From positions 1 to 64,000 of the IMG/VR virus record IMGVR_UViG_3300023174_003901: a DNA stretch of 64,000 bases; one strand, 5' to 3'. Positions within the stretch are counted from its first letter, which is position 1, and each line of letters opens with the position of its first letter. Shown here one piece after another: positions 1 through 64,000 of the stretch. The notes under the pieces were generated by a model. It did not search any database and had not been told where the DNA came from. It worked only from the letters and a program-made list of their open reading frames with translations. The DNA is from a virus. The position numbers were made by a program, and so were the translations under genes.

Positions 1-264
1 ACATACCATTGTTGGCTATAACGTTGGCTGTGGCTGATACTAATCCACCTGTTAATATGTTGCCACCAGTAACATTACCACTGACACTGACCACAGCACC
101 TGTATGGCTGGCCACGTTCACAATGTTAGTGAACATACCATTGTTGGCTATAACGTTGGCTGTGGCTGATACTAATCCACCTGTTAATATGTTGCCACCA
201 GTAACATTACCACTGACACTGACCACAGCACCTGTATGGCTGGCCACGTTCACAATGTTGGTGA
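1..264. repeat. Near-perfect 132-bp tandem duplication inside a fiber gene
   Basis: Positions 1-132 and 133-264 are identical except for one base (A at 128, G at 260). The unit is 44 codons, so the reading frame is kept. Beyond 264 the next copy is recognisable but diverged. The first copy may begin left of the window. Confidence 0.92.
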
Positions 265-2662
265 ACATACCATTGTTGGCGGTGACGTTACCAGTTACTG
301 ATACCAGTCCACCAGTGAAACTGGCTGTGTTCACAATTGTAGTGAACATACCATTGTTGGCCGTTACATTGGCCGCGGCAGATACTAATCCACCTGTTAA
401 TATGTTACCACCTGTAACGTTGGCGGTTACTGAAACAATACTACCAGTGAAACTGGCCACGTTCACAATCGTAGTGAACATACCATTGTTGGCTACAACG
501 TTGGCTGTAGCCGATACTAATCCACCTGTTAATATGTTACCACCCGTAACATTGGCAGTGGCACTAACCAGGCCACCAGTTAAGATATTACCGGCTGTGA
601 CATTGGCTGTTACTGAAACAATACTACCAGTGAAACTGGCTGTGTTTACAATTGTGGTGAATATGCCGTTGTTGGCATACACATTACCAGTTCCCGAAAC
701 AACACCAGATCCAAACAACAAGTTACCACCGGTGACGTTGGCAGTGGCACTGACCAGGCCACCTGTTAAGATATTGCCACCTGTTACGTTACCATTGGCA
801 CTAATTAGTCCAGTTATGTATTGACCTGTTGTGGCAAATACCGATACGTTGGCTGTGCCACCTACAGTAATAGCAATATTGCCATTGGCAGTGGCCGCAA
901 TATTTGAGTTGCCAGCAGTGATTGGGAATCCACTGGTACTAGCATTGATACCTGTTAGTTGTGATCCATTACCAATAAAGAAATTACCAGTTCCTGCGGT
1001 AATATTACCAACAGCACTTATAATACCACCTGTTAATATGTTACCACCAGTTATGTTGGCAGTAGCACTAACAAGTCCACCAGTGAGTAAGTTACCACCA
1101 GTTATGTTGGCGGCCGATGTAACAGTTGACGTAGCACTTATCAATCCACCAGTTAATAAATTACCACCAGTTATGTTGGCTGTGACACTTACTACTGTGC
1201 CTAGGAAACTTGATCCAGTTACTGTACTGGTTGCTGATATTAGGCCCGCAGTAAGTAAGTTACCGCCTGTGATGTTGGCAGTTGCACTAACAAGTCCTGC
1301 TGTTCTTAAATTGCCACCTTGTATGTTGCTGGTTACACTCAAAATACCCACAGGTATGTTGATTTGTCCTGTTCCATTGGCATTGAGATTGATGTTGCCG
1401 TTGGCTGAGGTATTGATCCACAATTCACCTATGTCAACAATATTACCAGTTAGACTTATGTTGCCTGCTGTGGTGATGGTACCAGTGGCACTTATTATAC
1501 CGGCAGTTAGTACATTGCCACCAGTTATGTTGGCAGTTGCTGATACTAATCCAGCAGTTAATAAATTACCGCCGGTGATGTTGCCAGTTGCTGAGGCAAG
1601 GCCGCCAGTTAAAACATTTCCACCGGTGATGTTGGCAGTTGCTGATACTAATCCACCAGTTAGTACATTTCCACCTGTGATATTAGCGGCACTAGTAATA
1701 GTTGATGTTGCAGATATCAATCCACCAGTTAGTACATTGCCACCTGTGATGTTACCACTGGCTGATATTAATCCAGTTACATATTCACCTGTTGTGGCAA
1801 ATACTGCCACATTTGATGTGCCACCTATACCAATGCTGACATTACCACCAGAACTCACAACACTTACGTTTGATGTGCCGCTGACTATTTGTGTGGGCGT
1901 TCCTGTGGCAATACCAGTTAACTGTGATCCGTTACCAATAAAGAAGTTACCAGTGACATTACCAGTTGCTGACACTAGTCCTGCTGTGAGTATGTTACCA
2001 CCAGTTACGTTGGCAGTAACGGCCAACGAGCCCAATGTGCCAACGCTTGTGATGTTAGTTTGAGCGGCTGTGGTCAGTGTACCAACAATGTTAGTACCTG
2101 ATAAATTGCCACCTGTGATGTTACCACTGGCACTTATTGCTCCGCCAGAACTTATGCTACCTGATGAAATGTTGCCGGCGCTGAGGTTGGCAAGCGTGGT
2201 CGCTCCACTTACACTGAGTGTGCCAGTAACACTGACTAATCCAGCAGTTAATAAATTTCCACCAGTTATGTTGGCTGCACTTATGATGTTTCCGCTTGCT
2301 GAAACAATACCAGTTACGTATTCGCCTGTGGTGGCAAACACTGCCACGTTTGATGTGCCACCAACACCAACTGTGACATTGCCACCAGAACTCACAACAC
2401 TTACGTTTGATGTGCCGCTGACTATTTGTGTGGGTGTTCCTGTGGCAATACCAGTTAGTAACGAACCGTTACCAATAAAATAGTTGCCTGTTAAGATGTT
2501 TCCAGCGGCACTGATATAACCATTGGAAACAATTGTGTTAGCGGTAATGATGTTGGCAGTTGAAAGGACACGAGTCCAAGCGTTACTAACGTTTGAGTAC
2601 TGGTACGAAACGTTATTAACAACTGTAATCTGCCCATTCGTCGGCGACGTTGGAAAGGCCAT
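1..2662 (-). CDS. Repeat-rich tail fiber-like protein (3' end beyond window)
   Basis: The reading frame is open from an ATG at 2662 to the left edge, so at least 887 residues are present and the C-terminus is missing. The start is supported by an AAAGGA ribosome site overlapping the stop of the upstream gene 10 bases away. The N-terminus (MAFPTSPTNGQITVVN) is a close paralog of the next gene's N-terminus. After it come modules such as FIGNGSQLTG and many copies of a 17-residue unit of the type NVTGGNLLTGGLVSATA, rich in G, N, T, S and V and free of cysteine in what I read. Such arrays are typical of elongated beta-structured trimeric phage fibers; adhesion to the host surface is inferred. At the left edge a 132-base unit is duplicated almost exactly. 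Confidence 0.85.
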   Translation of the reverse strand, partial: MAFPTSPTNGQITVVNNVSYQYSNVSNAWTRVLSTANIITANTIVSNGYISAAGNILTGNYFIGNGSLLTGIATGTPTQIVSGTSNVSVVSSGGNVTVGVGGTSNVAVFATTGEYVTGIVSASGNIISAANITGGNLLTAGLVSVTGTLSVSGATTLANLSAGNISSGSISSGGAISASGNITGGNLSGTNIVGTLTTAAQTNITSVGTLGSLAVTANVTGGNILTAGLVSATGNVTGNFFIGNGSQLTGIATGTPTQIVSGTSNVSVVSSGGNVSIGIGGTSNVAVFATTGEYVTGLISASGNITGGNVLTGGLISATSTITSAANITGGNVLTGGLVSATANITGGNVLTGGLASATGNITGGNLLTAGLVSATANITGGNVLTAGIISATGTITTAGNISLTGNIVDIGELWINTSANGNINLNANGTGQINIPVGILSVTSNIQGGNLRTAGLVSATANITGGNLLTAGLISATSTVTGSSFLGTVVSVTANITGGNLLTGGLISATSTVTSAANITGGNLLTGGLVSATANITGGNILTGGIISAVGNITAGTGNFFIGNGSQLTGINASTSGFPITAGNSNIAATANGNIAITVGGTANVSVFATTGQYITGLISANGNVTGGNILTGGLVSATANVTGGNLLFGSGVVSGTGNVYANNGIFTTIVNTASFTGSIVSVTANVTAGNILTGGLVSATANVTGGNILTGGLVSATANVVANNGMFTTIVNVASFTGSIVSVTANVTGGNILTGGLVSAAANVTANNGMFTTIVNTASFTGGLVSVTGNVTANNGMFTNIVNVASHTGAVVSVSGNVTGGNILTGGLVSATANVIANNGMFTNIVNVASHTGAVVSVSGNVTGGNILTGGLVSATANVIANNGM

Positions 2663-2672
2663 TCGCTATCCT

Positions 2673-5600
2673 TTAATGCTTGCCAATCACGATTTCAATT
2701 GTGCCTTTGTTGCCGTCGAAGTCTTCAAGTGATTTACCAATTATAGTACCTACTTTTGGACTTGCAATTGTAACTGCCTTGGCTGTGCCGTCTCCAGCAC
2801 TGACCATCAAGTCACCTTTGCGTACTGTGCCTGTTACACTGACTGGTACACGACCAATCAATGCCACTGTAACCACATGTTCACCAACGACTCCTGCGTT
2901 CATCAAGTGAGCCGGATTAGTTGAAACCACACCAGCAACCCGCTTGCTGGAATCTACAGTACTTATAGTAATTTCCTGAGTACCACCAAAATCTACCACT
3001 GTACCTGGGGTGTAATCAGCGTCGCCCAAATAGTTTTCTGCCAAGTCAGCGTAGAGTGCTGTGGTTGCTTGAGCAAACAATCTGTTGAAGTAAACACTTG
3101 AACTACCAATGTTACCAACGGCGTTGCCAGCACCATTCACAATGGCTGTAGCGGCTGCCCCAGAGTTCACAGTAAGTATACCTGCTGTGGTCAAGTTACC
3201 ACCAACAATGTTGGCAGTGACATTGAGTATACCTGTAGGTATATTGGTTTGTCCTGAACCGTTAGGATTCAAGTTAATGTTGCCGTTACTGCTGGTGTTG
3301 ACCCACAATGTACCAGTGTCAACAATGTTACCTACCAGGCTCATGTCTCCACCAACTTGGATTGCACCAGTAGCACTAATTAAGCCACCTGTCAAGACGT
3401 TGCCACCGGTGACGTTACCGCTTACGCTGTTTACACCAGTAATAAATGCACCAGTACTAGCAAATACTGCCACGTTTGATGTTCCACCAATTGTGATGTT
3501 GGCATTGCCACCGGATGCTTGAATTTGTACACTGGTTGTACCATTGTAGATAGCATCACCAACAATGTTACCAGTCAAACTTGCGTTGCCAGATACACTC
3601 AAGTCACCTGTGATTGCCACAGCACCTGAACTGATCACCATCACATTTGATGTGCCACCAACTGAGGCTGCAATATTACCACCAGAACTCACCACTGTAA
3701 CGTTTGATGTACCGTTGTTGATGTTGCTTACACTTGTGATAATGCCGCTTAATGAAGCACCGTTACCGTAGTAGTTTACAGCATACACGTTAGCAAATGA
3801 TTGGCTTGAACTACCAATATCGTAGGTGGCATTGGCATTGACCAACAGGCTACCTGAAATTGCCACGTTTGCAACAACACCGCCAGCAAATGCAGGACTT
3901 GATATGTCAACCCAGTAATTACTTGTGCCATCATAAAGATACTCGTACAACACATCCGTTGAAATGTTATACCACTGGTCGGTCACTTTAGGATTTGGAG
4001 TTGTAGGGGGTGCTGTATTGGCTGTGTATATTATGCCAGGAGGAACTGGGGTTCCGTTGGCATAGAAATAGTTGTTGGTGAGTATGTTGCCACCAGCAAT
4101 ATTGCCTGAAGTACTGATCAACCCCACAGTGATAAGATTGCCACCTGTGATGGTGCCAGTTGAACTGATCAAACCACCTGTTAGGACATTGCCACCAGTG
4201 ATGTTGGCTGTGGCACTTATCAATCCACCTGTGAGCAAGTTGCCACCTGACACATTGGCTGCTGATGTAATGTTTCCACTGACGCTTAACAATCCAGTAA
4301 TGTATTCACCAGTTGTTGCAAATACTGCCACGTTGCCTGTGCCACCAACGCCAACAGTGACGTTGCCACCTGAACTGACCACAGTGACATTTGAAGTGCC
4401 ATTGTTGATATTGGCCACCGAGGTAATAACGCCACTTAAGAACGCACCATTACCCAAAATGTAGTTACCAGTCACATTACCAGTTGCCGATACTAAACCA
4501 GCAGTTAAAATGTTACCACCTGTGATATTAGCGGCACTTGTAATAGTTGAAGTTGCAGAAATCAATCCACCTGTCAACAAGTTACCGCCTGTTACATTGG
4601 CAGTAGCCGATACTAAACCGCCAGTTAAAATGTTACCACCTGTGATATTGGCCGCACTAGTAATTGTTGAAGTTGCAGAAATCAATCCACCTGTCAACAA
4701 GTTACCACCTGATACATTGCCAGTGGCTGATACCAGTCCGCCTGTTAATAGATTGCCACCAGTGATGTTGGCGGCACTAGTAATTGTTGATGTGGCACTT
4801 ATCAATCCACCTGTTAAGATGTTGCCACCAGTTACATTACCACTTGCTGTGACAACTGAGCCAATCAATGTTGTGCCAGTAATGGTACTTGCGGCTGATA
4901 TTAATCCACCTGTAAGCAAGTTGCCACCAGTTACGTTAGCAGTGGCCGATACTAAACCACCTGTTAGGATATTGCCACCTGTGACGTTGCCACTCAATGA
5001 TGCTACACTACCAGTGAAACTGGCTGTGTTTACAATTGTGGTAAACATACCATTGTTAGCGGTAACGTTGGCAGCAGCCGATACTAGGCCACCTGTCAAG
5101 ATATTGCCGCCTGTGACGTTACCTGTAGCAGTTACCAATCCACCTGTGCGTAGGTTGCCTGCGTCAACATTGCCGGTTGTGTTTAAACTTGTACCAGTTG
5201 CCGCACCAATGTTTGGTGTAGTAAGGTTAGCACTGGCTTTGACAATAATGTTGCCACCTCCATCAAATGCTGTGGTAGTGTTGTCTACTTTGGCTGAAAA
5301 TACAGTGCCTGTCAGGCTCAAACCAGCCGCAGTATTGGCAGTATAAGTTGTGCTTTGGCTGAATATGGCAAATGTGATATTCGATGTACCAAACGTAATA
5401 GTTCCTGCTGGAGCACTAACAATAAAGGCTGTGCCAGCATTGACGTTACCGTTTGAAGTAAAGAAGTAGTCGTTGATACTGAATGATTCTGTGCTGTCAG
5501 AACCGTATTGATCAGTGTCAGTTGAACGCACAATAACAGTGGCGTTGGCCCAGGTATACACACCGTTTTGCACAGCATTGCCCTGATCTTTGACCAAAAT

Positions 5601-7712
5601 ACGTGTACCAACTGTTTGAACGTTGGCTGTGTCGATCAAGTTGAACGACGTGGTTGTTGTCAGCGTTGCACCAACACCGTTTGCCGCACCATTTGGTTGA
5701 GCATACGTAATAGTACCGCCTGTGGTTGTGGCCAAGTTGGCTGTGGTGGCTACATATACTGCTTCGTGATATGTGATGCCAGTTGAAGCAAGGTTATCAA
5801 CATAAAGTTTGGTTGCCGCATCTTGATTTTGTACTGGCTGAGCCAAGTTGTTGATGAAAGTATTGCCACTTGCCAGCACAACGTTACCAGCAGGATTTAA
5901 GTTTATATCACCCGAGGCAGTACTAACTGTCAATGCACCACTAGTTGGTCTAATAGTAGCGGTATTCACGTTGCCGGCAATCACGTTGCCTGCTGTGCTT
6001 ACTGATGTTGTGGCAAAAATGTTGTTACCAAACACATTGCCTGCGGCAGTTACCACACCACCAGTAGAAATATTACCACCAGTTACGTTAGCGGTTGCGG
6101 ATACCAGTCCGCCTGTTAAGACATTACCACCTGTGACGTTGCCTGTAACGCTTGCTAGTCCACCTGTCAGCAAGTTGCCGCCTGTGACGTTGGCTGTGGC
6201 ACTTACTAATCCACCGGTTAAGATGTTGCCACCTGACACGTTGCCGGCTGATATGATGTTGCCACTGGCACTGATTATGCCTGTTACATATTCACCTGTG
6301 GTGGCAAACACAGCAATATTTGATGTTCCACCAATGCCAACTGTGACGTTGCCACCAGAACTTACCACTGTAACGTTTGATGTGCCATTGTTGATATTGG
6401 CTACTGAGGTAATAACGCCGCTCAGGAAAGCACCATTACCCAAAATATAGTTACCAGTTACGTTACCAGTTGCTGACACTAGACCAGCAGTTAAAACATT
6501 ACCACCGGTTATGTTACCAGTTGCTGTGATCAATCCACCTGTTGTTACGTTGCCACTAATTACGTTGCCTGTGGCACTGAGTGTGGTGCTAGAAATTACG
6601 TTGGCACCCGAAATATTACCACTAGCACCGGTGGTGCTGATGTTGCCAAATATAGCATTACCTGTTGCTGATACAAGTCCACCTGTCAAGATGTTACCAC
6701 CGGTTATGTTGGCAGTGGCTGATACTAAGCCACCTGTAAGCAAGTTGCCACCTGTGATATTGGCCGCACTTGTAATTGTCGAAGTGGCACTTATTAGTCC
6801 GCCAGTTAAAACATTGCCACCTGTGATGTTACCACTTGCAGTGACAACTGATCCAATCAATGTTGTACCAGTAATTGTGCTTCCGGCTGATACTAAACCA
6901 GCAGTTAAGATATTACCGCCTGTAATATTAGCGGCGCTGGTAATTGTGCTTGTGGCACTTATCAGGCCACCTGTAAGCAAGTTTCCACCAGTTACGTTGG
7001 CAGTGGCACTTACAAGTCCACCTGTTAATACATTACCACCTGTGACGTTGGCCGTGGCAGATACTAGCCCGCCAGTTAATAAATTACCACCTGTGATGTT
7101 TGCCGCACTTGTGATAGTGCTTGTGGCTGAAATTAAGCCGCCTGTTAAGACGTTGCCACCAGTTACGTTGCCACTTGCTGTGACCACAGTACCAATCAGC
7201 GTTGATCCAGTTACTGTGCTTGTGGCACTTATCAGGCCACCTGTTAAGATGTTGCCACCAGTTACGTTGGCAGTGGCACTTACAAATCCGCCGGTGACCA
7301 AGTTGCCGCCGGTGACAGTGCCGTTTGCGCTTAATACACCAGTTACAAATTGTCCAGTAGTTGCCCACACAACCACATTTGAAGTTCCACCAATGGTCAA
7401 GTTAGCGTTGCCATTGGTTGCTGTGGTAAGATTTGTGTTACCGTTGACCAGTGACAATGCTGTGTTAGCAGTTCCGGCTGCCAGTCCGGTCAGTTGCGAG
7501 CCATTACCAAAGAAATAACTACCAGTTATGTTGCCAATTGCACTGATTGTTGTGCCCACTGTGAGCGCACCGTTTACAGCAATTGTGTTGGCTGTGATAA
7601 CGTTGGCTGTGGATAAAATTCTGGTCCAGGAATTGGTCGCACTAGAATACTGGTACGATACTTGGTTTACTACGGTTACTTGTCCATTTGTGGGTGATAC
7701 TGGAAATGACAT
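2673..7712 (-). CDS. Giant tail fiber-like protein, 1679 aa
   Basis: The protein starts MSFPVSPTNGQVTVVN with an AGGAGC ribosome site 11 bases upstream. Most of it is 17-residue GN/T-rich repeats. Three non-repetitive islands stand out. Residues about 624-789 (from LYVDNL to a phenylalanine-rich end) match a module common in phage tail fibers, with the phrase TRILVKDQGNAVQNGVYTW. Residues about 1227-1281 (KVTDQWYN, LYEYLYDG) are shared with the 496-aa gene nearby. The last ~115 residues (ADLAENYLGDADYTPGTVV, RVAGVVSTNPAHLMN) resemble a C-terminal domain seen in many phage fibers. Role in receptor binding is inferred. It shares its N-terminus with the gene at the left edge, so the pair are tandem paralogs. 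Confidence 0.88.
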   Translation of the reverse strand: MSFPVSPTNGQVTVVNQVSYQYSSATNSWTRILSTANVITANTIAVNGALTVGTTISAIGNITGSYFFGNGSQLTGLAAGTANTALSLVNGNTNLTTATNGNANLTIGGTSNVVVWATTGQFVTGVLSANGTVTGGNLVTGGFVSATANVTGGNILTGGLISATSTVTGSTLIGTVVTASGNVTGGNVLTGGLISATSTITSAANITGGNLLTGGLVSATANVTGGNVLTGGLVSATANVTGGNLLTGGLISATSTITSAANITGGNILTAGLVSAGSTITGTTLIGSVVTASGNITGGNVLTGGLISATSTITSAANITGGNLLTGGLVSATANITGGNILTGGLVSATGNAIFGNISTTGASGNISGANVISSTTLSATGNVISGNVTTGGLITATGNITGGNVLTAGLVSATGNVTGNYILGNGAFLSGVITSVANINNGTSNVTVVSSGGNVTVGIGGTSNIAVFATTGEYVTGIISASGNIISAGNVSGGNILTGGLVSATANVTGGNLLTGGLASVTGNVTGGNVLTGGLVSATANVTGGNISTGGVVTAAGNVFGNNIFATTSVSTAGNVIAGNVNTATIRPTSGALTVSTASGDINLNPAGNVVLASGNTFINNLAQPVQNQDAATKLYVDNLASTGITYHEAVYVATTANLATTTGGTITYAQPNGAANGVGATLTTTTSFNLIDTANVQTVGTRILVKDQGNAVQNGVYTWANATVIVRSTDTDQYGSDSTESFSINDYFFTSNGNVNAGTAFIVSAPAGTITFGTSNITFAIFSQSTTYTANTAAGLSLTGTVFSAKVDNTTTAFDGGGNIIVKASANLTTPNIGAATGTSLNTTGNVDAGNLRTGGLVTATGNVTGGNILTGGLVSAAANVTANNGMFTTIVNTASFTGSVASLSGNVTGGNILTGGLVSATANVTGGNLLTGGLISAASTITGTTLIGSVVTASGNVTGGNILTGGLISATSTITSAANITGGNLLTGGLVSATGNVSGGNLLTGGLISATSTITSAANITGGNILTGGLVSATANVTGGNLLTGGLISATSTITSAANITGGNILTAGLVSATGNVTGNYILGNGAFLSGVITSVANINNGTSNVTVVSSGGNVTVGVGGTGNVAVFATTGEYITGLLSVSGNITSAANVSGGNLLTGGLISATANITGGNVLTGGLISSTGTITGGNLITVGLISTSGNIAGGNILTNNYFYANGTPVPPGIIYTANTAPPTTPNPKVTDQWYNISTDVLYEYLYDGTSNYWVDISSPAFAGGVVANVAISGSLLVNANATYDIGSSSQSFANVYAVNYYGNGASLSGIITSVSNINNGTSNVTVVSSGGNIAASVGGTSNVMVISSGAVAITGDLSVSGNASLTGNIVGDAIYNGTTSVQIQASGGNANITIGGTSNVAVFASTGAFITGVNSVSGNVTGGNVLTGGLISATGAIQVGGDMSLVGNIVDTGTLWVNTSSNGNINLNPNGSGQTNIPTGILNVTANIVGGNLTTAGILTVNSGAAATAIVNGAGNAVGNIGSSSVYFNRLFAQATTALYADLAENYLGDADYTPGTVVDFGGTQEITISTVDSSKRVAGVVSTNPAHLMNAGVVGEHVVTVALIGRVPVSVTGTVRKGDLMVSAGDGTAKAVTIASPKVGTIIGKSLEDFDGNKGTIEIVIGKH

Positions 7713-7778
7713 ATACTATTGCTCCTGTTATGTGTTACTTATGCCAAACCAAAAATTTTAGTTTGACACATTTGTTGC

Positions 7779-8432
7779 TTATTCTATCTTTGCCTGCTCT
7801 GCCAACCATTGCTCACGGGTCATTTTTGGCGGTTCTACAACGGTTTTTTGCTGTTCTAGCCACTGTTCGCGGGTCATCATTTGATTATTTTCTACGGACG
7901 CTTGCTCTCGCAACCACTCTTCTGCAGTCATTGTACGAGTGGCAGTATGCACCGGTTGTGTGTCTTGTGCTGTTCTGACCTGGGCTTGAGATGCTAGCCA
8001 TTGTTCTCGAGTCATTGGTGTTGATGATTGTTGTGCCAGCCACTGTTCCGCGGGCATTTTTGTTTCTTCTGCTAACCATTGTTCAACTGTCATTTTTGGC
8101 GCTGTTTGCTCTGCGGTTTGAGTCTGGTCCGACGAATAGCGTGGATATTTTGCTTTTACTGCTCGTATTCTGGCTGCCATTTCCGCGGGGAACACACCAG
8201 CATGATATAAAGCATCCAGTTGTTCTTGGATGCTGGGGTATTCTTTAGCACGATTTCTTTGGTATTCTTGCCAGTCATAGGCCTGTTGCAAACGGTGTTG
8301 TTCTACCTGTATTTGCTCTAGTGTAACTGGGGCTGACTCAGGTTTATGCCAAGTTATGGCTTGATCGTACATGCCCACACTGACTTCTGCGCCGGGCACC
8401 AAACTTTGGATAGCATGAAATAATGTTATCAT
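7779..8432 (-). CDS. XkdW-like protein with six EQWL repeats, probable fiber chaperone
   Basis: The 217-aa protein starts at an ATG that overlaps the stop of the upstream fiber gene (ATGA), so the two are translationally coupled. Residues 57-80 (YQRNRAKEYPSIQEQLDALY) carry the YPxxxxQLDALY signature of XkdW-like proteins, which are found beside tail fiber genes in many phages. From residue 114 on there are six copies of a T-x-E-Q/E-W-L-x-x-Q motif, joined by Q/T-rich linkers of differing length. No signal peptide or membrane segment is visible. Its place inside a fiber cluster suggests a fiber assembly or attachment role, analogous in position to small fiber chaperones of other phages; that is inference. 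The repeat tail is unusual. Confidence 0.7.
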   Translation of the reverse strand: MITLFHAIQSLVPGAEVSVGMYDQAITWHKPESAPVTLEQIQVEQHRLQQAYDWQEYQRNRAKEYPSIQEQLDALYHAGVFPAEMAARIRAVKAKYPRYSSDQTQTAEQTAPKMTVEQWLAEETKMPAEQWLAQQSSTPMTREQWLASQAQVRTAQDTQPVHTATRTMTAEEWLREQASVENNQMMTREQWLEQQKTVVEPPKMTREQWLAEQAKIE

Positions 8433-9919
8433 GATGCGGCTATCTCCTGCACTATCAACCAGATATTTGTACTAGTAAGTGTGCTACTGACATTAGATAC
8501 CTTTTGCTGTAGTTTATAAGTCACCGGACTTGTGGTTCCCGGGCTATCCATATAACTGTAACTAACCGCCCCAGTTGAGCCAACACCCCCTCCTGACACT
8601 GTTGTTCCACTTGTTTGTACCTGTAAACTGGTGCTAGGACTTCTAACCAATTGAGTATCAGCAGTGACATTTGCTCCTGCTAATGCACTAAAACTACTGG
8701 TGCCTGTGGCTATAACAAGAATTTTACTAGTTGAACTAGATGGTGTAATTGTCACGTTTGCATAACTGATGTCAGCATAACTAGTGCTATTTGTTGTACT
8801 ACCACCCAGACTTGAACTCATTACTGTTTGTACCACAGCACCCAAGGGCATGTTATACGCTGGCAGTCTGTTGTTGGTATAAAGATTTTGTGTGTAGGTG
8901 TTGCGGAAATATGCAGTGCTATTTCCCACATCATAACTGACATTGGCAATTGGCAACAATGTACCAGAAATTGCCACATTGGCAACCACGCCGCCAGCAA
9001 AAGCAGGACTGGTGGTATCAATCCAGTAATTACTTGTGCCATCATAAAGGTATTCGTATAGAACATCATTGGCGGTATCATACCACTGGTCAGTTACTTT
9101 GGGTGCTGGACTGACAGGAGGTGCTGTATTGGCTGTGTATATTATGCCTGGAGGAACTGGTGTACCATTGGCATAATAGTAATTGTTTGAAAGTATGTTG
9201 CCGCCGGTGATATTGCCACTAGCACTCATCGCCCCGGTAATGTATGCACCTGTGTTGGCCACAACTATCACATTGCCTGTGCCATTCACACCCATTGTGA
9301 TATTGGCATTGGCTGTGTTGATGCTAACATTACTTGTACCATTGCTGATAAATGTAGTGTCTACACCAAACTCACCAACGTATCTGTAACCCACAATATA
9401 AATTACGTTGGCTGTTCCTGTACCAATAGCAGTTGGTATGGTTGCGCCATTAAAGTTTAGAACACCAGACTGGTAATCAAAGAACCAGGTGTCATCGCTG
9501 CCAGAGCCTGCGCCAAATAACTTGGTACCTGCTGTTTGAGGATTGCTTATGTTTGCGGCACCGGCATACACTTGTACCAGGTAGTTGTCGCCAAACTGTG
9601 TGGGGATCCAGTTGATTGAGTTTGTCTTCCAGGTTTGATTGTCAGGTGCTGTTAGGTCTTCGGTACATTGTACAGCAGGACTGTATCCAGCGCCGCCACC
9701 ATCTTTGTATACCTGTACCAATGATGTGGTATTGGACGGCGGTGAAGCAGGTATGTCTCCACTCTGTGTCCAAATGAGATCGCCACGATACAGCAGTGGA
9801 CTGGGTATGGTTTCGTTGAAGGCTTGCTTGGATTCAGGCTCGGCTGTTTTGGTCACGCCGTAGCCGACCTTTTTCCAAAGATAATCAATCTTTTGTGATT
9901 CGTTAAACGAGGCGGCCAT
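8429..9919 (-). CDS. Tail fiber-like protein, 496 aa
   Basis: The start codon overlaps the stop of the upstream 2632-aa gene (TAATG). The N-terminal ~185 residues (MAASFNESQKIDYLWKKVGY, then a region ending YIVGYRYVGEFG) form a non-repetitive head of a kind seen at the start of marine phage structural proteins, probably the virion attachment part. A short GNITGGN repeat stretch follows, then the KVTDQWYD / LYEYLYDG module (residues about 260-311) that is shared with the 1679-aa fiber. The C-terminal ~140 residues (from GAVVQTVMSSS to LIVQEIAAS, including SKILVIATGT and TYKLQQKV) look like a globular tip domain of the jelly-roll kind found at fiber ends. Function as a short fiber or fiber tip is inferred. 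Confidence 0.82.
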   Translation of the reverse strand: MAASFNESQKIDYLWKKVGYGVTKTAEPESKQAFNETIPSPLLYRGDLIWTQSGDIPASPPSNTTSLVQVYKDGGGAGYSPAVQCTEDLTAPDNQTWKTNSINWIPTQFGDNYLVQVYAGAANISNPQTAGTKLFGAGSGSDDTWFFDYQSGVLNFNGATIPTAIGTGTANVIYIVGYRYVGEFGVDTTFISNGTSNVSINTANANITMGVNGTGNVIVVANTGAYITGAMSASGNITGGNILSNNYYYANGTPVPPGIIYTANTAPPVSPAPKVTDQWYDTANDVLYEYLYDGTSNYWIDTTSPAFAGGVVANVAISGTLLPIANVSYDVGNSTAYFRNTYTQNLYTNNRLPAYNMPLGAVVQTVMSSSLGGSTTNSTSYADISYANVTITPSSSTSKILVIATGTSSFSALAGANVTADTQLVRSPSTSLQVQTSGTTVSGGGVGSTGAVSYSYMDSPGTTSPVTYKLQQKVSNVSSTLTSTNIWLIVQEIAAS

Positions 9920-12900
9920 TAAGTTGCTACTCCTATCGACAAGGCTGTGATGGACTGTCCAGAAGCCAATGCAATTCTAATTAAAATGTTGGTACCAGTA
10001 CTATTGGCAGCGTTTTGTCCCCCCAAGGTCATTGTGTATCCTACGTTGGCTATTGCTGTATTTAACGGTATCACATCTGCACCAGTCAATGCACATCCGT
10101 TTGAACCGTTGCCACCAGTACCGCTGGCAGCACCAGGAACCCCTGCTCCGGCATACTGTGTAGATGCTTCCAGCCATCCGTTGATGGTACTGGTAGGGCC
10201 TGGAAATCCTGGTGTAGGCGATGAGAATCCGCCGGAATCAATTGTGGTTCCTGGTGCAGCCACCCAAACACCTGCAACACCTGTGGTTGTGGTCAATCTG
10301 ATGTCAAAATTGGCCAGGCTGGGTCTTGCAAACGCAAAAGTAAAGTACTGTGTGGTGGTACGATTTCCACCTATTGACAAGTTTGGCCCCACCGGCAAAT
10401 ATCCTGTTGATAAATCAACTGCATATCGTTGGAGTACACCATACCTCACAACTGCTTCAGGTGTACCAGCAATGGTTTGTGCTCCGGACCAAGCATTGGA
10501 TGTATAGTAGTTTATGCTGTTGGCAAACACAGGAGTGTTACCTGCGGTACTCATCACAATACGTATGGCCGCTTGTGTGTTGGCAGTAGGCGTACAAGTG
10601 ATCGACTGCTCATTTATGCCAGAGTTTGCTCCTGCATACATCTGTATCTTGGTTGGCAATTGTACTGTGGTACTGGTACCTATCACGTTGAATATATTGG
10701 CCTGCAAGGTGGCCACGCTGTTGTTGGCACCGGTAATGTTGCCGGTCAAATTGCCCAGGATGTAGTTTGAACTTATACCCACGTTGGCATTCAAGTTGGC
10801 GCTTGTTAAGAAACTGCTGGCACCATTGTTGATTGTGCTGAGTGCTTTGGTTTGAGTTGCTGACAACACCGCACCAGAGCCTTCTGACACTGTTCCGCTG
10901 TCCAATATAAACGGATCGGCACTTCTAAATGTTTGTCCAGACAAGTTTGCTACTTCCAAGTTAGCAATGGTAATTGTGGGACTTCCGGTATTGTAATATG
11001 GAATGCCCGAAATATATCTATAAGTTCCTGCTGTGGCTTCAACCATTGCGATGTTGGCAGTGACCAGACTAGGTGACGAATTCAAATTGTCCTTGACAAA
11101 TCCCACGTAGTTGGTGTTGCCTGTCACAGAGTCTACCAACTTGTAGTTGTTGTATCCTGTGCCCAAACTGCTCAAAGCACAAGCGATATTGGCATTGAAT
11201 ACCTTGTAGAAATAACTAGGCACCGCGGCATTGGCCACGTGCAAGTCTCGATCTTGCGTTACAACCAATGCACCCGAAGTTCCAACAGTGTTACTCACAT
11301 TGCTAAATGTCACGTTACCGGCATTGGCATTGTTGACATAGGCAAACAAGTTGGCTGTCAACTGACTTGAACTTATTCCGGTGTTGGCATTAATAATGTT
11401 GGCCGCAGTGGCAATAGTTGTTGTGGTTGCAAAACGTGTGACACTTGCGCCGTTGGCCACAATGTTACCACCTGAGGCATCTCTTGCGCCGGCTGCTAAC
11501 AAAGGACTGGTTCCTTCGCTGGTGTTGGCAATAGCCAAGTTGGAGAAGCCGCTGAGGTTTGTGGGTGCTGTGGGGTTTGTGGCAATAAAGATATAGCCAA
11601 CATTGGAGATTGTGTTGCTTTGTGCTGTGCTGGAAATACCATTAGGTGTACCATTAGCAGTGAGCGCCACAGTGAAAGCACCTGTGCTGTTATAAGTGTG
11701 AAGTGAGTTACCCACATTTGACACGCCGTTGCTGAATGTGCTGTCACCCCATGACCAGTTGGCCAAGTTACTGTTTTGACTGGTGTTCTGGAACGTGAAA
11801 GTAGAACGATTGGCATTGTTATAGTCAGTATAGAGGTATCCAACTCTGGCGTTGCCTGTGTTGGCAGTGGCATCTGTTATGACGTTGGCAGTGGTTCCAA
11901 TATAGTTGGCACGAACTTGTGGATTTACACTGATTGTAATGTTGCTTGACTTGGCTGGACTGGTGCTATAGCCAGTGTACAAGTACAAGTTGGCTGTGAA
12001 CTGTTGGTATGCATTGCCTGCTTGGTTGGCGGCACTCAATGCAAAAGTGTTTGTTAGGTTGGCAGCAGATGGGTTACCAGCAATGCCTGTTCCAACGTTG
12101 ACGTTAGATACATTACCGTCACCGTAGTTGAAGTTGTACAATTGCTGTGCGCCAAAACTCGCGGTGTTTCCCGGTGTGCCATTTGAATCGTTTCTAAAAC
12201 TTATTGTGCCAACACCGTTGATCACTGTGGCCGCGTTGGCAGTGAGGAACACATTGCCTGTTTGTGGTGAATAAACTTTGACATTACTGGCCGATGAAAC
12301 AACAGTAACGTTACTAGCACCGGCTGTGTTACTGGTTCCACTCAATATCACACTGTACAAACTGTCTGCATTGGATGACACAGAGTTGTATTGATGAGTC
12401 ACATTGGTAAATGATGTGTTACCCAAGCCAGGTCCAGCGGTAAAGTTAGCAGTACCGTCGCCAAAACTCAAATCATACCAGGTCACATACTGACTGGTGT
12501 TGGTTATGGTTATGGTGTTGCCAGTATTGAAACTGTTACTGCTTAAAGTAAATGACGGAATAGGACTTGGCGTGTACACCACAATGTTTGAAATGTTGGC
12601 AGTACTGGTAGAACCTTTGGCTCCTTGAGCGGCATTACCGTTATATGTTCCGTTGGTGTTATAGGCTGTGAAGGTCACAGTATAAGTTCCACCCAGAGCA
12701 TTACTAAACGTGTGAGTAGCGTTGGCTGTGGTAACGTTGGCTGTGCCGTCACCAAATTGCCACAGGAAACTGTTAGGGTTACCAATGTAACGTCCAGTGA
12801 ATGCCACTGTTAGAGGACTAGGTCCAGAATAAACGTTGGCAGTGATATAAGTGTTACCCACGTATGTGCTGTTGGCAATATTAAATGCCACCTGGTTCAA

Positions 12901-15900
12901 ATCATCAAGACCATCTGTAACAAAAGTTCCTGTGGTCCATCCTTGATAGGCACCGTTGGCTGTTAAACTACCGTCTGAGGGTGTTCCCAAAGTGATTGTG
13001 TTACCTTGACCACCAGATGCAATAATTCCGGTGAGTTGGCTACCGTTACCAAGGAAATAATTACCTGAGACGTTGCCAGTAGCCGAAACTACACCAGCAG
13101 TTAAAACATTACCACCTGTAATATTGGCTGTGGCACTTACTAGACCACCAGTTAATACATTACCAAGTGTAGCATTACCAGTTGAACTGATCAATCCTGA
13201 GGTGAGCAGATTACCACCGGTGATATTGCCAGTTGAACTAATCAATCCACTTGTAGTTAGATTACCACCAGTTACGTTAGACGTTGCTGAAACAAGCCCG
13301 CTAGTTAAAATATTGCCGCCACTGATATTAGCGACACTTATGATGTTGCCAGTTGCCGATAATATACCACTGGTAATTAGATTACCACCTGTGATATTAC
13401 CGGTTGAACTTATCGACCCACCAGTTAAAATATTGCCAAGTGTAGCATTGCCGGTAGCACTAATTAATCCTGCGGTGAGTACATTTCCGCCAGTGACATT
13501 GCCAGTTGCGCTTATCAATCCGCTTGTGGTGACATTGCCACTGTTGACATTACCTGTTACACTTAAACTTGTACCTGTTGCGGCACCAATGTTGGGAGTT
13601 GTGAGATTAGCACCAGCCTTGACAATGATGTTGCCGGTAACATCAAATGCAGTGGTATTCTGATCAACTTTGGCATTAAATTGCGTACCTATTAAACTTA
13701 GACCAGCATCAACATTGGCAGTATAAGTTGTGGCCTGGCTGAACAAAGCAAAAGAGATATTGCTTGTGCCAAATGTGATTGTACCTGTAGGTGCATTAAC
13801 TACAAATGCAGAACCAGCATTGACGTTACCGTTTGTGGTGAAGAAATAGTCATTTAAACTCAGTTGGTTAACACTGTCTGGACCATATTCGTCTGCATCA
13901 GTTGAACGTACAATAACAGTGGCGTTGCTCCAGGTATACACGCCATTGTAGACTGCATTACCTTCGTTCTTGACAAGAATACGTGTACCCGCTGTTTGAA
14001 CGTTGGCTGTGTCAATCAAGTTAAATGATCCAGTGGTACTTAAATATGCGCCAATACCGTTGCTCACTCCGTTAGGTTGAGCATAGGTAATAGTACCACC
14101 TGTTGTAATAGCCAATGTAGTTGTAGTGGCCGCATATGCCGGTGAGTGGAACGACAATGCTGACGACACCATGTTGTCAACATACAACTTTGTTGCGGCA
14201 TCGGTATCTTGCGCTGGATATGCTACACTATTGATAAATGTGTTGGCCAATACAATGTTGCCGGCTGGTTGTAGATTTAAATTACCCGAGGCAGTGGTAA
14301 TTGTTAATGCGCCGCTGGTGGGTCGAATACCACTGGTGTTTACGTTTCCAGCAATTACATTACCCGTGACGCTGGCAAATCCTGTGGCAAAAACATTGTT
14401 ACCAGTTACATTACCAACTGCTGATAGGTACCCGGTTGTACCTACTCCGGTTGGTCCAGTTAAAGAACCATCATTGCCAAAAGTCCATTGATAAGATCCG
14501 CCTGCAGGTTTTACACTAATTTGATAAGCACCAGTAATTCCCAAATCTAATGGATTAGTTTGTACAATACTAGCATTAGCAAATGCCAATGTGCCACCAA
14601 CAATACTTAAATTGCCACCTGTAATATTACCTGTGGCCGAAATCAATCCACCAGTCAACAAGTTACCAACTGTGGCATTACCAGTGGCTGTAATTGACCC
14701 TGCTGTTTGTAAGTTGCCACCTGTGATGTTGGCTGTGGCTGAAACAAGTCCGCCTGTTAGGATGTTGCCAGCAGTGGCATTACCTGTGGCGGATATCAAT
14801 CCAGCAGTTAAAACATTGCCACCAATGACATTGCCAACTGCAGAAATCGTAGTTCCAGCAGTGACAGCATTGGCAGCATTTACATTGTTACCTGCTAGAT
14901 TTCCTGTGCCTGTACTAATGCTAGTAGCATTAGAACTAATAATCTGTGCTCCCAAGTAGATACTGTTTCCACTTAGGTACAAATCTTTAAAGGCATTTGT
15001 AGCAGTACCAATATTGTAGGTTATATTGGCACTGGGTATCAAATTGCCTGTGATGTTGCCAGTTATACTAAAATCTTTGGTAGATACTAGATTGGCAGTG
15101 CTAATGTTGCCACCAGTTACATTGCCACTAGCACTGATAACTGAACCTAATAAACTGGATGCAGTCACCGTTCCGGTAGAACTGATCAATCCGCCTGTTA
15201 ACAAATTACCACTGACTGTGTTTCCAATCACACTCAAGTTGGCTAAATTACCAACTTGTGTTAGACTCGAATATAAAACGTTTGAACTTAGTGTATTACC
15301 AATCAGGGCATTGGCATTTACACTAGATGCTGAAACGCCGGTTAATTGACTGCCGTTACCAATAAAGTAACTGCCAGATATGTTACCAGCGGCTGAAATT
15401 TGTCCGGCGGTGTTGATATTGCCACCAACAATATTAGCAGTTGAACTAATCAATCCGCCGGTTAAAATGTTACCACCAACAATATTACCGCTGGCACTCA
15501 ATATGCCTGTGATATATTCACCTGAAGTAGCGAACACTGCTACATTAGCAGTACCACCTACTCCAACCGTAATATTACCGCCCGAACTTACTACAGTGAC
15601 ATTACTTGTGCCATTATTGATATTGGCTACACTTGTGATAACGCCAGTTAGTAACGCACCGTTACCCAGGATATAATTACCTGTTACATTGCCCGTGGCC
15701 GATACTATGCCGCCTGTTAATACGTTGCCGACTGCGGCGTTGCCTGTTACACTTAGATTGGACAAATTGCCAACTGAAGTTAGACTTGAATATAAAACAT
15801 TCGAACTTAGTGTGTTGCCAACCAATGCGGCAGCATTTACAGCAGACGCAGTGATGCCGGTTAGCAACGAACCATTACCGATGAAGTAGTTGCCGGCAAT

Positions 15901-17817
15901 GTTACCTGTAGTAGATACGAGCCCGGTTAAGTTTGGTAGGTTGCCAGAATATGTTGGCAAGTAGTTGGCCACGTCGGCATTGCTGTATCCTGCTGGCAAG
16001 CCAGTGATAAATGCACCGTTACCCAACAAATACGTTCCAGTGACGTTTCCTGTTGCGCTTACAACACCAACTACATAAGCCCCTGTATCACTGACTGTCA
16101 CAACATTGCTTACACCTGCTGAACTTATGGTAACATTGCCGTTGGCAGCCACCGCAACATTACTGTTGCCGTTTAAGATTGAAGTACCAGCACTGACTGT
16201 GATACCAGTTAGTAAACTACCATTACCAACAAAGTAACTGCCAATAACATTGCCAGATGTAATTAAGTTGCCGCCAGTGATGTTACCAGCGGCACTGAGA
16301 GATGCGGCGCCAAATGTGCCTGTAATTGCAACGTTTCCTGCTGAAACGTTTCCAGTAACTGACAGCGAAGAGCCAATAAAGTTATTTCCGTAAACATTAC
16401 CAATGGCCGATACATATCCGCCCACAGTGATATAATCGGCATCCAGTCTGGTTGTATCAACATTACCGGCCACAAGATTACCAGTGGCTGATATTTGTCC
16501 CGAGGTAATAAGATTGCCACCGCGAACATTTCCTGATGCGCTGACTGTTCCGGCAGTGACTGTCCCGACAGGTACATTGAGATTGCCGGCTTGTATATTA
16601 CCTGTGGCTGATATCAGTCCAGAGGTAATAATATTTCCACCAGTAACGTTGGCAGTGGCACTGACCACAGTTGCCACAACAGACGTTCCAATTAAATTTC
16701 CGCCGGTGATATTACCTGTTGCTGTGATTGGTCCTGTAACTGTGACGCTGTCAGCATCTAGTCTACCAGTATCAACATTACCACCAATAATATTTCCGGT
16801 GGCTGATATCTGTCCTGTTGTTCGTAAATTGCCACCAGTTATGTTAGAAGTAGTAGTTACCGGTCCAGTGAGACTAACTAGGTTACCTGTATAGGTGGGC
16901 AAAAAGGCAGCCACATTGGCATTGCTGTAATTTCCTGCTGGTAGATTTGTAAGTTGACTACCATCACCAATAAAATATGCGCTGGTGGTAATGTTGCCTA
17001 TCGCACTTATGGTAGTACCTGTAGTGATATATCCAGCATTTAATCTACCAGTGTTGATGTTACCACCAGTGATGTTACCTGTTGCCGAAATTTGGCCGGC
17101 AGTTCTTAGATTACCACCTGTAACATTGGCTGTGGTTGTTACTGGTCCGGTTAAACTAACCAAGTTACCTGTGTAGGTAGGCAAGAAGGCAGCCACATTA
17201 CTGTTGCCGTAACCAATGTTGATACCAGTTAGTAACGCACCGTTACCTAAAATATAGTTGCCAGCAATATTGCCAGTTGCACTTACTGTGCCAGCAACAT
17301 ACACACCGGTGCTGGCAAATGTCACAACATTGCTGGTGCCGTTGACAGTGACAAAGATGTTGGATCCAGCAGATGGAATATCAAGATTACTGTTACCGTT
17401 TACAACTTGACTACCAGTTGTGGCCACAATACCTGTGAGTTGGCTGCCATTGCCAATGAAATATCCGGCTGTGACGTTGCCTGTGGTTGTTATTCCACCA
17501 GTCGTATCAATTCCACCAGTTCCCAAATAGATAGAATTGAAACGTAAACTAGGCGTACCTATATCGTAAACATCGCCCAGTCTAGGAAACAGTGTGTTGT
17601 TGAGTTGTATTCGTCCAATTCCAGACGGGCTCAGTATTAGATTACTGTTGAGTATTGTGGTGGTAATAGTAGTATTACCAATTTGAATGTTACTGAGTAC
17701 TGGACCGGCCGCAAAAATCTGATCAAAGTTTTGATTGGTATAGGTAAACGCAGTTCGTAACGGATCACCTTGTCCGTCATCAGGGGCAGCGCCAGTGTCA
17801 ATGATATACTGTGTCAT
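9919..17817 (-). CDS. Giant fiber-like protein with PKD-like domains, 2632 aa
   Basis: One of the two largest proteins in the window. The start ATG lies 19 bases after a late promoter motif GGTAAATA. The N-terminus (MTQYIIDTGAAPDDGQGDPL, then NQNFDQIF) is a conserved opening of large phage fibers. Residues about 100-1600 are GN/T-rich repeats. At about 1206-1362 they are interrupted by the same module as in the 1679-aa fiber (TRILVKNEGNAVYNGVYTW). The C-terminal third is different: at least three PKD-like immunoglobulin-fold domains with the signatures WQFGDGT (about 1680), LSFGDGT (about 1780) and WSWGDSTF (about 2010), followed by a long non-repetitive end. PKD domains are common in surface-binding proteins, so a host-contact function is likely but unproven. 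Confidence 0.87.
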   Translation of the reverse strand: MTQYIIDTGAAPDDGQGDPLRTAFTYTNQNFDQIFAAGPVLSNIQIGNTTITTTILNSNLILSPSGIGRIQLNNTLFPRLGDVYDIGTPSLRFNSIYLGTGGIDTTGGITTTGNVTAGYFIGNGSQLTGIVATTGSQVVNGNSNLDIPSAGSNIFVTVNGTSNVVTFASTGVYVAGTVSATGNIAGNYILGNGALLTGINIGYGNSNVAAFLPTYTGNLVSLTGPVTTTANVTGGNLRTAGQISATGNITGGNINTGRLNAGYITTGTTISAIGNITTSAYFIGDGSQLTNLPAGNYSNANVAAFLPTYTGNLVSLTGPVTTTSNITGGNLRTTGQISATGNIIGGNVDTGRLDADSVTVTGPITATGNITGGNLIGTSVVATVVSATANVTGGNIITSGLISATGNIQAGNLNVPVGTVTAGTVSASGNVRGGNLITSGQISATGNLVAGNVDTTRLDADYITVGGYVSAIGNVYGNNFIGSSLSVTGNVSAGNVAITGTFGAASLSAAGNITGGNLITSGNVIGSYFVGNGSLLTGITVSAGTSILNGNSNVAVAANGNVTISSAGVSNVVTVSDTGAYVVGVVSATGNVTGTYLLGNGAFITGLPAGYSNADVANYLPTYSGNLPNLTGLVSTTGNIAGNYFIGNGSLLTGITASAVNAAALVGNTLSSNVLYSSLTSVGNLSNLSVTGNAAVGNVLTGGIVSATGNVTGNYILGNGALLTGVITSVANINNGTSNVTVVSSGGNITVGVGGTANVAVFATSGEYITGILSASGNIVGGNILTGGLISSTANIVGGNINTAGQISAAGNISGSYFIGNGSQLTGVSASSVNANALIGNTLSSNVLYSSLTQVGNLANLSVIGNTVSGNLLTGGLISSTGTVTASSLLGSVISASGNVTGGNISTANLVSTKDFSITGNITGNLIPSANITYNIGTATNAFKDLYLSGNSIYLGAQIISSNATSISTGTGNLAGNNVNAANAVTAGTTISAVGNVIGGNVLTAGLISATGNATAGNILTGGLVSATANITGGNLQTAGSITATGNATVGNLLTGGLISATGNITGGNLSIVGGTLAFANASIVQTNPLDLGITGAYQISVKPAGGSYQWTFGNDGSLTGPTGVGTTGYLSAVGNVTGNNVFATGFASVTGNVIAGNVNTSGIRPTSGALTITTASGNLNLQPAGNIVLANTFINSVAYPAQDTDAATKLYVDNMVSSALSFHSPAYAATTTTLAITTGGTITYAQPNGVSNGIGAYLSTTGSFNLIDTANVQTAGTRILVKNEGNAVYNGVYTWSNATVIVRSTDADEYGPDSVNQLSLNDYFFTTNGNVNAGSAFVVNAPTGTITFGTSNISFALFSQATTYTANVDAGLSLIGTQFNAKVDQNTTAFDVTGNIIVKAGANLTTPNIGAATGTSLSVTGNVNSGNVTTSGLISATGNVTGGNVLTAGLISATGNATLGNILTGGSISSTGNITGGNLITSGILSATGNIISVANISGGNILTSGLVSATSNVTGGNLTTSGLISSTGNITGGNLLTSGLISSTGNATLGNVLTGGLVSATANITGGNVLTAGVVSATGNVSGNYFLGNGSQLTGIIASGGQGNTITLGTPSDGSLTANGAYQGWTTGTFVTDGLDDLNQVAFNIANSTYVGNTYITANVYSGPSPLTVAFTGRYIGNPNSFLWQFGDGTANVTTANATHTFSNALGGTYTVTFTAYNTNGTYNGNAAQGAKGSTSTANISNIVVYTPSPIPSFTLSSNSFNTGNTITITNTSQYVTWYDLSFGDGTANFTAGPGLGNTSFTNVTHQYNSVSSNADSLYSVILSGTSNTAGASNVTVVSSASNVKVYSPQTGNVFLTANAATVINGVGTISFRNDSNGTPGNTASFGAQQLYNFNYGDGNVSNVNVGTGIAGNPSAANLTNTFALSAANQAGNAYQQFTANLYLYTGYSTSPAKSSNITISVNPQVRANYIGTTANVITDATANTGNARVGYLYTDYNNANRSTFTFQNTSQNSNLANWSWGDSTFSNGVSNVGNSLHTYNSTGAFTVALTANGTPNGISSTAQSNTISNVGYIFIATNPTAPTNLSGFSNLAIANTSEGTSPLLAAGARDASGGNIVANGASVTRFATTTTIATAANIINANTGISSSQLTANLFAYVNNANAGNVTFSNVSNTVGTSGALVVTQDRDLHVANAAVPSYFYKVFNANIACALSSLGTGYNNYKLVDSVTGNTNYVGFVKDNLNSSPSLVTANIAMVEATAGTYRYISGIPYYNTGSPTITIANLEVANLSGQTFRSADPFILDSGTVSEGSGAVLSATQTKALSTINNGASSFLTSANLNANVGISSNYILGNLTGNITGANNSVATLQANIFNVIGTSTTVQLPTKIQMYAGANSGINEQSITCTPTANTQAAIRIVMSTAGNTPVFANSINYYTSNAWSGAQTIAGTPEAVVRYGVLQRYAVDLSTGYLPVGPNLSIGGNRTTTQYFTFAFARPSLANFDIRLTTTTGVAGVWVAAPGTTIDSGGFSSPTPGFPGPTSTINGWLEASTQYAGAGVPGAASGTGGNGSNGCALTGADVIPLNTAIANVGYTMTLGGQNAANSTGTNILIRIALASGQSITALSIGVAT

Positions 17818-17836
17818 AAATTAGTGTCTCTGAGTG

Positions 17837-17844
17837 TATTTACC
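17837..17844 (-). promoter_or_regulatory. Late promoter motif GGTAAATA for the fiber cluster
   Basis: On the minus strand GGTAAATA lies 19 bases before the start codon of the 2632-aa fiber gene. It matches the T4-type late promoter core TATAAATA recognised by gp55, which this phage encodes. It would serve the whole leftward fiber operon. Confidence 0.7.
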
Positions 17845-17876
17845 GAAATCAAATATACTCTGAGATTGTAAAAATA

Positions 17877-18464
17877 CTACAGTTCTTGGCCGGTTGTCAC
17901 ACGATCTAAGAACATTTGCATGGGTATATGAACTAGATTGTTAAGGTATTTTAATTCTCGTATGTCTGCTGTGGATGAACCGCACACACGTATAAAATTT
18001 GTTTGTGGGAAATCTTGAGAGATTGCACACAGTTGTTTGACCCAGTTGCCAGTGTAGGTTGGTGCGGCATCTGGGCGTTTGTAAAAATCTGTACCTGCGT
18101 ATACATTGTTGAATTTTTGATTCACAGTAGGTCCCATATCAAATCCCAACATATAGATAGTTTTACACCCATCTAGCGCCGCAAGAGCAGTGGCTATGGG
18201 TCCAGAACTGTTGCTGTGATACTTTTTAGGCACAGGCAACGCTCCTAGGCCTGGGATGGGCTTGCGAGTGTGAAATCTATGTGCGGCACTGTAACCTGAA
18301 TTCTGTATGGTTTCAGCAATGGGTTTGTCTGTGGCCACAAGACAATCAGGCTCAAAATCTCTGTAGAGCCCGTTACAGCCGTAGATCTTGCCTAACAGTT
18401 TTAATTGCGTTAGATCCACGGCTTGTCGACTGATACCGTTGCCACATACAAATGCTCGAGTCAT
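17877..18464 (-). CDS. Unknown Rossmann-like protein, 195 aa
   Basis: The protein opens with a short strand and a glycine-rich turn (FVCGNGISRQAVDL), then IYGCNGLYRDF and PDCLVATDKP, and later TIYMLGFDMG. This layout (G-N-G after strand 1, N in strand 2, D after strand 3) resembles the CstI-type sialyltransferase or DUF115-like fold, which would make it a sugar-modifying enzyme. The similarity is from motif pattern only. No membrane segment is visible. The ribosome site AAGGGGG lies inside a hairpin followed by six T residues, so expression may depend on attenuation. It lies between a putative structural gene and the fiber operon. A phage role in glycan modification is possible but uncertain. 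Confidence 0.6.
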   Translation of the reverse strand: MTRAFVCGNGISRQAVDLTQLKLLGKIYGCNGLYRDFEPDCLVATDKPIAETIQNSGYSAAHRFHTRKPIPGLGALPVPKKYHSNSSGPIATALAALDGCKTIYMLGFDMGPTVNQKFNNVYAGTDFYKRPDAAPTYTGNWVKQLCAISQDFPQTNFIRVCGSSTADIRELKYLNNLVHIPMQMFLDRVTTGQEL

Positions 18465-18469
18465 AAAAA

Positions 18470-18496
18470 ATCCCCCTTGTAGTTAGCAAGGAGGAT
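18470..18496 (-). terminator. Hairpin plus T-run that also holds a ribosome site
   Basis: Arms 70-79 and 87-96 of the 184xx block pair at nine of ten positions around a 7-base loop. On the minus strand the stem is followed by TTTTTT and then the ATG at 18464. It looks like an intrinsic terminator for the 279-aa gene upstream, and its 3' arm contains AAGGGGG, the ribosome site of the next gene. Confidence 0.75.
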
Positions 18497-18512
18497 GTTG
18501 GGGTGCCACAAA

Positions 18513-19352
18513 TTAACTTGTAACGTTGACCACTTGAGCCAACTGCAAACTACCGTTTGGTGCTTCCACACCGTTGATAATCTCTGCACCAGACCATGTG
18601 ACTGTACCTTCGTCGGTGAAGAAGTTGGTTACATAGAAGTTTTCACTTGAGTAGATGTTTTCGCCAAGGTTGCTACTGCTGTAAGTGCCATAAGTCATGC
18701 CGTTCCAGTCACGAATCCACTTGTTGGTAATGTAACTGGCATACACAGCGGCTGAGTCGCCTACTGAGTATTCAATACTCATGTTACCGGCTGCTGGTGT
18801 GGCTGTGTTTGACAACACACATTGTCCCACTGGATATACTGTGCCTGTGCCAGAACCAACAGCAGTAGCAGTAAAGATGTCACCCACAGCAGTATCGGCG
18901 CTGCCGCCGCAAGCAGCCCAGTTAGTAGTGCCAACAGAAGCCACTTGATAGGCCTGTCCAATAATCATGGCTTCGTCGGCAGTGCTTGCGTATGTGTATG
19001 CAACTAGGAACTTGTGCGAACCTTTTTGACGGATAATACGACCTGCGTACTCGCTGGCAATATCAAAGGTACTTGTACCGTCAGCCAAAACAATGTTAAC
19101 CAGACAGAAAATTTCTGGAAAAGTTGCACTTGGAGTACTGGTAGTAAATATGCCACCGACCACACCCACAAACTGATCTGAATTGAATGTGTTGGCTGAA
19201 TTATATGGAGTTGCTGGTGAGGTCAAACTGCCAAAGTTTGGAAAACCAGCATCAGTCAAGATGGTTTGGTTGTAGGTTGTTACTGGAGGGTTACCTGTGA
19301 CAGTAGATCCAGAACCAACGTTGTTTTTTTGAATTTTAAGTGCTCTTCCCAT
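18513..19352 (-). CDS. Putative virion structural protein, 279 aa
   Basis: The start is set by a strong AAGGAGAAA ribosome site, and a late promoter CATAAATA lies about 90 bases upstream, so it is a late gene. The opening MGRALKIQKNNVGSG and the phrase SDQFVGVVGG recur, as I recall, in proteins annotated as structural or hypothetical in marine T4-like phages. The residue ADGTSTFDI stretch, a middle IIRQKGSHKFLVAYTY segment and IRDWNGMTYGTY suggest beta-rich folds. There are no catalytic motifs or membrane segments. A decoration or fiber-associated protein is the most likely role, but I do not recognise a named T4 homolog. Confidence 0.65.
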   Translation of the reverse strand: MGRALKIQKNNVGSGSTVTGNPPVTTYNQTILTDAGFPNFGSLTSPATPYNSANTFNSDQFVGVVGGIFTTSTPSATFPEIFCLVNIVLADGTSTFDIASEYAGRIIRQKGSHKFLVAYTYASTADEAMIIGQAYQVASVGTTNWAACGGSADTAVGDIFTATAVGSGTGTVYPVGQCVLSNTATPAAGNMSIEYSVGDSAAVYASYITNKWIRDWNGMTYGTYSSSNLGENIYSSENFYVTNFFTDEGTVTWSGAEIINGVEAPNGSLQLAQVVNVTS

Positions 19353-19434
19353 TTGATTTCTCCTTATAGAAGCCCTATGTGCGTTCTAGGCACTACGCGG
19401 TGGGGTTAATCGCCGCATAAAACGCAGTATTGCG

Positions 19435-19464
19435 TTGACAAGTATTTATGAAAAACAGTTTTAT
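19435..19464 (+). promoter_or_regulatory. Candidate sigma70 promoter for the TPR-glycosyltransferase gene
   Basis: A perfect -35 box TTGACA (19435-19440) is followed after 18 bases by TTTTAT (19459-19464), which matches four of six -10 positions. Transcription would start near 19471, after the ATG at 19448 and before the ATG at 19499, supporting the downstream start. Confidence 0.5.
19443..19450 (-). promoter_or_regulatory. Late promoter motif CATAAATA
   Basis: Minus-strand CATAAATA about 90 bases upstream of the 279-aa structural gene start at 19352, leaving a conventional leader with a good ribosome site. It overlaps the opposing promoter region of the plus-strand glycosyltransferase gene. 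Confidence 0.65.
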
Positions 19465-19485
19465 TTTACCCGGCATGGCTGTTTT

Positions 19486-19493
19486 CTTAAATA
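19486..19493 (+). promoter_or_regulatory. Late promoter motif CTTAAATA abutting the start codon
   Basis: CTTAAATA ends five bases before the ATG at 19499. In T4 late promoters transcription begins about six bases after this motif, so the mRNA would start at the ATG. Confidence 0.5.
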
Positions 19494-19498
19494 TCTTC

Positions 19499-20656
19499 AT
19501 GAACACAAACGACTTGATTGCCAGTGGTAACCTGGCCAGAGAACAACACAATCCTGAACAGGCCATTGCATTTTATGCACAGGCATTTGTACAAGATCCC
19601 AACCATTCAGGCGCATTCAACAACTACGGCAATGTGCTAAGAGAAATGGGACATACACAACGTGCCATTCCTTTTTTGGAAACTGCAAGACTTTTAGATC
19701 CCGCTAGTGTCACAGCAGAATTCAATCTAGCGGTAGCACAGTTGATGTTAGGAAACTATGAACAAGGGTGGCAGTTGTATGAAAGCCGTTGGCGTTATGA
19801 ACACCTAGATGGTACCAAACCCCGACTACCCAGTCCTGAGTGGTCAGGTGAGGACCTGCGTGACAAAACTATCCTGGTCATCGGCGAGCAAGGACTAGGT
19901 GATCAAATTCAATTCTTGAGATTTTGTGGTAATCTTCAAGACATGGGTGCAAAAATTAGACTGCATGTGAGTCCAGGAATCAAACCTTTGCTGATTAATA
20001 CTCCGCCGGCAATTTTAGAAGTAACCTGCAATACAGAAGATGTAATCGGTCCTTTTGATTACTGGGTTGCCATGATGAGCCTACCTAGACTGTTAAACAT
20101 GAAGTTGGAAAATGTACAACACTATTTGCAGTATGTGCAACCTGACCCGGAACGTGTGAAAGTCTGGTCCGAGAGATTAGGTGTTCCAAAAAATCGCATG
20201 AGGATTGGCGTTGCTTGGTCAGGACGTAAAGATTCATGGATCAATCAGCACAAGAGTATGCCAGCACAAACCATGGCCGCACTTGTGCGAAAGTTTCCCG
20301 AACACCAATGGGTTAGTTTACAAGTAGACGCCAGTGAAGAAGATGCGGCAGTGGTCAAGGCAGCAGGAGTAGAGTGCTACCCTGGTACTATCATGGATTT
20401 TGCTGACACAGCCGCACTAATGCATCATCTAGATCTTGTGATCTCTGTAGACACAGCAGCCGCTCACTTGGCAGGTGCCATGGGTCGTCCTGTGTGGATT
20501 CCACTCAATTCATACGGTCCTTGCTGGCGCTGGATGCAGAATCGTGATGATTCACCTTGGTATACTACTGCTAGATTATTCCGTCAAGAAAAGTACGGCG
20601 ACTGGTCTGCGCCAATGGCCAAGATTGAAAAGTTTTTAGGTTGGTTTAAGATTTAA
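19499..20656 (+). CDS. TPR-glycosyltransferase fusion (GT9-like), 385 aa
   Basis: Residues 1-95 are TPR-like helices (NLAREQHNPEQAIAFYAQAF, LREMGHTQRAI, LMLGNYEQGWQLYESRWRY). From about residue 122 a GT-B type glycosyltransferase fold follows, with ILVIGEQGLGDQIQ, RIGVAWSGRKDSW and LVISVDTAAAHLAGAMGRP, the last typical of GT9/heptosyltransferase-like enzymes. The protein would transfer a sugar from a nucleotide donor; the acceptor is unknown. I chose the ATG at 19499 because the TPR begins there and promoter motifs sit just upstream; an ATG at 19448 would add 17 residues. It is the only plus-strand gene in a minus-strand block and is bounded by hairpins, which suggests an independently acquired gene. 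It could glycosylate virion proteins or host surface sugars. Confidence 0.82.
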   Translation: MNTNDLIASGNLAREQHNPEQAIAFYAQAFVQDPNHSGAFNNYGNVLREMGHTQRAIPFLETARLLDPASVTAEFNLAVAQLMLGNYEQGWQLYESRWRYEHLDGTKPRLPSPEWSGEDLRDKTILVIGEQGLGDQIQFLRFCGNLQDMGAKIRLHVSPGIKPLLINTPPAILEVTCNTEDVIGPFDYWVAMMSLPRLLNMKLENVQHYLQYVQPDPERVKVWSERLGVPKNRMRIGVAWSGRKDSWINQHKSMPAQTMAALVRKFPEHQWVSLQVDASEEDAAVVKAAGVECYPGTIMDFADTAALMHHLDLVISVDTAAAHLAGAMGRPVWIPLNSYGPCWRWMQNRDDSPWYTTARLFRQEKYGDWSAPMAKIEKFLGWFKI

Positions 20657-20679
20657 AAAAAAGCACCCCAGGGGGTGCC
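20655..20679 (-). terminator. Intrinsic terminator, mainly for leftward transcripts
   Basis: GCACCCC (20663-20669) pairs with GGGGTGC (20672-20678). On the minus strand the stem is followed by eight T residues, ending transcripts of the endonuclease gene. On the plus strand it lies just after the glycosyltransferase stop codon but has no good T-run. Confidence 0.8.
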
Positions 20680-20712
20680 AAAACTTCCCATCCCGGGGAT
20701 GTTGTTAGATAT

Positions 20713-21327
20713 TTATTTTTTCTTGGCGGCAATAGTTGCTCTAATCTTTGCTTTTTGTTCTTCGCTCATTGGCTTGCCTTTATTGATCGGAACTTTTCCT
20801 TTGTTAGCGGCTCCTATTCTTGCGGCCCTTTCAGGAGTGCATCCTTTTCCAAACATTGGATTATTTTCTCCTGATTTAAGTTTAGACATTAATGCACGGT
20901 ATTCAGGAGTTTGATTTTTAGAATTTAATTTAGGTTTACCTTTTTGTGATTTGCTAAGATTTTGTTTGTGTTGATCAGTCTTAGGTTTATCTTTATGAAA
21001 ATTACTAATCTTTTTCTTACTTTCTTCTGTAGGAACAATATATCCTGCTATGTTTTGATTTAACCAACGGTCATCGTGTAATACTTTACAACGATTTAAA
21101 ACACGAGTTTCCCAAGCACTTGCTTGCTCTTTAGATTCAAACACTCTGCGTATTTCTACATCAAAACTATCTGCTCCGGTTTCTTTTATTAGTTGTTGTA
21201 CCCGAGGGCTACTTGTAAAATAATGTTTCCAAAGGTCTTTGTGAGGATCTAACTTGTTGGCTGATCTAAATCCGTAATAAACTTTACCAGTAGGACGATG
21301 TTTAATTAGATAGGTGTATGGCTTCAT
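20713..21327 (-). CDS. GIY-YIG homing endonuclease with NUMOD3 motifs
   Basis: The N-terminal GIY-YIG nuclease domain is visible as YTYLIKHRPTGKVYYG, with a candidate catalytic glutamate in SAWETRVLNRC. The C-terminal half has NUMOD3-type DNA-binding motifs (EESKKKISNFHKDKP and SGENNPMFGKGCTPERAARI), and a lysine-rich tail. Such enzymes cut DNA of related phages and spread by repair. The start at 21327 (MKPYTY) is chosen over an ATG 36 bases upstream because of the family N-terminus and because a CATAAATA motif ends five bases before it. It lies between gp23 and the glycosyltransferase gene and is enclosed by two terminators, a typical free-standing intergenic insertion. Confidence 0.88.
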   Translation of the reverse strand: MKPYTYLIKHRPTGKVYYGFRSANKLDPHKDLWKHYFTSSPRVQQLIKETGADSFDVEIRRVFESKEQASAWETRVLNRCKVLHDDRWLNQNIAGYIVPTEESKKKISNFHKDKPKTDQHKQNLSKSQKGKPKLNSKNQTPEYRALMSKLKSGENNPMFGKGCTPERAARIGAANKGKVPINKGKPMSEEQKAKIRATIAAKKK

Positions 21328-21332
21328 ATTTT

Positions 21333-21340
21333 TATTTATG
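21333..21340 (-). promoter_or_regulatory. Late promoter motif CATAAATA abutting the start codon
   Basis: Minus-strand CATAAATA is followed by five bases and the ATG at 21327. There is no Shine-Dalgarno sequence between them, which predicts a leaderless mRNA for the endonuclease. Confidence 0.65.
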
Positions 21341-21375
21341 ATAGAGTGCGATTTCACCAACATAACAGAGTCAAT

Positions 21376-21400
21376 AAAAAACGCCCCGAAGGGCGTTTTT
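21376..21400. terminator. Bidirectional terminator downstream of gp23
   Basis: A-run, CGCCC, loop CGAA, GGGCG, T-run: the structure is symmetrical and should work on both strands. It ends leftward transcripts of the capsid gene (stop at 21427) about 25 bases after the stop codon. Confidence 0.93.
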
Positions 21401-21426
21401 GTATATCGTGTAGATAAGAATAGTTC

Positions 21427-22638
21427 TTAACTAAACGATAAATTGCTCACGGCTATCTCGCCAACATAATCGCCAGCATTGCCGAATGAACTGGCAGTGT
21501 TGGTCAATTCAATGAAGCCATAACGTGTCATGAATGACACGACTGGTTCAAAGGTTGTTGGATCCAACACAACACCGCTTGACATCAATGGGATGTATGG
21601 GCAGTAGAATGCTGGAGCGTCTGCTTCGCTTGAACCCTTGTAGCCAACCAACACAGGAGTTGTGTCACTTGCATAAGAGTCAACAAACACACGCATTGCG
21701 CCGTTCAATGTACCAACAAACTTGGTATTTGTAGGTGCTTCGAAAGTACCTTCTGTAGTACGTGCAAAAGCAGAAGTAGTTGCAGATTGCAACACTGTCA
21801 AACTTGCAGAACTCACAACAGCATAGTTACCTGCGCCACGACGTGTACGTTGGGCAATCAAGTTAGCAACACGGTTGATCAAAACAGCCAAAGCGGCGTG
21901 TTCGTCACCAACAAATGTAGCAGTACCTGAAACGGTTGCTTGGTTGTATGTGTACTCAGTTGCGGCCAAACTACGGAGACTCAAAAGAATCTCTTGGTCA
22001 ATTTCAGCAGTAATCTCTTGAGCCAAAGCAGCCATGATTTCGGCTTCTACGTCGATACCATGCATTGCTTGTGCGTCTTGAGCGGCTTCAAAAGTCCAAC
22101 GTGCTTGCAACTTGCGAGTCTTGGCTTCAACAGCCTGCTTCAAGATTTGCACGGAAATTTGACGACCACCAGAACCTTCTAACACAGATGTATTAGCACC
22201 AGTGTAGATGTTCTGAGTTGGGTCAACAGTACCAGCAGTTACGCTAGATGCTGAAGAATATGCTTGAGCGATCAAGAATGGGCTCAATGCTTCTTGACCA
22301 GCGGCAGTGCTTGTGGCGGCTGCTGAGTTGTCAGTCATTGTGTTGGCATAACGCACACGCAAAGTGTGGATCTGACCAACTGGGCCTGTCATTGGCTGAA
22401 CGCCTACCAACTCGTTAGCGATAACTGTTGGCATTACACGACGGATAACTGGCAAAATCACACGGTTCAATGTGGCAATGTTACCAGAGCCTGTTGAGCC
22501 TGCACTTGCGTTTTCCTTCAAGTACTTGCGAGTGTTTTCGAGGATAACACTCATGCTGTTGCGCTTGGAACCGTTCAACCCTTCAAGCAATGCTTCTTTG
22601 GTTTCGCCCCAGCGGCTTTCTAATAATTGTTCTGACAT
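21427..22638 (-). CDS. 23: Major capsid protein (T4 gp23-like), 403 aa
   Basis: Forms the hexameric shell of the head. The phrase VIANELVGVQPMTGPVGQIH is diagnostic of T4-type gp23. T4 gp23 is 521 aa, so this is a compact version, as in marine T4-like phages. The start has a strong AAGGAGAC ribosome site. The N-terminal ~42 residues are charged and helical; the sequence YLKE at 39-42 followed by NASAG fits the gp21 cleavage pattern (L/I)-x-E, so maturation between 42 and 43 is predicted. It directly follows the scaffold gene gp22, in the T4 order, and is followed by a strong terminator. No promoter motif is visible in the 21 bases upstream, so it may be read through from gp22. Confidence 0.96.
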   Translation of the reverse strand: MSEQLLESRWGETKEALLEGLNGSKRNSMSVILENTRKYLKENASAGSTGSGNIATLNRVILPVIRRVMPTVIANELVGVQPMTGPVGQIHTLRVRYANTMTDNSAAATSTAAGQEALSPFLIAQAYSSASSVTAGTVDPTQNIYTGANTSVLEGSGGRQISVQILKQAVEAKTRKLQARWTFEAAQDAQAMHGIDVEAEIMAALAQEITAEIDQEILLSLRSLAATEYTYNQATVSGTATFVGDEHAALAVLINRVANLIAQRTRRGAGNYAVVSSASLTVLQSATTSAFARTTEGTFEAPTNTKFVGTLNGAMRVFVDSYASDTTPVLVGYKGSSEADAPAFYCPYIPLMSSGVVLDPTTFEPVVSFMTRYGFIELTNTASSFGNAGDYVGEIAVSNLSFS

Positions 22639-22659
22639 TTCTGTCTCCTTTTTCTTTGT

Positions 22660-23760
22660 TTAGAGGCCTGCCAGGCGCTTGATAGCAATAACGTTGCTGT
22701 TGTCATCAGCGTTATCTTCTACTTGGCTACGGGCAGTTTTATCACCAGTTACTTCCGACACATTTTCAACAATCACTTTGCGGCTACTTGTTGATTTGCC
22801 TTCGGCCAATACGGCTGGTAGATACTTTTCAAATGCGGCATTCAGACGGGCTGTTTGTACGCTTTCGAGTAAATTACGCATGGTCTCACGCTTCTCTTCG
22901 TTGAGAGGTGCGAGCAAATCGTCCAGAGTGTTTTGACGCACATTGGATTCTTTGATAATACGTATTTCACGTTCTTTGGACTCAACCAGAGTTTTTGCTC
23001 TCTGTGTGAGTTTGATGGCTTCACTCAATTGATGATCTTTGTTGGCAATCATGTTGTGCAGTTTACGAACTTCGGCTTTCTCATTGAGATGAGTAGCACC
23101 AAATTCGGCTGCGTATGCTTCAAAAATACGACGACCAAAATTGTTCTCGCGAGCAACTTGGATGTCTTCATGTAATTGTGTGAGTTCAGCCTTTAGGTGA
23201 CGGCTAACAGCCTGGCTCATCTTCTCGGCACTTTCCTTAACGAAACGTGTTTTGAGACCTTCCAGTTGGCCACGTGCTTCACGGACTAAACGAACCTTGG
23301 TTTCCACCACGTCACGCTTGTCTGTTGCAAATTCTTGAATTTCACGGGCCAATGCATGTACCACAAAGTTTTCTAGTTTACCCAGTCCCTCTGTGTGCAT
23401 TTTACGATCTCGACGCAATTCGCTAATTTCCTCTGCCAATTTTGTGACCATGAAGTTGTTGAACTTAGTTGCATCTTCTTTGATCTTGACTTGGAACTTA
23501 ACGCGGTCTTCTGCCAATGCCTGCTTTTCAGCAGCCACGGCTTGAACTTCTGCGGCAAGACCTTCTGTTACCATTTTGTCTAAGGCTTCCACCATCACTG
23601 ACTTGTCGTGTTCATAGCGTTGCGCAAATTCCTCGCGGAGTTCTGCGCGAACCTGTTCACGTGCTTCAGTAAGTTTGGCATCCCAAGCCTCACTGATAGC
23701 ACTGCGAGTTTCCTCGTTGATCAGTTCACTATCAAGCAATGGTTTAATAGCATCTAGCAT
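22660..23760 (-). CDS. 22: Prohead core scaffolding protein (gp22-like), 366 aa
   Basis: This is the internal scaffold around which gp23 assembles; it is normally digested by gp21. The protein is almost entirely charged and predicted helical/coiled-coil, with long E/K/R-rich runs such as LREEFAQRYEHDKSVMVEAL. It is longer than T4 gp22 (269 aa). Many L-x-E tripeptides could serve as protease sites. The identification rests on composition and on position between the gp21 protease and gp23. An AAGGAG ribosome site precedes the ATG. The C-terminus is less structured and N/D-rich. Confidence 0.88.
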   Translation of the reverse strand: MLDAIKPLLDSELINEETRSAISEAWDAKLTEAREQVRAELREEFAQRYEHDKSVMVEALDKMVTEGLAAEVQAVAAEKQALAEDRVKFQVKIKEDATKFNNFMVTKLAEEISELRRDRKMHTEGLGKLENFVVHALAREIQEFATDKRDVVETKVRLVREARGQLEGLKTRFVKESAEKMSQAVSRHLKAELTQLHEDIQVARENNFGRRIFEAYAAEFGATHLNEKAEVRKLHNMIANKDHQLSEAIKLTQRAKTLVESKEREIRIIKESNVRQNTLDDLLAPLNEEKRETMRNLLESVQTARLNAAFEKYLPAVLAEGKSTSSRKVIVENVSEVTGDKTARSQVEDNADDNSNVIAIKRLAGL

Positions 23761-23770
23761 GCTTTACTCC

Positions 23771-24418
23771 TTATATTTTGAGATCTTTGATCAGTCGAGT
23801 TACCTCGGCCTGCAAATATCTCTGTACCTTGTTGTCCTTGCCTGCGTCTCTTGCCGCTTCCAAAACTCTATGTCCGTACTTCATGTTGAGAAGTCCTTCG
23901 TAGATGGCTTTGGGATAAGCATGTGGGGCGCTGGGTTGAGCAACAACATCGACAGTGACAATTTCAAAGTCACTGACATGTCCGTTGCCGTCGTTCACGT
24001 TACCGGAACCACGGCTCGAAACTCCGAGTTTGACGCCAGAATCCAACATGGTCTTGACCAGTTGTCCCATTGGCGTTGGAATAATTCTCAACTTACCGTA
24101 ACCGCAATGCCCATCCATCCACATTTTGTCAATGGTATGACTAACACGATCCAAGTTGATTTTGAGATCTTCTGGGTGATCGACTTCGCCCATCACGCTG
24201 TAGCCTTCCACAACTTGTTTGTTGATGGTGTCCACAGCCTTGGCAATTTCATTCACGGGGTACACACGTTCGTTGGCGTTCTTTACTCCGCCTTCGATAC
24301 ATATACCCTCCATGTACAAGTTTTTGCCGTTGAAAGGGCCTTTGCCGTCAGGAGCATCCTCGAACAAGACGCGAATCTTGGCCTGATTAAAGTTCAAATG
24401 CTCTTGTAAGTATCTCAT
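23771..24418 (-). CDS. 21: Prohead protease (gp21-like), 215 aa
   Basis: The serine protease matures the prohead by cutting scaffold and capsid proteins at (L/I)-x-E sites. Expected catalytic residues can be seen: the histidine in GEVDHPE (His81) and the serine in GVSSRG (Ser134 or 135). Length is close to T4 gp21 (212 aa). The gene starts 6 bases after the stop of the acidic core gene and lies directly before gp22, the T4 gene order. No SD stands out, so coupling with the upstream gene is likely. Confidence 0.95.
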   Translation of the reverse strand: MRYLQEHLNFNQAKIRVLFEDAPDGKGPFNGKNLYMEGICIEGGVKNANERVYPVNEIAKAVDTINKQVVEGYSVMGEVDHPEDLKINLDRVSHTIDKMWMDGHCGYGKLRIIPTPMGQLVKTMLDSGVKLGVSSRGSGNVNDGNGHVSDFEIVTVDVVAQPSAPHAYPKAIYEGLLNMKYGHRVLEAARDAGKDNKVQRYLQAEVTRLIKDLKI

Positions 24419-24424
24419 GACCGG

Positions 24425-25318
24425 TTAAGCCTTTGGAAAAGGTGTACGTGTGTTTACGCCTGCGGCTTGTGATGTCACTGGCTTTGGTGCTGCCTTGGGA
24501 CTTTGTACGCCTTGAGCAGGTGAGTTGCCCACTCGGCCAATCAAGTCTTTAGTAGTTGGAGCAGGACGACCTTGTGCCGTGTCTCCAGTCATTTTGACTG
24601 GTTGTGCCATTGCGCCACGTGCGCCAGAATTGGCAGCAACAATTGACTTTGTGTCTGTACCTGGTGCTTCTTGCGTAGTTGTTTTTGGGTGTACTTGCTT
24701 GAGACTGATGGCTTCTTCCATTGGCATCATGCCTTCAGTTTCCAACTCATCGTCCTGAACTTCAATGTCTGTCATGTCAGGTGTATCGCCCATGTCAGCA
24801 CCGTTGCCACCGTCCATCATGGCTTCAAATTCTGCCATGAGTTCGTCTAATTTGTCTTCCAAATCAACCACACGGTTCTCAAGTTCGCCGTCGTCGTGTT
24901 CGTCTTCCATGTCCTGTGTCATGTCTTTGCCGGCTTCTTCGGCCTTGTCATCAAACTCAGCATCCATGTCGTCTTCTGCCATGCCTTGCTCTTCTGCTTC
25001 AACATCGTCAATCATGTCTTGGGCTTGGCTTCCACCAAGGTCTTCATTGTAACGACCGTGTTTCTCGTCGTATTCAATATCTTTAGCAACTTTACGACCT
25101 GCACGTTCAGCGTGATCATCACGCTCGGCGTCAGTTTCTTCGCTTACATTGGTGTCAATCTCTGTGGGTTCTTCACCCATGGCATTGTCTTCATCCATGA
25201 GGTCTTCATAGATAGCACGACTTTTTTCCACCACAATTTGGTGAAAAAGTTCTTTTGCTTTGGCTTCTTCGTCATTGATGACGTATTCGATCAGTTGTTC
25301 GAAACGGTTTTTGCTCAT
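24425..25318 (-). CDS. Acidic prohead core protein (gp68 position), 297 aa
   Basis: The first ~40 residues (MSKNRFEQLIEYVINDEEAK, then AKELFHQIVVEKSRAIYEDL) are an amphipathic helical segment like the start of T4-type prohead core proteins. The middle is highly acidic (D/E-rich with repeated AEDDMDAEFDDKAEEAGKD phrases) and the last 100 residues are low-complexity, rich in T, A, P, Q and G. T4 has gp67 and gp68 between gp20 and gp21; this gene takes the gp68 place. It probably helps build the head core. A strong AACAGGAGCC ribosome site fixes the start; a late promoter lies about 60 bases upstream. Confidence 0.75.
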   Translation of the reverse strand: MSKNRFEQLIEYVINDEEAKAKELFHQIVVEKSRAIYEDLMDEDNAMGEEPTEIDTNVSEETDAERDDHAERAGRKVAKDIEYDEKHGRYNEDLGGSQAQDMIDDVEAEEQGMAEDDMDAEFDDKAEEAGKDMTQDMEDEHDDGELENRVVDLEDKLDELMAEFEAMMDGGNGADMGDTPDMTDIEVQDDELETEGMMPMEEAISLKQVHPKTTTQEAPGTDTKSIVAANSGARGAMAQPVKMTGDTAQGRPAPTTKDLIGRVGNSPAQGVQSPKAAPKPVTSQAAGVNTRTPFPKA

Positions 25319-25375
25319 TTATGGCTCCTGTTAGGTATGTTGGGTAGTTCTGCCCTCATGGCAGATCTATACCTA

Positions 25376-25383
25376 TATTTACT
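25376..25383 (-). promoter_or_regulatory. Late promoter motif AGTAAATA
   Basis: Minus-strand AGTAAATA about 60 bases upstream of the acidic core gene. It would begin a transcript through gp21, gp22 and gp23 with an ordinary leader. Confidence 0.6.
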
Positions 25384-25440
25384 TAGAAGGCAAAAACTTA
25401 GCGGTTTATGGTGGATTTTTTGTCAGATTTGACAGTTTTT

Positions 25441-25659
25441 TTACAGTGCAGGCTGTGCTGGCGGTGCATACTGTTTACGGATCAGTTTGAGTTTTTCGGC
25501 ATACTCATAGGTCCGTGTGTCCTGCATTCTGCGCAGTTTGTTCAACTGCTTGAGAGTGAGTTTGGTTTTACGCAATTGTCCCAGGTGAGGCTGTGTGTTG
25601 TCCGCCGCAACATCTTGGTAGCCTGCTGGCGCTCGGTCATAAATTTCATTCAGGATCAT
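25441..25659 (-). CDS. Small protein at the gp67 position, 72 aa
   Basis: The protein is basic and helical, with the core LGQLRKTKLTLKQLNKLRRM and a run ending KLIRKQYAPP. T4 has the small head-core gene 67 between portal gene 20 and gene 68, and this gene lies in the same place. However T4 gp67 is acidic, so equivalence by function is uncertain. I chose the ATG at 25659 because TATAAATA ends four bases before it; an upstream in-frame ATG at 25704 would lie inside the portal gene. A role in head assembly is inferred from position alone. Confidence 0.62.
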   Translation of the reverse strand: MILNEIYDRAPAGYQDVAADNTQPHLGQLRKTKLTLKQLNKLRRMQDTRTYEYAEKLKLIRKQYAPPAQPAL

Positions 25660-25663
25660 ACTG

Positions 25664-25671
25664 TATTTATA
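25664..25671 (-). promoter_or_regulatory. Perfect late promoter TATAAATA abutting a start codon
   Basis: Minus-strand TATAAATA is an exact match to the T4 late consensus. It contains the portal gene's stop codon (TAA) and ends only four bases before the ATG at 25659. AGGA lies 13 bases before the ATG, too far for a standard ribosome site. Confidence 0.78.
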
Positions 25672-27445
25672 ATCCTGCTGGCGATGCTGCCGGTGCTCCT
25701 GCACCAGGAGCAGTGCCGCCTACTGTGCCTGCAGGTACTGCTGGTAGGCCACCTTCTGCACCAGGTGCTTGTAGATTGGCCATTTCTTCACCGGTGGCAA
25801 TATCAGTTTCCATACCTGCTGGAGTGATACCGATAGAACGTAGATCCTGTCCTTGTGTGGTTTGCAGTTCAGGTCGGTCACGTTCTTCGCGCCACATTTT
25901 TTCGTTTTGTTCAATTTCGTCCTTGCTGAGTCCCAAGAAACGTTCCAGCATAAAGCGTTTTGACATGTAAGGCAACGCCTCTAGACTAGTGAAACTGCTG
26001 ATACGTGATGTATCCATCTCTGCCTGGCGATAACTTGCAAAATTTTGCGGTGGATTAAACCTCAGTTGAAACAGGCCAGCGTCGATGTTAAAGCCTCTCC
26101 AGCGCAGGAACATCTTGAATTCATCATCCAGTTTCTGCATGATCAGTGCTTGCAAACGCTCGCAATACTGGTTGAATCTGTACTCTTGAATCAATGCTGT
26201 ACCCACTTTGCCATCTTGCATTGTGCGCTCTGAGTCGTCAGGAGCGGTAGGCAAATAACTCGAAGGCACACGCAAACCACGGGCCATCTTGTTGTTAAAG
26301 TACTTTAAATCGTCAATTTCGCCTAGGTTTTGACCACCGGGTAGTACATCTACACTGGAGCCACGTCCGTCTGCACCTGTAGGAAAGAAGAAGTCTTCGT
26401 TGATACTGAGTGGATTGTAACTTGAATCCATGATGTTGCCGCCGCCACCACCAAATGTGGGGATTCTACGCTGATGCATTTCGTTCTTCACACGTTCCAC
26501 AAACTGCATGGCCAAATGACTTGGCATGTTGCCCACGTCAATTTTGAACACTCTGCGCTCGGGAGCACGTTGCACACGATAGATCAACAACGCATCTTCT
26601 AACAGTTCTTTCTGCTTGAACACTTTGAAAATGTTTTCCAAGATTGATTTACCAAATGGCCAGAATGTGTCCAGGCCTTCGTTCAGACTCATGTGAACCA
26701 CGTGCTTGGCATCAATACAAGTTTCATTCACAGCACGGCTAAATCTACTGGTTCCTGTCATGGCTGTGTTTGGCTGAGTATAGCCACCGCCTTGACTGTA
26801 GCCACCACCTGTGGGTGGGTTGACCATGAAGTCTGTTGTGGTTTTGGCTGCCACAGTCAAATTCTGAAAGTTGGGATTGATGTCACGAATGATGTACTGC
26901 TCAGGACGCTTGCCTTCTGATTCGTTCACAATCACTCGGCTGACCTTGCTCATGTCCACCCAGTACATTTCAAATGTTTCTGGATCACGCACAAACACTT
27001 GATCTCCGTACTTGATGGTGTTGCGGAACAGTTTAAAGATTCGTTGATCTAGTTTGTTGAGTTTGGTCCACTGTTGCATTTGCTTGCGGATGATTTCAAT
27101 TTCGTGATCAGTGGGCTCATCAGAGTATTTGATTTCAAATGGTGTGTTGTTGTCTTCGTTGAGTTGAGTTGAGAACTCAGCAATAATGTCTAAGCAGGCG
27201 TTGACTTCGGAGTCAGCATCCATGTTCTCATACTGATTGTAGCGTTCAATTCTGTTGGGATGCCCACTATACACTTCTGGCAAGCGTGATGCATAGTTAC
27301 GGAATGCAAAATCAGTTTGAGCCAAATTAGTTCCGCGACCGTCATTTTTAGGATATCCAGGCAAGCCTGAATCTCTGCCGCCCGAAATAGGGCTCATCTG
27401 ACCTGAGAGATCAGCAACTTTAAAATATTTTTTCCATCCAGCCAT
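25667..27445 (-). CDS. 20: Portal protein (T4 gp20-like), 592 aa
   Basis: Forms the dodecameric portal vertex through which DNA enters and leaves. Typical gp20 features are present: YNQYENMDADSEVNACLDII near residue 70, the FEIKYSDE segment, the KYGDQVFV strand, RRIPTFGGGGGNIMDSSYNP, and MARGLRVPSSYLPT. It is slightly longer than T4 gp20 (524 aa), with Q/G-rich linker near residue 215 and a low-complexity A/P/G-rich C-terminus. It starts at an ATG seven bases after a GATAAATA late motif, without a ribosome site between them, and lies directly downstream of the tape-measure-like gene. Confidence 0.95.
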   Translation of the reverse strand: MAGWKKYFKVADLSGQMSPISGGRDSGLPGYPKNDGRGTNLAQTDFAFRNYASRLPEVYSGHPNRIERYNQYENMDADSEVNACLDIIAEFSTQLNEDNNTPFEIKYSDEPTDHEIEIIRKQMQQWTKLNKLDQRIFKLFRNTIKYGDQVFVRDPETFEMYWVDMSKVSRVIVNESEGKRPEQYIIRDINPNFQNLTVAAKTTTDFMVNPPTGGGYSQGGGYTQPNTAMTGTSRFSRAVNETCIDAKHVVHMSLNEGLDTFWPFGKSILENIFKVFKQKELLEDALLIYRVQRAPERRVFKIDVGNMPSHLAMQFVERVKNEMHQRRIPTFGGGGGNIMDSSYNPLSINEDFFFPTGADGRGSSVDVLPGGQNLGEIDDLKYFNNKMARGLRVPSSYLPTAPDDSERTMQDGKVGTALIQEYRFNQYCERLQALIMQKLDDEFKMFLRWRGFNIDAGLFQLRFNPPQNFASYRQAEMDTSRISSFTSLEALPYMSKRFMLERFLGLSKDEIEQNEKMWREERDRPELQTTQGQDLRSIGITPAGMETDIATGEEMANLQAPGAEGGLPAVPAGTVGGTAPGAGAPAASPAGL

Positions 27446-27452
27446 AGTGTAT

Positions 27453-27460
27453 TATTTATC
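27453..27460 (-). promoter_or_regulatory. Late promoter motif GATAAATA before the portal gene
   Basis: Minus-strand GATAAATA is followed by seven bases and the ATG at 27445. The motif lies just past the stop of the tape-measure-like gene. A T4-type start point would fall at or next to the ATG. Confidence 0.7.
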
Positions 27461-27461
27461 G

Positions 27462-29591
27462 TTAGTTACGAGCGACCTGAATCATCTTTTGATTTTGGGA
27501 ATTGTTGGCTTTCATAAGTGCAATCAATTCATCCATTTTGGCTATTTGTATCACAGTTAAATCATTAGAGGTTCTGGCATTAGCAACAGCCGATGCTGTA
27601 TCAGCACTGGCGGTATTGACTCTAGCCGCACTGGGATCGATACCTTTTAAATTGGAAGAATAACTGTCTTTTGGTCCACTTTGTATGGCCGACATTAACT
27701 CACTGGCACTGATGTTGGCTTTGTTAGTGTTGTACCCATCATAACGTCCACGGCCTGACATGTCTTGTGGCAAACTGGCCCAGGTACCAGCAAGATTTTT
27801 CATCACCGAGGCTGAATCTTTTGTTCCGTATCCGGCTTGATTGATCAATTGCGATGCCAATAAATCTTGTGTGTGTTGATCAAATTTGGTTTTGTTTGGA
27901 TCCAGGCCGGCTTTTTTTGCTTGTTCAGCCAGTGTGGCAGCAATCATCTGATACTTGCCAACTGCTGTGCTAGGGCGACCACCCTTGATCATGGTACTCT
28001 GGAGTTGTTGCACCTCAGCAATGGTCATACCAGTTAAATTGGCTGTGCCACCTCCTACTAGAGCATTGTAGTTGCCTCCGCTTTCGCCTCGACCAATAAT
28101 GTCCAACAATGAAGATACATTGCCGCGACCTGTGCCTGCTGTGCCTGCTGAGCCTGTTCCAGGAAGTAGGTTGTTGGTAACACTTTCTACTGCGCCACTG
28201 AGTTTAGACATGCTCTTGGTTACAGGATTAACACCCTGATTGATCATATTCTGCAGGCCACGAGTAATTTCCATCTGCTCTTGTCGCATGCCCACTTGTG
28301 CTTTTGTTGCACCATCTAGATTTTCAATTTGATCTGCTTGTTGATCTCGAGCAATTCGATCCTGTTCAGCATAGGATTGTTGAAGACCTTTCACACGAAG
28401 TTTATTAATTCCCGCCATGGAACCAAACACTTCGTCAAAGCCTCCTACTTTGGCCAATCCGCTGAAGCCTCGCATTGCACTGCCGGCTCGTTCTACTCCT
28501 GCATCTAGGGTCTCGGCTGCATCAAAACTCTGACTGGCTACTCTCTGGAACAACTCGGGCATGACTCTAAACAACTGTTCGGCTTCTTTGCTAGAGCCTG
28601 CAAATCCAGTCATTGCACCAATTAGACCTGATCTCAATTCTTTTGGCGCCATATCCAGTAACTTCTGGTTCTGATCCATTTGATTTTCAAATGCTTTGGC
28701 CTGTGTTTCGTTTCCAGCCAGTCTGGCCTGTGCTGCCTTGTCTTCCAACTCCATCTGAACAGCAATAAATCGCTGTTCCTGCATTCTGGCTTCACGTTCT
28801 TGTTGCAGAGTTTCTGCGCTCTGTCCTGTGAGTTTGGTCAGCACATCTAGATTCTTGATGTATTCCGCGGCACCTTGTGTGAGTTCTGATGTGGTTTTAC
28901 GTTGTGCTGTGCCAGTTAGGGTTTGTATTCTAAGATAGCCACCCATGCCTTGATTGATTTGATCAACAGTCATGCCCATCCGCATGAATTCAGTCTGCAA
29001 CCCAGAACGCTGAATTCCTTTGGCCACGTTAGTAAATGCCATTGTGCCTTGATTGACAGTACCGCTCATCAAGGCCAACGACTCTGCATTCTGTTTGATT
29101 AGATTACCAAAGTCGCCCAGTTGTTCAATGTTGTAGCCAAAGTCCTGCATACTCCGGAACACACCTGTCATGCCCGATGCACTGGCTGCGCCAACTTTGC
29201 TGAGTGACTGATAACTTTCAAACAGTTTGTCACTTTGTTTGTTGACTTCTATAACATATCTGGCACCGGCTGTGACCACAGCGCCAATGATCTTGCCCAG
29301 TATACCAAATTTGGCCGCAAATGCATCAACAGCATCTGCTCCGGCTTTGATACTGTCATTGTATGTTGATGACCCTTGCTTGCCGTCTTTAAGAGCCTCG
29401 CCAAAACTCAATACACTAGTGCCCAGTTGCTTAAGGCTCTGGTTCAGTTGATAGGTGTAGTTTCGAATGCCAGCCTTGGCGTCAGCAAATGCATCGGCTG
29501 TTTCTCTGGTTACTCGACCAGTTCTCAGCAGTTCGTCGTTATACGCATCAAACGCGGCTTGGATTTCTTCAGGGGTCATTTGTGTGGCCAT
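27462..29591 (-). CDS. Tape-measure-like tail protein with lysozyme-like domain, 709 aa
   Basis: Most of the protein is helical and Q/A/G-rich with a hydrophobic stretch (FGILGKIIGAVVTAGARYVI, near residue 90), as in tail tape measure proteins. Residues about 510-620 carry a lysozyme/transglycosylase-like domain: IGRGESGGNYNAL holds the probable catalytic glutamate and STAVGKYQMIAATL is a typical second motif. It could cut the cell wall during DNA injection. The gene faces the gp26-like gene, and tape measure genes normally lie next to tail chaperones. T4's equivalent would be gp29 (590 aa), which has no such domain. I chose ATG 29591 (MATQMTPEEIQ) because GGTAAATA ends five bases before it; an upstream start would run into the divergent gene. 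Confidence 0.75.
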   Translation of the reverse strand: MATQMTPEEIQAAFDAYNDELLRTGRVTRETADAFADAKAGIRNYTYQLNQSLKQLGTSVLSFGEALKDGKQGSSTYNDSIKAGADAVDAFAAKFGILGKIIGAVVTAGARYVIEVNKQSDKLFESYQSLSKVGAASASGMTGVFRSMQDFGYNIEQLGDFGNLIKQNAESLALMSGTVNQGTMAFTNVAKGIQRSGLQTEFMRMGMTVDQINQGMGGYLRIQTLTGTAQRKTTSELTQGAAEYIKNLDVLTKLTGQSAETLQQEREARMQEQRFIAVQMELEDKAAQARLAGNETQAKAFENQMDQNQKLLDMAPKELRSGLIGAMTGFAGSSKEAEQLFRVMPELFQRVASQSFDAAETLDAGVERAGSAMRGFSGLAKVGGFDEVFGSMAGINKLRVKGLQQSYAEQDRIARDQQADQIENLDGATKAQVGMRQEQMEITRGLQNMINQGVNPVTKSMSKLSGAVESVTNNLLPGTGSAGTAGTGRGNVSSLLDIIGRGESGGNYNALVGGGTANLTGMTIAEVQQLQSTMIKGGRPSTAVGKYQMIAATLAEQAKKAGLDPNKTKFDQHTQDLLASQLINQAGYGTKDSASVMKNLAGTWASLPQDMSGRGRYDGYNTNKANISASELMSAIQSGPKDSYSSNLKGIDPSAARVNTASADTASAVANARTSNDLTVIQIAKMDELIALMKANNSQNQKMIQVARN

Positions 29592-29596
29592 AACTA

Positions 29597-29604
29597 TATT
29601 TACC
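29597..29604 (-). promoter_or_regulatory. Late promoter motif GGTAAATA before the tape-measure gene
   Basis: Minus-strand GGTAAATA is followed by five bases and the ATG at 29591. The whole divergent intergenic space is 23 bases and also holds the GGAGAA ribosome site of the rightward gene. Confidence 0.68.
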
Positions 29605-29614
29605 GGAGAAAAAT

Positions 29615-30454
29615 ATGCAACAACCCAATCCACTCAGTCAGTTCTTTAGACAACCAGCAATTCACATTCGATTGCCATCAGGGGGTAAATTCTATCCTAC
29701 AGGCAGTTTAAACATGCCGCCCAATGGAGAACTGCCTGTGTTGCCCATGACAGCAGTGGACGAAATAACCTACAGAACACCCGACGCACTGTTCAATGGC
29801 TCCGCCATAATTTCAGTTATTCAAAGTTGTGTGCCCAGCATTAGAGACCCCTGGGTCATGCCCAGTACAGACATCGATGCTGTGTTGGTTGCTATACGTA
29901 TTGCCAGTTTTGGACACGGCATGGATATTACCAGTAACTGCCCAAGTTGCAATCACCAGGAAGATCTCAAATTGGATTTGCGTGTGATCAATGATCAGAT
30001 TCGCCCAGGCAATTATGACATGAGTTTGACTATTGGCAATCTTGAATTTTACTTCAAACCCATAAGTTATCAAGACGTAAATCAAAATAATCAAACTCAG
30101 TTTGAACAACAACAAGCACTACGACTCATAGACAATGATCAAGTTGAAGAGTCAGTCAAACTAGAGCAATTGAATCGTAGTATGAAGATCATCAATGAAC
30201 TTACATTAAAAACTATTGCTCAAAGCATAGCGGCTATCAAAACTCCAGATGCACTAGTGACAGAAATTCAATATATCTTTGAGTTTCTCAACAACTGTGA
30301 CAGCAAACTATTTGGTCAGTTAAGAGACCATGTGATTGCACTCAAGCAAGCCAGTGAAATCAAACCTGTTGACTTAACTTGCCCTGAGTGTAGTCACAAG
30401 TACACACAACCATTTACCCTGGATATGGCAAGTTTTTTCGGGGACGCCTCCTGA
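29615..30454 (+). CDS. 26: gp26-like baseplate hub/tail assembly protein, 279 aa
   Basis: The protein resembles the T4 gp26 family (PF12322-type baseplate proteins): an N-terminal IRLPSGGKFYPTGSLNMPPN segment, two cysteine pairs CPSC (near residue 111) and CPEC (near 259) that probably bind zinc, and a C-terminal YTQPFTLDMASFFGD. A GGAGAA ribosome site fixes the start. In T4 gp26 is a baseplate hub component (208 aa). Its place next to the tape measure gene is also where tail assembly chaperones are found. Near the end the zero-frame codons AGT TTT TTC form a slippery heptamer T TTT TTC; the downstream ORF is open in the -1 frame, so a longer fused product may be made. Confidence 0.78.
   Translation: MQQPNPLSQFFRQPAIHIRLPSGGKFYPTGSLNMPPNGELPVLPMTAVDEITYRTPDALFNGSAIISVIQSCVPSIRDPWVMPSTDIDAVLVAIRIASFGHGMDITSNCPSCNHQEDLKLDLRVINDQIRPGNYDMSLTIGNLEFYFKPISYQDVNQNNQTQFEQQQALRLIDNDQVEESVKLEQLNRSMKIINELTLKTIAQSIAAIKTPDALVTEIQYIFEFLNNCDSKLFGQLRDHVIALKQASEIKPVDLTCPECSHKYTQPFTLDMASFFGDAS
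30434..30454 (+). other. Candidate -1 ribosomal frameshift site (T TTT TTC)
   Basis: The slippery heptamer covers 30433-30439 and is in the right phase for a -1 slip (codons AGT TTT TTC). The -1 frame is open from 30394 through the stop at 30667-30669. Just downstream, GGGG (30440-30443) could pair with CTCC (30448-30451) in a small stem; this is weak. Confidence 0.5.
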
Positions 30455-30480
30455 TCTCTAGCCCTGAAGAAATCAATCAG

Positions 30481-30669
30481 TTGATAGAGACCATGGACAA
30501 GGAATGTCAACAGATAAAACAAGAGGCGATAAAATTCAGTTGGTACATGAGAGGTGGATTAACCTATGATCAGGCCATGGCATTGAGTTTCAATGATCGA
30601 GAAGTGATTAGCAATCTAATCAAAGAGAATTTAGAAACTACCAAGAAGTCCGGATTACCATTCTTCTAA
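30481..30669 (+). CDS. Small ORF after gp26, probable frameshift extension
   Basis: The frame holds WYMRGGLTYDQAMALSFNDR and ends ETTKKSGLPFF. A small protein with YMRGG..Y and ETTKKSGLP-like endings follows gp26 in other marine T4-like phages, from memory. There is no good start: the candidates are TTG at 30481 and ATG at 30493, neither with a clear ribosome site. In-frame sequence upstream of 30481 is open without stop back to 30394, overlapping the end of gp26. The simplest reading is that it is translated mostly as a -1 frameshift fusion with gp26, as in tail assembly chaperone pairs of other long-tailed phages. Independent initiation cannot be excluded. Confidence 0.65.
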   Translation: MIETMDKECQQIKQEAIKFSWYMRGGLTYDQAMALSFNDREVISNLIKENLETTKKSGLPFF

Positions 30670-30687
30670 CAACATCTATCTGTTTCA

Positions 30688-30717
30688 AGACTTACTACGT
30701 AAGTCTGTTGTTTTCGC
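30688..30717 (+). terminator. Hairpin terminator after the gp26 unit
   Basis: AGACTTAC and GTAAGTCT pair perfectly around TAC, followed by TGTTGTTTTC, 18 bases after the stop codon at 30669. The T-run is short, so efficiency is uncertain. Confidence 0.65.
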
Positions 30718-30785
30718 TATCGCTCAACAACTGATTGTTTCTCTAACTATTTGAATTAAGTATCATCCAGATTATGTGGTCATAA

Positions 30786-30805
30786 TTCACCGTATGCACG
30801 GTGAA
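30786..30805. other. Perfect 8-bp hairpin of unknown role
   Basis: TTCACCGT and ACGGTGAA pair perfectly with the loop ATGC. No T-run follows on either strand, so it is not a typical terminator; it may be an RNA structure or protein-binding inverted repeat. Confidence 0.6.
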
Positions 30806-30854
30806 AATGAGAGCGCATCATCCGAGTGACAGCAGTCATCTATACTAATGAGAT

Positions 30855-30909
30855 TTATACTTTTTAAAAGTACAACTTCTTGCGAAATTATCTTTTTTAA
30901 AAGCACAAC
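30855..30909 (+). repeat. 22-bp direct repeat in non-coding region
   Basis: 30855-30876 and 30888-30909 match at 19 of 22 positions and share the core TTTTTAAAAG; the first copy also has an inverted repeat, ACTTTT/AAAAGT. The 33-bp spacing is close to three helical turns, so both copies would lie on the same DNA face. Confidence 0.6.
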
Positions 30910-31141
30910 GGAGGCGGTTGACCGGTACCCCCTACTCAAGATTCACATATCAACGGAACCCTAGTAACCCGATATAGATCCAAGTCCTATGAGCATGGGG
31001 TGTATCTTCTTCACAGAGCCCAAACCATTTGTTGCCTTAAGTTAGCAATTGCCTTTGACGCCCAAGTCTAAATATGGTATCTCACATATCCTCAATGGGG
31101 GTGAGCCAATACACTCACCACGTTGTCATGATCGCTGCCTA

Positions 31142-31570
31142 TTAAATTTTGTTTATGATGTGTGAGCCATGTACTCTAACTTGTATATGGCCGTTGTAAT
31201 AGTCTCGTGATTCCAATACTCGTCGGGCAAATTGTTCTCTTGCTTCGACATAACTACATTCAGATTTTGATCCGCAGTAGTAAAGTATTTCTCTGGTGAA
31301 GTTTTCGGTGCCTAGTTTGATTACGTCTGCGGTTAATTCTGGGCTTGACCCATAGTACTCTCTCCAATCACTGTCGATCTTGGAGCGTATCTTCTTCCGC
31401 TTTTTTGTGCCATTTTTGAGTTTGACTGTTTTTGTAGTTGTCTTACTAAATTTTGCTAATTTTTTGCCTATGTACTTGCGTCCAGTGAGATTACATGTGA
31501 TCAAGTAAACAAATCCAACACACTCTTCGGGCAACGTCTCAATTGGGGTATCTTGATATAGCCATGTCAT
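31142..31570 (-). CDS. GIY-YIG-like endonuclease, 142 aa
   Basis: The N-terminal GFVYLITCNLTGRKYIGKK matches a GIY-YIG start (GFVYL and KYIG), and a candidate catalytic glutamate lies in YVEAREQFARR. A lysine-rich insertion (TTTKTVKLKNGTKKRKK) separates strand 1 from WREYYGSS. It lacks the NUMOD DNA-binding repeats of the other GIY-YIG gene in the window. A free-standing homing endonuclease or a domesticated DNA nuclease are both possible. Upstream on the minus strand is GATAAATC, a weak late-like motif 11 bases before the ATG. It lies between the non-coding region and the SGNH-like gene. Confidence 0.7.
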   Translation of the reverse strand: MTWLYQDTPIETLPEECVGFVYLITCNLTGRKYIGKKLAKFSKTTTKTVKLKNGTKKRKKIRSKIDSDWREYYGSSPELTADVIKLGTENFTREILYYCGSKSECSYVEAREQFARRVLESRDYYNGHIQVRVHGSHIINKI

Positions 31571-31609
31571 GTGTTGTATGCGATTTATCCTTGCTGTATA
31601 GTTATCATT

Positions 31610-32413
31610 CTAAATATAAATTTTAATTTTTTCCGTCAGAAAATTTCCAAACGCTTTGTGACTTTTTGGTCCAGGATGAACACTATCATTGCCCTGATCC
31701 AGGAAAAAGTCAGTTCTAAATCCTTGATCCAGATTTAACCACTCCAGTGCCAATGCACCAGAATCTGCATAATCTGAATGAATCTTATCATATAATTCAA
31801 AATATTCATTGTCGTCTCTGGTATCAGCACTGAGCAGTTGCCGAGACATTGGCGTTGTATCACTGGGCACACGAGACGTCGAAACTTCGGGTATGAAATA
31901 GTTTTTGTCAATTCGCAATAGTGAATTTATAAAAAAAACTCCAACACCAAATTTTGTGGCAGTTTGATTTATCAAACTAGCATAACGAAAAACTTTTAAT
32001 AGATCATAATGACGATGATTTAGGTCAAAAAATCTATCTCCAATGTCTTGAACATACTTGCTTGATAGTATGATGTTGGGATGAACTTTACAATCATCCT
32101 GTACCCGTCCTCCGTTCTCAACATAAATTCTTGTTGGGTAAGTTTCGACACTGGGGTTCACCCAGATTCGCTTGGGTTGAGTGAATGCCACAAAAAGATA
32201 ACTGCATTTTTTGTTGATAATTGTATCCAAGGCAGATAAAAATATATCTTCATTGGTTGCACCATTTACTCCGGCATTGATCAACTGCTTGCTTGATAAT
32301 TCAGGTATTGACCGATGTACGATATTAACCCATAGGTTTGGATCAATCTGTTCTAGATCAAGCCCGCAGCCTTTGGTATAAGAACAACCACAAAAAACTA
32401 CACTATCAAGCAA
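31610..32413 (-). CDS. SGNH/GDSL-like hydrolase, 267 aa
   Basis: The N-terminus FCGCSYTKGCGL resembles SGNH block I, with Ser11 as nucleophile. GVNGATNEDIF gives the block II/III-like glycine and asparagine, and NDSVHPGPKSH near the C-terminus gives the Asp/His pair of block V. A serine esterase or deacylase acting on a sugar or peptide is likely; the substrate is unknown. The start is a TTG at 32413 which overlaps the end of gp46, placing block I near the N-terminus as is usual; no ATG fits. It is the last gene of the leftward gp47-gp46 operon. SGNH enzymes act in glycan modification in other systems, which may link it to the radical SAM genes; that is inference. Confidence 0.68.
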   Translation of the reverse strand: MLDSVVFCGCSYTKGCGLDLEQIDPNLWVNIVHRSIPELSSKQLINAGVNGATNEDIFLSALDTIINKKCSYLFVAFTQPKRIWVNPSVETYPTRIYVENGGRVQDDCKVHPNIILSSKYVQDIGDRFFDLNHRHYDLLKVFRYASLINQTATKFGVGVFFINSLLRIDKNYFIPEVSTSRVPSDTTPMSRQLLSADTRDDNEYFELYDKIHSDYADSGALALEWLNLDQGFRTDFFLDQGNDSVHPGPKSHKAFGNFLTEKIKIYI

Positions 32414-34169
32414 TTTCTACATCCGTGTTATAACTAGTGAAGCCGTTCTCTTTGATCACTTTGAGAATGTTCTCCACACGTCCGGCCAGTTCATCACGAT
32501 GTGACACAAGCCAGATACTCTTGTGACGCTCTCTGCTCATCTTTTTCAGCAAGGCCAGTGCATTCTCCACACCTTGTGTGTCTAGGCCGTTGTCAATCAG
32601 TTCGTCAATGAACAACAAGTTGATGGGTGAATACAAACTTTCCCATACATCACGGAATGCCCACGACATTGATAAAATCAGTCTGTTACGTTCACCTCGA
32701 CTCAAGTTGTCAAAGTCCAGTTCACGGCCCAGTTCTTCGATGCTCACAGTCAGATCGTTTTGGAACTTCACAGTGTGTGGCAGGCCAATACGATCCAGGT
32801 AGTGTGTGAGTCGTGCGTTTAGATAACTCAAATTTTGATCAATGATCTTCTTGCGTACAAAACTGTCTTTGCTTGTCAACAGTTTGAGCAGGAAGTCTTG
32901 ATGATCTTGCAAACGAGTGAGTTCATTCAGGGTGTCATATGACACAACTTGCAAGGCCTGGCCTTGCATGTCTGAGATTTGTTCTTCGTAAGGATCCACA
33001 TCTGCTTGACGTGCAGTTAAATCTTTGCGCAGGGTTTCTACAGTATTACGATGATTCAGTGCGTGTTCTAGCGAATCATAAAACACAGTGGGTGCAGTAC
33101 CTAATGTACCAATCTGGGCAACAGTATCTTCATGCCCTTGACGTTGTGTGTCGTTGGCCAAGAGTTGCAGTGCTGTTTCTTGTACCAAGGCCTGTTTGGC
33201 CTGCTTCAACTCATCCTGTTTGTCATCATGCAAGTCTTGTCCACATGAGTGACACTGGTGCGCATCCAGGGCCGTAATTTCTGTTTTGAGTTTATCTAAT
33301 AACTTGTTTAGTTTGGCACTATCTGAGTCAATTTGACGAATGTAACGGTTAGCATCGTCTAAGGCTTTTTTCTTCACATGAAATGCTTCTAGGTCTCTGT
33401 GTGATTGTACTTCAGCATCAATGTCTATGTGTTCAAGATCCGCAATGGCCTGTTCCAGTTTGCCCACATCTTCGTCACGCTTGGCTGTCCAAAGACGTTG
33501 ACGTTTACGCAGACTTTCGATCTGTTCTTCAATACGCTTGTTGGCTTCTTGAACAGCACGTATGCGGAACTCTTCTGCCTGAATAGCATCTTTGGTCTGC
33601 CGGTTGAGTTCCTTGATTGCATCAGCACGTTCTGATAGCAAGGTAATTCCCAGCAACTGTTCAATAATAGTTCGCTGATCATTGGCCTTCAAACTCAGGA
33701 ATGGTTCCGTATAAGTGTTCAAGGCCAGTACATGTTTGAACATGTCATGACTCATGTTCATCACACGCTCAATAGCGTCCTGTGTTTCACGACTGTCGCC
33801 TTGGGCTTCGTCTTCGGCAGCCTTGTGTTCGTTGTTGATGTAGAATCGCAACACATTGGGTTTACGTCCACGTTCAATTCTGTAATCTTGACTGTTGACA
33901 CTGAAGTCCAAACTGACCAGCATGTTTTTGCCATTGGTCTTGTTTACCAGATTGTCTTTGCGGATGTTACTCAGTGCTTGTCCATACAAGGCATAACTTA
34001 GAGCATTGATGATTGTGGTCTTGCCTGTGCCATTGCGTGATCCGTCACCGCCTAGATCCAAGTTTTCGCCTAGTACCAGAGTCAAGTCATTGCGGTCAAA
34101 GTCGATGCCTTGAGTGGCCGCACCCACACTCATAAAGTTTTTAACAGTTAAATTTTTAATTTGTATCAT
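32406..34169 (-). CDS. 46: Recombination nuclease ATPase subunit (gp46, SbcC/Rad50-like)
   Basis: Pairs with gp47 to process DNA ends for recombination-dependent replication and host DNA degradation. Walker A is GSRNGTGKTT at 43-52. A coiled coil on both sides surrounds a zinc hook CHSCGQDL near residue 306. The ABC signature LSRGERNRL is near 490, and Walker B INLLFIDELID near 520. Length 587 aa is close to T4 gp46 (560). In T4 gene 46 lies beside 47; here a 264-aa gene and a radical SAM gene lie between them. Confidence 0.96.
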   Translation of the reverse strand: MIQIKNLTVKNFMSVGAATQGIDFDRNDLTLVLGENLDLGGDGSRNGTGKTTIINALSYALYGQALSNIRKDNLVNKTNGKNMLVSLDFSVNSQDYRIERGRKPNVLRFYINNEHKAAEDEAQGDSRETQDAIERVMNMSHDMFKHVLALNTYTEPFLSLKANDQRTIIEQLLGITLLSERADAIKELNRQTKDAIQAEEFRIRAVQEANKRIEEQIESLRKRQRLWTAKRDEDVGKLEQAIADLEHIDIDAEVQSHRDLEAFHVKKKALDDANRYIRQIDSDSAKLNKLLDKLKTEITALDAHQCHSCGQDLHDDKQDELKQAKQALVQETALQLLANDTQRQGHEDTVAQIGTLGTAPTVFYDSLEHALNHRNTVETLRKDLTARQADVDPYEEQISDMQGQALQVVSYDTLNELTRLQDHQDFLLKLLTSKDSFVRKKIIDQNLSYLNARLTHYLDRIGLPHTVKFQNDLTVSIEELGRELDFDNLSRGERNRLILSMSWAFRDVWESLYSPINLLFIDELIDNGLDTQGVENALALLKKMSRERHKSIWLVSHRDELAGRVENILKVIKENGFTSYNTDVEIA

Positions 34170-34178
34170 GCTGATTGA

Positions 34179-34973
34179 TTATAGCAAATTATTTGCAAAA
34201 ACGCAAATATCTGCCCATTTTTCGTTTATTTTTTGATCACGAAAGTTTGGGTTGAACCAATCCATTTGATCATTGCCTGTTATCAAAGTACCAATGTAGG
34301 CAGTCTCTAGTATATCAAAATCCCTGCTGTTCAATAATATTTTTTGCACAAAATTTTGACGTAGGTTGAGATACCTTTTGTTGCGTTGACTTAGTAGACT
34401 GTACATATGGTCAAAGTGATCAACGTCAAATTGTTCCAATTTTAAAAATTTACTTTTAAGCAGATCTCGGTTTTCAAATTCCGCATATTCTACATTCAAA
34501 AAAGATGGATCTGTGAATATAGATTGTGTTTTAAAAAAAGTGTTTTGGTCCAGCAGTAAAAAATAAAAATATTCAATAGCGGCATTTTTACGGTATTGAT
34601 AATCTCGGTGATCAGTAAGGTCGTAAGTTTTAAACAAATGTTCAAGCATAAAATTAAACGCTTTTGTTCCTGATGCTTTGGTTTCTAGATCTTCTATCAG
34701 TGAGTCCACCGATATACCTACTCCGTCAGTCTTTTCCAAAAAGTTATACAAAAACCAAACAAAGTTTTGGTCATTGACGTAGGTGTTTATAGTGTCAGCA
34801 GGAAAAACAGCAGTACCGAAATCAATGTCATTCTTGTCGAGACACTGGTATCTACTTTGTTTGCACAAAAAATTGTGTTCAAGATCTAGAGAAAATGTTG
34901 ACTCTGGATCAAGTGCGGCACTCAACCAGTTTCGATACAATCCCGGTAATCCCAGAAGCAAAGGTTTTGTCAT
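34179..34973 (-). CDS. Unknown protein between radical SAM gene and gp46, 264 aa
   Basis: Starts at an ATG overlapping the stop of the radical SAM gene (ATGA), so the two are coupled. The opening KPLLLGLPGLYRNWLSAAL has a strand-glycine-rich-turn-helix look, vaguely like the P-loop start of sulfotransferase-type folds, but the sequence is too diverged to assign. The rest is aromatic- and acid-rich, with two cysteines (CKQSRYQC) near residue 37-44. There is no signal peptide or membrane helix. Its strict coupling suggests that it works with, or is a substrate of, the radical SAM enzyme; that is inference. Confidence 0.75.
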   Translation of the reverse strand: MTKPLLLGLPGLYRNWLSAALDPESTFSLDLEHNFLCKQSRYQCLDKNDIDFGTAVFPADTINTYVNDQNFVWFLYNFLEKTDGVGISVDSLIEDLETKASGTKAFNFMLEHLFKTYDLTDHRDYQYRKNAAIEYFYFLLLDQNTFFKTQSIFTDPSFLNVEYAEFENRDLLKSKFLKLEQFDVDHFDHMYSLLSQRNKRYLNLRQNFVQKILLNSRDFDILETAYIGTLITGNDQMDWFNPNFRDQKINEKWADICVFANNLL

Positions 34974-36553
34974 ACTAAATTTTTTATTTCTGGTAATACA
35001 CGCACCAATGATTCATTTCGATGATTGTCCATAATTTGTGTCAGTCTCTTAAATTCCGGCAAATGATGACTGTCATCCTGTGCCCACATGTATGTTAACA
35101 CATCATGCCATTGTTTTGCAAGAGATCTAGCATCGACAGATTCACACCAGACCATATGGCTCTTGATCAATTGATCTAACCAATTTTTATGATCCAAAGA
35201 CAATGCGGCCACGGTGAGATGTGGTGGACTAATCATTATAGTCTGTGAAAATTTTGAGATATCTAACTTTTTTTCTGTATGCCAGTTTTTTTGCAGTTCC
35301 ATCAAACTGGTTGCATTTAATAATCCCACCGTTGAAGTCACAGTCAATCGAACATGGGGGCAGGTGCTCTTGACCAGTTCAAGATTTTTTTCTATCTTTT
35401 GCCAGTTTGTGCCATGTCTAACATATTCAGCAACCGCACCGTGAGCATCTAGGCTAGCCCCAACAGTTATGTTTGAAAACTTATGCCATAGATCCAAAAC
35501 ATTTCGATTTCGGTAAGAGAGTGTGGTAAAATTAGTATTGTACGTGATTTCTAGATTGGTATTCCCGCATGCAATCAATGCATCTAGGATCACATAGTGT
35601 TCGGCGGTCAACAAAGGTTCACCACCGGCAAAATATATTTTTTCAACGTCGGGCAAATAGTCAAGTATTTCATCTATGTTCTGGCTTCTTTGTTTTGCGT
35701 CAAGACCAGATGCAACAAACTTGCGGTTACCAAACAATTCAACATCTTCTTGTGCAATAGCACTGCTGAAATAGCCACTGCACATGCGACATTTGAGATT
35801 GCATATGTTGTTCAGTCTTATGTCTAGATATCTAGGTTTAAAGTTTTGTATGGTACCTGAAGAATCAACTGTGTTTTTTGTTATTTTGGGCCAACGCCGA
35901 TTATGATCCATCCTGGCACTTGATATTCCTGCGTCCTCCTGAGCATAACATCTTGAACATTCCTTGCTACGTTGACCGTTCAACATGTTTGATCTCAAAC
36001 GATTGAAACTTGTAGACTTTATAATAGAGTCCACAGATTGTTCTTGTATGTTGCCCATGGCAAAATCATGATCAGACAAACAGCATGGCAATACATTTCC
36101 ATCTGTGCCAACATACAGATGCGTCCAGGGCAAGGCACAAAATGTATCTTGCTTGAAATATTGTATTTTGTAATCAGAGTCAGCAACAATATGGCTCTGT
36201 ATTTCACAATCATCTGTGGAATACAAGTTTTTGACTTGTGCAAGTTCGTGTTGGATATTTTTATTATTTGTCACAACCAATACAAAAAAGTTGCTGATAT
36301 CAATCTGAGCAAGATGTTTTTGTAACGCATTTATGCCACGTCCGGGTAGATCATCGTAGTCATAGATGTCTACACAATCTTGCACTATCACGATGCGGAA
36401 ATTGTCTTGATATTCTGGACGATAGGCGGACTTCAAAAAATTATGTAATTTTTGATCTCCGCTTGATTCATAAAATTCTGACAGATAAAACGGACCGGCG
36501 GTTTTGTACTGCTGTTGTATTTTGAGTATTTGTTCTGCGAATAAATCTTTCAT
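34970..36553 (-). CDS. Radical SAM protein with N-terminal SPASM/twitch-like domain, 527 aa
   Basis: The radical SAM core has the cluster motif CNLKCRMC (Cys251, 255, 258) and the GGEP motif near residue 314. In front of it lies a cysteine-rich segment (C139 in TFCALPW, C157/C158 in VLPCCLS, C199/C202 in CSRC) of the SPASM/twitch kind, which normally binds auxiliary iron-sulfur clusters and lies C-terminal in other families; here it is N-terminal. The first ~130 residues form an extra domain (FRIVIVQDCVDIYDYDD, FFVLVVTNN) that I cannot name. The start overlaps the gp47 stop (ATGA). The enzyme would modify a peptide or other substrate through a radical; the substrate is unknown. Confidence 0.85.
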   Translation of the reverse strand: MKDLFAEQILKIQQQYKTAGPFYLSEFYESSGDQKLHNFLKSAYRPEYQDNFRIVIVQDCVDIYDYDDLPGRGINALQKHLAQIDISNFFVLVVTNNKNIQHELAQVKNLYSTDDCEIQSHIVADSDYKIQYFKQDTFCALPWTHLYVGTDGNVLPCCLSDHDFAMGNIQEQSVDSIIKSTSFNRLRSNMLNGQRSKECSRCYAQEDAGISSARMDHNRRWPKITKNTVDSSGTIQNFKPRYLDIRLNNICNLKCRMCSGYFSSAIAQEDVELFGNRKFVASGLDAKQRSQNIDEILDYLPDVEKIYFAGGEPLLTAEHYVILDALIACGNTNLEITYNTNFTTLSYRNRNVLDLWHKFSNITVGASLDAHGAVAEYVRHGTNWQKIEKNLELVKSTCPHVRLTVTSTVGLLNATSLMELQKNWHTEKKLDISKFSQTIMISPPHLTVAALSLDHKNWLDQLIKSHMVWCESVDARSLAKQWHDVLTYMWAQDDSHHLPEFKRLTQIMDNHRNESLVRVLPEIKNLV

Positions 36554-37566
36554 AGAGTCTGATAAATCTTCAACAGTAGTTTGTTGTCGTAGAATTCTGA
36601 CTCAATGTTTGTGATTTGGTCTGTGACAATTTGATCTACGGATTCAAATTTAACTTCACCCGGTGCCATGTCAGTGTCTACAGAACTGTTCTTGTTGGGT
36701 ATCAAGGCCATCTCTCTCAGGCCATATTCTTTGATATACTTCTCTTTGATGAAGTTGGCTTCTTCGTATGAAATCTCAATGTCCAACTGCACCCGAACAT
36801 GCATGCCTGGTGCAAGCAAGGTGGGTGCATTGTCAATGATACTGGCCAGCCCCAGCACACGATATCTCGGTTGGTCAGGCCAGGCATGAAACTCAGGTTC
36901 CTGCCCCCATTCCAGGATCATCATGCCACGATTATCATCTCCGGCATCGGCATAGTTGTGCGGGAAGCAGTTGCCAATGTATGTGATGTTTTTCTTGGTC
37001 TGACGTTTGTGGAAGTGTCCGGTGAACACATGTTCAAAGTTACCAAAGTCTTCTCTGCGTACTTCGCCGTGATCCGGCATTTCTACCATGGCGTTCATTA
37101 GATATCCGGGCAGTTCAAAGTGCCCAAACATGTACCGGCCCTTTAGTTTGGGAATACGCTTGTGATCATCTCCGCAAAGCCAAGGTGCAATAACGACATC
37201 ACCATCACTGAACCAATCGTTACATATAGTAACGTTCGGAAGATGGCGGGCCCATTCCACGCTTTGTATATCACGTTTGTCGCGATAATACAAGTCGTGA
37301 TTACCAGGAATGAAAAAAACATGTTCAAAGTTTGCATTCATGTGCTCCAGTGCCCGCAGGCTGTAGTTTAGGGTAACAATGTTTAGACTGGCACGGTTGT
37401 TGTGCCAGTCGCCCAGGAACATGCAGATTTCGCAACCTTCCTCTCGGGCTTTGGCAGTTGCCCACTTGACAAAGTTTAAACAGTCCTCGTTGTGTTGAGT
37501 GCTGTTTGATTTGAGTCCAAAGTGAATGTCTGTGAAGATCGCGGCTTTACGAAATAGATTAGTCAT
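36550..37566 (-). CDS. 47: Recombination nuclease subunit (gp47, SbcD/Mre11-like)
   Basis: The metallophosphoesterase motifs are in order: FTDIHFGLK (D, H), FLGDWHNN, PGNHDLYY, VTICND..GDVVIAPW, and TGHFHKRQ. Length 338 aa agrees with T4 gp47 (339). The start at 37566 (MTNLFRK) is chosen over a TTG 15 bases upstream: the family begins near the first metal-binding D-x-H, and a sigma70-type promoter ends just before this ATG. It partners gp46 further downstream in the same operon. Confidence 0.95.
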   Translation of the reverse strand: MTNLFRKAAIFTDIHFGLKSNSTQHNEDCLNFVKWATAKAREEGCEICMFLGDWHNNRASLNIVTLNYSLRALEHMNANFEHVFFIPGNHDLYYRDKRDIQSVEWARHLPNVTICNDWFSDGDVVIAPWLCGDDHKRIPKLKGRYMFGHFELPGYLMNAMVEMPDHGEVRREDFGNFEHVFTGHFHKRQTKKNITYIGNCFPHNYADAGDDNRGMMILEWGQEPEFHAWPDQPRYRVLGLASIIDNAPTLLAPGMHVRVQLDIEISYEEANFIKEKYIKEYGLREMALIPNKNSSVDTDMAPGEVKFESVDQIVTDQITNIESEFYDNKLLLKIYQTL

Positions 37567-37572
37567 CCTACT

Positions 37573-37601
37573 AGTATACAATCTTTAAGTGTACAGGTCA
37601 A
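37573..37601 (-). promoter_or_regulatory. Sigma70-type promoter abutting the gp47 start
   Basis: Minus strand: TTGACC (37596-37601), 17-base spacer, TATACT (37573-37578). The usual start point, seven bases after the -10 box, falls on the A of the ATG at 37566. The mRNA of the whole gp47-gp46-SGNH operon would therefore begin at its first start codon. Confidence 0.72.
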
Positions 37602-38896
37602 TCTTTAATTTGCTCAAGCCACGGAAACACTTGTTGCCAATTGGTTCTGCGTCTTTTATCAATTTGGTCAAGATAATTTTTTAAATTGGATACTCTTTCT
37701 TTGTTGCCCGAACACAAACTACTTTTATTTGCAATGCCTTGCATTAGATCTTTGTGATTTTTTTGTAGTTCGGTATCTGTGGGCATCAATGCCAGGGTTT
37801 TTTCAAAATCAGATTCAAACACATCCCCAGGAAAATTATACGGATCATCTTCACCCCAAGGTGTGATGAAAGTATGTTGTATCAAGTTAGAATAAGACCT
37901 CCACTCATCTACTACGTCTTGTTGATGCACATTCCAGGCGTTGATCTTTTCAACAAGTTTTGGCAAACACTTGATGGTCAATGCCGAAATAACACTGTTG
38001 ACAGACAAACTGGCCCAGGGCTTGTTGAGAAGATACTCAAAGTTTTTTTCCCATAAAGATAGATCCAAGCCATACCGCACATATTCTTGTTCAGCACCCC
38101 AACCGTCTAGACTGGCTGTGAGTTGTAATTGCCATATTTTATTTTTGCTTGCCAAAAGTTCAAATTTTTTCATGTATTTTTTGAATCTTTCGTGTGGTAT
38201 GTTTAGATTGGTAATGACACTGATGATCAAATCAGGGTGACCGTGCTTGGCCCAAAACTTTATGCTTTGATCCATCTCGTCCAGTAAAAAAGGTTCCCCA
38301 CCTAAAATATGATATCTCTGAATCTTTTTTGCATTGTTGTCTTTGGCCAAATAAACCCATAAGTCATTGACCATCTTTTGATAATGTGGATTTTTTTGAT
38401 TCAGTTTAGTACTGTATTTGTTTTTATCCTCGATGGTGGTATAAATTTTTCCATGTCGACGATTCTCATCTTCCCATTTACTGCTGTGAGCCGGACCACA
38501 GTATGTACATGCCATGTTACAAACATTAGAAAACCAAACTTCCAAGATAGTTGGGCTGACATTCACTGCTTGATTGTCTGACAGAACTTCTGGAGGAATA
38601 AGATTTATATTTTCTAATTGTTTAAGTTGCAGTGTTCTATCACTTAGTCCATTTGACTCTTCTATGTTTTTACAGTATGCACAACCCCCGTCGGGCCACT
38701 CACCTTCGAGCATGGTCTTTCTTGCTTCAACTTTGTCAGGAAGGTTATGAAAATTATCAAAATTATCTGGGTCAATTTTGTATTTTTGTGTTCTATGACA
38801 GGACGCAGATGTGCCACTCTGAAAAAAAATACTGCTCCAGTTCCATTTTAATAAACATGCTGTCTCTGTTTGAATAGGAAATATTACCTTTGACAT
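37598..38896 (-). CDS. Second radical SAM protein, twitch-like, 432 aa
   Basis: The radical SAM core has CNMACTYC (Cys126, 130, 133) and LGGEP near residue 205. Before it are Cys14, Cys33 and CAYC (72-75), again an N-terminal auxiliary-cluster-like segment, with no extra domain in front of it. The middle contains the barrel strands LIISVITNLN and QLQLTASLDGW. It is related in architecture to the 527-aa protein but is clearly separate in sequence. A ribosome site TGGAGA precedes the ATG, and a late-type CTTAAATA lies 30 bases upstream. It lies between gp55 and gp47. The substrate is unknown. Confidence 0.85.
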   Translation of the reverse strand: MSKVIFPIQTETACLLKWNWSSIFFQSGTSASCHRTQKYKIDPDNFDNFHNLPDKVEARKTMLEGEWPDGGCAYCKNIEESNGLSDRTLQLKQLENINLIPPEVLSDNQAVNVSPTILEVWFSNVCNMACTYCGPAHSSKWEDENRRHGKIYTTIEDKNKYSTKLNQKNPHYQKMVNDLWVYLAKDNNAKKIQRYHILGGEPFLLDEMDQSIKFWAKHGHPDLIISVITNLNIPHERFKKYMKKFELLASKNKIWQLQLTASLDGWGAEQEYVRYGLDLSLWEKNFEYLLNKPWASLSVNSVISALTIKCLPKLVEKINAWNVHQQDVVDEWRSYSNLIQHTFITPWGEDDPYNFPGDVFESDFEKTLALMPTDTELQKNHKDLMQGIANKSSLCSGNKERVSNLKNYLDQIDKRRRTNWQQVFPWLEQIKD

Positions 38897-38926
38897 TTTT
38901 TAACTATCTCCATGTTGGTTCTAGTA

Positions 38927-38934
38927 TATTTAAG
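38927..38934 (-). promoter_or_regulatory. Late promoter motif CTTAAATA before the second radical SAM gene
   Basis: Minus-strand CTTAAATA is followed by 30 bases with a ribosome site TGGAGA, just past the gp55 stop. It suggests late expression of the second radical SAM gene. Confidence 0.5.
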
Positions 38935-38946
38935 ATCTTTGTCATG

Positions 38947-39840
38947 CTACTCATCAAGACTACTTACTACCGGTCCGCTCATGGCAGCCATGGAATGTTT
39001 ACCTGAGTTCTGACGAGTCCAGGATGGATTCAGTCCGTTCATCTCCAAAATGTCGTCACGGATGTTTTGATTTTTCTTTTCGATGTTTAGGATACGAGTG
39101 AAACTATTAGTGATAGCGGCAGTATAATACGCAAAAGGGTTCTGCGATTTTGACTCGTCAAATTGCAGTCCGATTTGACTGAGTTGTAGCAAGGCTTGTC
39201 CTCGCATTTCTTCGTTGTAGGTGTATCCACGCCAGTTACTCCTTGTAGCATATCTTTCGCATAATTTCATAAACATGTTGGCCAAAGTTCTGGTCATTTT
39301 GCCATGATCTTTGGAGAACTCGCCGCTATCTAAGGCACCCCGCCAGTGGCTTTTGCCCACCACAAACGGCACTTTATTGTTGTCAATTCGGTAATGCCAG
39401 AACGGCGGAAAGTTAACTCTCATGTGTGTGGGATTCAAGATAGGCTCCTCCACAAGGTCCGCCAGTGGATCTTCCGTAACATCATCCAGTTCCAACAAGT
39501 CTTCTAACTTGCGTTTTTTGGCTTCAGCCTTGGTGATCTTTTTGGCTGCCATTGGAATGTGTTCCCAACAGGTGATACGGAACACAATGTCTGTATTGGG
39601 TATTTTTTTAGGGTCTACAATAGTACCTTCTCGCTTGAGCCTGTCTGCTCGATTGCGACGGGCTTCGGCTATGGTCTTTTGATTGATCTTGCTCACAGAA
39701 GGCAGGATAATATCAAATTGGTGATCTAGCGCAGGATCTTGAAAAGAGCAGTAGGTGTTTTTGCTTAGGTGTATCTCTTTGAGAATATCTCTATTGTTGA
39801 GATAGTTGGTTTTGGGTGTGGCACGGATAGTTGCAGTCAT
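38947..39840 (-). CDS. 55: Late transcription sigma factor (T4 gp55-like), 297 aa
   Basis: Directs host RNA polymerase to late promoters (TAAATA-type). The diagnostic region is GYTYNEEMRGQALLQLSQIG, LQFDESKSQNPFAYYTAAIT and SFTRILNIEKKNQNIRDDIL near residues 200-268. T4 gp55 is 185 aa; this one has an extra ~140 residues after an N-terminal YLNNRDILKEIHLSK segment, including a charged stretch and the phrase NKVPFVVGKSHW. The start has AAAGGAA in front. A strong sigma70-type promoter lies upstream, so it would be made early from host polymerase. The C-terminus ends VVSSLDE, possibly a sliding-clamp contact as in T4; that is inference. Confidence 0.93.
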   Translation of the reverse strand: MTATIRATPKTNYLNNRDILKEIHLSKNTYCSFQDPALDHQFDIILPSVSKINQKTIAEARRNRADRLKREGTIVDPKKIPNTDIVFRITCWEHIPMAAKKITKAEAKKRKLEDLLELDDVTEDPLADLVEEPILNPTHMRVNFPPFWHYRIDNNKVPFVVGKSHWRGALDSGEFSKDHGKMTRTLANMFMKLCERYATRSNWRGYTYNEEMRGQALLQLSQIGLQFDESKSQNPFAYYTAAITNSFTRILNIEKKNQNIRDDILEMNGLNPSWTRQNSGKHSMAAMSGPVVSSLDE

Positions 39841-39869
39841 TGACTGGGGATTCCTTTAAAATATTACTT

Positions 39870-39897
39870 ATTGTAACACATTCTTAGTAGTTGTCAA
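39870..39897 (-). promoter_or_regulatory. Strong sigma70-type promoter for gp55
   Basis: Minus strand: TTGACA (39892-39897), 16-base spacer, TACAAT (39870-39875), with TGT in front forming an extended -10. Transcription would begin near 39863, giving a short leader with the AAAGGAA ribosome site. Confidence 0.8.
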
Positions 39898-39927
39898 CCT
39901 TTTATAAACGGCTCAGTTAATTTTTTG

Positions 39928-39935
39928 GTTAAATA
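39928..39935 (+). promoter_or_regulatory. Late promoter motif GTTAAATA for the baseplate operon
   Basis: GTTAAATA lies 19 bases before the ATG at 39955 and is followed by the ribosome site AAGGAA. It faces away from the gp55 promoter, in the same intergenic region. Confidence 0.68.
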
Positions 39936-39954
39936 CAGGGTCAAGGAACAAAAC

Positions 39955-42111
39955 ATGGATGAAGAAAATTTTATCTGGACCGCACCCGAAGATGTACCCG
40001 CAGAGATACAAATTGATGGCGAAGTAACAGAAACCTACACTGGTGAACAGGTTGCTGATGAGGCTGGCAATCCTGCATGGTGGGATGATAATTATCCAGG
40101 ACAAATAACAGACACAGCCGCTAGTCCCACTCAAGATGCGTATGGACTAAACATTCTCAATGCTGAACAAACAGCACAACTAACAAGAAATATCAATCCT
40201 GCATTCATTAATAATTTTGTTGATCCTAATGCACCAATAGCAAAAAATGTCGCAAATGCAGTTAATAAATCTGCTACCGCACAACCTGCATATGTTGATC
40301 AAACTGGACTTGCATTTGATTCAAGGACAGGAGTATCTTATCCAGTTGACAAAGCCTCAGGCAAACAACTAATACCTGCGGATGTATTGGCAGTAACTGA
40401 TTCAGCGGCTCAGGTAAGGCTTGAGATGTTAGGGGCAGGAGCCAAGTCAGTTGCTACCCCAGTAAATCCAGGTCAAAGCAATCTTGCTGGGCCGCCAGAC
40501 ACATTTATTAAAAATGCTGCCGGTGACTGGGTAGAAAATCCCAAGTATCCTGTAAACATATCTGCCACACCAGTTGCCACAAAATTGCCATACACAGACT
40601 ATCGCCAGACAGTGGCTGAGGCGGCCCGCCTTAATTCATATTCAGAAACGCCCAATCCTTTCCTAACTGAAATTGACAAAGCCGGTACAAATATCGCCGT
40701 AGGTACTGCAGGCATAGCCAGGTCTAAAGAAAATATTCAAACAGCACAACAATATATTGTCGATGCAGAAAGTTACATTGCACAGAACAATACTGAACTA
40801 GCCAATCCTGACATAAGTGCAGAACGCCGAGCAGAGTTAGAAGCCAACAATGCAGAAAATGCTCAAATTATCTTTGATTCAAATCAAAACATAACTAACC
40901 AAGAAACCTACATTGCACAAACTCAAGATACCATCCAACTTAGTGAAGCAAGCATCAATGAGAACGCCGCAGTCTATCGAGACAGTACTTCTCCCACCAA
41001 CAGTACTAGTGTTGACATCAACACTGATCCTAGTATCAGCCTAGTGGATCGTGTGAGATCGTTGTTTTCAGGTCAGCCGACTAGAACAGCCGCACCAGTT
41101 AATGTGCAAGACGGGCAGGCATTTGGTACTGTGTTACTAGATCCTAATGGCAGTGGTGGATTTGTTGACACCGCGGGAAACCCAGTCAACGCCGACGGCA
41201 CACCAATTCCTCCGGTGGCACGATTTACCACAGCCGCTCAAGACTCAGCAATCCAAACACAAGTGGGCCGTCAGTTTGCACAACAGCAGGCAGTCACAGC
41301 CGCACAAAGAAAAATATCCAACAACGGTGATTGGCGGGTGCGACTCAGCCTGGCACCGGGCGCACGATATTTGTACAATGTAGATGGCGATCCTGGGATA
41401 CTACAACCATTGGCTGTCACTGGTGGCGTGATATTTCCATACACTCCCAGTATTGAAATGAGTTACAAGGCCGACTATGAAAGTTATGCATTGACTCACA
41501 GCAACTACAAAGGATATTTTTACAAGAGTAGTTCTGTGGACGCTGTGAACATGAGAGCAACATTCACCGCACAGGACAGCAACGAAGCCAACTATCTCCT
41601 GGCCGTGATACATTTTTTCCGTTCAGTGACCAAAATGTTTTACGGACAAGATGCTGAACGTGGTGCTCCTCCTCCCTTGGTATACCTGACAGGGCTAGGA
41701 CAATATCAATTCAACGGTCATCCTTGTGTGGTAACCAGTTTTAATTACAACCTACCTGGTGATGTAGACTACATACGAGCAAGATCACCCAACATCAATG
41801 GTACAGATATGTTAACACGCAGAAGCAGACAAAATTTACCAACCAACCCTATTTCGGGTGCTGTGTCTCGATTGCAAAATCTTTTCAGTGGCCAAGGCAT
41901 AAGTTATGGTGCAGAAATTAATAGACGCCCACCACCCACACTGGGACTTAACAACCCTACTTATGTGCCTACCAAACTAGAGATCTCGCTGAGTCTGTTA
42001 CCGGTACAAACTCGCAGTCAAGTTACCAATCAATTTAGCCTTCAACAGTATGCCACTGGTGCCTTGCTAGGTGGATCACCGGGCACTTCGGGCCAAGGAG
42101 GATTCTGGTAA
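39955..42111 (+). CDS. Baseplate tail-tube adaptor-like protein (gp48/gp54-type), 718 aa
   Basis: The C-terminal half contains VIFPYTPSIEMSYKADYESY, AVIHFFRSVTKMFYGQDAER and PTKLEISLSLLPVQTRSQV. Similar phrases occur in tail-tube/baseplate adaptor proteins of marine T4-like phages, from memory. The first ~430 residues are low-complexity and repetitive (rich in N, T, A, Q, with a coiled-coil-like stretch near 240-330), an unusual extension compared with T4 gp48 (364 aa) and gp54 (320 aa). Start ATG 39955 has AAGGAA; an upstream in-frame start overlaps the late promoter. First gene of the rightward baseplate operon. Confidence 0.65.
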   Translation: MDEENFIWTAPEDVPAEIQIDGEVTETYTGEQVADEAGNPAWWDDNYPGQITDTAASPTQDAYGLNILNAEQTAQLTRNINPAFINNFVDPNAPIAKNVANAVNKSATAQPAYVDQTGLAFDSRTGVSYPVDKASGKQLIPADVLAVTDSAAQVRLEMLGAGAKSVATPVNPGQSNLAGPPDTFIKNAAGDWVENPKYPVNISATPVATKLPYTDYRQTVAEAARLNSYSETPNPFLTEIDKAGTNIAVGTAGIARSKENIQTAQQYIVDAESYIAQNNTELANPDISAERRAELEANNAENAQIIFDSNQNITNQETYIAQTQDTIQLSEASINENAAVYRDSTSPTNSTSVDINTDPSISLVDRVRSLFSGQPTRTAAPVNVQDGQAFGTVLLDPNGSGGFVDTAGNPVNADGTPIPPVARFTTAAQDSAIQTQVGRQFAQQQAVTAAQRKISNNGDWRVRLSLAPGARYLYNVDGDPGILQPLAVTGGVIFPYTPSIEMSYKADYESYALTHSNYKGYFYKSSSVDAVNMRATFTAQDSNEANYLLAVIHFFRSVTKMFYGQDAERGAPPPLVYLTGLGQYQFNGHPCVVTSFNYNLPGDVDYIRARSPNINGTDMLTRRSRQNLPTNPISGAVSRLQNLFSGQGISYGAEINRRPPPTLGLNNPTYVPTKLEISLSLLPVQTRSQVTNQFSLQQYATGALLGGSPGTSGQGGFW

Positions 42112-42410
42112 TGGCCACATATAACGCAGTAAGTCCTTACTATACCACAGGATATAGCCAGTTCTTTTTGGATACAATGACCAACCGTCCTATACCCAAA
42201 AACATTGATGACCAACTGATGTTGATCAATCAAACCTATCAATACAGGCCAGATCTCTTGGCCTTTGACTTGTACAGCACTCCGGCCTTGTGGTGGGTGT
42301 TTTATCAACGCAACCCCAACACACTCACTGCTCCTCCATTGGACTTCAAGACTGGAACACAAATTTATCTGCCCAAACTCAGTACATTACGCAGTACGTT
42401 AGGATTCTAA
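42111..42410 (+). CDS. 53: Baseplate wedge protein gp53-like (LysM-type), 99 aa
   Basis: The sequence YQYRPDLLAFDLYSTPALWW, FYQRNPNTLT and DFKTGTQIYLPKL matches the LysM-like core of T4 gp53. T4 gp53 is 196 aa, so this is a short form holding little besides the core. The start overlaps the stop of the adaptor gene (TAATG) and has a very strong AAGGAGG ribosome site. LysM-type proteins bridge hub and wedges in contractile systems. Confidence 0.85.
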   Translation: MATYNAVSPYYTTGYSQFFLDTMTNRPIPKNIDDQLMLINQTYQYRPDLLAFDLYSTPALWWVFYQRNPNTLTAPPLDFKTGTQIYLPKLSTLRSTLGF

Positions 42411-42414
42411 TACA

Positions 42415-43983
42415 ATGGCCACTCAAGCGCAGATTGATCTTTTCTTACAGTATTTTTTCCAGTCTTGGAACAACTCAGACCAAAGTCGTGGTGCCTACAA
42501 CAATGCCATAGCCATAGCAGAAACAAGAACAGGTTTATTAGTTGGAAGATCAATTGGTCCTGATGGCCAAATATTAAATATTCCTGGCGTAATCGATTCG
42601 TCACTGATTCCTACTTTTCAAAGTTTAACAGGAGGCCGGGCTGTGGTCAGTTCGGGTGCCATTGTAGGTAATGCTAATTTGGCTCGAGATGAAGGAGCCA
42701 ACGCCACACGCCCACCGGTAGGACAGGAAATAGTTACTCCTACCGGCCGTATTGAACCTGCAGGAGAGGGATCAGGCACAAATGCTACAACTACCCCTAC
42801 TACTGAAAACAATCCCACAGCAGGCACAGATGCCAATGTGCGACCAATTAGTCAAACACAGGCAATTAACAATCAAAGCAATAGAGCCACAGCCGGTGCA
42901 GGACAGGCCACAGCCGGTTTTGCCGCAAGTGATCCTCGTAGAACAGATACAGGTGGTCCAGGTGCCGGCGCAAGAGGAGATGACAATACTCCACAAACAC
43001 CAAGTGTTGTGGTCAACAGATTGAATGATCTTTACGCTGCCAAAAACAATTACATACGCGAACGATCAAACGTGCTCGACGACTATTTTAGTTACACATA
43101 TTCTCTCAGTTGGTATCTAACCACGCCTGTTTCTTATAACTCAACTATTGATAGTATCAAACAAAGTCTCAACGGATATTACTTGTTGGCGCAAAGTGGA
43201 GGAGCAGGTACTGCACCGGGTGTAAGAAAACCAGCACCTGGAATTGATATTTATTTTCCGGCATACGATAAAAAATATCAAGACACGGTGCCTGGAAGCA
43301 CAGTAACTGGAGCGGAACGCAGTCCTTATTTTAACCTGGACTATTATCTGGATAATCTAACAATTGAAACTGCCTATTCAGCCGGTATCAATTCTGGTGG
43401 TCCAATGACCTATAAAAATATATCATTTACTGTCAGTGAGCCCAATGGAGTTACACTGCCATTAAATCTTTATCGTGCTGTCAATGAAGTATATGCCCAA
43501 ACAGTTACAAAAAGTTCTGATGCTGGTTCTTTTGTAAATTATGCATCTGCAATGTACTGCCTGGTCATACGTTTCTATGGCTATGACGAACAAGGAAACT
43601 TAGCACTACCAATAAAGAACGGTGTGGGGAGTACCGATCCCAATGCCGCTGTGGAAAAATTTATATTCTACCAACAAACCAGTTTGAATTATTCAGTGGG
43701 TAGCAAGTTGACAGAATATCGAATTACTGGAGCCTCGCCATCTACCAATATTGGATTCAGTGTTAACCGGGGTAGTATTCCTTTCAACATGCAGTTTACG
43801 GGGGCCACAGTAAAAGATGTGTTAGTTGGTCAAGTGAAACAACAGACAGCAAGTCAGGCTGCAGGAGACAATACTAGAAATGGTAAGCCGATTGCCTCAG
43901 CACCACCAGGAAATTCAAACCCAACACCAACCGATTCTCAACTACCCGCAATTGATGTTGCAACCGCAGGAGGAAATTTTTAA
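42415..43983 (+). CDS. Hub-like baseplate protein, 522 aa
   Basis: Residues about 75-190 form a long flexible G/T/N/Q-rich linker. The C-terminal part has beta-rich features (YFSYTYSLSWYLT near 225, AMYCLVIRFYGYDEQGN near 385, IPFNMQFTGATVKDV near 460). Gene order in contractile systems puts the central hub (gp27-like) between the LysM protein and the gp5 spike, which fits this gene or the next. It overlaps the next start (TAATGG), so both are coupled. No T4 homolog can be claimed from sequence. Confidence 0.6.
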   Translation: MATQAQIDLFLQYFFQSWNNSDQSRGAYNNAIAIAETRTGLLVGRSIGPDGQILNIPGVIDSSLIPTFQSLTGGRAVVSSGAIVGNANLARDEGANATRPPVGQEIVTPTGRIEPAGEGSGTNATTTPTTENNPTAGTDANVRPISQTQAINNQSNRATAGAGQATAGFAASDPRRTDTGGPGAGARGDDNTPQTPSVVVNRLNDLYAAKNNYIRERSNVLDDYFSYTYSLSWYLTTPVSYNSTIDSIKQSLNGYYLLAQSGGAGTAPGVRKPAPGIDIYFPAYDKKYQDTVPGSTVTGAERSPYFNLDYYLDNLTIETAYSAGINSGGPMTYKNISFTVSEPNGVTLPLNLYRAVNEVYAQTVTKSSDAGSFVNYASAMYCLVIRFYGYDEQGNLALPIKNGVGSTDPNAAVEKFIFYQQTSLNYSVGSKLTEYRITGASPSTNIGFSVNRGSIPFNMQFTGATVKDVLVGQVKQQTASQAAGDNTRNGKPIASAPPGNSNPTPTDSQLPAIDVATAGGNF

Positions 43984-45653
43984 TGGCTGATGTAGTTTTT
44001 GCTGAAAATGGTGGCGGTGCGGCATTTGGTAATCCTAGTATTACCAGGCAAGGTCGTGCCGGTGGTGCCACACAAGTGGCCTCTACTGCTACTACTGCCC
44101 CGCCCAATGCCAGCGCGGCACCAAAACCTTCTACACCTACTGTGGGCACCGGACTTGTGGCAGCCCTGAACAATTTTCAATTAAACTTATTGAAGGGTGG
44201 ACAGATTGAGATTGCTGACATTTATGAAATTCAATTTCCTGATGTACGTTTTGGTAAAATTATTTCTGATGCATCAATTGTACCCCCAGGCGGTCTTGAC
44301 AAGGGACTGGCTGTTGGTGCCGCAGGCGGCTCTGCCGCTGATAAACTTTTGCCTAACAAGCAAAGTATGGATCCAAAATCTCGGGCTCGGGCAGCCAGTG
44401 CAGGACAACAGATTGTGCAATTTATTGACCAGGTCATAAGAAGTAGCAGTTACATACAAGATCAATCTGGAGAAATTTGGAATCAATCAATTGGCAAATG
44501 GGAAAAGTCCACTGCAAGAGCACAACAGTTTGCTTGGTTTCAAGTGCTTTGTAATATAGACATACTGGGATATGATTACAAAAGAAAAGATCATGCCTAT
44601 CGCATGGTGTTTACTGTTGTACCTTTTGAAACTCCTATGTTGAGCACCTACTTCCCATCAGGCAAATACAGAGGAGTTCACAAGTCATATCGATACTGGT
44701 TCACAGGCGAAAACAATTCAATTATAAGTTTTGAACAGTCATTTAACAATCAATGGACACAGGCCATTACAGGAACCACCTCACCAGACACGCGAGTACA
44801 AAAAGCCAATTTCCAAGCCAATCCAAATTATCAAGAAACTTGGAAAACCAATGTGTTTCCTGCCAGTGGTCAAAGTAATCAAGGTGGCGACAAATATACC
44901 AATGAGCCAGGTGCCAACGCCGCAGATTTTTTGTACACTGCGGACCTGGCCACAGCAAAAATAACCATAGTGGGAGATCCTGCATGGTTACCTAGTCCAT
45001 TGACAGATTATGTGTCCCCAGAAATGTTTACAACATCACCTTTCCTGGCTGACGGAACCATTAACTCAGTAGCAAGTGGAGCATATTTTCAAATTACATT
45101 CAACACCCCGGCTGATTACAATTTACAAACAGGATTAATAGATCCTTCTACTGCACCTAGTGGCACTGGTAATAGTAACACAGTGTCAACTGTATATGTC
45201 GCAACCAAAGCAACACATATATTTAAAAGTGGTAAATTTACCCAAGAACTCGAAGGTGCTTGGGTCACATACGATGCAAGTGTACAAACCAGCGCATCGT
45301 CTTCTGCATCTTCTGCTGTTCGAGAAACAAAAACCCCAATTGACAAGGCGTCTCGACAACGACAACAGCAACAGGAAACACAAAATCGAGCAGTTGGATC
45401 TCAGCAAACAAGTTTGGGCAAAGGCGTACAACAAATTCTACATCCTGTTGACGTGCCGCCCACTGCCAGTGATGCTGAGTTACGTGGATCACCTGCTTAT
45501 ATTGAAGCCCGCAAGGCAGGCAAGATTGATGCGCAAGCATTAGAGATTGCAAGAGCCGCGTCGGCTGCTGGTACAAACAATAATCAGGGCACCGCACTTC
45601 CTGGCATACGTACAGGACCACAGAGAATAGTTAAAGATGGTAATCCCGGATAA
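43983..45653 (+). CDS. Second hub-like baseplate protein, 556 aa
   Basis: After an A/P/T-rich N-terminus, residues about 60-80 (QIEIADIYEIQFPDVRFGKI) and HAYRMVFTVVPFETPMLS (near 205) form hub-like strands. The motif ITIVGDPAWL (near 325) is a common signature of gp27-type hub proteins. The C-terminus is helical and Q/S/A-rich. Together with the 522-aa gene it takes the gp27 position, just before gp5. It may be the true hub; the two could be unequal hub components. Coupled by start/stop overlap to the gene before it. Confidence 0.65.
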   Translation: MADVVFAENGGGAAFGNPSITRQGRAGGATQVASTATTAPPNASAAPKPSTPTVGTGLVAALNNFQLNLLKGGQIEIADIYEIQFPDVRFGKIISDASIVPPGGLDKGLAVGAAGGSAADKLLPNKQSMDPKSRARAASAGQQIVQFIDQVIRSSSYIQDQSGEIWNQSIGKWEKSTARAQQFAWFQVLCNIDILGYDYKRKDHAYRMVFTVVPFETPMLSTYFPSGKYRGVHKSYRYWFTGENNSIISFEQSFNNQWTQAITGTTSPDTRVQKANFQANPNYQETWKTNVFPASGQSNQGGDKYTNEPGANAADFLYTADLATAKITIVGDPAWLPSPLTDYVSPEMFTTSPFLADGTINSVASGAYFQITFNTPADYNLQTGLIDPSTAPSGTGNSNTVSTVYVATKATHIFKSGKFTQELEGAWVTYDASVQTSASSSASSAVRETKTPIDKASRQRQQQQETQNRAVGSQQTSLGKGVQQILHPVDVPPTASDAELRGSPAYIEARKAGKIDAQALEIARAASAAGTNNNQGTALPGIRTGPQRIVKDGNPG

Positions 45654-45662
45654 GGAAAAGCA

Positions 45663-47174
45663 ATGGCAGAAAATCTAGAGCGAAGTTCAGGAAGAGCAGA
45701 AAATTTTAAATTTGATCGCGGCGGCCAAATTGCCGACGTGGGTCCGTTTGTGGGCGTGGTCAAAAACAATGTGGACAGCATTCGATCTGGTAGACTATGG
45801 GTATACATTGAGCAGTTCAGCGGAGACAATCCAGAAGACAATGCCAGCGGCTGGCGCCTGGTCAACTACTTGCCTCCTTTCTACGGTGTTACAGAAAAAA
45901 CCAGTACCAGTGTGGGCACAGGAACCTATCCAGGCAATCAACAAAGTTATGGCATGTGGTTTACTCCCCCAGACATTGGCACACGAGTGCTGTGTTTCTT
46001 TGTGAATGGTGATCCTAACCTTGGCTACTACCTAGGGTGTATACCAGACCCTGGTGTGAATCGCATGATTCCAGCCATTGGTGCTGTTCCTAAAAGTCAA
46101 TATGTTCCTGGCAACAAAGCACAGACTGCTTATTTTGCAAACTCACCACAATTGCCAGTGACCGAAATCAACAATGAAAACGAACAGATTGATAAAAATC
46201 CCAAGTTCTATGAGCAACCTAAACCAGTTCATTCAGTACAGGCCGCAATATATTTTCAGCAAGGGTTAAACAACGATCCTGAACGTGGTCCCATTGGATC
46301 AAGCGCACAACGAGAAAGCCCTAGCACGGTTTATGGTATATCAACTCCAGGAACACCCATTTATGCTGGTGGTCAAGATCCCAACACAATTCGTAAACAA
46401 CTGAGCGAAGGCGGAGTGAGAGATGCTGACGTTCAAGTGATCGGTCGCTATGGTGGCCACACTCTGGTCATGGACGACGGCGACCTTGATGGCAACAATG
46501 CGTTGTTCCGCATGAGATCGGCCAAAGGTCATCAGGTCATGATGAACGACTCAGCAGACTTTATCTACATTGCTCATGCCAATGGTCAAACCTGGATTGA
46601 ACTAGGAGTTGAAGGCACAGTGGATGTGTATTCCACAAACAGTGTAAACGTTCGCACAGAAGGCACAATTAACTTACACGCTGACAAAGACATCAACATG
46701 TATGCTGGAGGCAACATCAGTATGAAGAGTGGCGCGGCCACCAACATTGGTGCAGTGACCACAATGAATCTAGCCGCTGAAGCAGGCATGACCTTATACA
46801 GCACAGCCGCTCTAGGAGTTCGCAGTGATGGTAGTTTGAGTCTGCAAGGTGCAACCAGTTCCTGGCAAGGCGGAACAAAACTAGCACTCAAGGCAGGACG
46901 TATTGATCTCAACGGTGGGTCAGCCAAAACGGTAACACCTCCTAAACTGTATCCCAAGCGTACTCTTGATGATACTACTTTTAACAACAGCACAGGTTGG
47001 CAAGTTAAAACAGGTGCTCTAGAAAGTATTGTCACCCGGGCACCCACACATGAGCCCTATCGATATCACAACCAAGGGGTGAGTGTGGTAGTAGATTTTG
47101 TTGATGGACAGCCTACACCACCGCCCACGGCCGAACCTGTGCCCGCAGGATGGAATTTTCAAGTCAAGTCATGA
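45663..47174 (+). CDS. 5: Baseplate hub spike (gp5/VgrG-like), 503 aa
   Basis: N-terminal OB-fold like T4 gp5: VGPFVGVVKNNVDSIRSGRL, then MWFTPPDIGTRVLCFFVNGD and YYLGCIPDPG. C-terminal region (residues about 330-400) has the repeating beta-helix pattern of gp5/VgrG: GTVDVYSTNSVNV, GTINLHADKDINMYAGG. A central GHTLVMDDGDL/FRMRSAKGHQVMMND segment is also typical. T4 gp5 (575 aa) has a lysozyme domain between; none is seen here. AAGGAAAA precedes the ATG. Confidence 0.88.
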   Translation: MAENLERSSGRAENFKFDRGGQIADVGPFVGVVKNNVDSIRSGRLWVYIEQFSGDNPEDNASGWRLVNYLPPFYGVTEKTSTSVGTGTYPGNQQSYGMWFTPPDIGTRVLCFFVNGDPNLGYYLGCIPDPGVNRMIPAIGAVPKSQYVPGNKAQTAYFANSPQLPVTEINNENEQIDKNPKFYEQPKPVHSVQAAIYFQQGLNNDPERGPIGSSAQRESPSTVYGISTPGTPIYAGGQDPNTIRKQLSEGGVRDADVQVIGRYGGHTLVMDDGDLDGNNALFRMRSAKGHQVMMNDSADFIYIAHANGQTWIELGVEGTVDVYSTNSVNVRTEGTINLHADKDINMYAGGNISMKSGAATNIGAVTTMNLAAEAGMTLYSTAALGVRSDGSLSLQGATSSWQGGTKLALKAGRIDLNGGSAKTVTPPKLYPKRTLDDTTFNNSTGWQVKTGALESIVTRAPTHEPYRYHNQGVSVVVDFVDGQPTPPPTAEPVPAGWNFQVKS

Positions 47175-48625
47175 ACGTTTTTAAGTTTATTACCCCAACA
47201 GGTCAACAAGTTGAATTGACAGGACCAGCCGGGTCCACCTACGATCAAGCCCTGGCTGTTTTTAATCAACAATCAGCGACTGGTAGCCTAACAGGACTAC
47301 GAGCCGGTGATGTGTTGAACAGTTTAATACAGGCCAAAGGTGGTCTTGCTACAGCCTTGAGTCAAGTTACAGGATCGATCACCCCCGGCACGCTGTCACA
47401 AATTGCTGGGGCTGTAACAAAAATACCAAATTTGCCAGCATTGAATCCCACTACAATATCAACTTTTGTTAACACGCCAGTACTGGCAGGCAGTACAGTA
47501 GGTCCACTATCAACAACACAAGTACAAGGATTACTTTCGTCTACTGCCGCTTCAGTGAATCAGCCGGCTACAGAAATTACCAACGAAAAAGGTCTGGGCA
47601 CATACGGACTCACACCAGACCAATTGCAACAGGCAGGCTTAATCAAGCCCGGCACAGCAGAATTGATCAATCAAGACCCTGCAACCTTGGTCAGCACTCT
47701 CAGTAGTCCCACAGTATGGACTGGAGTAGGTGGTGCAGACAGTCTGGATTCTGTACTAGCAAATCCAGTCCTACAAAGTGCGGCGCAACAAAGCACATTA
47801 GCAACCAGTTACAACAACCTATCTGATTTAGGAATTGTATCTACCACTACAAATAACCTACTGAGTTCCAACACAGATCTGGGTGCAGTGGTCAACAATG
47901 CGGCCAACTATGGTGTTAGTGCTACTACTGCCTGGTTAAACAACACAGTGGGCGGTAGTGAAATTGGTCAATTGACCACATCTGCTATTCAATCTGTGTT
48001 TGGTATAAATTTTAGCACAGTGAACCAATCTGTCAGCGGCGGAGGTAATCCTTTACAAACAGGTGTTCAAACTCCTAGAGGATTTTCCAACACAGTGAAT
48101 CGTTCAGTGATAGATGCTAGTTTTAACAGTATTATTGGCAACAACAAAATCCCCAGAAATATATTTGCCAATCCCAGTTTGGGAATTGACATACGAACAC
48201 AGGCTACCCAACTCAGCACAATCAATCAATCAGCATCAATACTACTCACACAGTTGGCATCAACTGCTGCCGGTGTTGCCGCGTTGTCTCAAATACCAGG
48301 AGCAGATAATATCCTGAGTCTGCTCAAATCAGGTCAGGGACTTGTGAGTGAAATAAAAGGTGCCGCCAACTTGCTTGATCAAGCAAAAAACTTACCCGGT
48401 GTTGGTGCACTGTTAAAAGATGTACCTGGATCAGGAGAAGTGTTAGCAGGCCTCCAGCAGTACGGAACAGCAATATTCACAGAAGGACTCGATGCGTTAG
48501 GTTTGGATGTTACATCAATCACAAACTTTGATGTTTCGGAGTTGCTGGGAGGTGCAGATCAAGTGATAGAAATTGCACAAGAGTATGCCGCTGAGGCCTT
48601 TGAGTTTATTAGTAGTTTCTGGTAA
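47171..48625 (+). CDS. Unknown structural protein between gp5 and gp25, 484 aa
   Basis: Starts at ATG overlapping the gp5 stop (ATGA), preferred to an in-frame start 21 bases upstream. It is rich in S, T, N, Q, A and L, largely helical and without cysteine. The segment GLGTYGLTPDQLQQAGLIKP followed by LSSPTVWTG recurs, from memory, in phage tail proteins near cell-wall hydrolases; no catalytic residue is visible. The C-terminal ~100 residues are hydrophobic-helical. A tail-tip or baseplate role is inferred from its position only. Confidence 0.6.
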   Translation: MNVFKFITPTGQQVELTGPAGSTYDQALAVFNQQSATGSLTGLRAGDVLNSLIQAKGGLATALSQVTGSITPGTLSQIAGAVTKIPNLPALNPTTISTFVNTPVLAGSTVGPLSTTQVQGLLSSTAASVNQPATEITNEKGLGTYGLTPDQLQQAGLIKPGTAELINQDPATLVSTLSSPTVWTGVGGADSLDSVLANPVLQSAAQQSTLATSYNNLSDLGIVSTTTNNLLSSNTDLGAVVNNAANYGVSATTAWLNNTVGGSEIGQLTTSAIQSVFGINFSTVNQSVSGGGNPLQTGVQTPRGFSNTVNRSVIDASFNSIIGNNKIPRNIFANPSLGIDIRTQATQLSTINQSASILLTQLASTAAGVAALSQIPGADNILSLLKSGQGLVSEIKGAANLLDQAKNLPGVGALLKDVPGSGEVLAGLQQYGTAIFTEGLDALGLDVTSITNFDVSELLGGADQVIEIAQEYAAEAFEFISSFW

Positions 48626-48633
48626 TTTAGGAA

Positions 48634-48641
48634 CATAAATA
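48634..48641 (+). promoter_or_regulatory. Late promoter motif CATAAATA abutting the gp25 start
   Basis: CATAAATA ends five bases before the ATG at 48647. AGGAA lies 12 bases before the ATG, inside the promoter, so it would not be in an mRNA that starts at the usual point. Confidence 0.7.
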
Positions 48642-48646
48642 CTTGT

Positions 48647-49021
48647 ATGGCCACATTTATCGGTTATAGCACCATCAATCAATACAAGAAATTTACTCTC
48701 ACTGACGGTGAATTAGTCAAACGTGATCTTCTCAATGCCTTTAATATTCGTCAAGGCTCTTTGCCTGGGCGACCTGACTACGGATCTACGTTGCTGGACT
48801 ATATTTTTGAAAATCAAGACACAACCACAGAACGTGCCATCATAGCAGAAATACAACGAATTGCCGCTGGCGATCCAAGAATTTACATTAGTGATTTGAA
48901 CTTTTATCCTCAAGAAAACGGAGTCTTGATAGAATTGCAAGTGCAGATTGTTCCAGGTACTAACACTGAACAATTGAGCATATTTTTTGACCAAGCAACA
49001 AGACAAGCCGGCTTTGTATAA
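48647..49021 (+). CDS. 25: Baseplate wedge protein gp25-like, 124 aa
   Basis: The protein matches the GPW/gp25 family: VKRDLLNAFNIRQGSLPGRP, YGSTLLDYIFE, ISDLNFYPQENGVLIELQV. T4 gp25 is 132 aa, nearly the same. It is the core wedge component next to the sheath and works with gp6. A late motif ends five bases before its ATG. Confidence 0.95.
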   Translation: MATFIGYSTINQYKKFTLTDGELVKRDLLNAFNIRQGSLPGRPDYGSTLLDYIFENQDTTTERAIIAEIQRIAAGDPRIYISDLNFYPQENGVLIELQVQIVPGTNTEQLSIFFDQATRQAGFV

Positions 49022-49040
49022 CTACGCCGTTTATTTTTGC

Positions 49041-49048
49041 AATAAATA
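49041..49048 (+). promoter_or_regulatory. Late promoter motif AATAAATA before gp6
   Basis: AATAAATA lies 16 bases before the gp6 start at 49065, in the 43-base gap after gp25. The spacing leaves a short leader of about ten bases. Confidence 0.6.
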
Positions 49049-49064
49049 AAAGAAACGGACTACT

Positions 49065-52000
49065 ATGGCACGAACTACTAGACAAACAGTTGTATTTGGC
49101 GTTGAAGATTGGAAAAGAATCTATCAAACCTATCGCGAAGCAGACTTCCAAAGTTATGACTTTGAGACCCTGCGCAAGAGTTTTGTAGACTACATACGTC
49201 AATACTATCCTGAAAGTTTCAATGACTACATTGAAAGTTCAGAATTTATTGCCATGCTAGATGTGATTGCATTCATGGGTCAAGCCATGAGTTTCCGCAA
49301 TGATTTAAACACCAGAGAGAACTATCTAGGCACAGCCGAACGCAGAGACAGCGTGGTCAAACTGGCCGAACTGGTCAGTTACACTCCCAAACGCAACCAG
49401 GCCGCACAAGGGTATCTCAAAGTATTCAGCGCACAAACTACAGAAAACGTCACTGACTTTAATGGCGTTAATCTAGCCAACGTTACCATAAACTGGAATG
49501 ATCCTACCAACTTCAATTGGGTTGAGCAGTTTACCGCTATTCTCAATGCAGCCTTGGTCAACACACAACGTGTGGGTCGTCCAGGCGCTAAACAAACTGT
49601 TGTAGGAGTTGATACATCCGAATACAGTATCAATCTTGTGCCAGGATTTTTGCCAGTGATTCCTTACACTGCCACTGTAGATGGCATCAACATGCCATTT
49701 GAGGCAGTGAACTCAACATCTGTAGGTCGTGATTATGTGTATGAGCCTAGTCCTTTACCCAACGGCATTTTTAATGTGCTGTTCCGTAATGATCAACTGG
49801 GTTTTGCCAGTGCCAACACCGGTTACTTTTTTTACTTCAAACAAGGTGTATTACAAAGTCAAGATTTTAATCTTGGCGAGCGCATTGCCAATCGCACAGT
49901 CAACATCAATATTGAAGGAGTCAACAACGAAGACCGTTGGTTGTATCAGTTAGACACTGTGGGCAATGTACAATACGAATGGCAGTATGTACAAAGTGTG
50001 TATGCCGCTGCCACAGAACAACTAGCCCCTGATCAAAGAAAACTATTTTCAGTAGTCAGTAGAACCAATGACCAAATTACGCTGACCTTTGGTGATGGTG
50101 TATTCAGCACTATACCAGTGGGAACGTTCCGTGCTTATGTTCGCGCTTCAAATGGATTACAGTATATTATCAATCCTGAAGAAATGCAAAGTGTGATCAT
50201 ACCTATCAGTTATGTAAGCCGCACTGGACAACTTGAAACAATCACATTCACCTGTGGTATCACACAACCTGTGTCAAATGCACAGCCTCGAGAAACCATT
50301 GACGAAATCAAACAACGTGCTCCTGCTAGATACTACACACAGAACCGCATGGTCAACGGCGAAGACTATGTTAATTTTCCCTTCACACTTTACAATTCTA
50401 TTATCAAGAGTAATGCAGTAAATCGTGCCAGTATCGGAACGTCAAGATATCTTGAGTTAGTGGACAACACCGGCAAATACTCAAGTACCAATACTTTTGG
50501 CAGCGATGGTGCCTTATGGGAAGAAAATCAATTGCCAACTTTTGATTTCACCTGGCTAACACGCAACGACATTGCCACTGTGATTACCAACAATGTTCAA
50601 CCTTTACTGGCCTCCACTGGGTTGAATCAATTCTATTATGCAAACTTTCCAAGACCTGATCTTGTTGTACTGAATTTTACCTGGAATCAAAGCACAACGT
50701 TGGCCAACGAAACCACAGGTTATTTTGTAAATGCATCAGGAAACCCTGCAGCCATCGGAACCTACAGTAGCACTGTTAGCAAATACATACAAATTGGATC
50801 TTTGGTGCAATTTGTTCCTCCTGCTGGTTACTACTTTGACAGCAACAATCGACTCAAATTAGGAACACCTTCACAAGACAATGACAAGTTGGTCATCTGG
50901 GCCAGCCCCATGGCAATTGTGACAGACGGAACCAATCAAGGTCAAGGCAACTTTAGCAACGGCACAGGTCCAGTTACACTCAACAACTTTGTGCCCACAG
51001 GTGCTATTCCTGTTGCAGTTATTCCGCTGTTTGTGACCAACTTGCCTAACACCGTAGTCACCAGTATTACTGATCAAATTTTATTGTATCGCAATTTTGG
51101 CCTGGGCTACGACAACGAAACTGCTACCTGGTATGTAATTACCAGCACCAATTTAGCAGTAGATGCACCGTTCAGTTTGGCCAATGCACAAAACACATCA
51201 GGAACCAATCAGGATGCTAGTTGGCTAATTGAGTTTGTGACCAATGGAAGCACGTACACAGTGACTAGCCGGGCGCTGTTTTATTTGTTTGGCTCAGTGC
51301 TACAAACTAGATTCTTCTTTGAAACTGATCAACGCATCTATGACAGCCGCACAGGCACAGTAATTGCTGACTTTGTGAATGTATTAAAAACCAATTCTAG
51401 ACCTGATGTAAATATTCCTTTGCCTGGTGATATAAAAATGGCCATTGTCGGCCAACCAGTAGAAAGCGATGGTTATGTTGATGACTATCAGGTGTTTGTG
51501 AGTTATCAAGACTCAGACAATGACGGAGTACCCGATGATCCAGATTTCTTTGATGAAATTGTAGCCCCTAGCGTGAACCCTAGTACCAAGTGGGTTTTCT
51601 TTGAAAAGACCGTGGACTTTGACAATCTACAACGCTATCTTTTGGTTGACCCTGGGCGGGTAAATTCTGAATATGCTACCAAAGATGATGTTGAAGCGGT
51701 ACTGTTGCAGTTTGTACCTGGACAGATATTTTATGCATACGATCAGGTCATAACAGTTGGACCATTGGCCGGCCAAACAGGTGCCTTCTATGAACTAGTT
51801 ATCAGTGGAACAGGTGTGCGTAGCCTGGTTGAAGCGTCAGGCGACTGGCTGGCAAGAGTTGGCCGACAGAGCCTATATTATCAATACAGACACAATGCCG
51901 CATTGACCAGTAGAATTGATCCAGGTACCACCAATATCATTGATGTGTATGTGGTCAATCAAGCCTACTATACTGCCTATCAAAATTGGTTAAGAGATGT

Positions 52001-52505
52001 CACAAACACGGTACCCAAGCCCGCAGTTCCTACCATAGATGAACTTAGCACAGCATATCAAGGACTCAATGACTACAAAATGATCAGCGACAACGTGGTT
52101 GTAAACAGCGTGGTTTTCAAGCCATTGTTTGGACCCAAAGCAGCCAAAGAGTTGCAGGCCACCATCAAGGTCATCCGTGCCGCAGATAGCACTGCCAGCG
52201 AAAGCGAAATAAGAAATCTAGTGGTTGCAAATTTAAACGATTATTTTAGCATTGACAAGTGGGAATTTGGACAGACATTTTACTTCTCAGAATTGGCAGC
52301 ATATATCCACTCTAATATGGGCGGCGTGGTAAGTTCAGTGGTACTGGTGCCACTAGACCCATTAAAAAGTTTTGGTGATTTGTATGAAATACGCAGTGCC
52401 CCTAGTGAAATATTTGTCAACGGCGCCGGAGTCACCAGTGTGGAAGTAATTACTGCATTGACCAGTACCAATATTAGAACTGCATCCGGCAGTGGAGTAA
52501 TTTAA
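49065..52505 (+). CDS. 6: Baseplate wedge protein gp6-like, 1146 aa
   Basis: The N-terminus FVDYIRQYYPESFNDYIESS, EFIAMLDVIAFMGQAMSFR and NTRENYLGTAERRDSVVKLA is characteristic of gp6. It also carries the ITLTFGDGVFSTIPVGTFRA strand of baseplate J-like folds and PRETIDEIKQRAPARYYTQN. T4 gp6 is 660 aa, so this one has a long extra region after about residue 450. That region contains DSDNDGVPDDPD (near 815), a thrombospondin-type-3-like calcium-binding motif. The C-terminus again looks gp6/J-like (LNDYFSIDKWEFGQTFYFSE). It forms the wedge with gp25 and probably the next protein. Confidence 0.93.
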   Translation: MARTTRQTVVFGVEDWKRIYQTYREADFQSYDFETLRKSFVDYIRQYYPESFNDYIESSEFIAMLDVIAFMGQAMSFRNDLNTRENYLGTAERRDSVVKLAELVSYTPKRNQAAQGYLKVFSAQTTENVTDFNGVNLANVTINWNDPTNFNWVEQFTAILNAALVNTQRVGRPGAKQTVVGVDTSEYSINLVPGFLPVIPYTATVDGINMPFEAVNSTSVGRDYVYEPSPLPNGIFNVLFRNDQLGFASANTGYFFYFKQGVLQSQDFNLGERIANRTVNINIEGVNNEDRWLYQLDTVGNVQYEWQYVQSVYAAATEQLAPDQRKLFSVVSRTNDQITLTFGDGVFSTIPVGTFRAYVRASNGLQYIINPEEMQSVIIPISYVSRTGQLETITFTCGITQPVSNAQPRETIDEIKQRAPARYYTQNRMVNGEDYVNFPFTLYNSIIKSNAVNRASIGTSRYLELVDNTGKYSSTNTFGSDGALWEENQLPTFDFTWLTRNDIATVITNNVQPLLASTGLNQFYYANFPRPDLVVLNFTWNQSTTLANETTGYFVNASGNPAAIGTYSSTVSKYIQIGSLVQFVPPAGYYFDSNNRLKLGTPSQDNDKLVIWASPMAIVTDGTNQGQGNFSNGTGPVTLNNFVPTGAIPVAVIPLFVTNLPNTVVTSITDQILLYRNFGLGYDNETATWYVITSTNLAVDAPFSLANAQNTSGTNQDASWLIEFVTNGSTYTVTSRALFYLFGSVLQTRFFFETDQRIYDSRTGTVIADFVNVLKTNSRPDVNIPLPGDIKMAIVGQPVESDGYVDDYQVFVSYQDSDNDGVPDDPDFFDEIVAPSVNPSTKWVFFEKTVDFDNLQRYLLVDPGRVNSEYATKDDVEAVLLQFVPGQIFYAYDQVITVGPLAGQTGAFYELVISGTGVRSLVEASGDWLARVGRQSLYYQYRHNAALTSRIDPGTTNIIDVYVVNQAYYTAYQNWLRDVTNTVPKPAVPTIDELSTAYQGLNDYKMISDNVVVNSVVFKPLFGPKAAKELQATIKVIRAADSTASESEIRNLVVANLNDYFSIDKWEFGQTFYFSELAAYIHSNMGGVVSSVVLVPLDPLKSFGDLYEIRSAPSEIFVNGAGVTSVEVITALTSTNIRTASGSGVI

Positions 52506-55500
52506 TGGCTATACGCACCGTTGATTTTTTACCTGATATATTTCAGACTACTCCTAACAAACAATTTTTAAATGCCACACTAGACCAATTGGTTCAGGAA
52601 CCTGCATTTAAGAAAACACAAGGTTATATAGGACGCCGAGTTGGTCCTGGAGTTAACCCCAATGACTACTATGTGTTAGAGCCCGATGCTACCAGAGCCA
52701 ACTATCAGTTGGAACCTGGGGTTATCAGCCTCAAGCCAGACACTGAAGAGATACAAGATGCTATCACATACCCTGGTATCACAGACGCCTTGGCTGTTCA
52801 AGGTGCCAACACTACCAAGAGTGATAGACTGTATACCAGTGAATACTACACCTGGGATCCGTTTGTTAGTTTTGACAAATTTGTAAATTACAGTCAGTAT
52901 TACTGGTTGCCAGCAGGCCCAGATGCTGTGGATGTTTATGCTACTGCAATACCTTTAACTGACAACTTTGCAGTTACTCGTACTAGCACAGCCTATGAGT
53001 TCAGTGGAGTACCCGGCAATAATCCGGTGATAACCTTGGTGCGTGGTGGTAACTATACATTTGAATTAAGTCAAACAGGCAACAACTTTTGGATACAAAC
53101 AGATCCAGGAGCAAATGGTCAATTACCTTATGCTCCTAACATCAGCAGTAGAGATGTACTAGGGGTAATCAACAACGGTGAAGATCTTGGCACAGTGAGT
53201 TTTTATGTGCCGTTCAAGAACGCACAACAATTCTACTATGATTTAACCAGCATCGGCAACGTAGACTTGTTGAGTGAGTTGAGTTACGATCAACTGAATG
53301 GAGTTTACCTTAGTGATATAATTGCTGACTACGGTGGCATAGATGGAATTACCAATCTCAACAACAAGACTTTGGTATTCACAACTTCCCCCTCTTTCCC
53401 AACCAACAACCTTTGGCAGATACAATACACTTATGATATAGACGGTTTGCCAATTGTTAACTTGGCACCTATTGCTACCATAAACACACTGACCAAATTT
53501 AATATTTTATTTGGTACCAAGTGGGCCAGTACAACATGGTATAATGACGCAAGCAGTGTGATCGTTGAAGTTCCTTTGTTGACTGCTATTAAAGATGTGC
53601 TATGGTATCAGGATGGAACCAATCCAGATATCTTTGGTCAGATTAGACTGATTGATCAAGCAGACAGTTCTACCATCAATGTTGTTACTGACATTTTAGG
53701 CAAGCAAAACTACACTAGTCCTAACGGTGTGGTGTTTACCAACAACCTCAAAGTGCAGTTTCTTGCACCAGTGGTACCAACCAGTTATGCCAATCAATCA
53801 TATTATGTGGCTGGGGTAGGCACGGCTATACAACTGTTATCTGTGACCAATTATGTCACTCCGGAAACCTATACTCAAAGTGCCACAGTACCATTTGATT
53901 CAACACCATTTGATGTGGGCAACTTTGATTCCAGCCTAAATCAACCATTAATACCTGACTACTTGACCATGGCGTTGGACTCACCAGATCTCAATGCCTG
54001 GAGCCGTAGTAATCGTTGGTTCCATATTGATGTAATCAATGCGTCAGCCACCTACAACAACACCACGCCAGTTCTGGACAATGCATTCAGAGCACGTCGT
54101 CCTATTCTGGAATTCCGCGGTGGTACCAGACTGTATGAAATGGGCACACAAGGCAAACAGCCAGTGGACATCATTGACTTTGTGACCACCGATGCCTTCA
54201 GTACCATTAATGGAACCGTGGGCTACGGAGTAGATGGATACACCTTCATTGCTGGAACCAGAGTTATTTTTGCTCGCGATACAGACCCAGATGTGAGAGA
54301 TAAAATTTATGTGGTTGAGTTTGTGACACTCAGCGACGATGGTAGTTCATTCTTGGAACCTGTTATCAATCTAGTGCCTGCGTCAGACGCTGATGTATTT
54401 GTTGACCAAACAGTGGTCTGTCTCAGCGGTACTACACTGCAAGGCATAAGTTTTTACTATGACGGAATACAATGGATTCGAGCACAGCAAAAGACCAGTA
54501 CAAACCAAGCACCGTTGTTTGATGTTTATGATAGCAATGGTTATAGTCTCAGCAACCCAGTGGCATATCCCAGTAGCACATTTGCAGGATCCAAGTTATT
54601 CAGTTATGCACTTGGTCCTGGCCTAGATGACACCGTGTTGGGATTTCCATTAAGGTATCTCAGCATCAACAATATTGGCGACATTGTATTTGATAACAAT
54701 CTCTATGCAGACACTTTCCTCTATGTCAAAGACAATGTGAGTCTTACAAAAAATATCAGCATAGGCTTTGTGAGACAATATGCCGATCGCACAATATATC
54801 AAAGAGAAATTGGTTGGCAAACAGCCGCAGTCAAGAGCAAGATCTATCAACAGTTTAGTTTTGTATATGCAGAGAATACTCCGTTGTTGTTGGATGTGGC
54901 AGCCCTGCCGGTGGATACTGTGCCCTCAGTCAAAGTTTATATAGATAGTACCTTTCAGGATCCGGGTACATATACCTATGTCACAACTAGCAATACCACA
55001 ACCATAACATTCCCTAGCACCACTGTTATTGTGCCTGGACAGATAATTGAAGTTTTGGTCTTGAGTGATCAAGCCAGTGCCGTGGCGTTTTATCAAGTGC
55101 CAATCAATCTTGAAAACAATCCGCTAAATCAAAATGCCGACAATCTTACGCTGGGTACTATTAGAAGTCATTATGACACTATTGGTCAAAACCTTGTTGG
55201 ACTTACGGGCAAGATTAATGGGGCCAACAACAGTCGAGACCTTGGTAATATCATACCGTTTGGATTGAATATACTGCAACAAAGTTCTCCAATGACCTTG
55301 GCTGGATATTTCTTGCGTAGTCCCAATTATAACATTTTTGCCAGTCTTGAATACAACTCTAGAGAGTACGAAAAATACAAAGCACAGTTGTTGAACACAG
55401 CAATCAGCAATGACTATGTGAATATGACTGTGCCTGAAATACTAACAGCAGTCATAACAGATCTCATTGCTGGACGCACAAGTTCAAATCCTTTCTACTG

Positions 55501-58500
55501 GAGTGACATGCTGCCTGGCGGCAATGTCTACACAGAATCAACCACTGTGGTTGGACCGATCACCGGCAACACATTTGACACTACACAGGTTTACAATTAC
55601 ACCTCAGCCAATTATTTGGGATTGTTGGTTTATATAAATGATCGCCTGCTCACCAGAGACATTGAATACGTAGTTTCTACTGATTCCTCAACTTTGACAA
55701 TCACAATTCCCCTGGTAGTAGGCGACACAGTGGTCATACAAGAATACGCAGACACTTACGGAACCTTTATACCTAACACTCCTACCAAACTAGGGCTGTA
55801 TCCTGCATATGTTCCTGAGATATATCTAGACACAACTTATGTCACGCCCAGACGAGTGATTCGTGGCCACGATGGTTCAATCACCGTGGCATTTGATGAT
55901 TTTAGAGATCAGTTGTTGCTAGAATTTGAAACTAGAATTTACAACAACTTGAAATTGGATGGCAATCCAATACCCCTTAACGCCACGGAAGTTGTGCCAG
56001 GACAATTCCGTACAACAGATTACACACTAGGAGAAATAACTGATATAGAAAGTCAGGATTTCTTGACCTGGGTTGGCTGGAATAAATTAGATTACAAATC
56101 TCAAGATTACTTGGCCAACAATGGGTTTACCTGGAATTACAGCACAGCCGGTAACAAACTAAGCAACAATGAACCATTAGTAGTGGGTGCCTGGCGCGGC
56201 ATTTACAATTATTTTTATGATACCATAAGCCCCAACACAAGACCCTGGGAGATGTTGGGGTTCACTGTGATGCCTGCCTGGTGGGAGGCCGAATATGGTC
56301 CTGCTCCTTATACTTCAGGCAACTTGGTTCTGTGGGACGACTTGGCTGCAGGTCTAGTAAGAGATCCTGTTGCACCTTATGTGTTGCCTCAATATGCAAG
56401 ACCCGAACTTACACAAGTAATCCCCTCGGGTAGCGAAGGTGCATTGTTACCACCTATTGAAACAGTTGTTGGCAACTTTAACAGCAACAATTTCCAAAGA
56501 AATTGGACTGTAGGCGACGATGCTCCTGTGGAAAATGCCTGGAGAACCAGTAGCGCCTATCCTTTTGCCATCATGCGAATGTTGGTATTAACACGCCCTG
56601 CAGAGTTCTTTAGTTTGTTTGCTGATCGTGACTTATACAAATACGATGCTGAACTTAGTCAATACCTCTACAACGGTCGTTATAGACTAGATGCCAATGG
56701 CATTGAAATTTATGGCAATGGAGTTAGCAAGGCTAGTTACATTGACTGGATTGTGGACTACAATCGCATAAGTGGAATCAATTCAACTGACGCACTCACA
56801 CTAGATCTTAAAAATCTTGATGTTCGACTGTGCTATAGAATGGCAGCCTTTACAGGTAAAAACTTATTAGAAATTTACACTGAAAAATCCAGCCCTAACA
56901 GTCTCAATTCAAGTTTGTTGTTACCCGACGAAAGTTACAATCTACTGTTTTACAAGAATGTGCCTTTTGACCAATTGACCTACAGTAGTATTATTGTACA
57001 ATCAACTGCAAATGGTTGGGCAGTATATGGTTACAGTACCACACAGCCTTATTTCAATATCTTGGTCAGCCAAGTCAACGGGGTGTTGGGTACAATCAGT
57101 GCTGGTGGATTTGAAGTTCGAGTTCCAGTGACCTACAGCAATCAAGTGGTGCAAGTTCCTTACGGATATACCTTTACCAACAGAACTTTGGTAGCAGACT
57201 TCTTGCTGAGTTACGGAGCATTGTTACAACAGCAAGGTCTAATATTTGACCAAATGGAAAATGGTTATCAACTGGACTGGAATCAGATGGTCAGTGAATT
57301 CCTGTACTGGAGTGGTCAAGGCTGGGCCGAAGGAAGCATTATTAATCTGAATCCTGGTGCAACACAAGTTATTGTAGAGCGTCCTGGAGCCATAGTTGAC
57401 AGTATTGCGTTACAAACCACAGAGAACATGGTATTGAATGCTGATCGTACCCCGTTTGCCACTAGGGATCTTGTGGTTGAAAGACTAGATAACACATTTA
57501 CTCTCAAGAGTCTAACAGCAGACACCATCAACTATTTTCAGATAAAATTCACGTCATATGAAAATATGATTGTGTTAGATAATGAAAGTATCTTTGCTGA
57601 TTTGATATATTATCCTGCCACAGGAGCCAGACAAAGTAGAATTAGAATGATAGGATCAACCACCGAGGAGTGGAACGGTCAACTGAATGCTCCAGGCTTT
57701 ATCTTGAATCAAGACAACGTAAAAGAGTGGCAACCCCTACGCAAATATGCTCGCGGCGAAATTGTCCTGTACAAAAATTTCTATTACAGCGCAGTTGACA
57801 TTGTACAACCCAAACCAAAATTTGATTTCAATGACTGGACCCGTAGTGACTATACCAGGATACAGCAGGGACTGTTGCCCAACCTGTCCAACAAGAGTGA
57901 TCAGTTGTCCAACACATACAATGTATACAATGCCAATCTTGAACTCAATCAAGATTTGTTTGCTTATAATCTAATTGGATTCAAGCCTAGAGAGTACATG
58001 GTGGCTCTCAACTTAGACAGTACCAGCCAGGTAAATCTGTATCGTCAATTTCTTGGAACCAAAGGCACTGTACGTGCCGCTGAAATTTTTACCTTTGCCG
58101 ATCTTGGGCGCGGCGTTAACGAATACCAAATTTATGAAAACTGGGCGGTACAACGTGGTGTATATGGTGCCAACGCCAACAGAAGTTTTTACGAGATGAG
58201 GCTAAATGAAGCACTGTTAACTTCTAATCCTAGCCTTGTTCAAGTGGTCATTCCTGGCGAATCAAGTCAGGCCGAACAAACAGTGTTACTAAGTGATCTA
58301 TGGAATCAAAGTTACAAAATAACTAGTCCCGACATTTTGACCACTATCCTGACTAAAATAACAGACACAGCCTTACCGTCAGCAGGCTATGTCAACATCA
58401 ACGACGTTGATATCACAGTGTTCGACATTGATAATACTGCTTCGTTGGCAGGAAACTTAAACAATGTTAATGTGGGATCCATAATATGGGTGGCCAAAAT

Positions 58501-61500
58501 TAATGACTACGACTGGAACATTTACAGAACAGCCCAGGTACCAGGAATTATCACACAGGTTGACACAAATCTTAATGGCACCGCGGTGCTCACTTTTAAT
58601 CAGGCACACGGATTAGTAGCAGATAATATTTTGTTGATCAAGTATTTTGGATCCGGCATTGATGGTGTGTATCGAGTTTTAAATGTGCCAAGTATTTTCC
58701 AGGTCACTATTGCTTTTTCTTTCTTGCAAACCGATCAGATTGTGGCCACAGGTACAGGAACCGCGTTTACTCTACAAACTCAACGAATTGCACAAGGCAG
58801 TGACATTATCACTCTGCCATATGTCAATGATTTGATTCCGGGCAGCCGCGCCTGGATTGACGACAACGGCGCAGGACTATGGCAAGTGGTAGAAAAACAA
58901 GAAGTCTTCCAGACCAGCGGACAACTCCAAGTAACAACTCCTGTGGCCAACAGTCAATTTGGCGCAAGTGTTGCACAGGCCCATGACAATTTGTTTGCAT
59001 TTGTAGGAGCACCTGGTTACGGCGATACTGAATCAGGCGCAATTTACACTTATGTAAGAACATCTCAAAATCCATTCACTCAAAACAGTATAATAGAGTG
59101 TAATAATCCCGGAGCATATGGATTTGGTTCATCAGTCTCAATTGGCTATCAAACCTGGGGTGCGGTGGGCGCACCTACCAGCATTGGATCAGATTCTAGT
59201 GCAAATTCTGGATATGTGGGCGTTGTTTATAAATTCCCAAATAGTCCCACTTTCACGTTGTCAACATTGTTAACAGTGCCAGATGATACTTACATAGATT
59301 CAGGCAGTGCATTTGGTACCAGTGTTGTGGTCAGTCCAGATGAACGTTGGATGTACATTGGTGCCCCAGGCATTAATCAAGTGTTTGCATATGGACAGGT
59401 AGAGATAGAAGAACAACTGGTTGAGTATGTGACTGACGGCATACAAAGCAACTATCTATACAGCAATGATATAATAATTGATTCTGGTGAGTATGAACAG
59501 TTGTTTGTGGTGCTCAACGATCAACTATTGACTTACATCACTGATTACACAGTAACCAGCACCACAGTTGTGTTAAATTCAACGCCAGTGGAAGATCTTG
59601 TGTTGCGTATTGGTCGACGAGTTTCTCAAACATTTACAGGTGACGGTAGCACAGTGGGATTTTCGTTGAATGAATATTTGTACAGTGCTATCAACATCTA
59701 TAGTTTTAAAGTAGACGTAGATGGCATAATTCAACGTCCCAATATAGATTATACATTTAATAACAGTACTAGAAATCTAACATTTGATTCTGCACACATA
59801 CCAACCGGCACAATCAATGTCAGTACACAAAGTTACTATACCTATGTTGAAACACTAAGTCCGTCTGGACTTGTTGGCGGAGAAAGATTTGGTCAATCAA
59901 TCAGTTGTTCCACAGATGGTAGACAAATCATGATTGGGTGTCCAAACGACACATATGATTCAGTTGCTGATGCAGGAGCAGTTTACATATATGATCGATC
60001 TGTCCAAAGATTTATTGTGACAGATTCTACTCAAACAGTATATGTGGCCAATATCTCTACGTCGTTGGTGTCGCCAACATCGGTTATTTTAAGTAATCAG
60101 TTTCTAACAAACACTGCCGGTAACCCAACAGGGCAATTTACAGTTACCGCTAACCCTTCAACTCCAACAGTTTATAATCAAATTACCTTGACCACCCCTG
60201 CCGCAGTGGGAGATATATTAGAAATTGATGTCAACACCTTTACTCTCCTCCAAGTAGTTGGGGCCAATGTGCCATTCCAAGGTGCAAACTTTGGTCAGGC
60301 CGTAGACCTTTGCGTCAATAACTGTAGTTTATACACCGGTGCACCTCAAGACAGCAGTGTTTTACCTGAAGCCGGGTTGGTAGACCGTCAAGTAAACCAA
60401 AGCAGAGTATATGGCATAACAACGTCAACTGTAAACGCCAGACTGAATCCAGGAAATACCATTAGAATAAACAACATGGAAGTGGCACTGAGTACACCAA
60501 CGGCCTGGAACAGTGCTCTAACTTACACCATTGGTACCATTGTTGAATACAATCAAGGTCTTTGGATTGCAATCAGAGCGGTACCAATAGGGACAGCATT
60601 GAGTGACACTGCTTATTGGCAGCCCAGCAGTTGGGGTGCCGTACTGGCTCAAGATATTAACTCTAGCACAGTTCCCAACGTGATTGCATATGCTGGCGCT
60701 GTTCCAGGAACGCAAACATTTGGATTGCTTACTATCAGCGTCAAGAACACAGATGCCGCAATACCTGGTAATAAGTTATCGGTGCTTCCTGGATTGATTG
60801 GCAACATTTTTCAAAGTCTAGTATTTGAAACATTTGTTTATACACAGACTATTAACAGTCCATACCCAGTGGCCTATGCTGGATTTGGCGGTGCTGTAAA
60901 CATTGATACTAGTGCTCTCACTCTTACTGTGGGCGCACCACGGGGTAACTTGTATCGCCCCACAACCTTTGATGCTGGACTCACATATTTTGACAGCAAA
61001 ACCACAATATTCAATGGCCCATTGATTCAAAGCGGTGCAGTATACACATACGATTACTTTGCCAGTGCAGAAAGTTCAGTTACAAATCCTGGCAAGTTTG
61101 CATTTGGTCAACAGGTGTATGACAACACAGTATCTAATTTAGACCAATATGGAGCATCGATCGACTACACTGGTGGTATATTATTAGCCGGTAGCCCCAA
61201 AGACGATCTTGGTGACAGTTCATTGATTGCTCAGGACTACGGAGCGGTTAGTATTTTCAATAACCCAGACCTATCACCTGCTTGGGTAGTAACCAATGTG
61301 CAACTGCCAGTGGTGGACATTTCATTGATCAACGGTGTATTCACATACGATCGTGTGACCAGTGCCAAGACTGCCTTCTTTGACTTTATTGATCCATTGC
61401 AAGGAAAAATACTAGGAGCCGCACGTCAGAACATCGACTATATTGGTGCAGTTGATCCTGCTGCCTACAACGTGGGTGCCAAGAACAACAACGGCAGAAT

Positions 61501-64000
61501 CTGGGCTGCCACACATGAAGGCGAGATGTGGTGGGACACTAATTCGGTAAGATTTATCGATCCCAATCAGGATGATATTGTGTATGCCGCACGTAGATGG
61601 GCACAGATATTCCCGGGCAGTAGTATAGATGTTTATCAATGGGTTGCCAGCACAGTTCCTCCTGCCAACTATGCTGGTCCCGGTATACCTAGAAATCTAG
61701 TCAACTACTGTGTGACCACTGGATTGAATATCACAGGAGTGTTTGGAACCACGTATTATTTCTGGGTCAAGAACATTGTTACAATCAACACTGCCATAGG
61801 TAAAACCCTCAGCCCAAGCGGGGTTGCAAGATACATTGCTGATCCTCGTAGTAGTGGCATTCCTTATGTGGCATTTGTGAGCCCCAGCGCCACTGCCATT
61901 TATAATGGAGCAGACCAACTCAGTGCATTTGATACTGTAATCAATATTGAATTCGACAGACAACTTACAGATGACAATGTTCACGTGCAATATGATCTGT
62001 TGCCACAAGATCGTGCAGATGGTTTCTTGCCTGACAATTTGTACCAAAAATTACAAGACAGTTTCTGTGGAGTAAACATCCAGGGCGCTCTTGTGCCTGA
62101 CCCTTCCCTGAGTCCAGCACAACGTTATGGAGTGCTATTCCGTCCACGACAAAGTATGTTTGAAGACCGGTTCCTGGCCTTGCAAAACTACCTAGAGTAT
62201 GTTAATGCAGTACTATTGCAGTTTCCTATATCAGAAATTAGAAACTTTAGTTTGTTAAACAGCAGTGAAGCAGAACCACAGGCAAACACCGGCGCCTGGA
62301 ACAAGCGTGTGGCCAACATTGAAGAACTTAGTTATCAGGACCTGGCCCAAGTTTCAGTGGGTTACAAGTATCTTGTGGCCAGTGACAGCACACAAAACGG
62401 TTCGTGGACAATTTACACTGTGACAGCAACCAAAACATTTGAGACTTTGTTTTTGAGCCGAGTGCAGAATTATGATACCAGAAACTATTGGGAGTATGTG
62501 ACTTGGTATCTACCAGGATACAATCCCAGCGTAAAAATCATTGCCGAGGTGGCCAATGTAGCCACTCTCGACACTCTTAGTTTGGCGGCTGCACCTGTGG
62601 GCAGTAGTGTAAAAGTCACGGCCAACAGTCAAGGTAAATTTGAAATTTATTTGAGAACCAACACAGGGTGGGATCGCGTGGGTCTGCAGGACGGGACCAT
62701 TCAATTCCTGGCAGAACTTTGGGACTACGCACTAGGACGTTATGGTTTTGACGTTGAAGTGTTTGATTTACAGCACTTTGATCAAGAACCTGTAACCGAA
62801 ACACGCAAGATCATACAGGCAATCAATGAACAACTATTGATTGGCGACCTATTGATTGAACGCAATCGTGCGTTGATTTTGATGTTTAACTTTGTACTAA
62901 GCGAATTTGAAGCACCTGAGTGGCTGACCAAGACCAGTTTGATTGATGTTGATCACAAGATTCGACAACTGGTCCCTTATCAAACATACCAAAGAGACAA
63001 TCAAGATTTTGTACTGAACTATATTCAAGAAGTCAAACCATACCATGTGCAGATACGTGAATTTAACTTGATCTACAACGGGTTTGACGTTTACCAAGGT
63101 AGTATGGCTGATTTTGATTTGCCAGCGTTTTACAACACTGCTGAAGTGCCCAACCAGTACATGAGTCCAATATTGACTCCGTATACTTTGAGCACAGCAA
63201 CAGGAACTGGACATCCCAGCACTTATAGTGATGTAGCACCCGACAGTACGCTATGGCAAACACAACCATACAGTTTTTGGTATGACAATCATACTCTCAG
63301 CATACAAAATGTTGTGATTGCTGATGGTGGCAGCGGATATACAGTAGCGCCACAACTCACTGTGACAGGCAACTGTGTTACCCAAGCAACCATGACAGCA
63401 ATTGTCAACAGCGCAGGTCAAATCAGTCAGGTAATTGTAGATACTCCTGGTTCAGGTTATATCAGCACAGCCATTGTCACTGTATCGGGCGGTAATGGAA
63501 CAGGCGGGCAAATTATTGCTGTGATGGGCAATAACTTGGTACGTAGTATCAACACCACTATCAAATACGATCGTTATCAGTATGTGAGCACTATCTTACC
63601 TTGGGAAGCCAATGTATCATACGACAATGGTACACAAGTGCGTTATGACAACCGAGTATGGCAAGCCGATAGTGGAGACAGTTCGCCGGTGCAATCTGCC
63701 ACATTTGACCCTGATCAATGGATACTGGTTGCAGCCAGTTCATTGAGTGGTGTTGATCGTACCATGGGCTTTTATGTGCCAGGACCTGACCAACCAGGAT
63801 TAGATTTACCATTGCTGATTGATGGAGTAGACTATCCTGGTGTGCAAGTCGCCGCACCCACGTTCTCTCAGAATACCGGCTTTGATGTGGGCAACTTTGA
63901 CATCAATCCATTTGACAACATCAGTTATGGCCCAGAAGGTCGCCCCACATACGATCCTGCCATATTGGATGCCATCTATGAAAGTTCTTTCCTTGATCCT
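52505..64000 (+). CDS. Giant baseplate protein at the gp7 position (3' end beyond window)
   Basis: The frame is open from an ATG overlapping the gp6 stop (TAATG, with GGAG in front) to the right edge: at least 3832 residues. T4 gp7 (1032 aa) follows gp6 in the same way, so it may be the gp7 counterpart, though I see no clear gp7 motif. The N-terminus is MAIRTVDFLPDIFQTTPNK. Residues about 2145-2910 hold seven FG-GAP-like repeats. Three segments resemble CBM5/12-type carbohydrate-binding modules (near 1745, 2670 and 3700). Near residue 3600 is a glycine-rich ADGGSGYTVAP / DTPGSGYIST repeat common in tail proteins. It may combine wedge structure and glycan binding; that is inference. Confidence 0.82.
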   Translation, partial: MAIRTVDFLPDIFQTTPNKQFLNATLDQLVQEPAFKKTQGYIGRRVGPGVNPNDYYVLEPDATRANYQLEPGVISLKPDTEEIQDAITYPGITDALAVQGANTTKSDRLYTSEYYTWDPFVSFDKFVNYSQYYWLPAGPDAVDVYATAIPLTDNFAVTRTSTAYEFSGVPGNNPVITLVRGGNYTFELSQTGNNFWIQTDPGANGQLPYAPNISSRDVLGVINNGEDLGTVSFYVPFKNAQQFYYDLTSIGNVDLLSELSYDQLNGVYLSDIIADYGGIDGITNLNNKTLVFTTSPSFPTNNLWQIQYTYDIDGLPIVNLAPIATINTLTKFNILFGTKWASTTWYNDASSVIVEVPLLTAIKDVLWYQDGTNPDIFGQIRLIDQADSSTINVVTDILGKQNYTSPNGVVFTNNLKVQFLAPVVPTSYANQSYYVAGVGTAIQLLSVTNYVTPETYTQSATVPFDSTPFDVGNFDSSLNQPLIPDYLTMALDSPDLNAWSRSNRWFHIDVINASATYNNTTPVLDNAFRARRPILEFRGGTRLYEMGTQGKQPVDIIDFVTTDAFSTINGTVGYGVDGYTFIAGTRVIFARDTDPDVRDKIYVVEFVTLSDDGSSFLEPVINLVPASDADVFVDQTVVCLSGTTLQGISFYYDGIQWIRAQQKTSTNQAPLFDVYDSNGYSLSNPVAYPSSTFAGSKLFSYALGPGLDDTVLGFPLRYLSINNIGDIVFDNNLYADTFLYVKDNVSLTKNISIGFVRQYADRTIYQREIGWQTAAVKSKIYQQFSFVYAENTPLLLDVAALPVDTVPSVKVYIDSTFQDPGTYTYVTTSNTTTITFPSTTVIVPGQIIEVLVLSDQASAVAFYQVPINLENNPLNQNADNLTLGTIRSHYDTIGQNLVGLTGKINGANNSRDLGNIIPFGLNILQQSSPMTLAGYFLRSPNYNIFASLEYNSREYEKYKAQLLNTAISNDYVNMTVPEILTAVITDLIAGRTSSNPFYWSDMLPGGNVYTESTTVVGPITGNTFDTTQVYNYTSANYLGLLVYINDRLLTRDIEYVVSTDSSTLTITIPLVVGDTVVIQEYADTYGTFIPNTPTKLGLYPAYVPEIYLDTTYVTPRRVIRGHDGSITVAFDDFRDQLLLEFETRIYNNLKLDGNPIPLNATEVVPGQFRTTDYTLGEITDIESQDFLTWVGWNKLDYKSQDYLANNGFTWNYSTAGNKLSNNEPLVVGAWRGIYNYFYDTISPNTRPWEMLGFTVMPAWWEAEYGPAPYTSGNLVLWDDLAAGLVRDPVAPYVLPQYARPELTQVIPSGSEGALLPPIETVVGNFNSNNFQRNWTVGDDAPVENAWRTSSAYPFAIMRMLVLTRPAEFFSLFADRDLYKYDAELSQYLYNGRYRLDANGIEIYGNGVSKASYIDWIVDYNRISGINSTDALTLDLKNLDVRLCYRMAAFTGKNLLEIYTEKSSPNSLNSSLLLPDESYNLLFYKNVPFDQLTYSSIIVQSTANGWAVYGYSTTQPYFNILVSQVNGVLGTISAGGFEVRVPVTYSNQVVQVPYGYTFTNRTLVADFLLSYGALLQQQGLIFDQMENGYQLDWNQMVSEFLYWSGQGWAEGSIINLNPGATQVIVERPGAIVDSIALQTTENMVLNADRTPFATRDLVVERLDNTFTLKSLTADTINYFQIKFTSYENMIVLDNESIFADLIYYPATGARQSRIRMIGSTTEEWNGQLNAPGFILNQDNVKEWQPLRKYARGEIVLYKNFYYSAVDIVQPKPKFDFNDWTRSDYTRIQQGLLPNLSNKSDQLSNTYNVYNANLELNQDLFAYNLIGFKPREYMVALNLDSTSQVNLYRQFLGTKGTVRAAEIFTFADLGRGVNEYQIYENWAVQRGVYGANANRSFYEMRLNEALLTSNPSLVQVVIPGESSQAEQTVLLSDLWNQSYKITSPDILTTILTKITDTALPSAGYVNINDVDITVFDIDNTASLAGNLNNVNVGSIIWVAKINDYDWNIYRTAQVPGIITQVDTNLNGTAVLTFNQAHGLVADNILLIKYFGSGIDGVYRVLNVPSIFQVTIAFSFLQTDQIVATGTGTAFTLQTQRIAQGSDIITLPYVNDLIPGSRAWIDDNGAGLWQVVEKQEVFQTSGQLQVTTPVANSQFGASVAQAHDNLFAFVGAPGYGDTESGAIYTYVRTSQNPFTQNSIIECNNPGAYGFGSSVSIGYQTWGAVGAPTSIGSDSSANSGYVGVVYKFPNSPTFTLSTLLTVPDDTYIDSGSAFGTSVVVSPDERWMYIGAPGINQVFAYGQVEIEEQLVEYVTDGIQSNYLYSNDIIIDSGEYEQLFVVLNDQLLTYITDYTVTSTTVVLNSTPVEDLVLRIGRRVSQTFTGDGSTVGFSLNEYLYSAINIYSFKVDVDGIIQRPNIDYTFNNSTRNLTFDSAHIPTGTINVSTQSYYTYVETLSPSGLVGGERFGQSISCSTDGRQIMIGCPNDTYDSVADAGAVYIYDRSVQRFIVTDSTQTVYVANISTSLVSPTSVILSNQFLTNTAGNPTGQFTVTANPSTPTVYNQITLTTPAAVGDILEIDVNTFTLLQVVGANVPFQGANFGQAVDLCVNNCSLYTGAPQDSSVLPEAGLVDRQVNQSRVYGITTSTVNARLNPGNTIRINNMEVALSTPTAWNSALTYTIGTIVEYNQGLWIAIRAVPIGTALSDTAYWQPSSWGAVLAQDINSSTVPNVIAYAGAVPGTQTFGLLTISVKNTDAAIPGNKLSVLPGLIGNIFQSLVFETFVYTQTINSPYPVAYAGFGGAVNIDTSALTLTVGAPRGNLYRPTTFDAGLTYFDSKTTIFNGPLIQSGAVYTYDYFASAESSVTNPGKFAFGQQVYDNTVSNLDQYGASIDYTGGILLAGSPKDDLGDSSLIAQDYGAVSIFNNPDLSPAWVVTNVQLPVVDISLINGVFTYDRVTSAKTAFFDFIDPLQGKILGAARQNIDYIGAVDPAAYNVGAKNNNGRIWAATHEGEMWWDTNSVRFIDPNQDDIVYAARRWAQIFPGSSIDVYQWVASTVPPANYAGPGIPRNLVNYCVTTGLNITGVFGTTYYFWVKNIVTINTAIGKTLSPSGVARYIADPRSSGIPYVAFVSPSATAIYNGADQLSAFDTVINIEFDRQLTDDNVHVQYDLLPQDRADGFLPDNLYQKLQDSFCGVNIQGALVPDPSLSPAQRYGVLFRPRQSMFEDRFLALQNYLEYVNAVLLQFPISEIRNFSLLNSSEAEPQANTGAWNKRVANIEELSYQDLAQVSVGYKYLVASDSTQNGSWTIYTVTATKTFETLFLSRVQNYDTRNYWEYVTWYLPGYNPSVKIIAEVANVATLDTLSLAAAPVGSSVKVTANSQGKFEIYLRTNTGWDRVGLQDGTIQFLAELWDYALGRYGFDVEVFDLQHFDQEPVTETRKIIQAINEQLLIGDLLIERNRALILMFNFVLSEFEAPEWLTKTSLIDVDHKIRQLVPYQTYQRDNQDFVLNYIQEVKPYHVQIREFNLIYNGFDVYQGSMADFDLPAFYNTAEVPNQYMSPILTPYTLSTATGTGHPSTYSDVAPDSTLWQTQPYSFWYDNHTLSIQNVVIADGGSGYTVAPQLTVTGNCVTQATMTAIVNSAGQISQVIVDTPGSGYISTAIVTVSGGNGTGGQIIAVMGNNLVRSINTTIKYDRYQYVSTILPWEANVSYDNGTQVRYDNRVWQADSGDSSPVQSATFDPDQWILVAASSLSGVDRTMGFYVPGPDQPGLDLPLLIDGVDYPGVQVAAPTFSQNTGFDVGNFDINPFDNISYGPEGRPTYDPAILDAIYESSFLDP
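58953..61230 (+). repeat. Seven FG-GAP-like repeats within the giant baseplate protein
   Basis: Seven units with an FG/YG-x-S/A start and a GAP/GCP/GSP turn ~15 residues later: FGASV..VGAP (58958), FGSSV..VGAP (59127), FGTSV..IGAP (59318), FGQSI..IGCP (59889), FGQAV..TGAP (60292), FGGAV..VGAP (60872), YGASI..AGSP (61148). The unequal spacing shows inserted domains between blades. Confidence 0.75.

Follow-up and report, generated by a model that had tools for sequence, protein, structure and literature searches.

According to Atkins et al. 2016 (PMC5009743), long-tailed phages 'except T4' share a conserved G-T frameshift. In T4 itself, gp26 and gp51 have been described as hub assembly chaperones in PMC3004832, which also cites evidence for gp26 within the hub. 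Tail assembly chaperones of T4-like phages are credited, in the passages of PMC10885494 and PMC12846349 that bear on them, to Vladimirov, Gautam and Davidson (2022, Virology 566:9-15); citing that work, the passage in PMC10885494 states that in some T4-like phages a short gene and a fused long one take the place of a frameshift, and that in PMC12846349 that T4-like TAC-N genes have known polyT slip sites. Here we describe a gp26-like gene in a stretch of virus DNA of 64,000 nucleotides (hereafter the window, positions 1 to 64,000 of IMG/VR record IMGVR_UViG_3300023174_003901), from which, very probably, a freshwater jumbo phage obtains two forms of a tail chaperone through a slip of the ribosome.

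Results

The features of the locus are collected in Table 1. In profile searches the product of the gp26-like gene matched PF12322 (T4_baseplate, E=1.3e-15) and PHROG 150 (baseplate hub, E=1.7e-16). Its 3' codons read AGT TTT TTC GGG GAC GCC TCC TGA, giving the short product the C-terminus ...DMASFFGDAS*, and the phase of the T TTT TTC among them is that required for tandem -1 slippage. The preliminary description of this DNA had placed such a heptamer, rightly phased, at the end of the gp26-like gene and had taken the -1 frame to be open to 30669. Both were recovered: the heptamer begins a few bases inside the span 30431-30669 quoted there, and the -1 frame is open from 30394 and ends at TAA 30667-30669, the slippage product being 351 aa long as against 279 aa for the unslipped one. 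Beyond this stop, some 470 bases without a convincing gene (30670-31140) are followed, shortly 3' of the frameshift gene and on the opposite strand, by a SegE-type GIY-YIG homing endonuclease (31142-31570; PF19835, E=3e-33). Elsewhere in the window, the minus strand carries an ORF of 2632 aa (9919-17817) without a PHROG match.

Table 1. Coordinates of the features discussed, as positions in the window
Feature	Position	Strand	Evidence
gp26-like gene, probable short tail assembly chaperone (TAC-N), 279 aa	29615..30454	+	PF12322 homology, model
Slippery heptamer T TTT TTC, in gp26 phase	30433..30439	+	sequence, conservation
TGA, 0-frame stop closing the short product	30452..30454	+	sequence
-1 frame extension, 78 codons from the slip site	30433..30669	+	tblastn, pN/pS, hhalign, predicted helices
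Candidate tape measure protein, divergent, 723 aa from the first GTG	27462..29633	-	position, length

The gene had also been said to face the tape measure gene. A divergent 723-aa ORF does adjoin it, so that the arrangement stands, but the identity of this neighbour is not borne out by T4: it gave no match to the T4 gp29 profile, and no profile match to the large gp26-adjacent genes of other T4-like phages. The gene in the same place in RaK2 is annotated as resembling a tape measure protein, and we treat the 723-aa neighbour as a candidate for that role.

In-phase heptamers near stop codons are not rare. Within 45 nt of the stop, five heptamers of the form X XXY YYZ were counted in 4 of the 61 mechanically listed ORFs of at least 100 aa in the window. 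The heptamer alone therefore proves little, and as we read these sequences the decisive evidence is its conservation across phages. A search of IMG/VR returned 29 loci at 37-91% identity; TTTTTTC stands in phase in 27 out of 27 intact freshwater-type genes, the window's included. Wherever a close IMG/VR relative reaches past the gene, the heptamer lies 18 nt 5' of the 0-frame stop, and in all close relatives that are long enough the -1 extension runs exactly 215 nt beyond that stop. A relative found later, L053, has kept the heptamer as well.

At 25-31% identity, 11 of 12 isolate jumbo phages have TTTTTTC, the twelfth, XacN1, having TTTTTTT. The heptamer is likewise found in all scorable cyanophage-type contigs (78/78), in P-SSM5, LG08, S13, phiAS5, Desulfovibrio 7757 and Vibrio CZ01, and in most T4-like myoviruses other than the T-evens; RL38J1 has TTTTTTG, and VmeM-32 and Melnitz-3 have TTTTTTT. 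It is absent from Pseudomonas Cygsa01 and Ackermannviridae AV101, and T4 and other T-even-type phages have no TTTTTTC. From codon usage and the residues encoded, the heptamer would be predicted in only about 9-15% of cases; the lineages that bear it are partly non-independent, yet they come from several phage families. The codon before the slip ends in T regardless of the residue encoded (S, H, Y, N, R, D or A). Across relatives the 0-frame stop lies 6 to 39 nt past the first slip codon, and among the isolate jumbo phages its distance varies from 9 to 39 nt; the stop therefore moves and the slip stays. Alignment of homologs, proposed with the first reading of the locus as its check, found heptamer and phase kept in all close and nearly all distant relatives, and none of the close relatives separates the two ORFs with a ribosome site.

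The extension was compared in 18 sequences. In the -1 frame its pN/pS is 0.25 and no stop occurs, while the other two frames show pN/pS values of 1.17 and 1.75 and hold 1-10 stops per sequence each; by these comparative measures the -1 frame is evolving as a protein, under purifying selection. With the extension peptide as query, tblastn matched Atu_ph07, Phosso, GAP32, CBB, the 121Q group and others; among the matches listed, all alignments begin at residue 1, which is the slip site, and FFRxxLL is kept in the -1 frame across relatives. In the window's -1 ORF the nearest possible starts are TTG 30481, ATG 30493 and ATG 30547, and no Shine-Dalgarno-like stretch precedes any of the three, in agreement with the earlier remark that the downstream ORF has no well-placed start or ribosome site. 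The PA5oct extension has no ATG, GTG or TTG anywhere, and those of L028 and L053 have no start codon before codon 39. On this start-codon survey, independent initiation of the small ORF was rejected for the window group.

Comparison of profiles with hhalign ties the window-type fusions to T4-like fusions (E=2e-20, 232 columns), the T4-like fusions to T4 gp51 nearly end to end, extension included (E=4e-22), and gp51 to gp26 (E=3e-21); reversed controls gave no match. Taken directly, window-type fusions match gp51 weakly (probability 33, E=5e-4), and the window-type extension alone, over 31 columns only, does so more weakly than the fusions; the link runs via the T4-like fusions. These alignments support the reading of the extension as the probable counterpart of the C-terminal domain of T4 gp51. 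PF12322 is present in a single full-strength copy in heptamer phages. Two copies are found in T4, Acj9 and KP15, all without TTTTTTC, the T4 paralogues being gp26, the short one, and gp51, the long one. RL38J1 has one extra PF12322 match, sub-threshold and 20 residues long, the PF12322 Pfam model gave no detection in SCTP-2, and no second PF12322 gene was found in the window's virus record, which at 200,246 bases may be incomplete. Cygsa01 and AV101 have a single PF12322 copy and a separate small ORF. In these two phages (AV101, L140; Cygsa01, L047) the ATG of the small ORF overlaps the gp26 stop as TAATG.

Structures of gp26 and of the extension were predicted as two separate parts. The AlphaFold2 model of gp26 has a mean pLDDT of 86, and its best match in BFVD, a set of predicted structures, is 'Baseplate hub assembly protein, bacteriophage T4-like' (E=5e-24); against the PDB it gave no match at E<=0.001, so that a fold shared with solved tail chaperones was not found. 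The extension model is all-helical, with a pLDDT of 77.

Discussion

We consider it highly probable, judging from comparative evidence, that the gp26-like gene yields a short and a long tail assembly chaperone of the G/GT type, the long one by a -1 frameshift. Both elements had been put forward at the outset: the conservation of heptamer and phase supports the frameshift that fuses gp26 to the next ORF, and the profile links to T4 gp26 and gp51 support a chaperone pair of this type. In the mechanism that we infer, which covers whether slippage occurs, how often it does so and what each product does, the majority of ribosomes would end at TGA 30452 and release the short chaperone. A minority would slip by -1 on the heptamer, tRNA-Phe re-pairing from UUU UUC to UUU UUU, and these ribosomes would bypass the stop and add 76 residues beyond Phe-Phe, giving the long chaperone (TAC-NC). 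If the two forms behave like lambda gpG/gpGT, the short one would coat the tape measure protein, with the few long copies bringing in subunits of the tail tube or baseplate.

As to possible stimulators, no conserved downstream RNA structure was seen in the window group, where RNAalifold returned no pairs, and single-sequence RNA folding gave z = -1.4; no internal Shine-Dalgarno lies 5' of the slip in this group. In cyanophage-type gp26 genes (L044, L054-L133) a purine-rich stretch resembling GGAGGG lies about 10 nt 5' of the slip. It could serve as an internal Shine-Dalgarno stimulator as in dnaX, and it also codes for a conserved Glu-Gly.

The downstream ORF might instead be a separate small gene, expressed by re-initiation or from an internal start, whose overlap with gp26 is due to chance. 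GenBank treats it in this way, as a separate hypothetical protein or as gp51 (gp51 or hub assembly catalyst in P-SSM5, phiAS5, RL38J1, Cygsa01 and CZ01), cyanophages have an ATG shortly after the 0-frame stop, and AV101 and Cygsa01 combine the TAATG overlap with the lack of a heptamer. We nevertheless regard this account as improbable, given that the -1 reading is conserved from the slip site on, 5' of any start, that usual starts are missing from the PA5oct extension and late in those of L028 and L053, that the starts in the window come without a Shine-Dalgarno, and that a separate small gene would give the heptamer no reason to persist. The overlapping ATG and absent heptamer of AV101 and Cygsa01 suggest that these two phages make the two domains as separate proteins, and in some lineages the second domain may therefore be expressed separately.

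Two further accounts bear on the T run itself. A fusion that arises because RNA polymerase, and not the ribosome, slips on the T6 run would find some ground in the longer T runs of XacN1, VmeM-32 and Melnitz-3, but nearly all relatives have exactly six Ts and then C, in the strict codon phase that tandem tRNA slippage needs, and bacterial polymerase slippage typically requires longer A/T runs; we hold it to be very improbable. We give even less credence, indeed next to none, to the heptamer as a chance by-product of the conserved Phe-Phe end of gp26 with decaying sequence behind it. The 0-frame Phe-Phe is indeed invariant, and a few other window ORFs have heptamers near their stops, but neither explains a synonymous choice and a preceding T that are fixed across lineages, nor the purifying selection that the pN/pS of the extension records.

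With ribosomal frameshifting as the preferred source of the long product, we lean, with some reserve, towards a single-gene -1 frameshift as the ancestral way of making the gp26/gp51 products in the T4 superfamily, jumbo phages included, which would have given way on at least two occasions, to gene duplication in T-even-type phages and to a stop-overlapping start in Ackermannviridae and Cygsa01. If this is true, gp26 and gp51 of T4, which have long figured as hub proteins or as assembly factors whose action is unclear, would have arisen by duplication from one G/GT locus. The keeping of the frameshift from cyanophages to 490-kb jumbo phages would mean that the short and the long chaperone versions are both needed, and chaperone function would thereby become testable in phages besides T4.

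The preliminary description had taken a G/GT-type pair in T4-like phages to be undescribed. This view has to be given up, since the passages that cite Vladimirov et al. 2022 credit that paper with both the chaperones and the polyT slip; as those passages present them, the short and long genes would correspond to 26 and 51, an identification that we draw from hhalign and PF12322 copy number. With T4-like chaperones and polyT slip already in print, as reported there, the probable pair in the window is an unannotated addition and not a new category, and the surprise is limited by the general idea having been published. None of the public jumbo-phage records compared annotates the long protein.

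Among other described systems, the tail assembly chaperones of Pakpunavirus/Vandenendeviridae and Andersonviridae resemble this locus in a conserved polyT (GTTTTT) -1 frameshift, likewise supported by comparative evidence (PMC12846349), and differ in belonging to other phage families. Lambda gpG/gpGT (PMC5009743) and P2 E/E+E' share with it a short product and a minor one that carries a tail chaperone extension through a -1 frameshift. They differ in that no fold link was found, the gp26 model being without a PDB match at the threshold given above, and in that the window gene is divergent to its large neighbour instead of lying immediately 5' of the tape measure gene. The P2 slip site is likewise T-rich. 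Also close are the gp26/gp51 chaperones of T4-like phages, with which, in so far as the citing passages describe them, the locus shares the PF12322 family, the short and long forms and the polyT slip site; T4 itself differs in having two genes, with two PF12322 copies and no heptamer, whereas here a single gene would serve both forms through a -1 slip.
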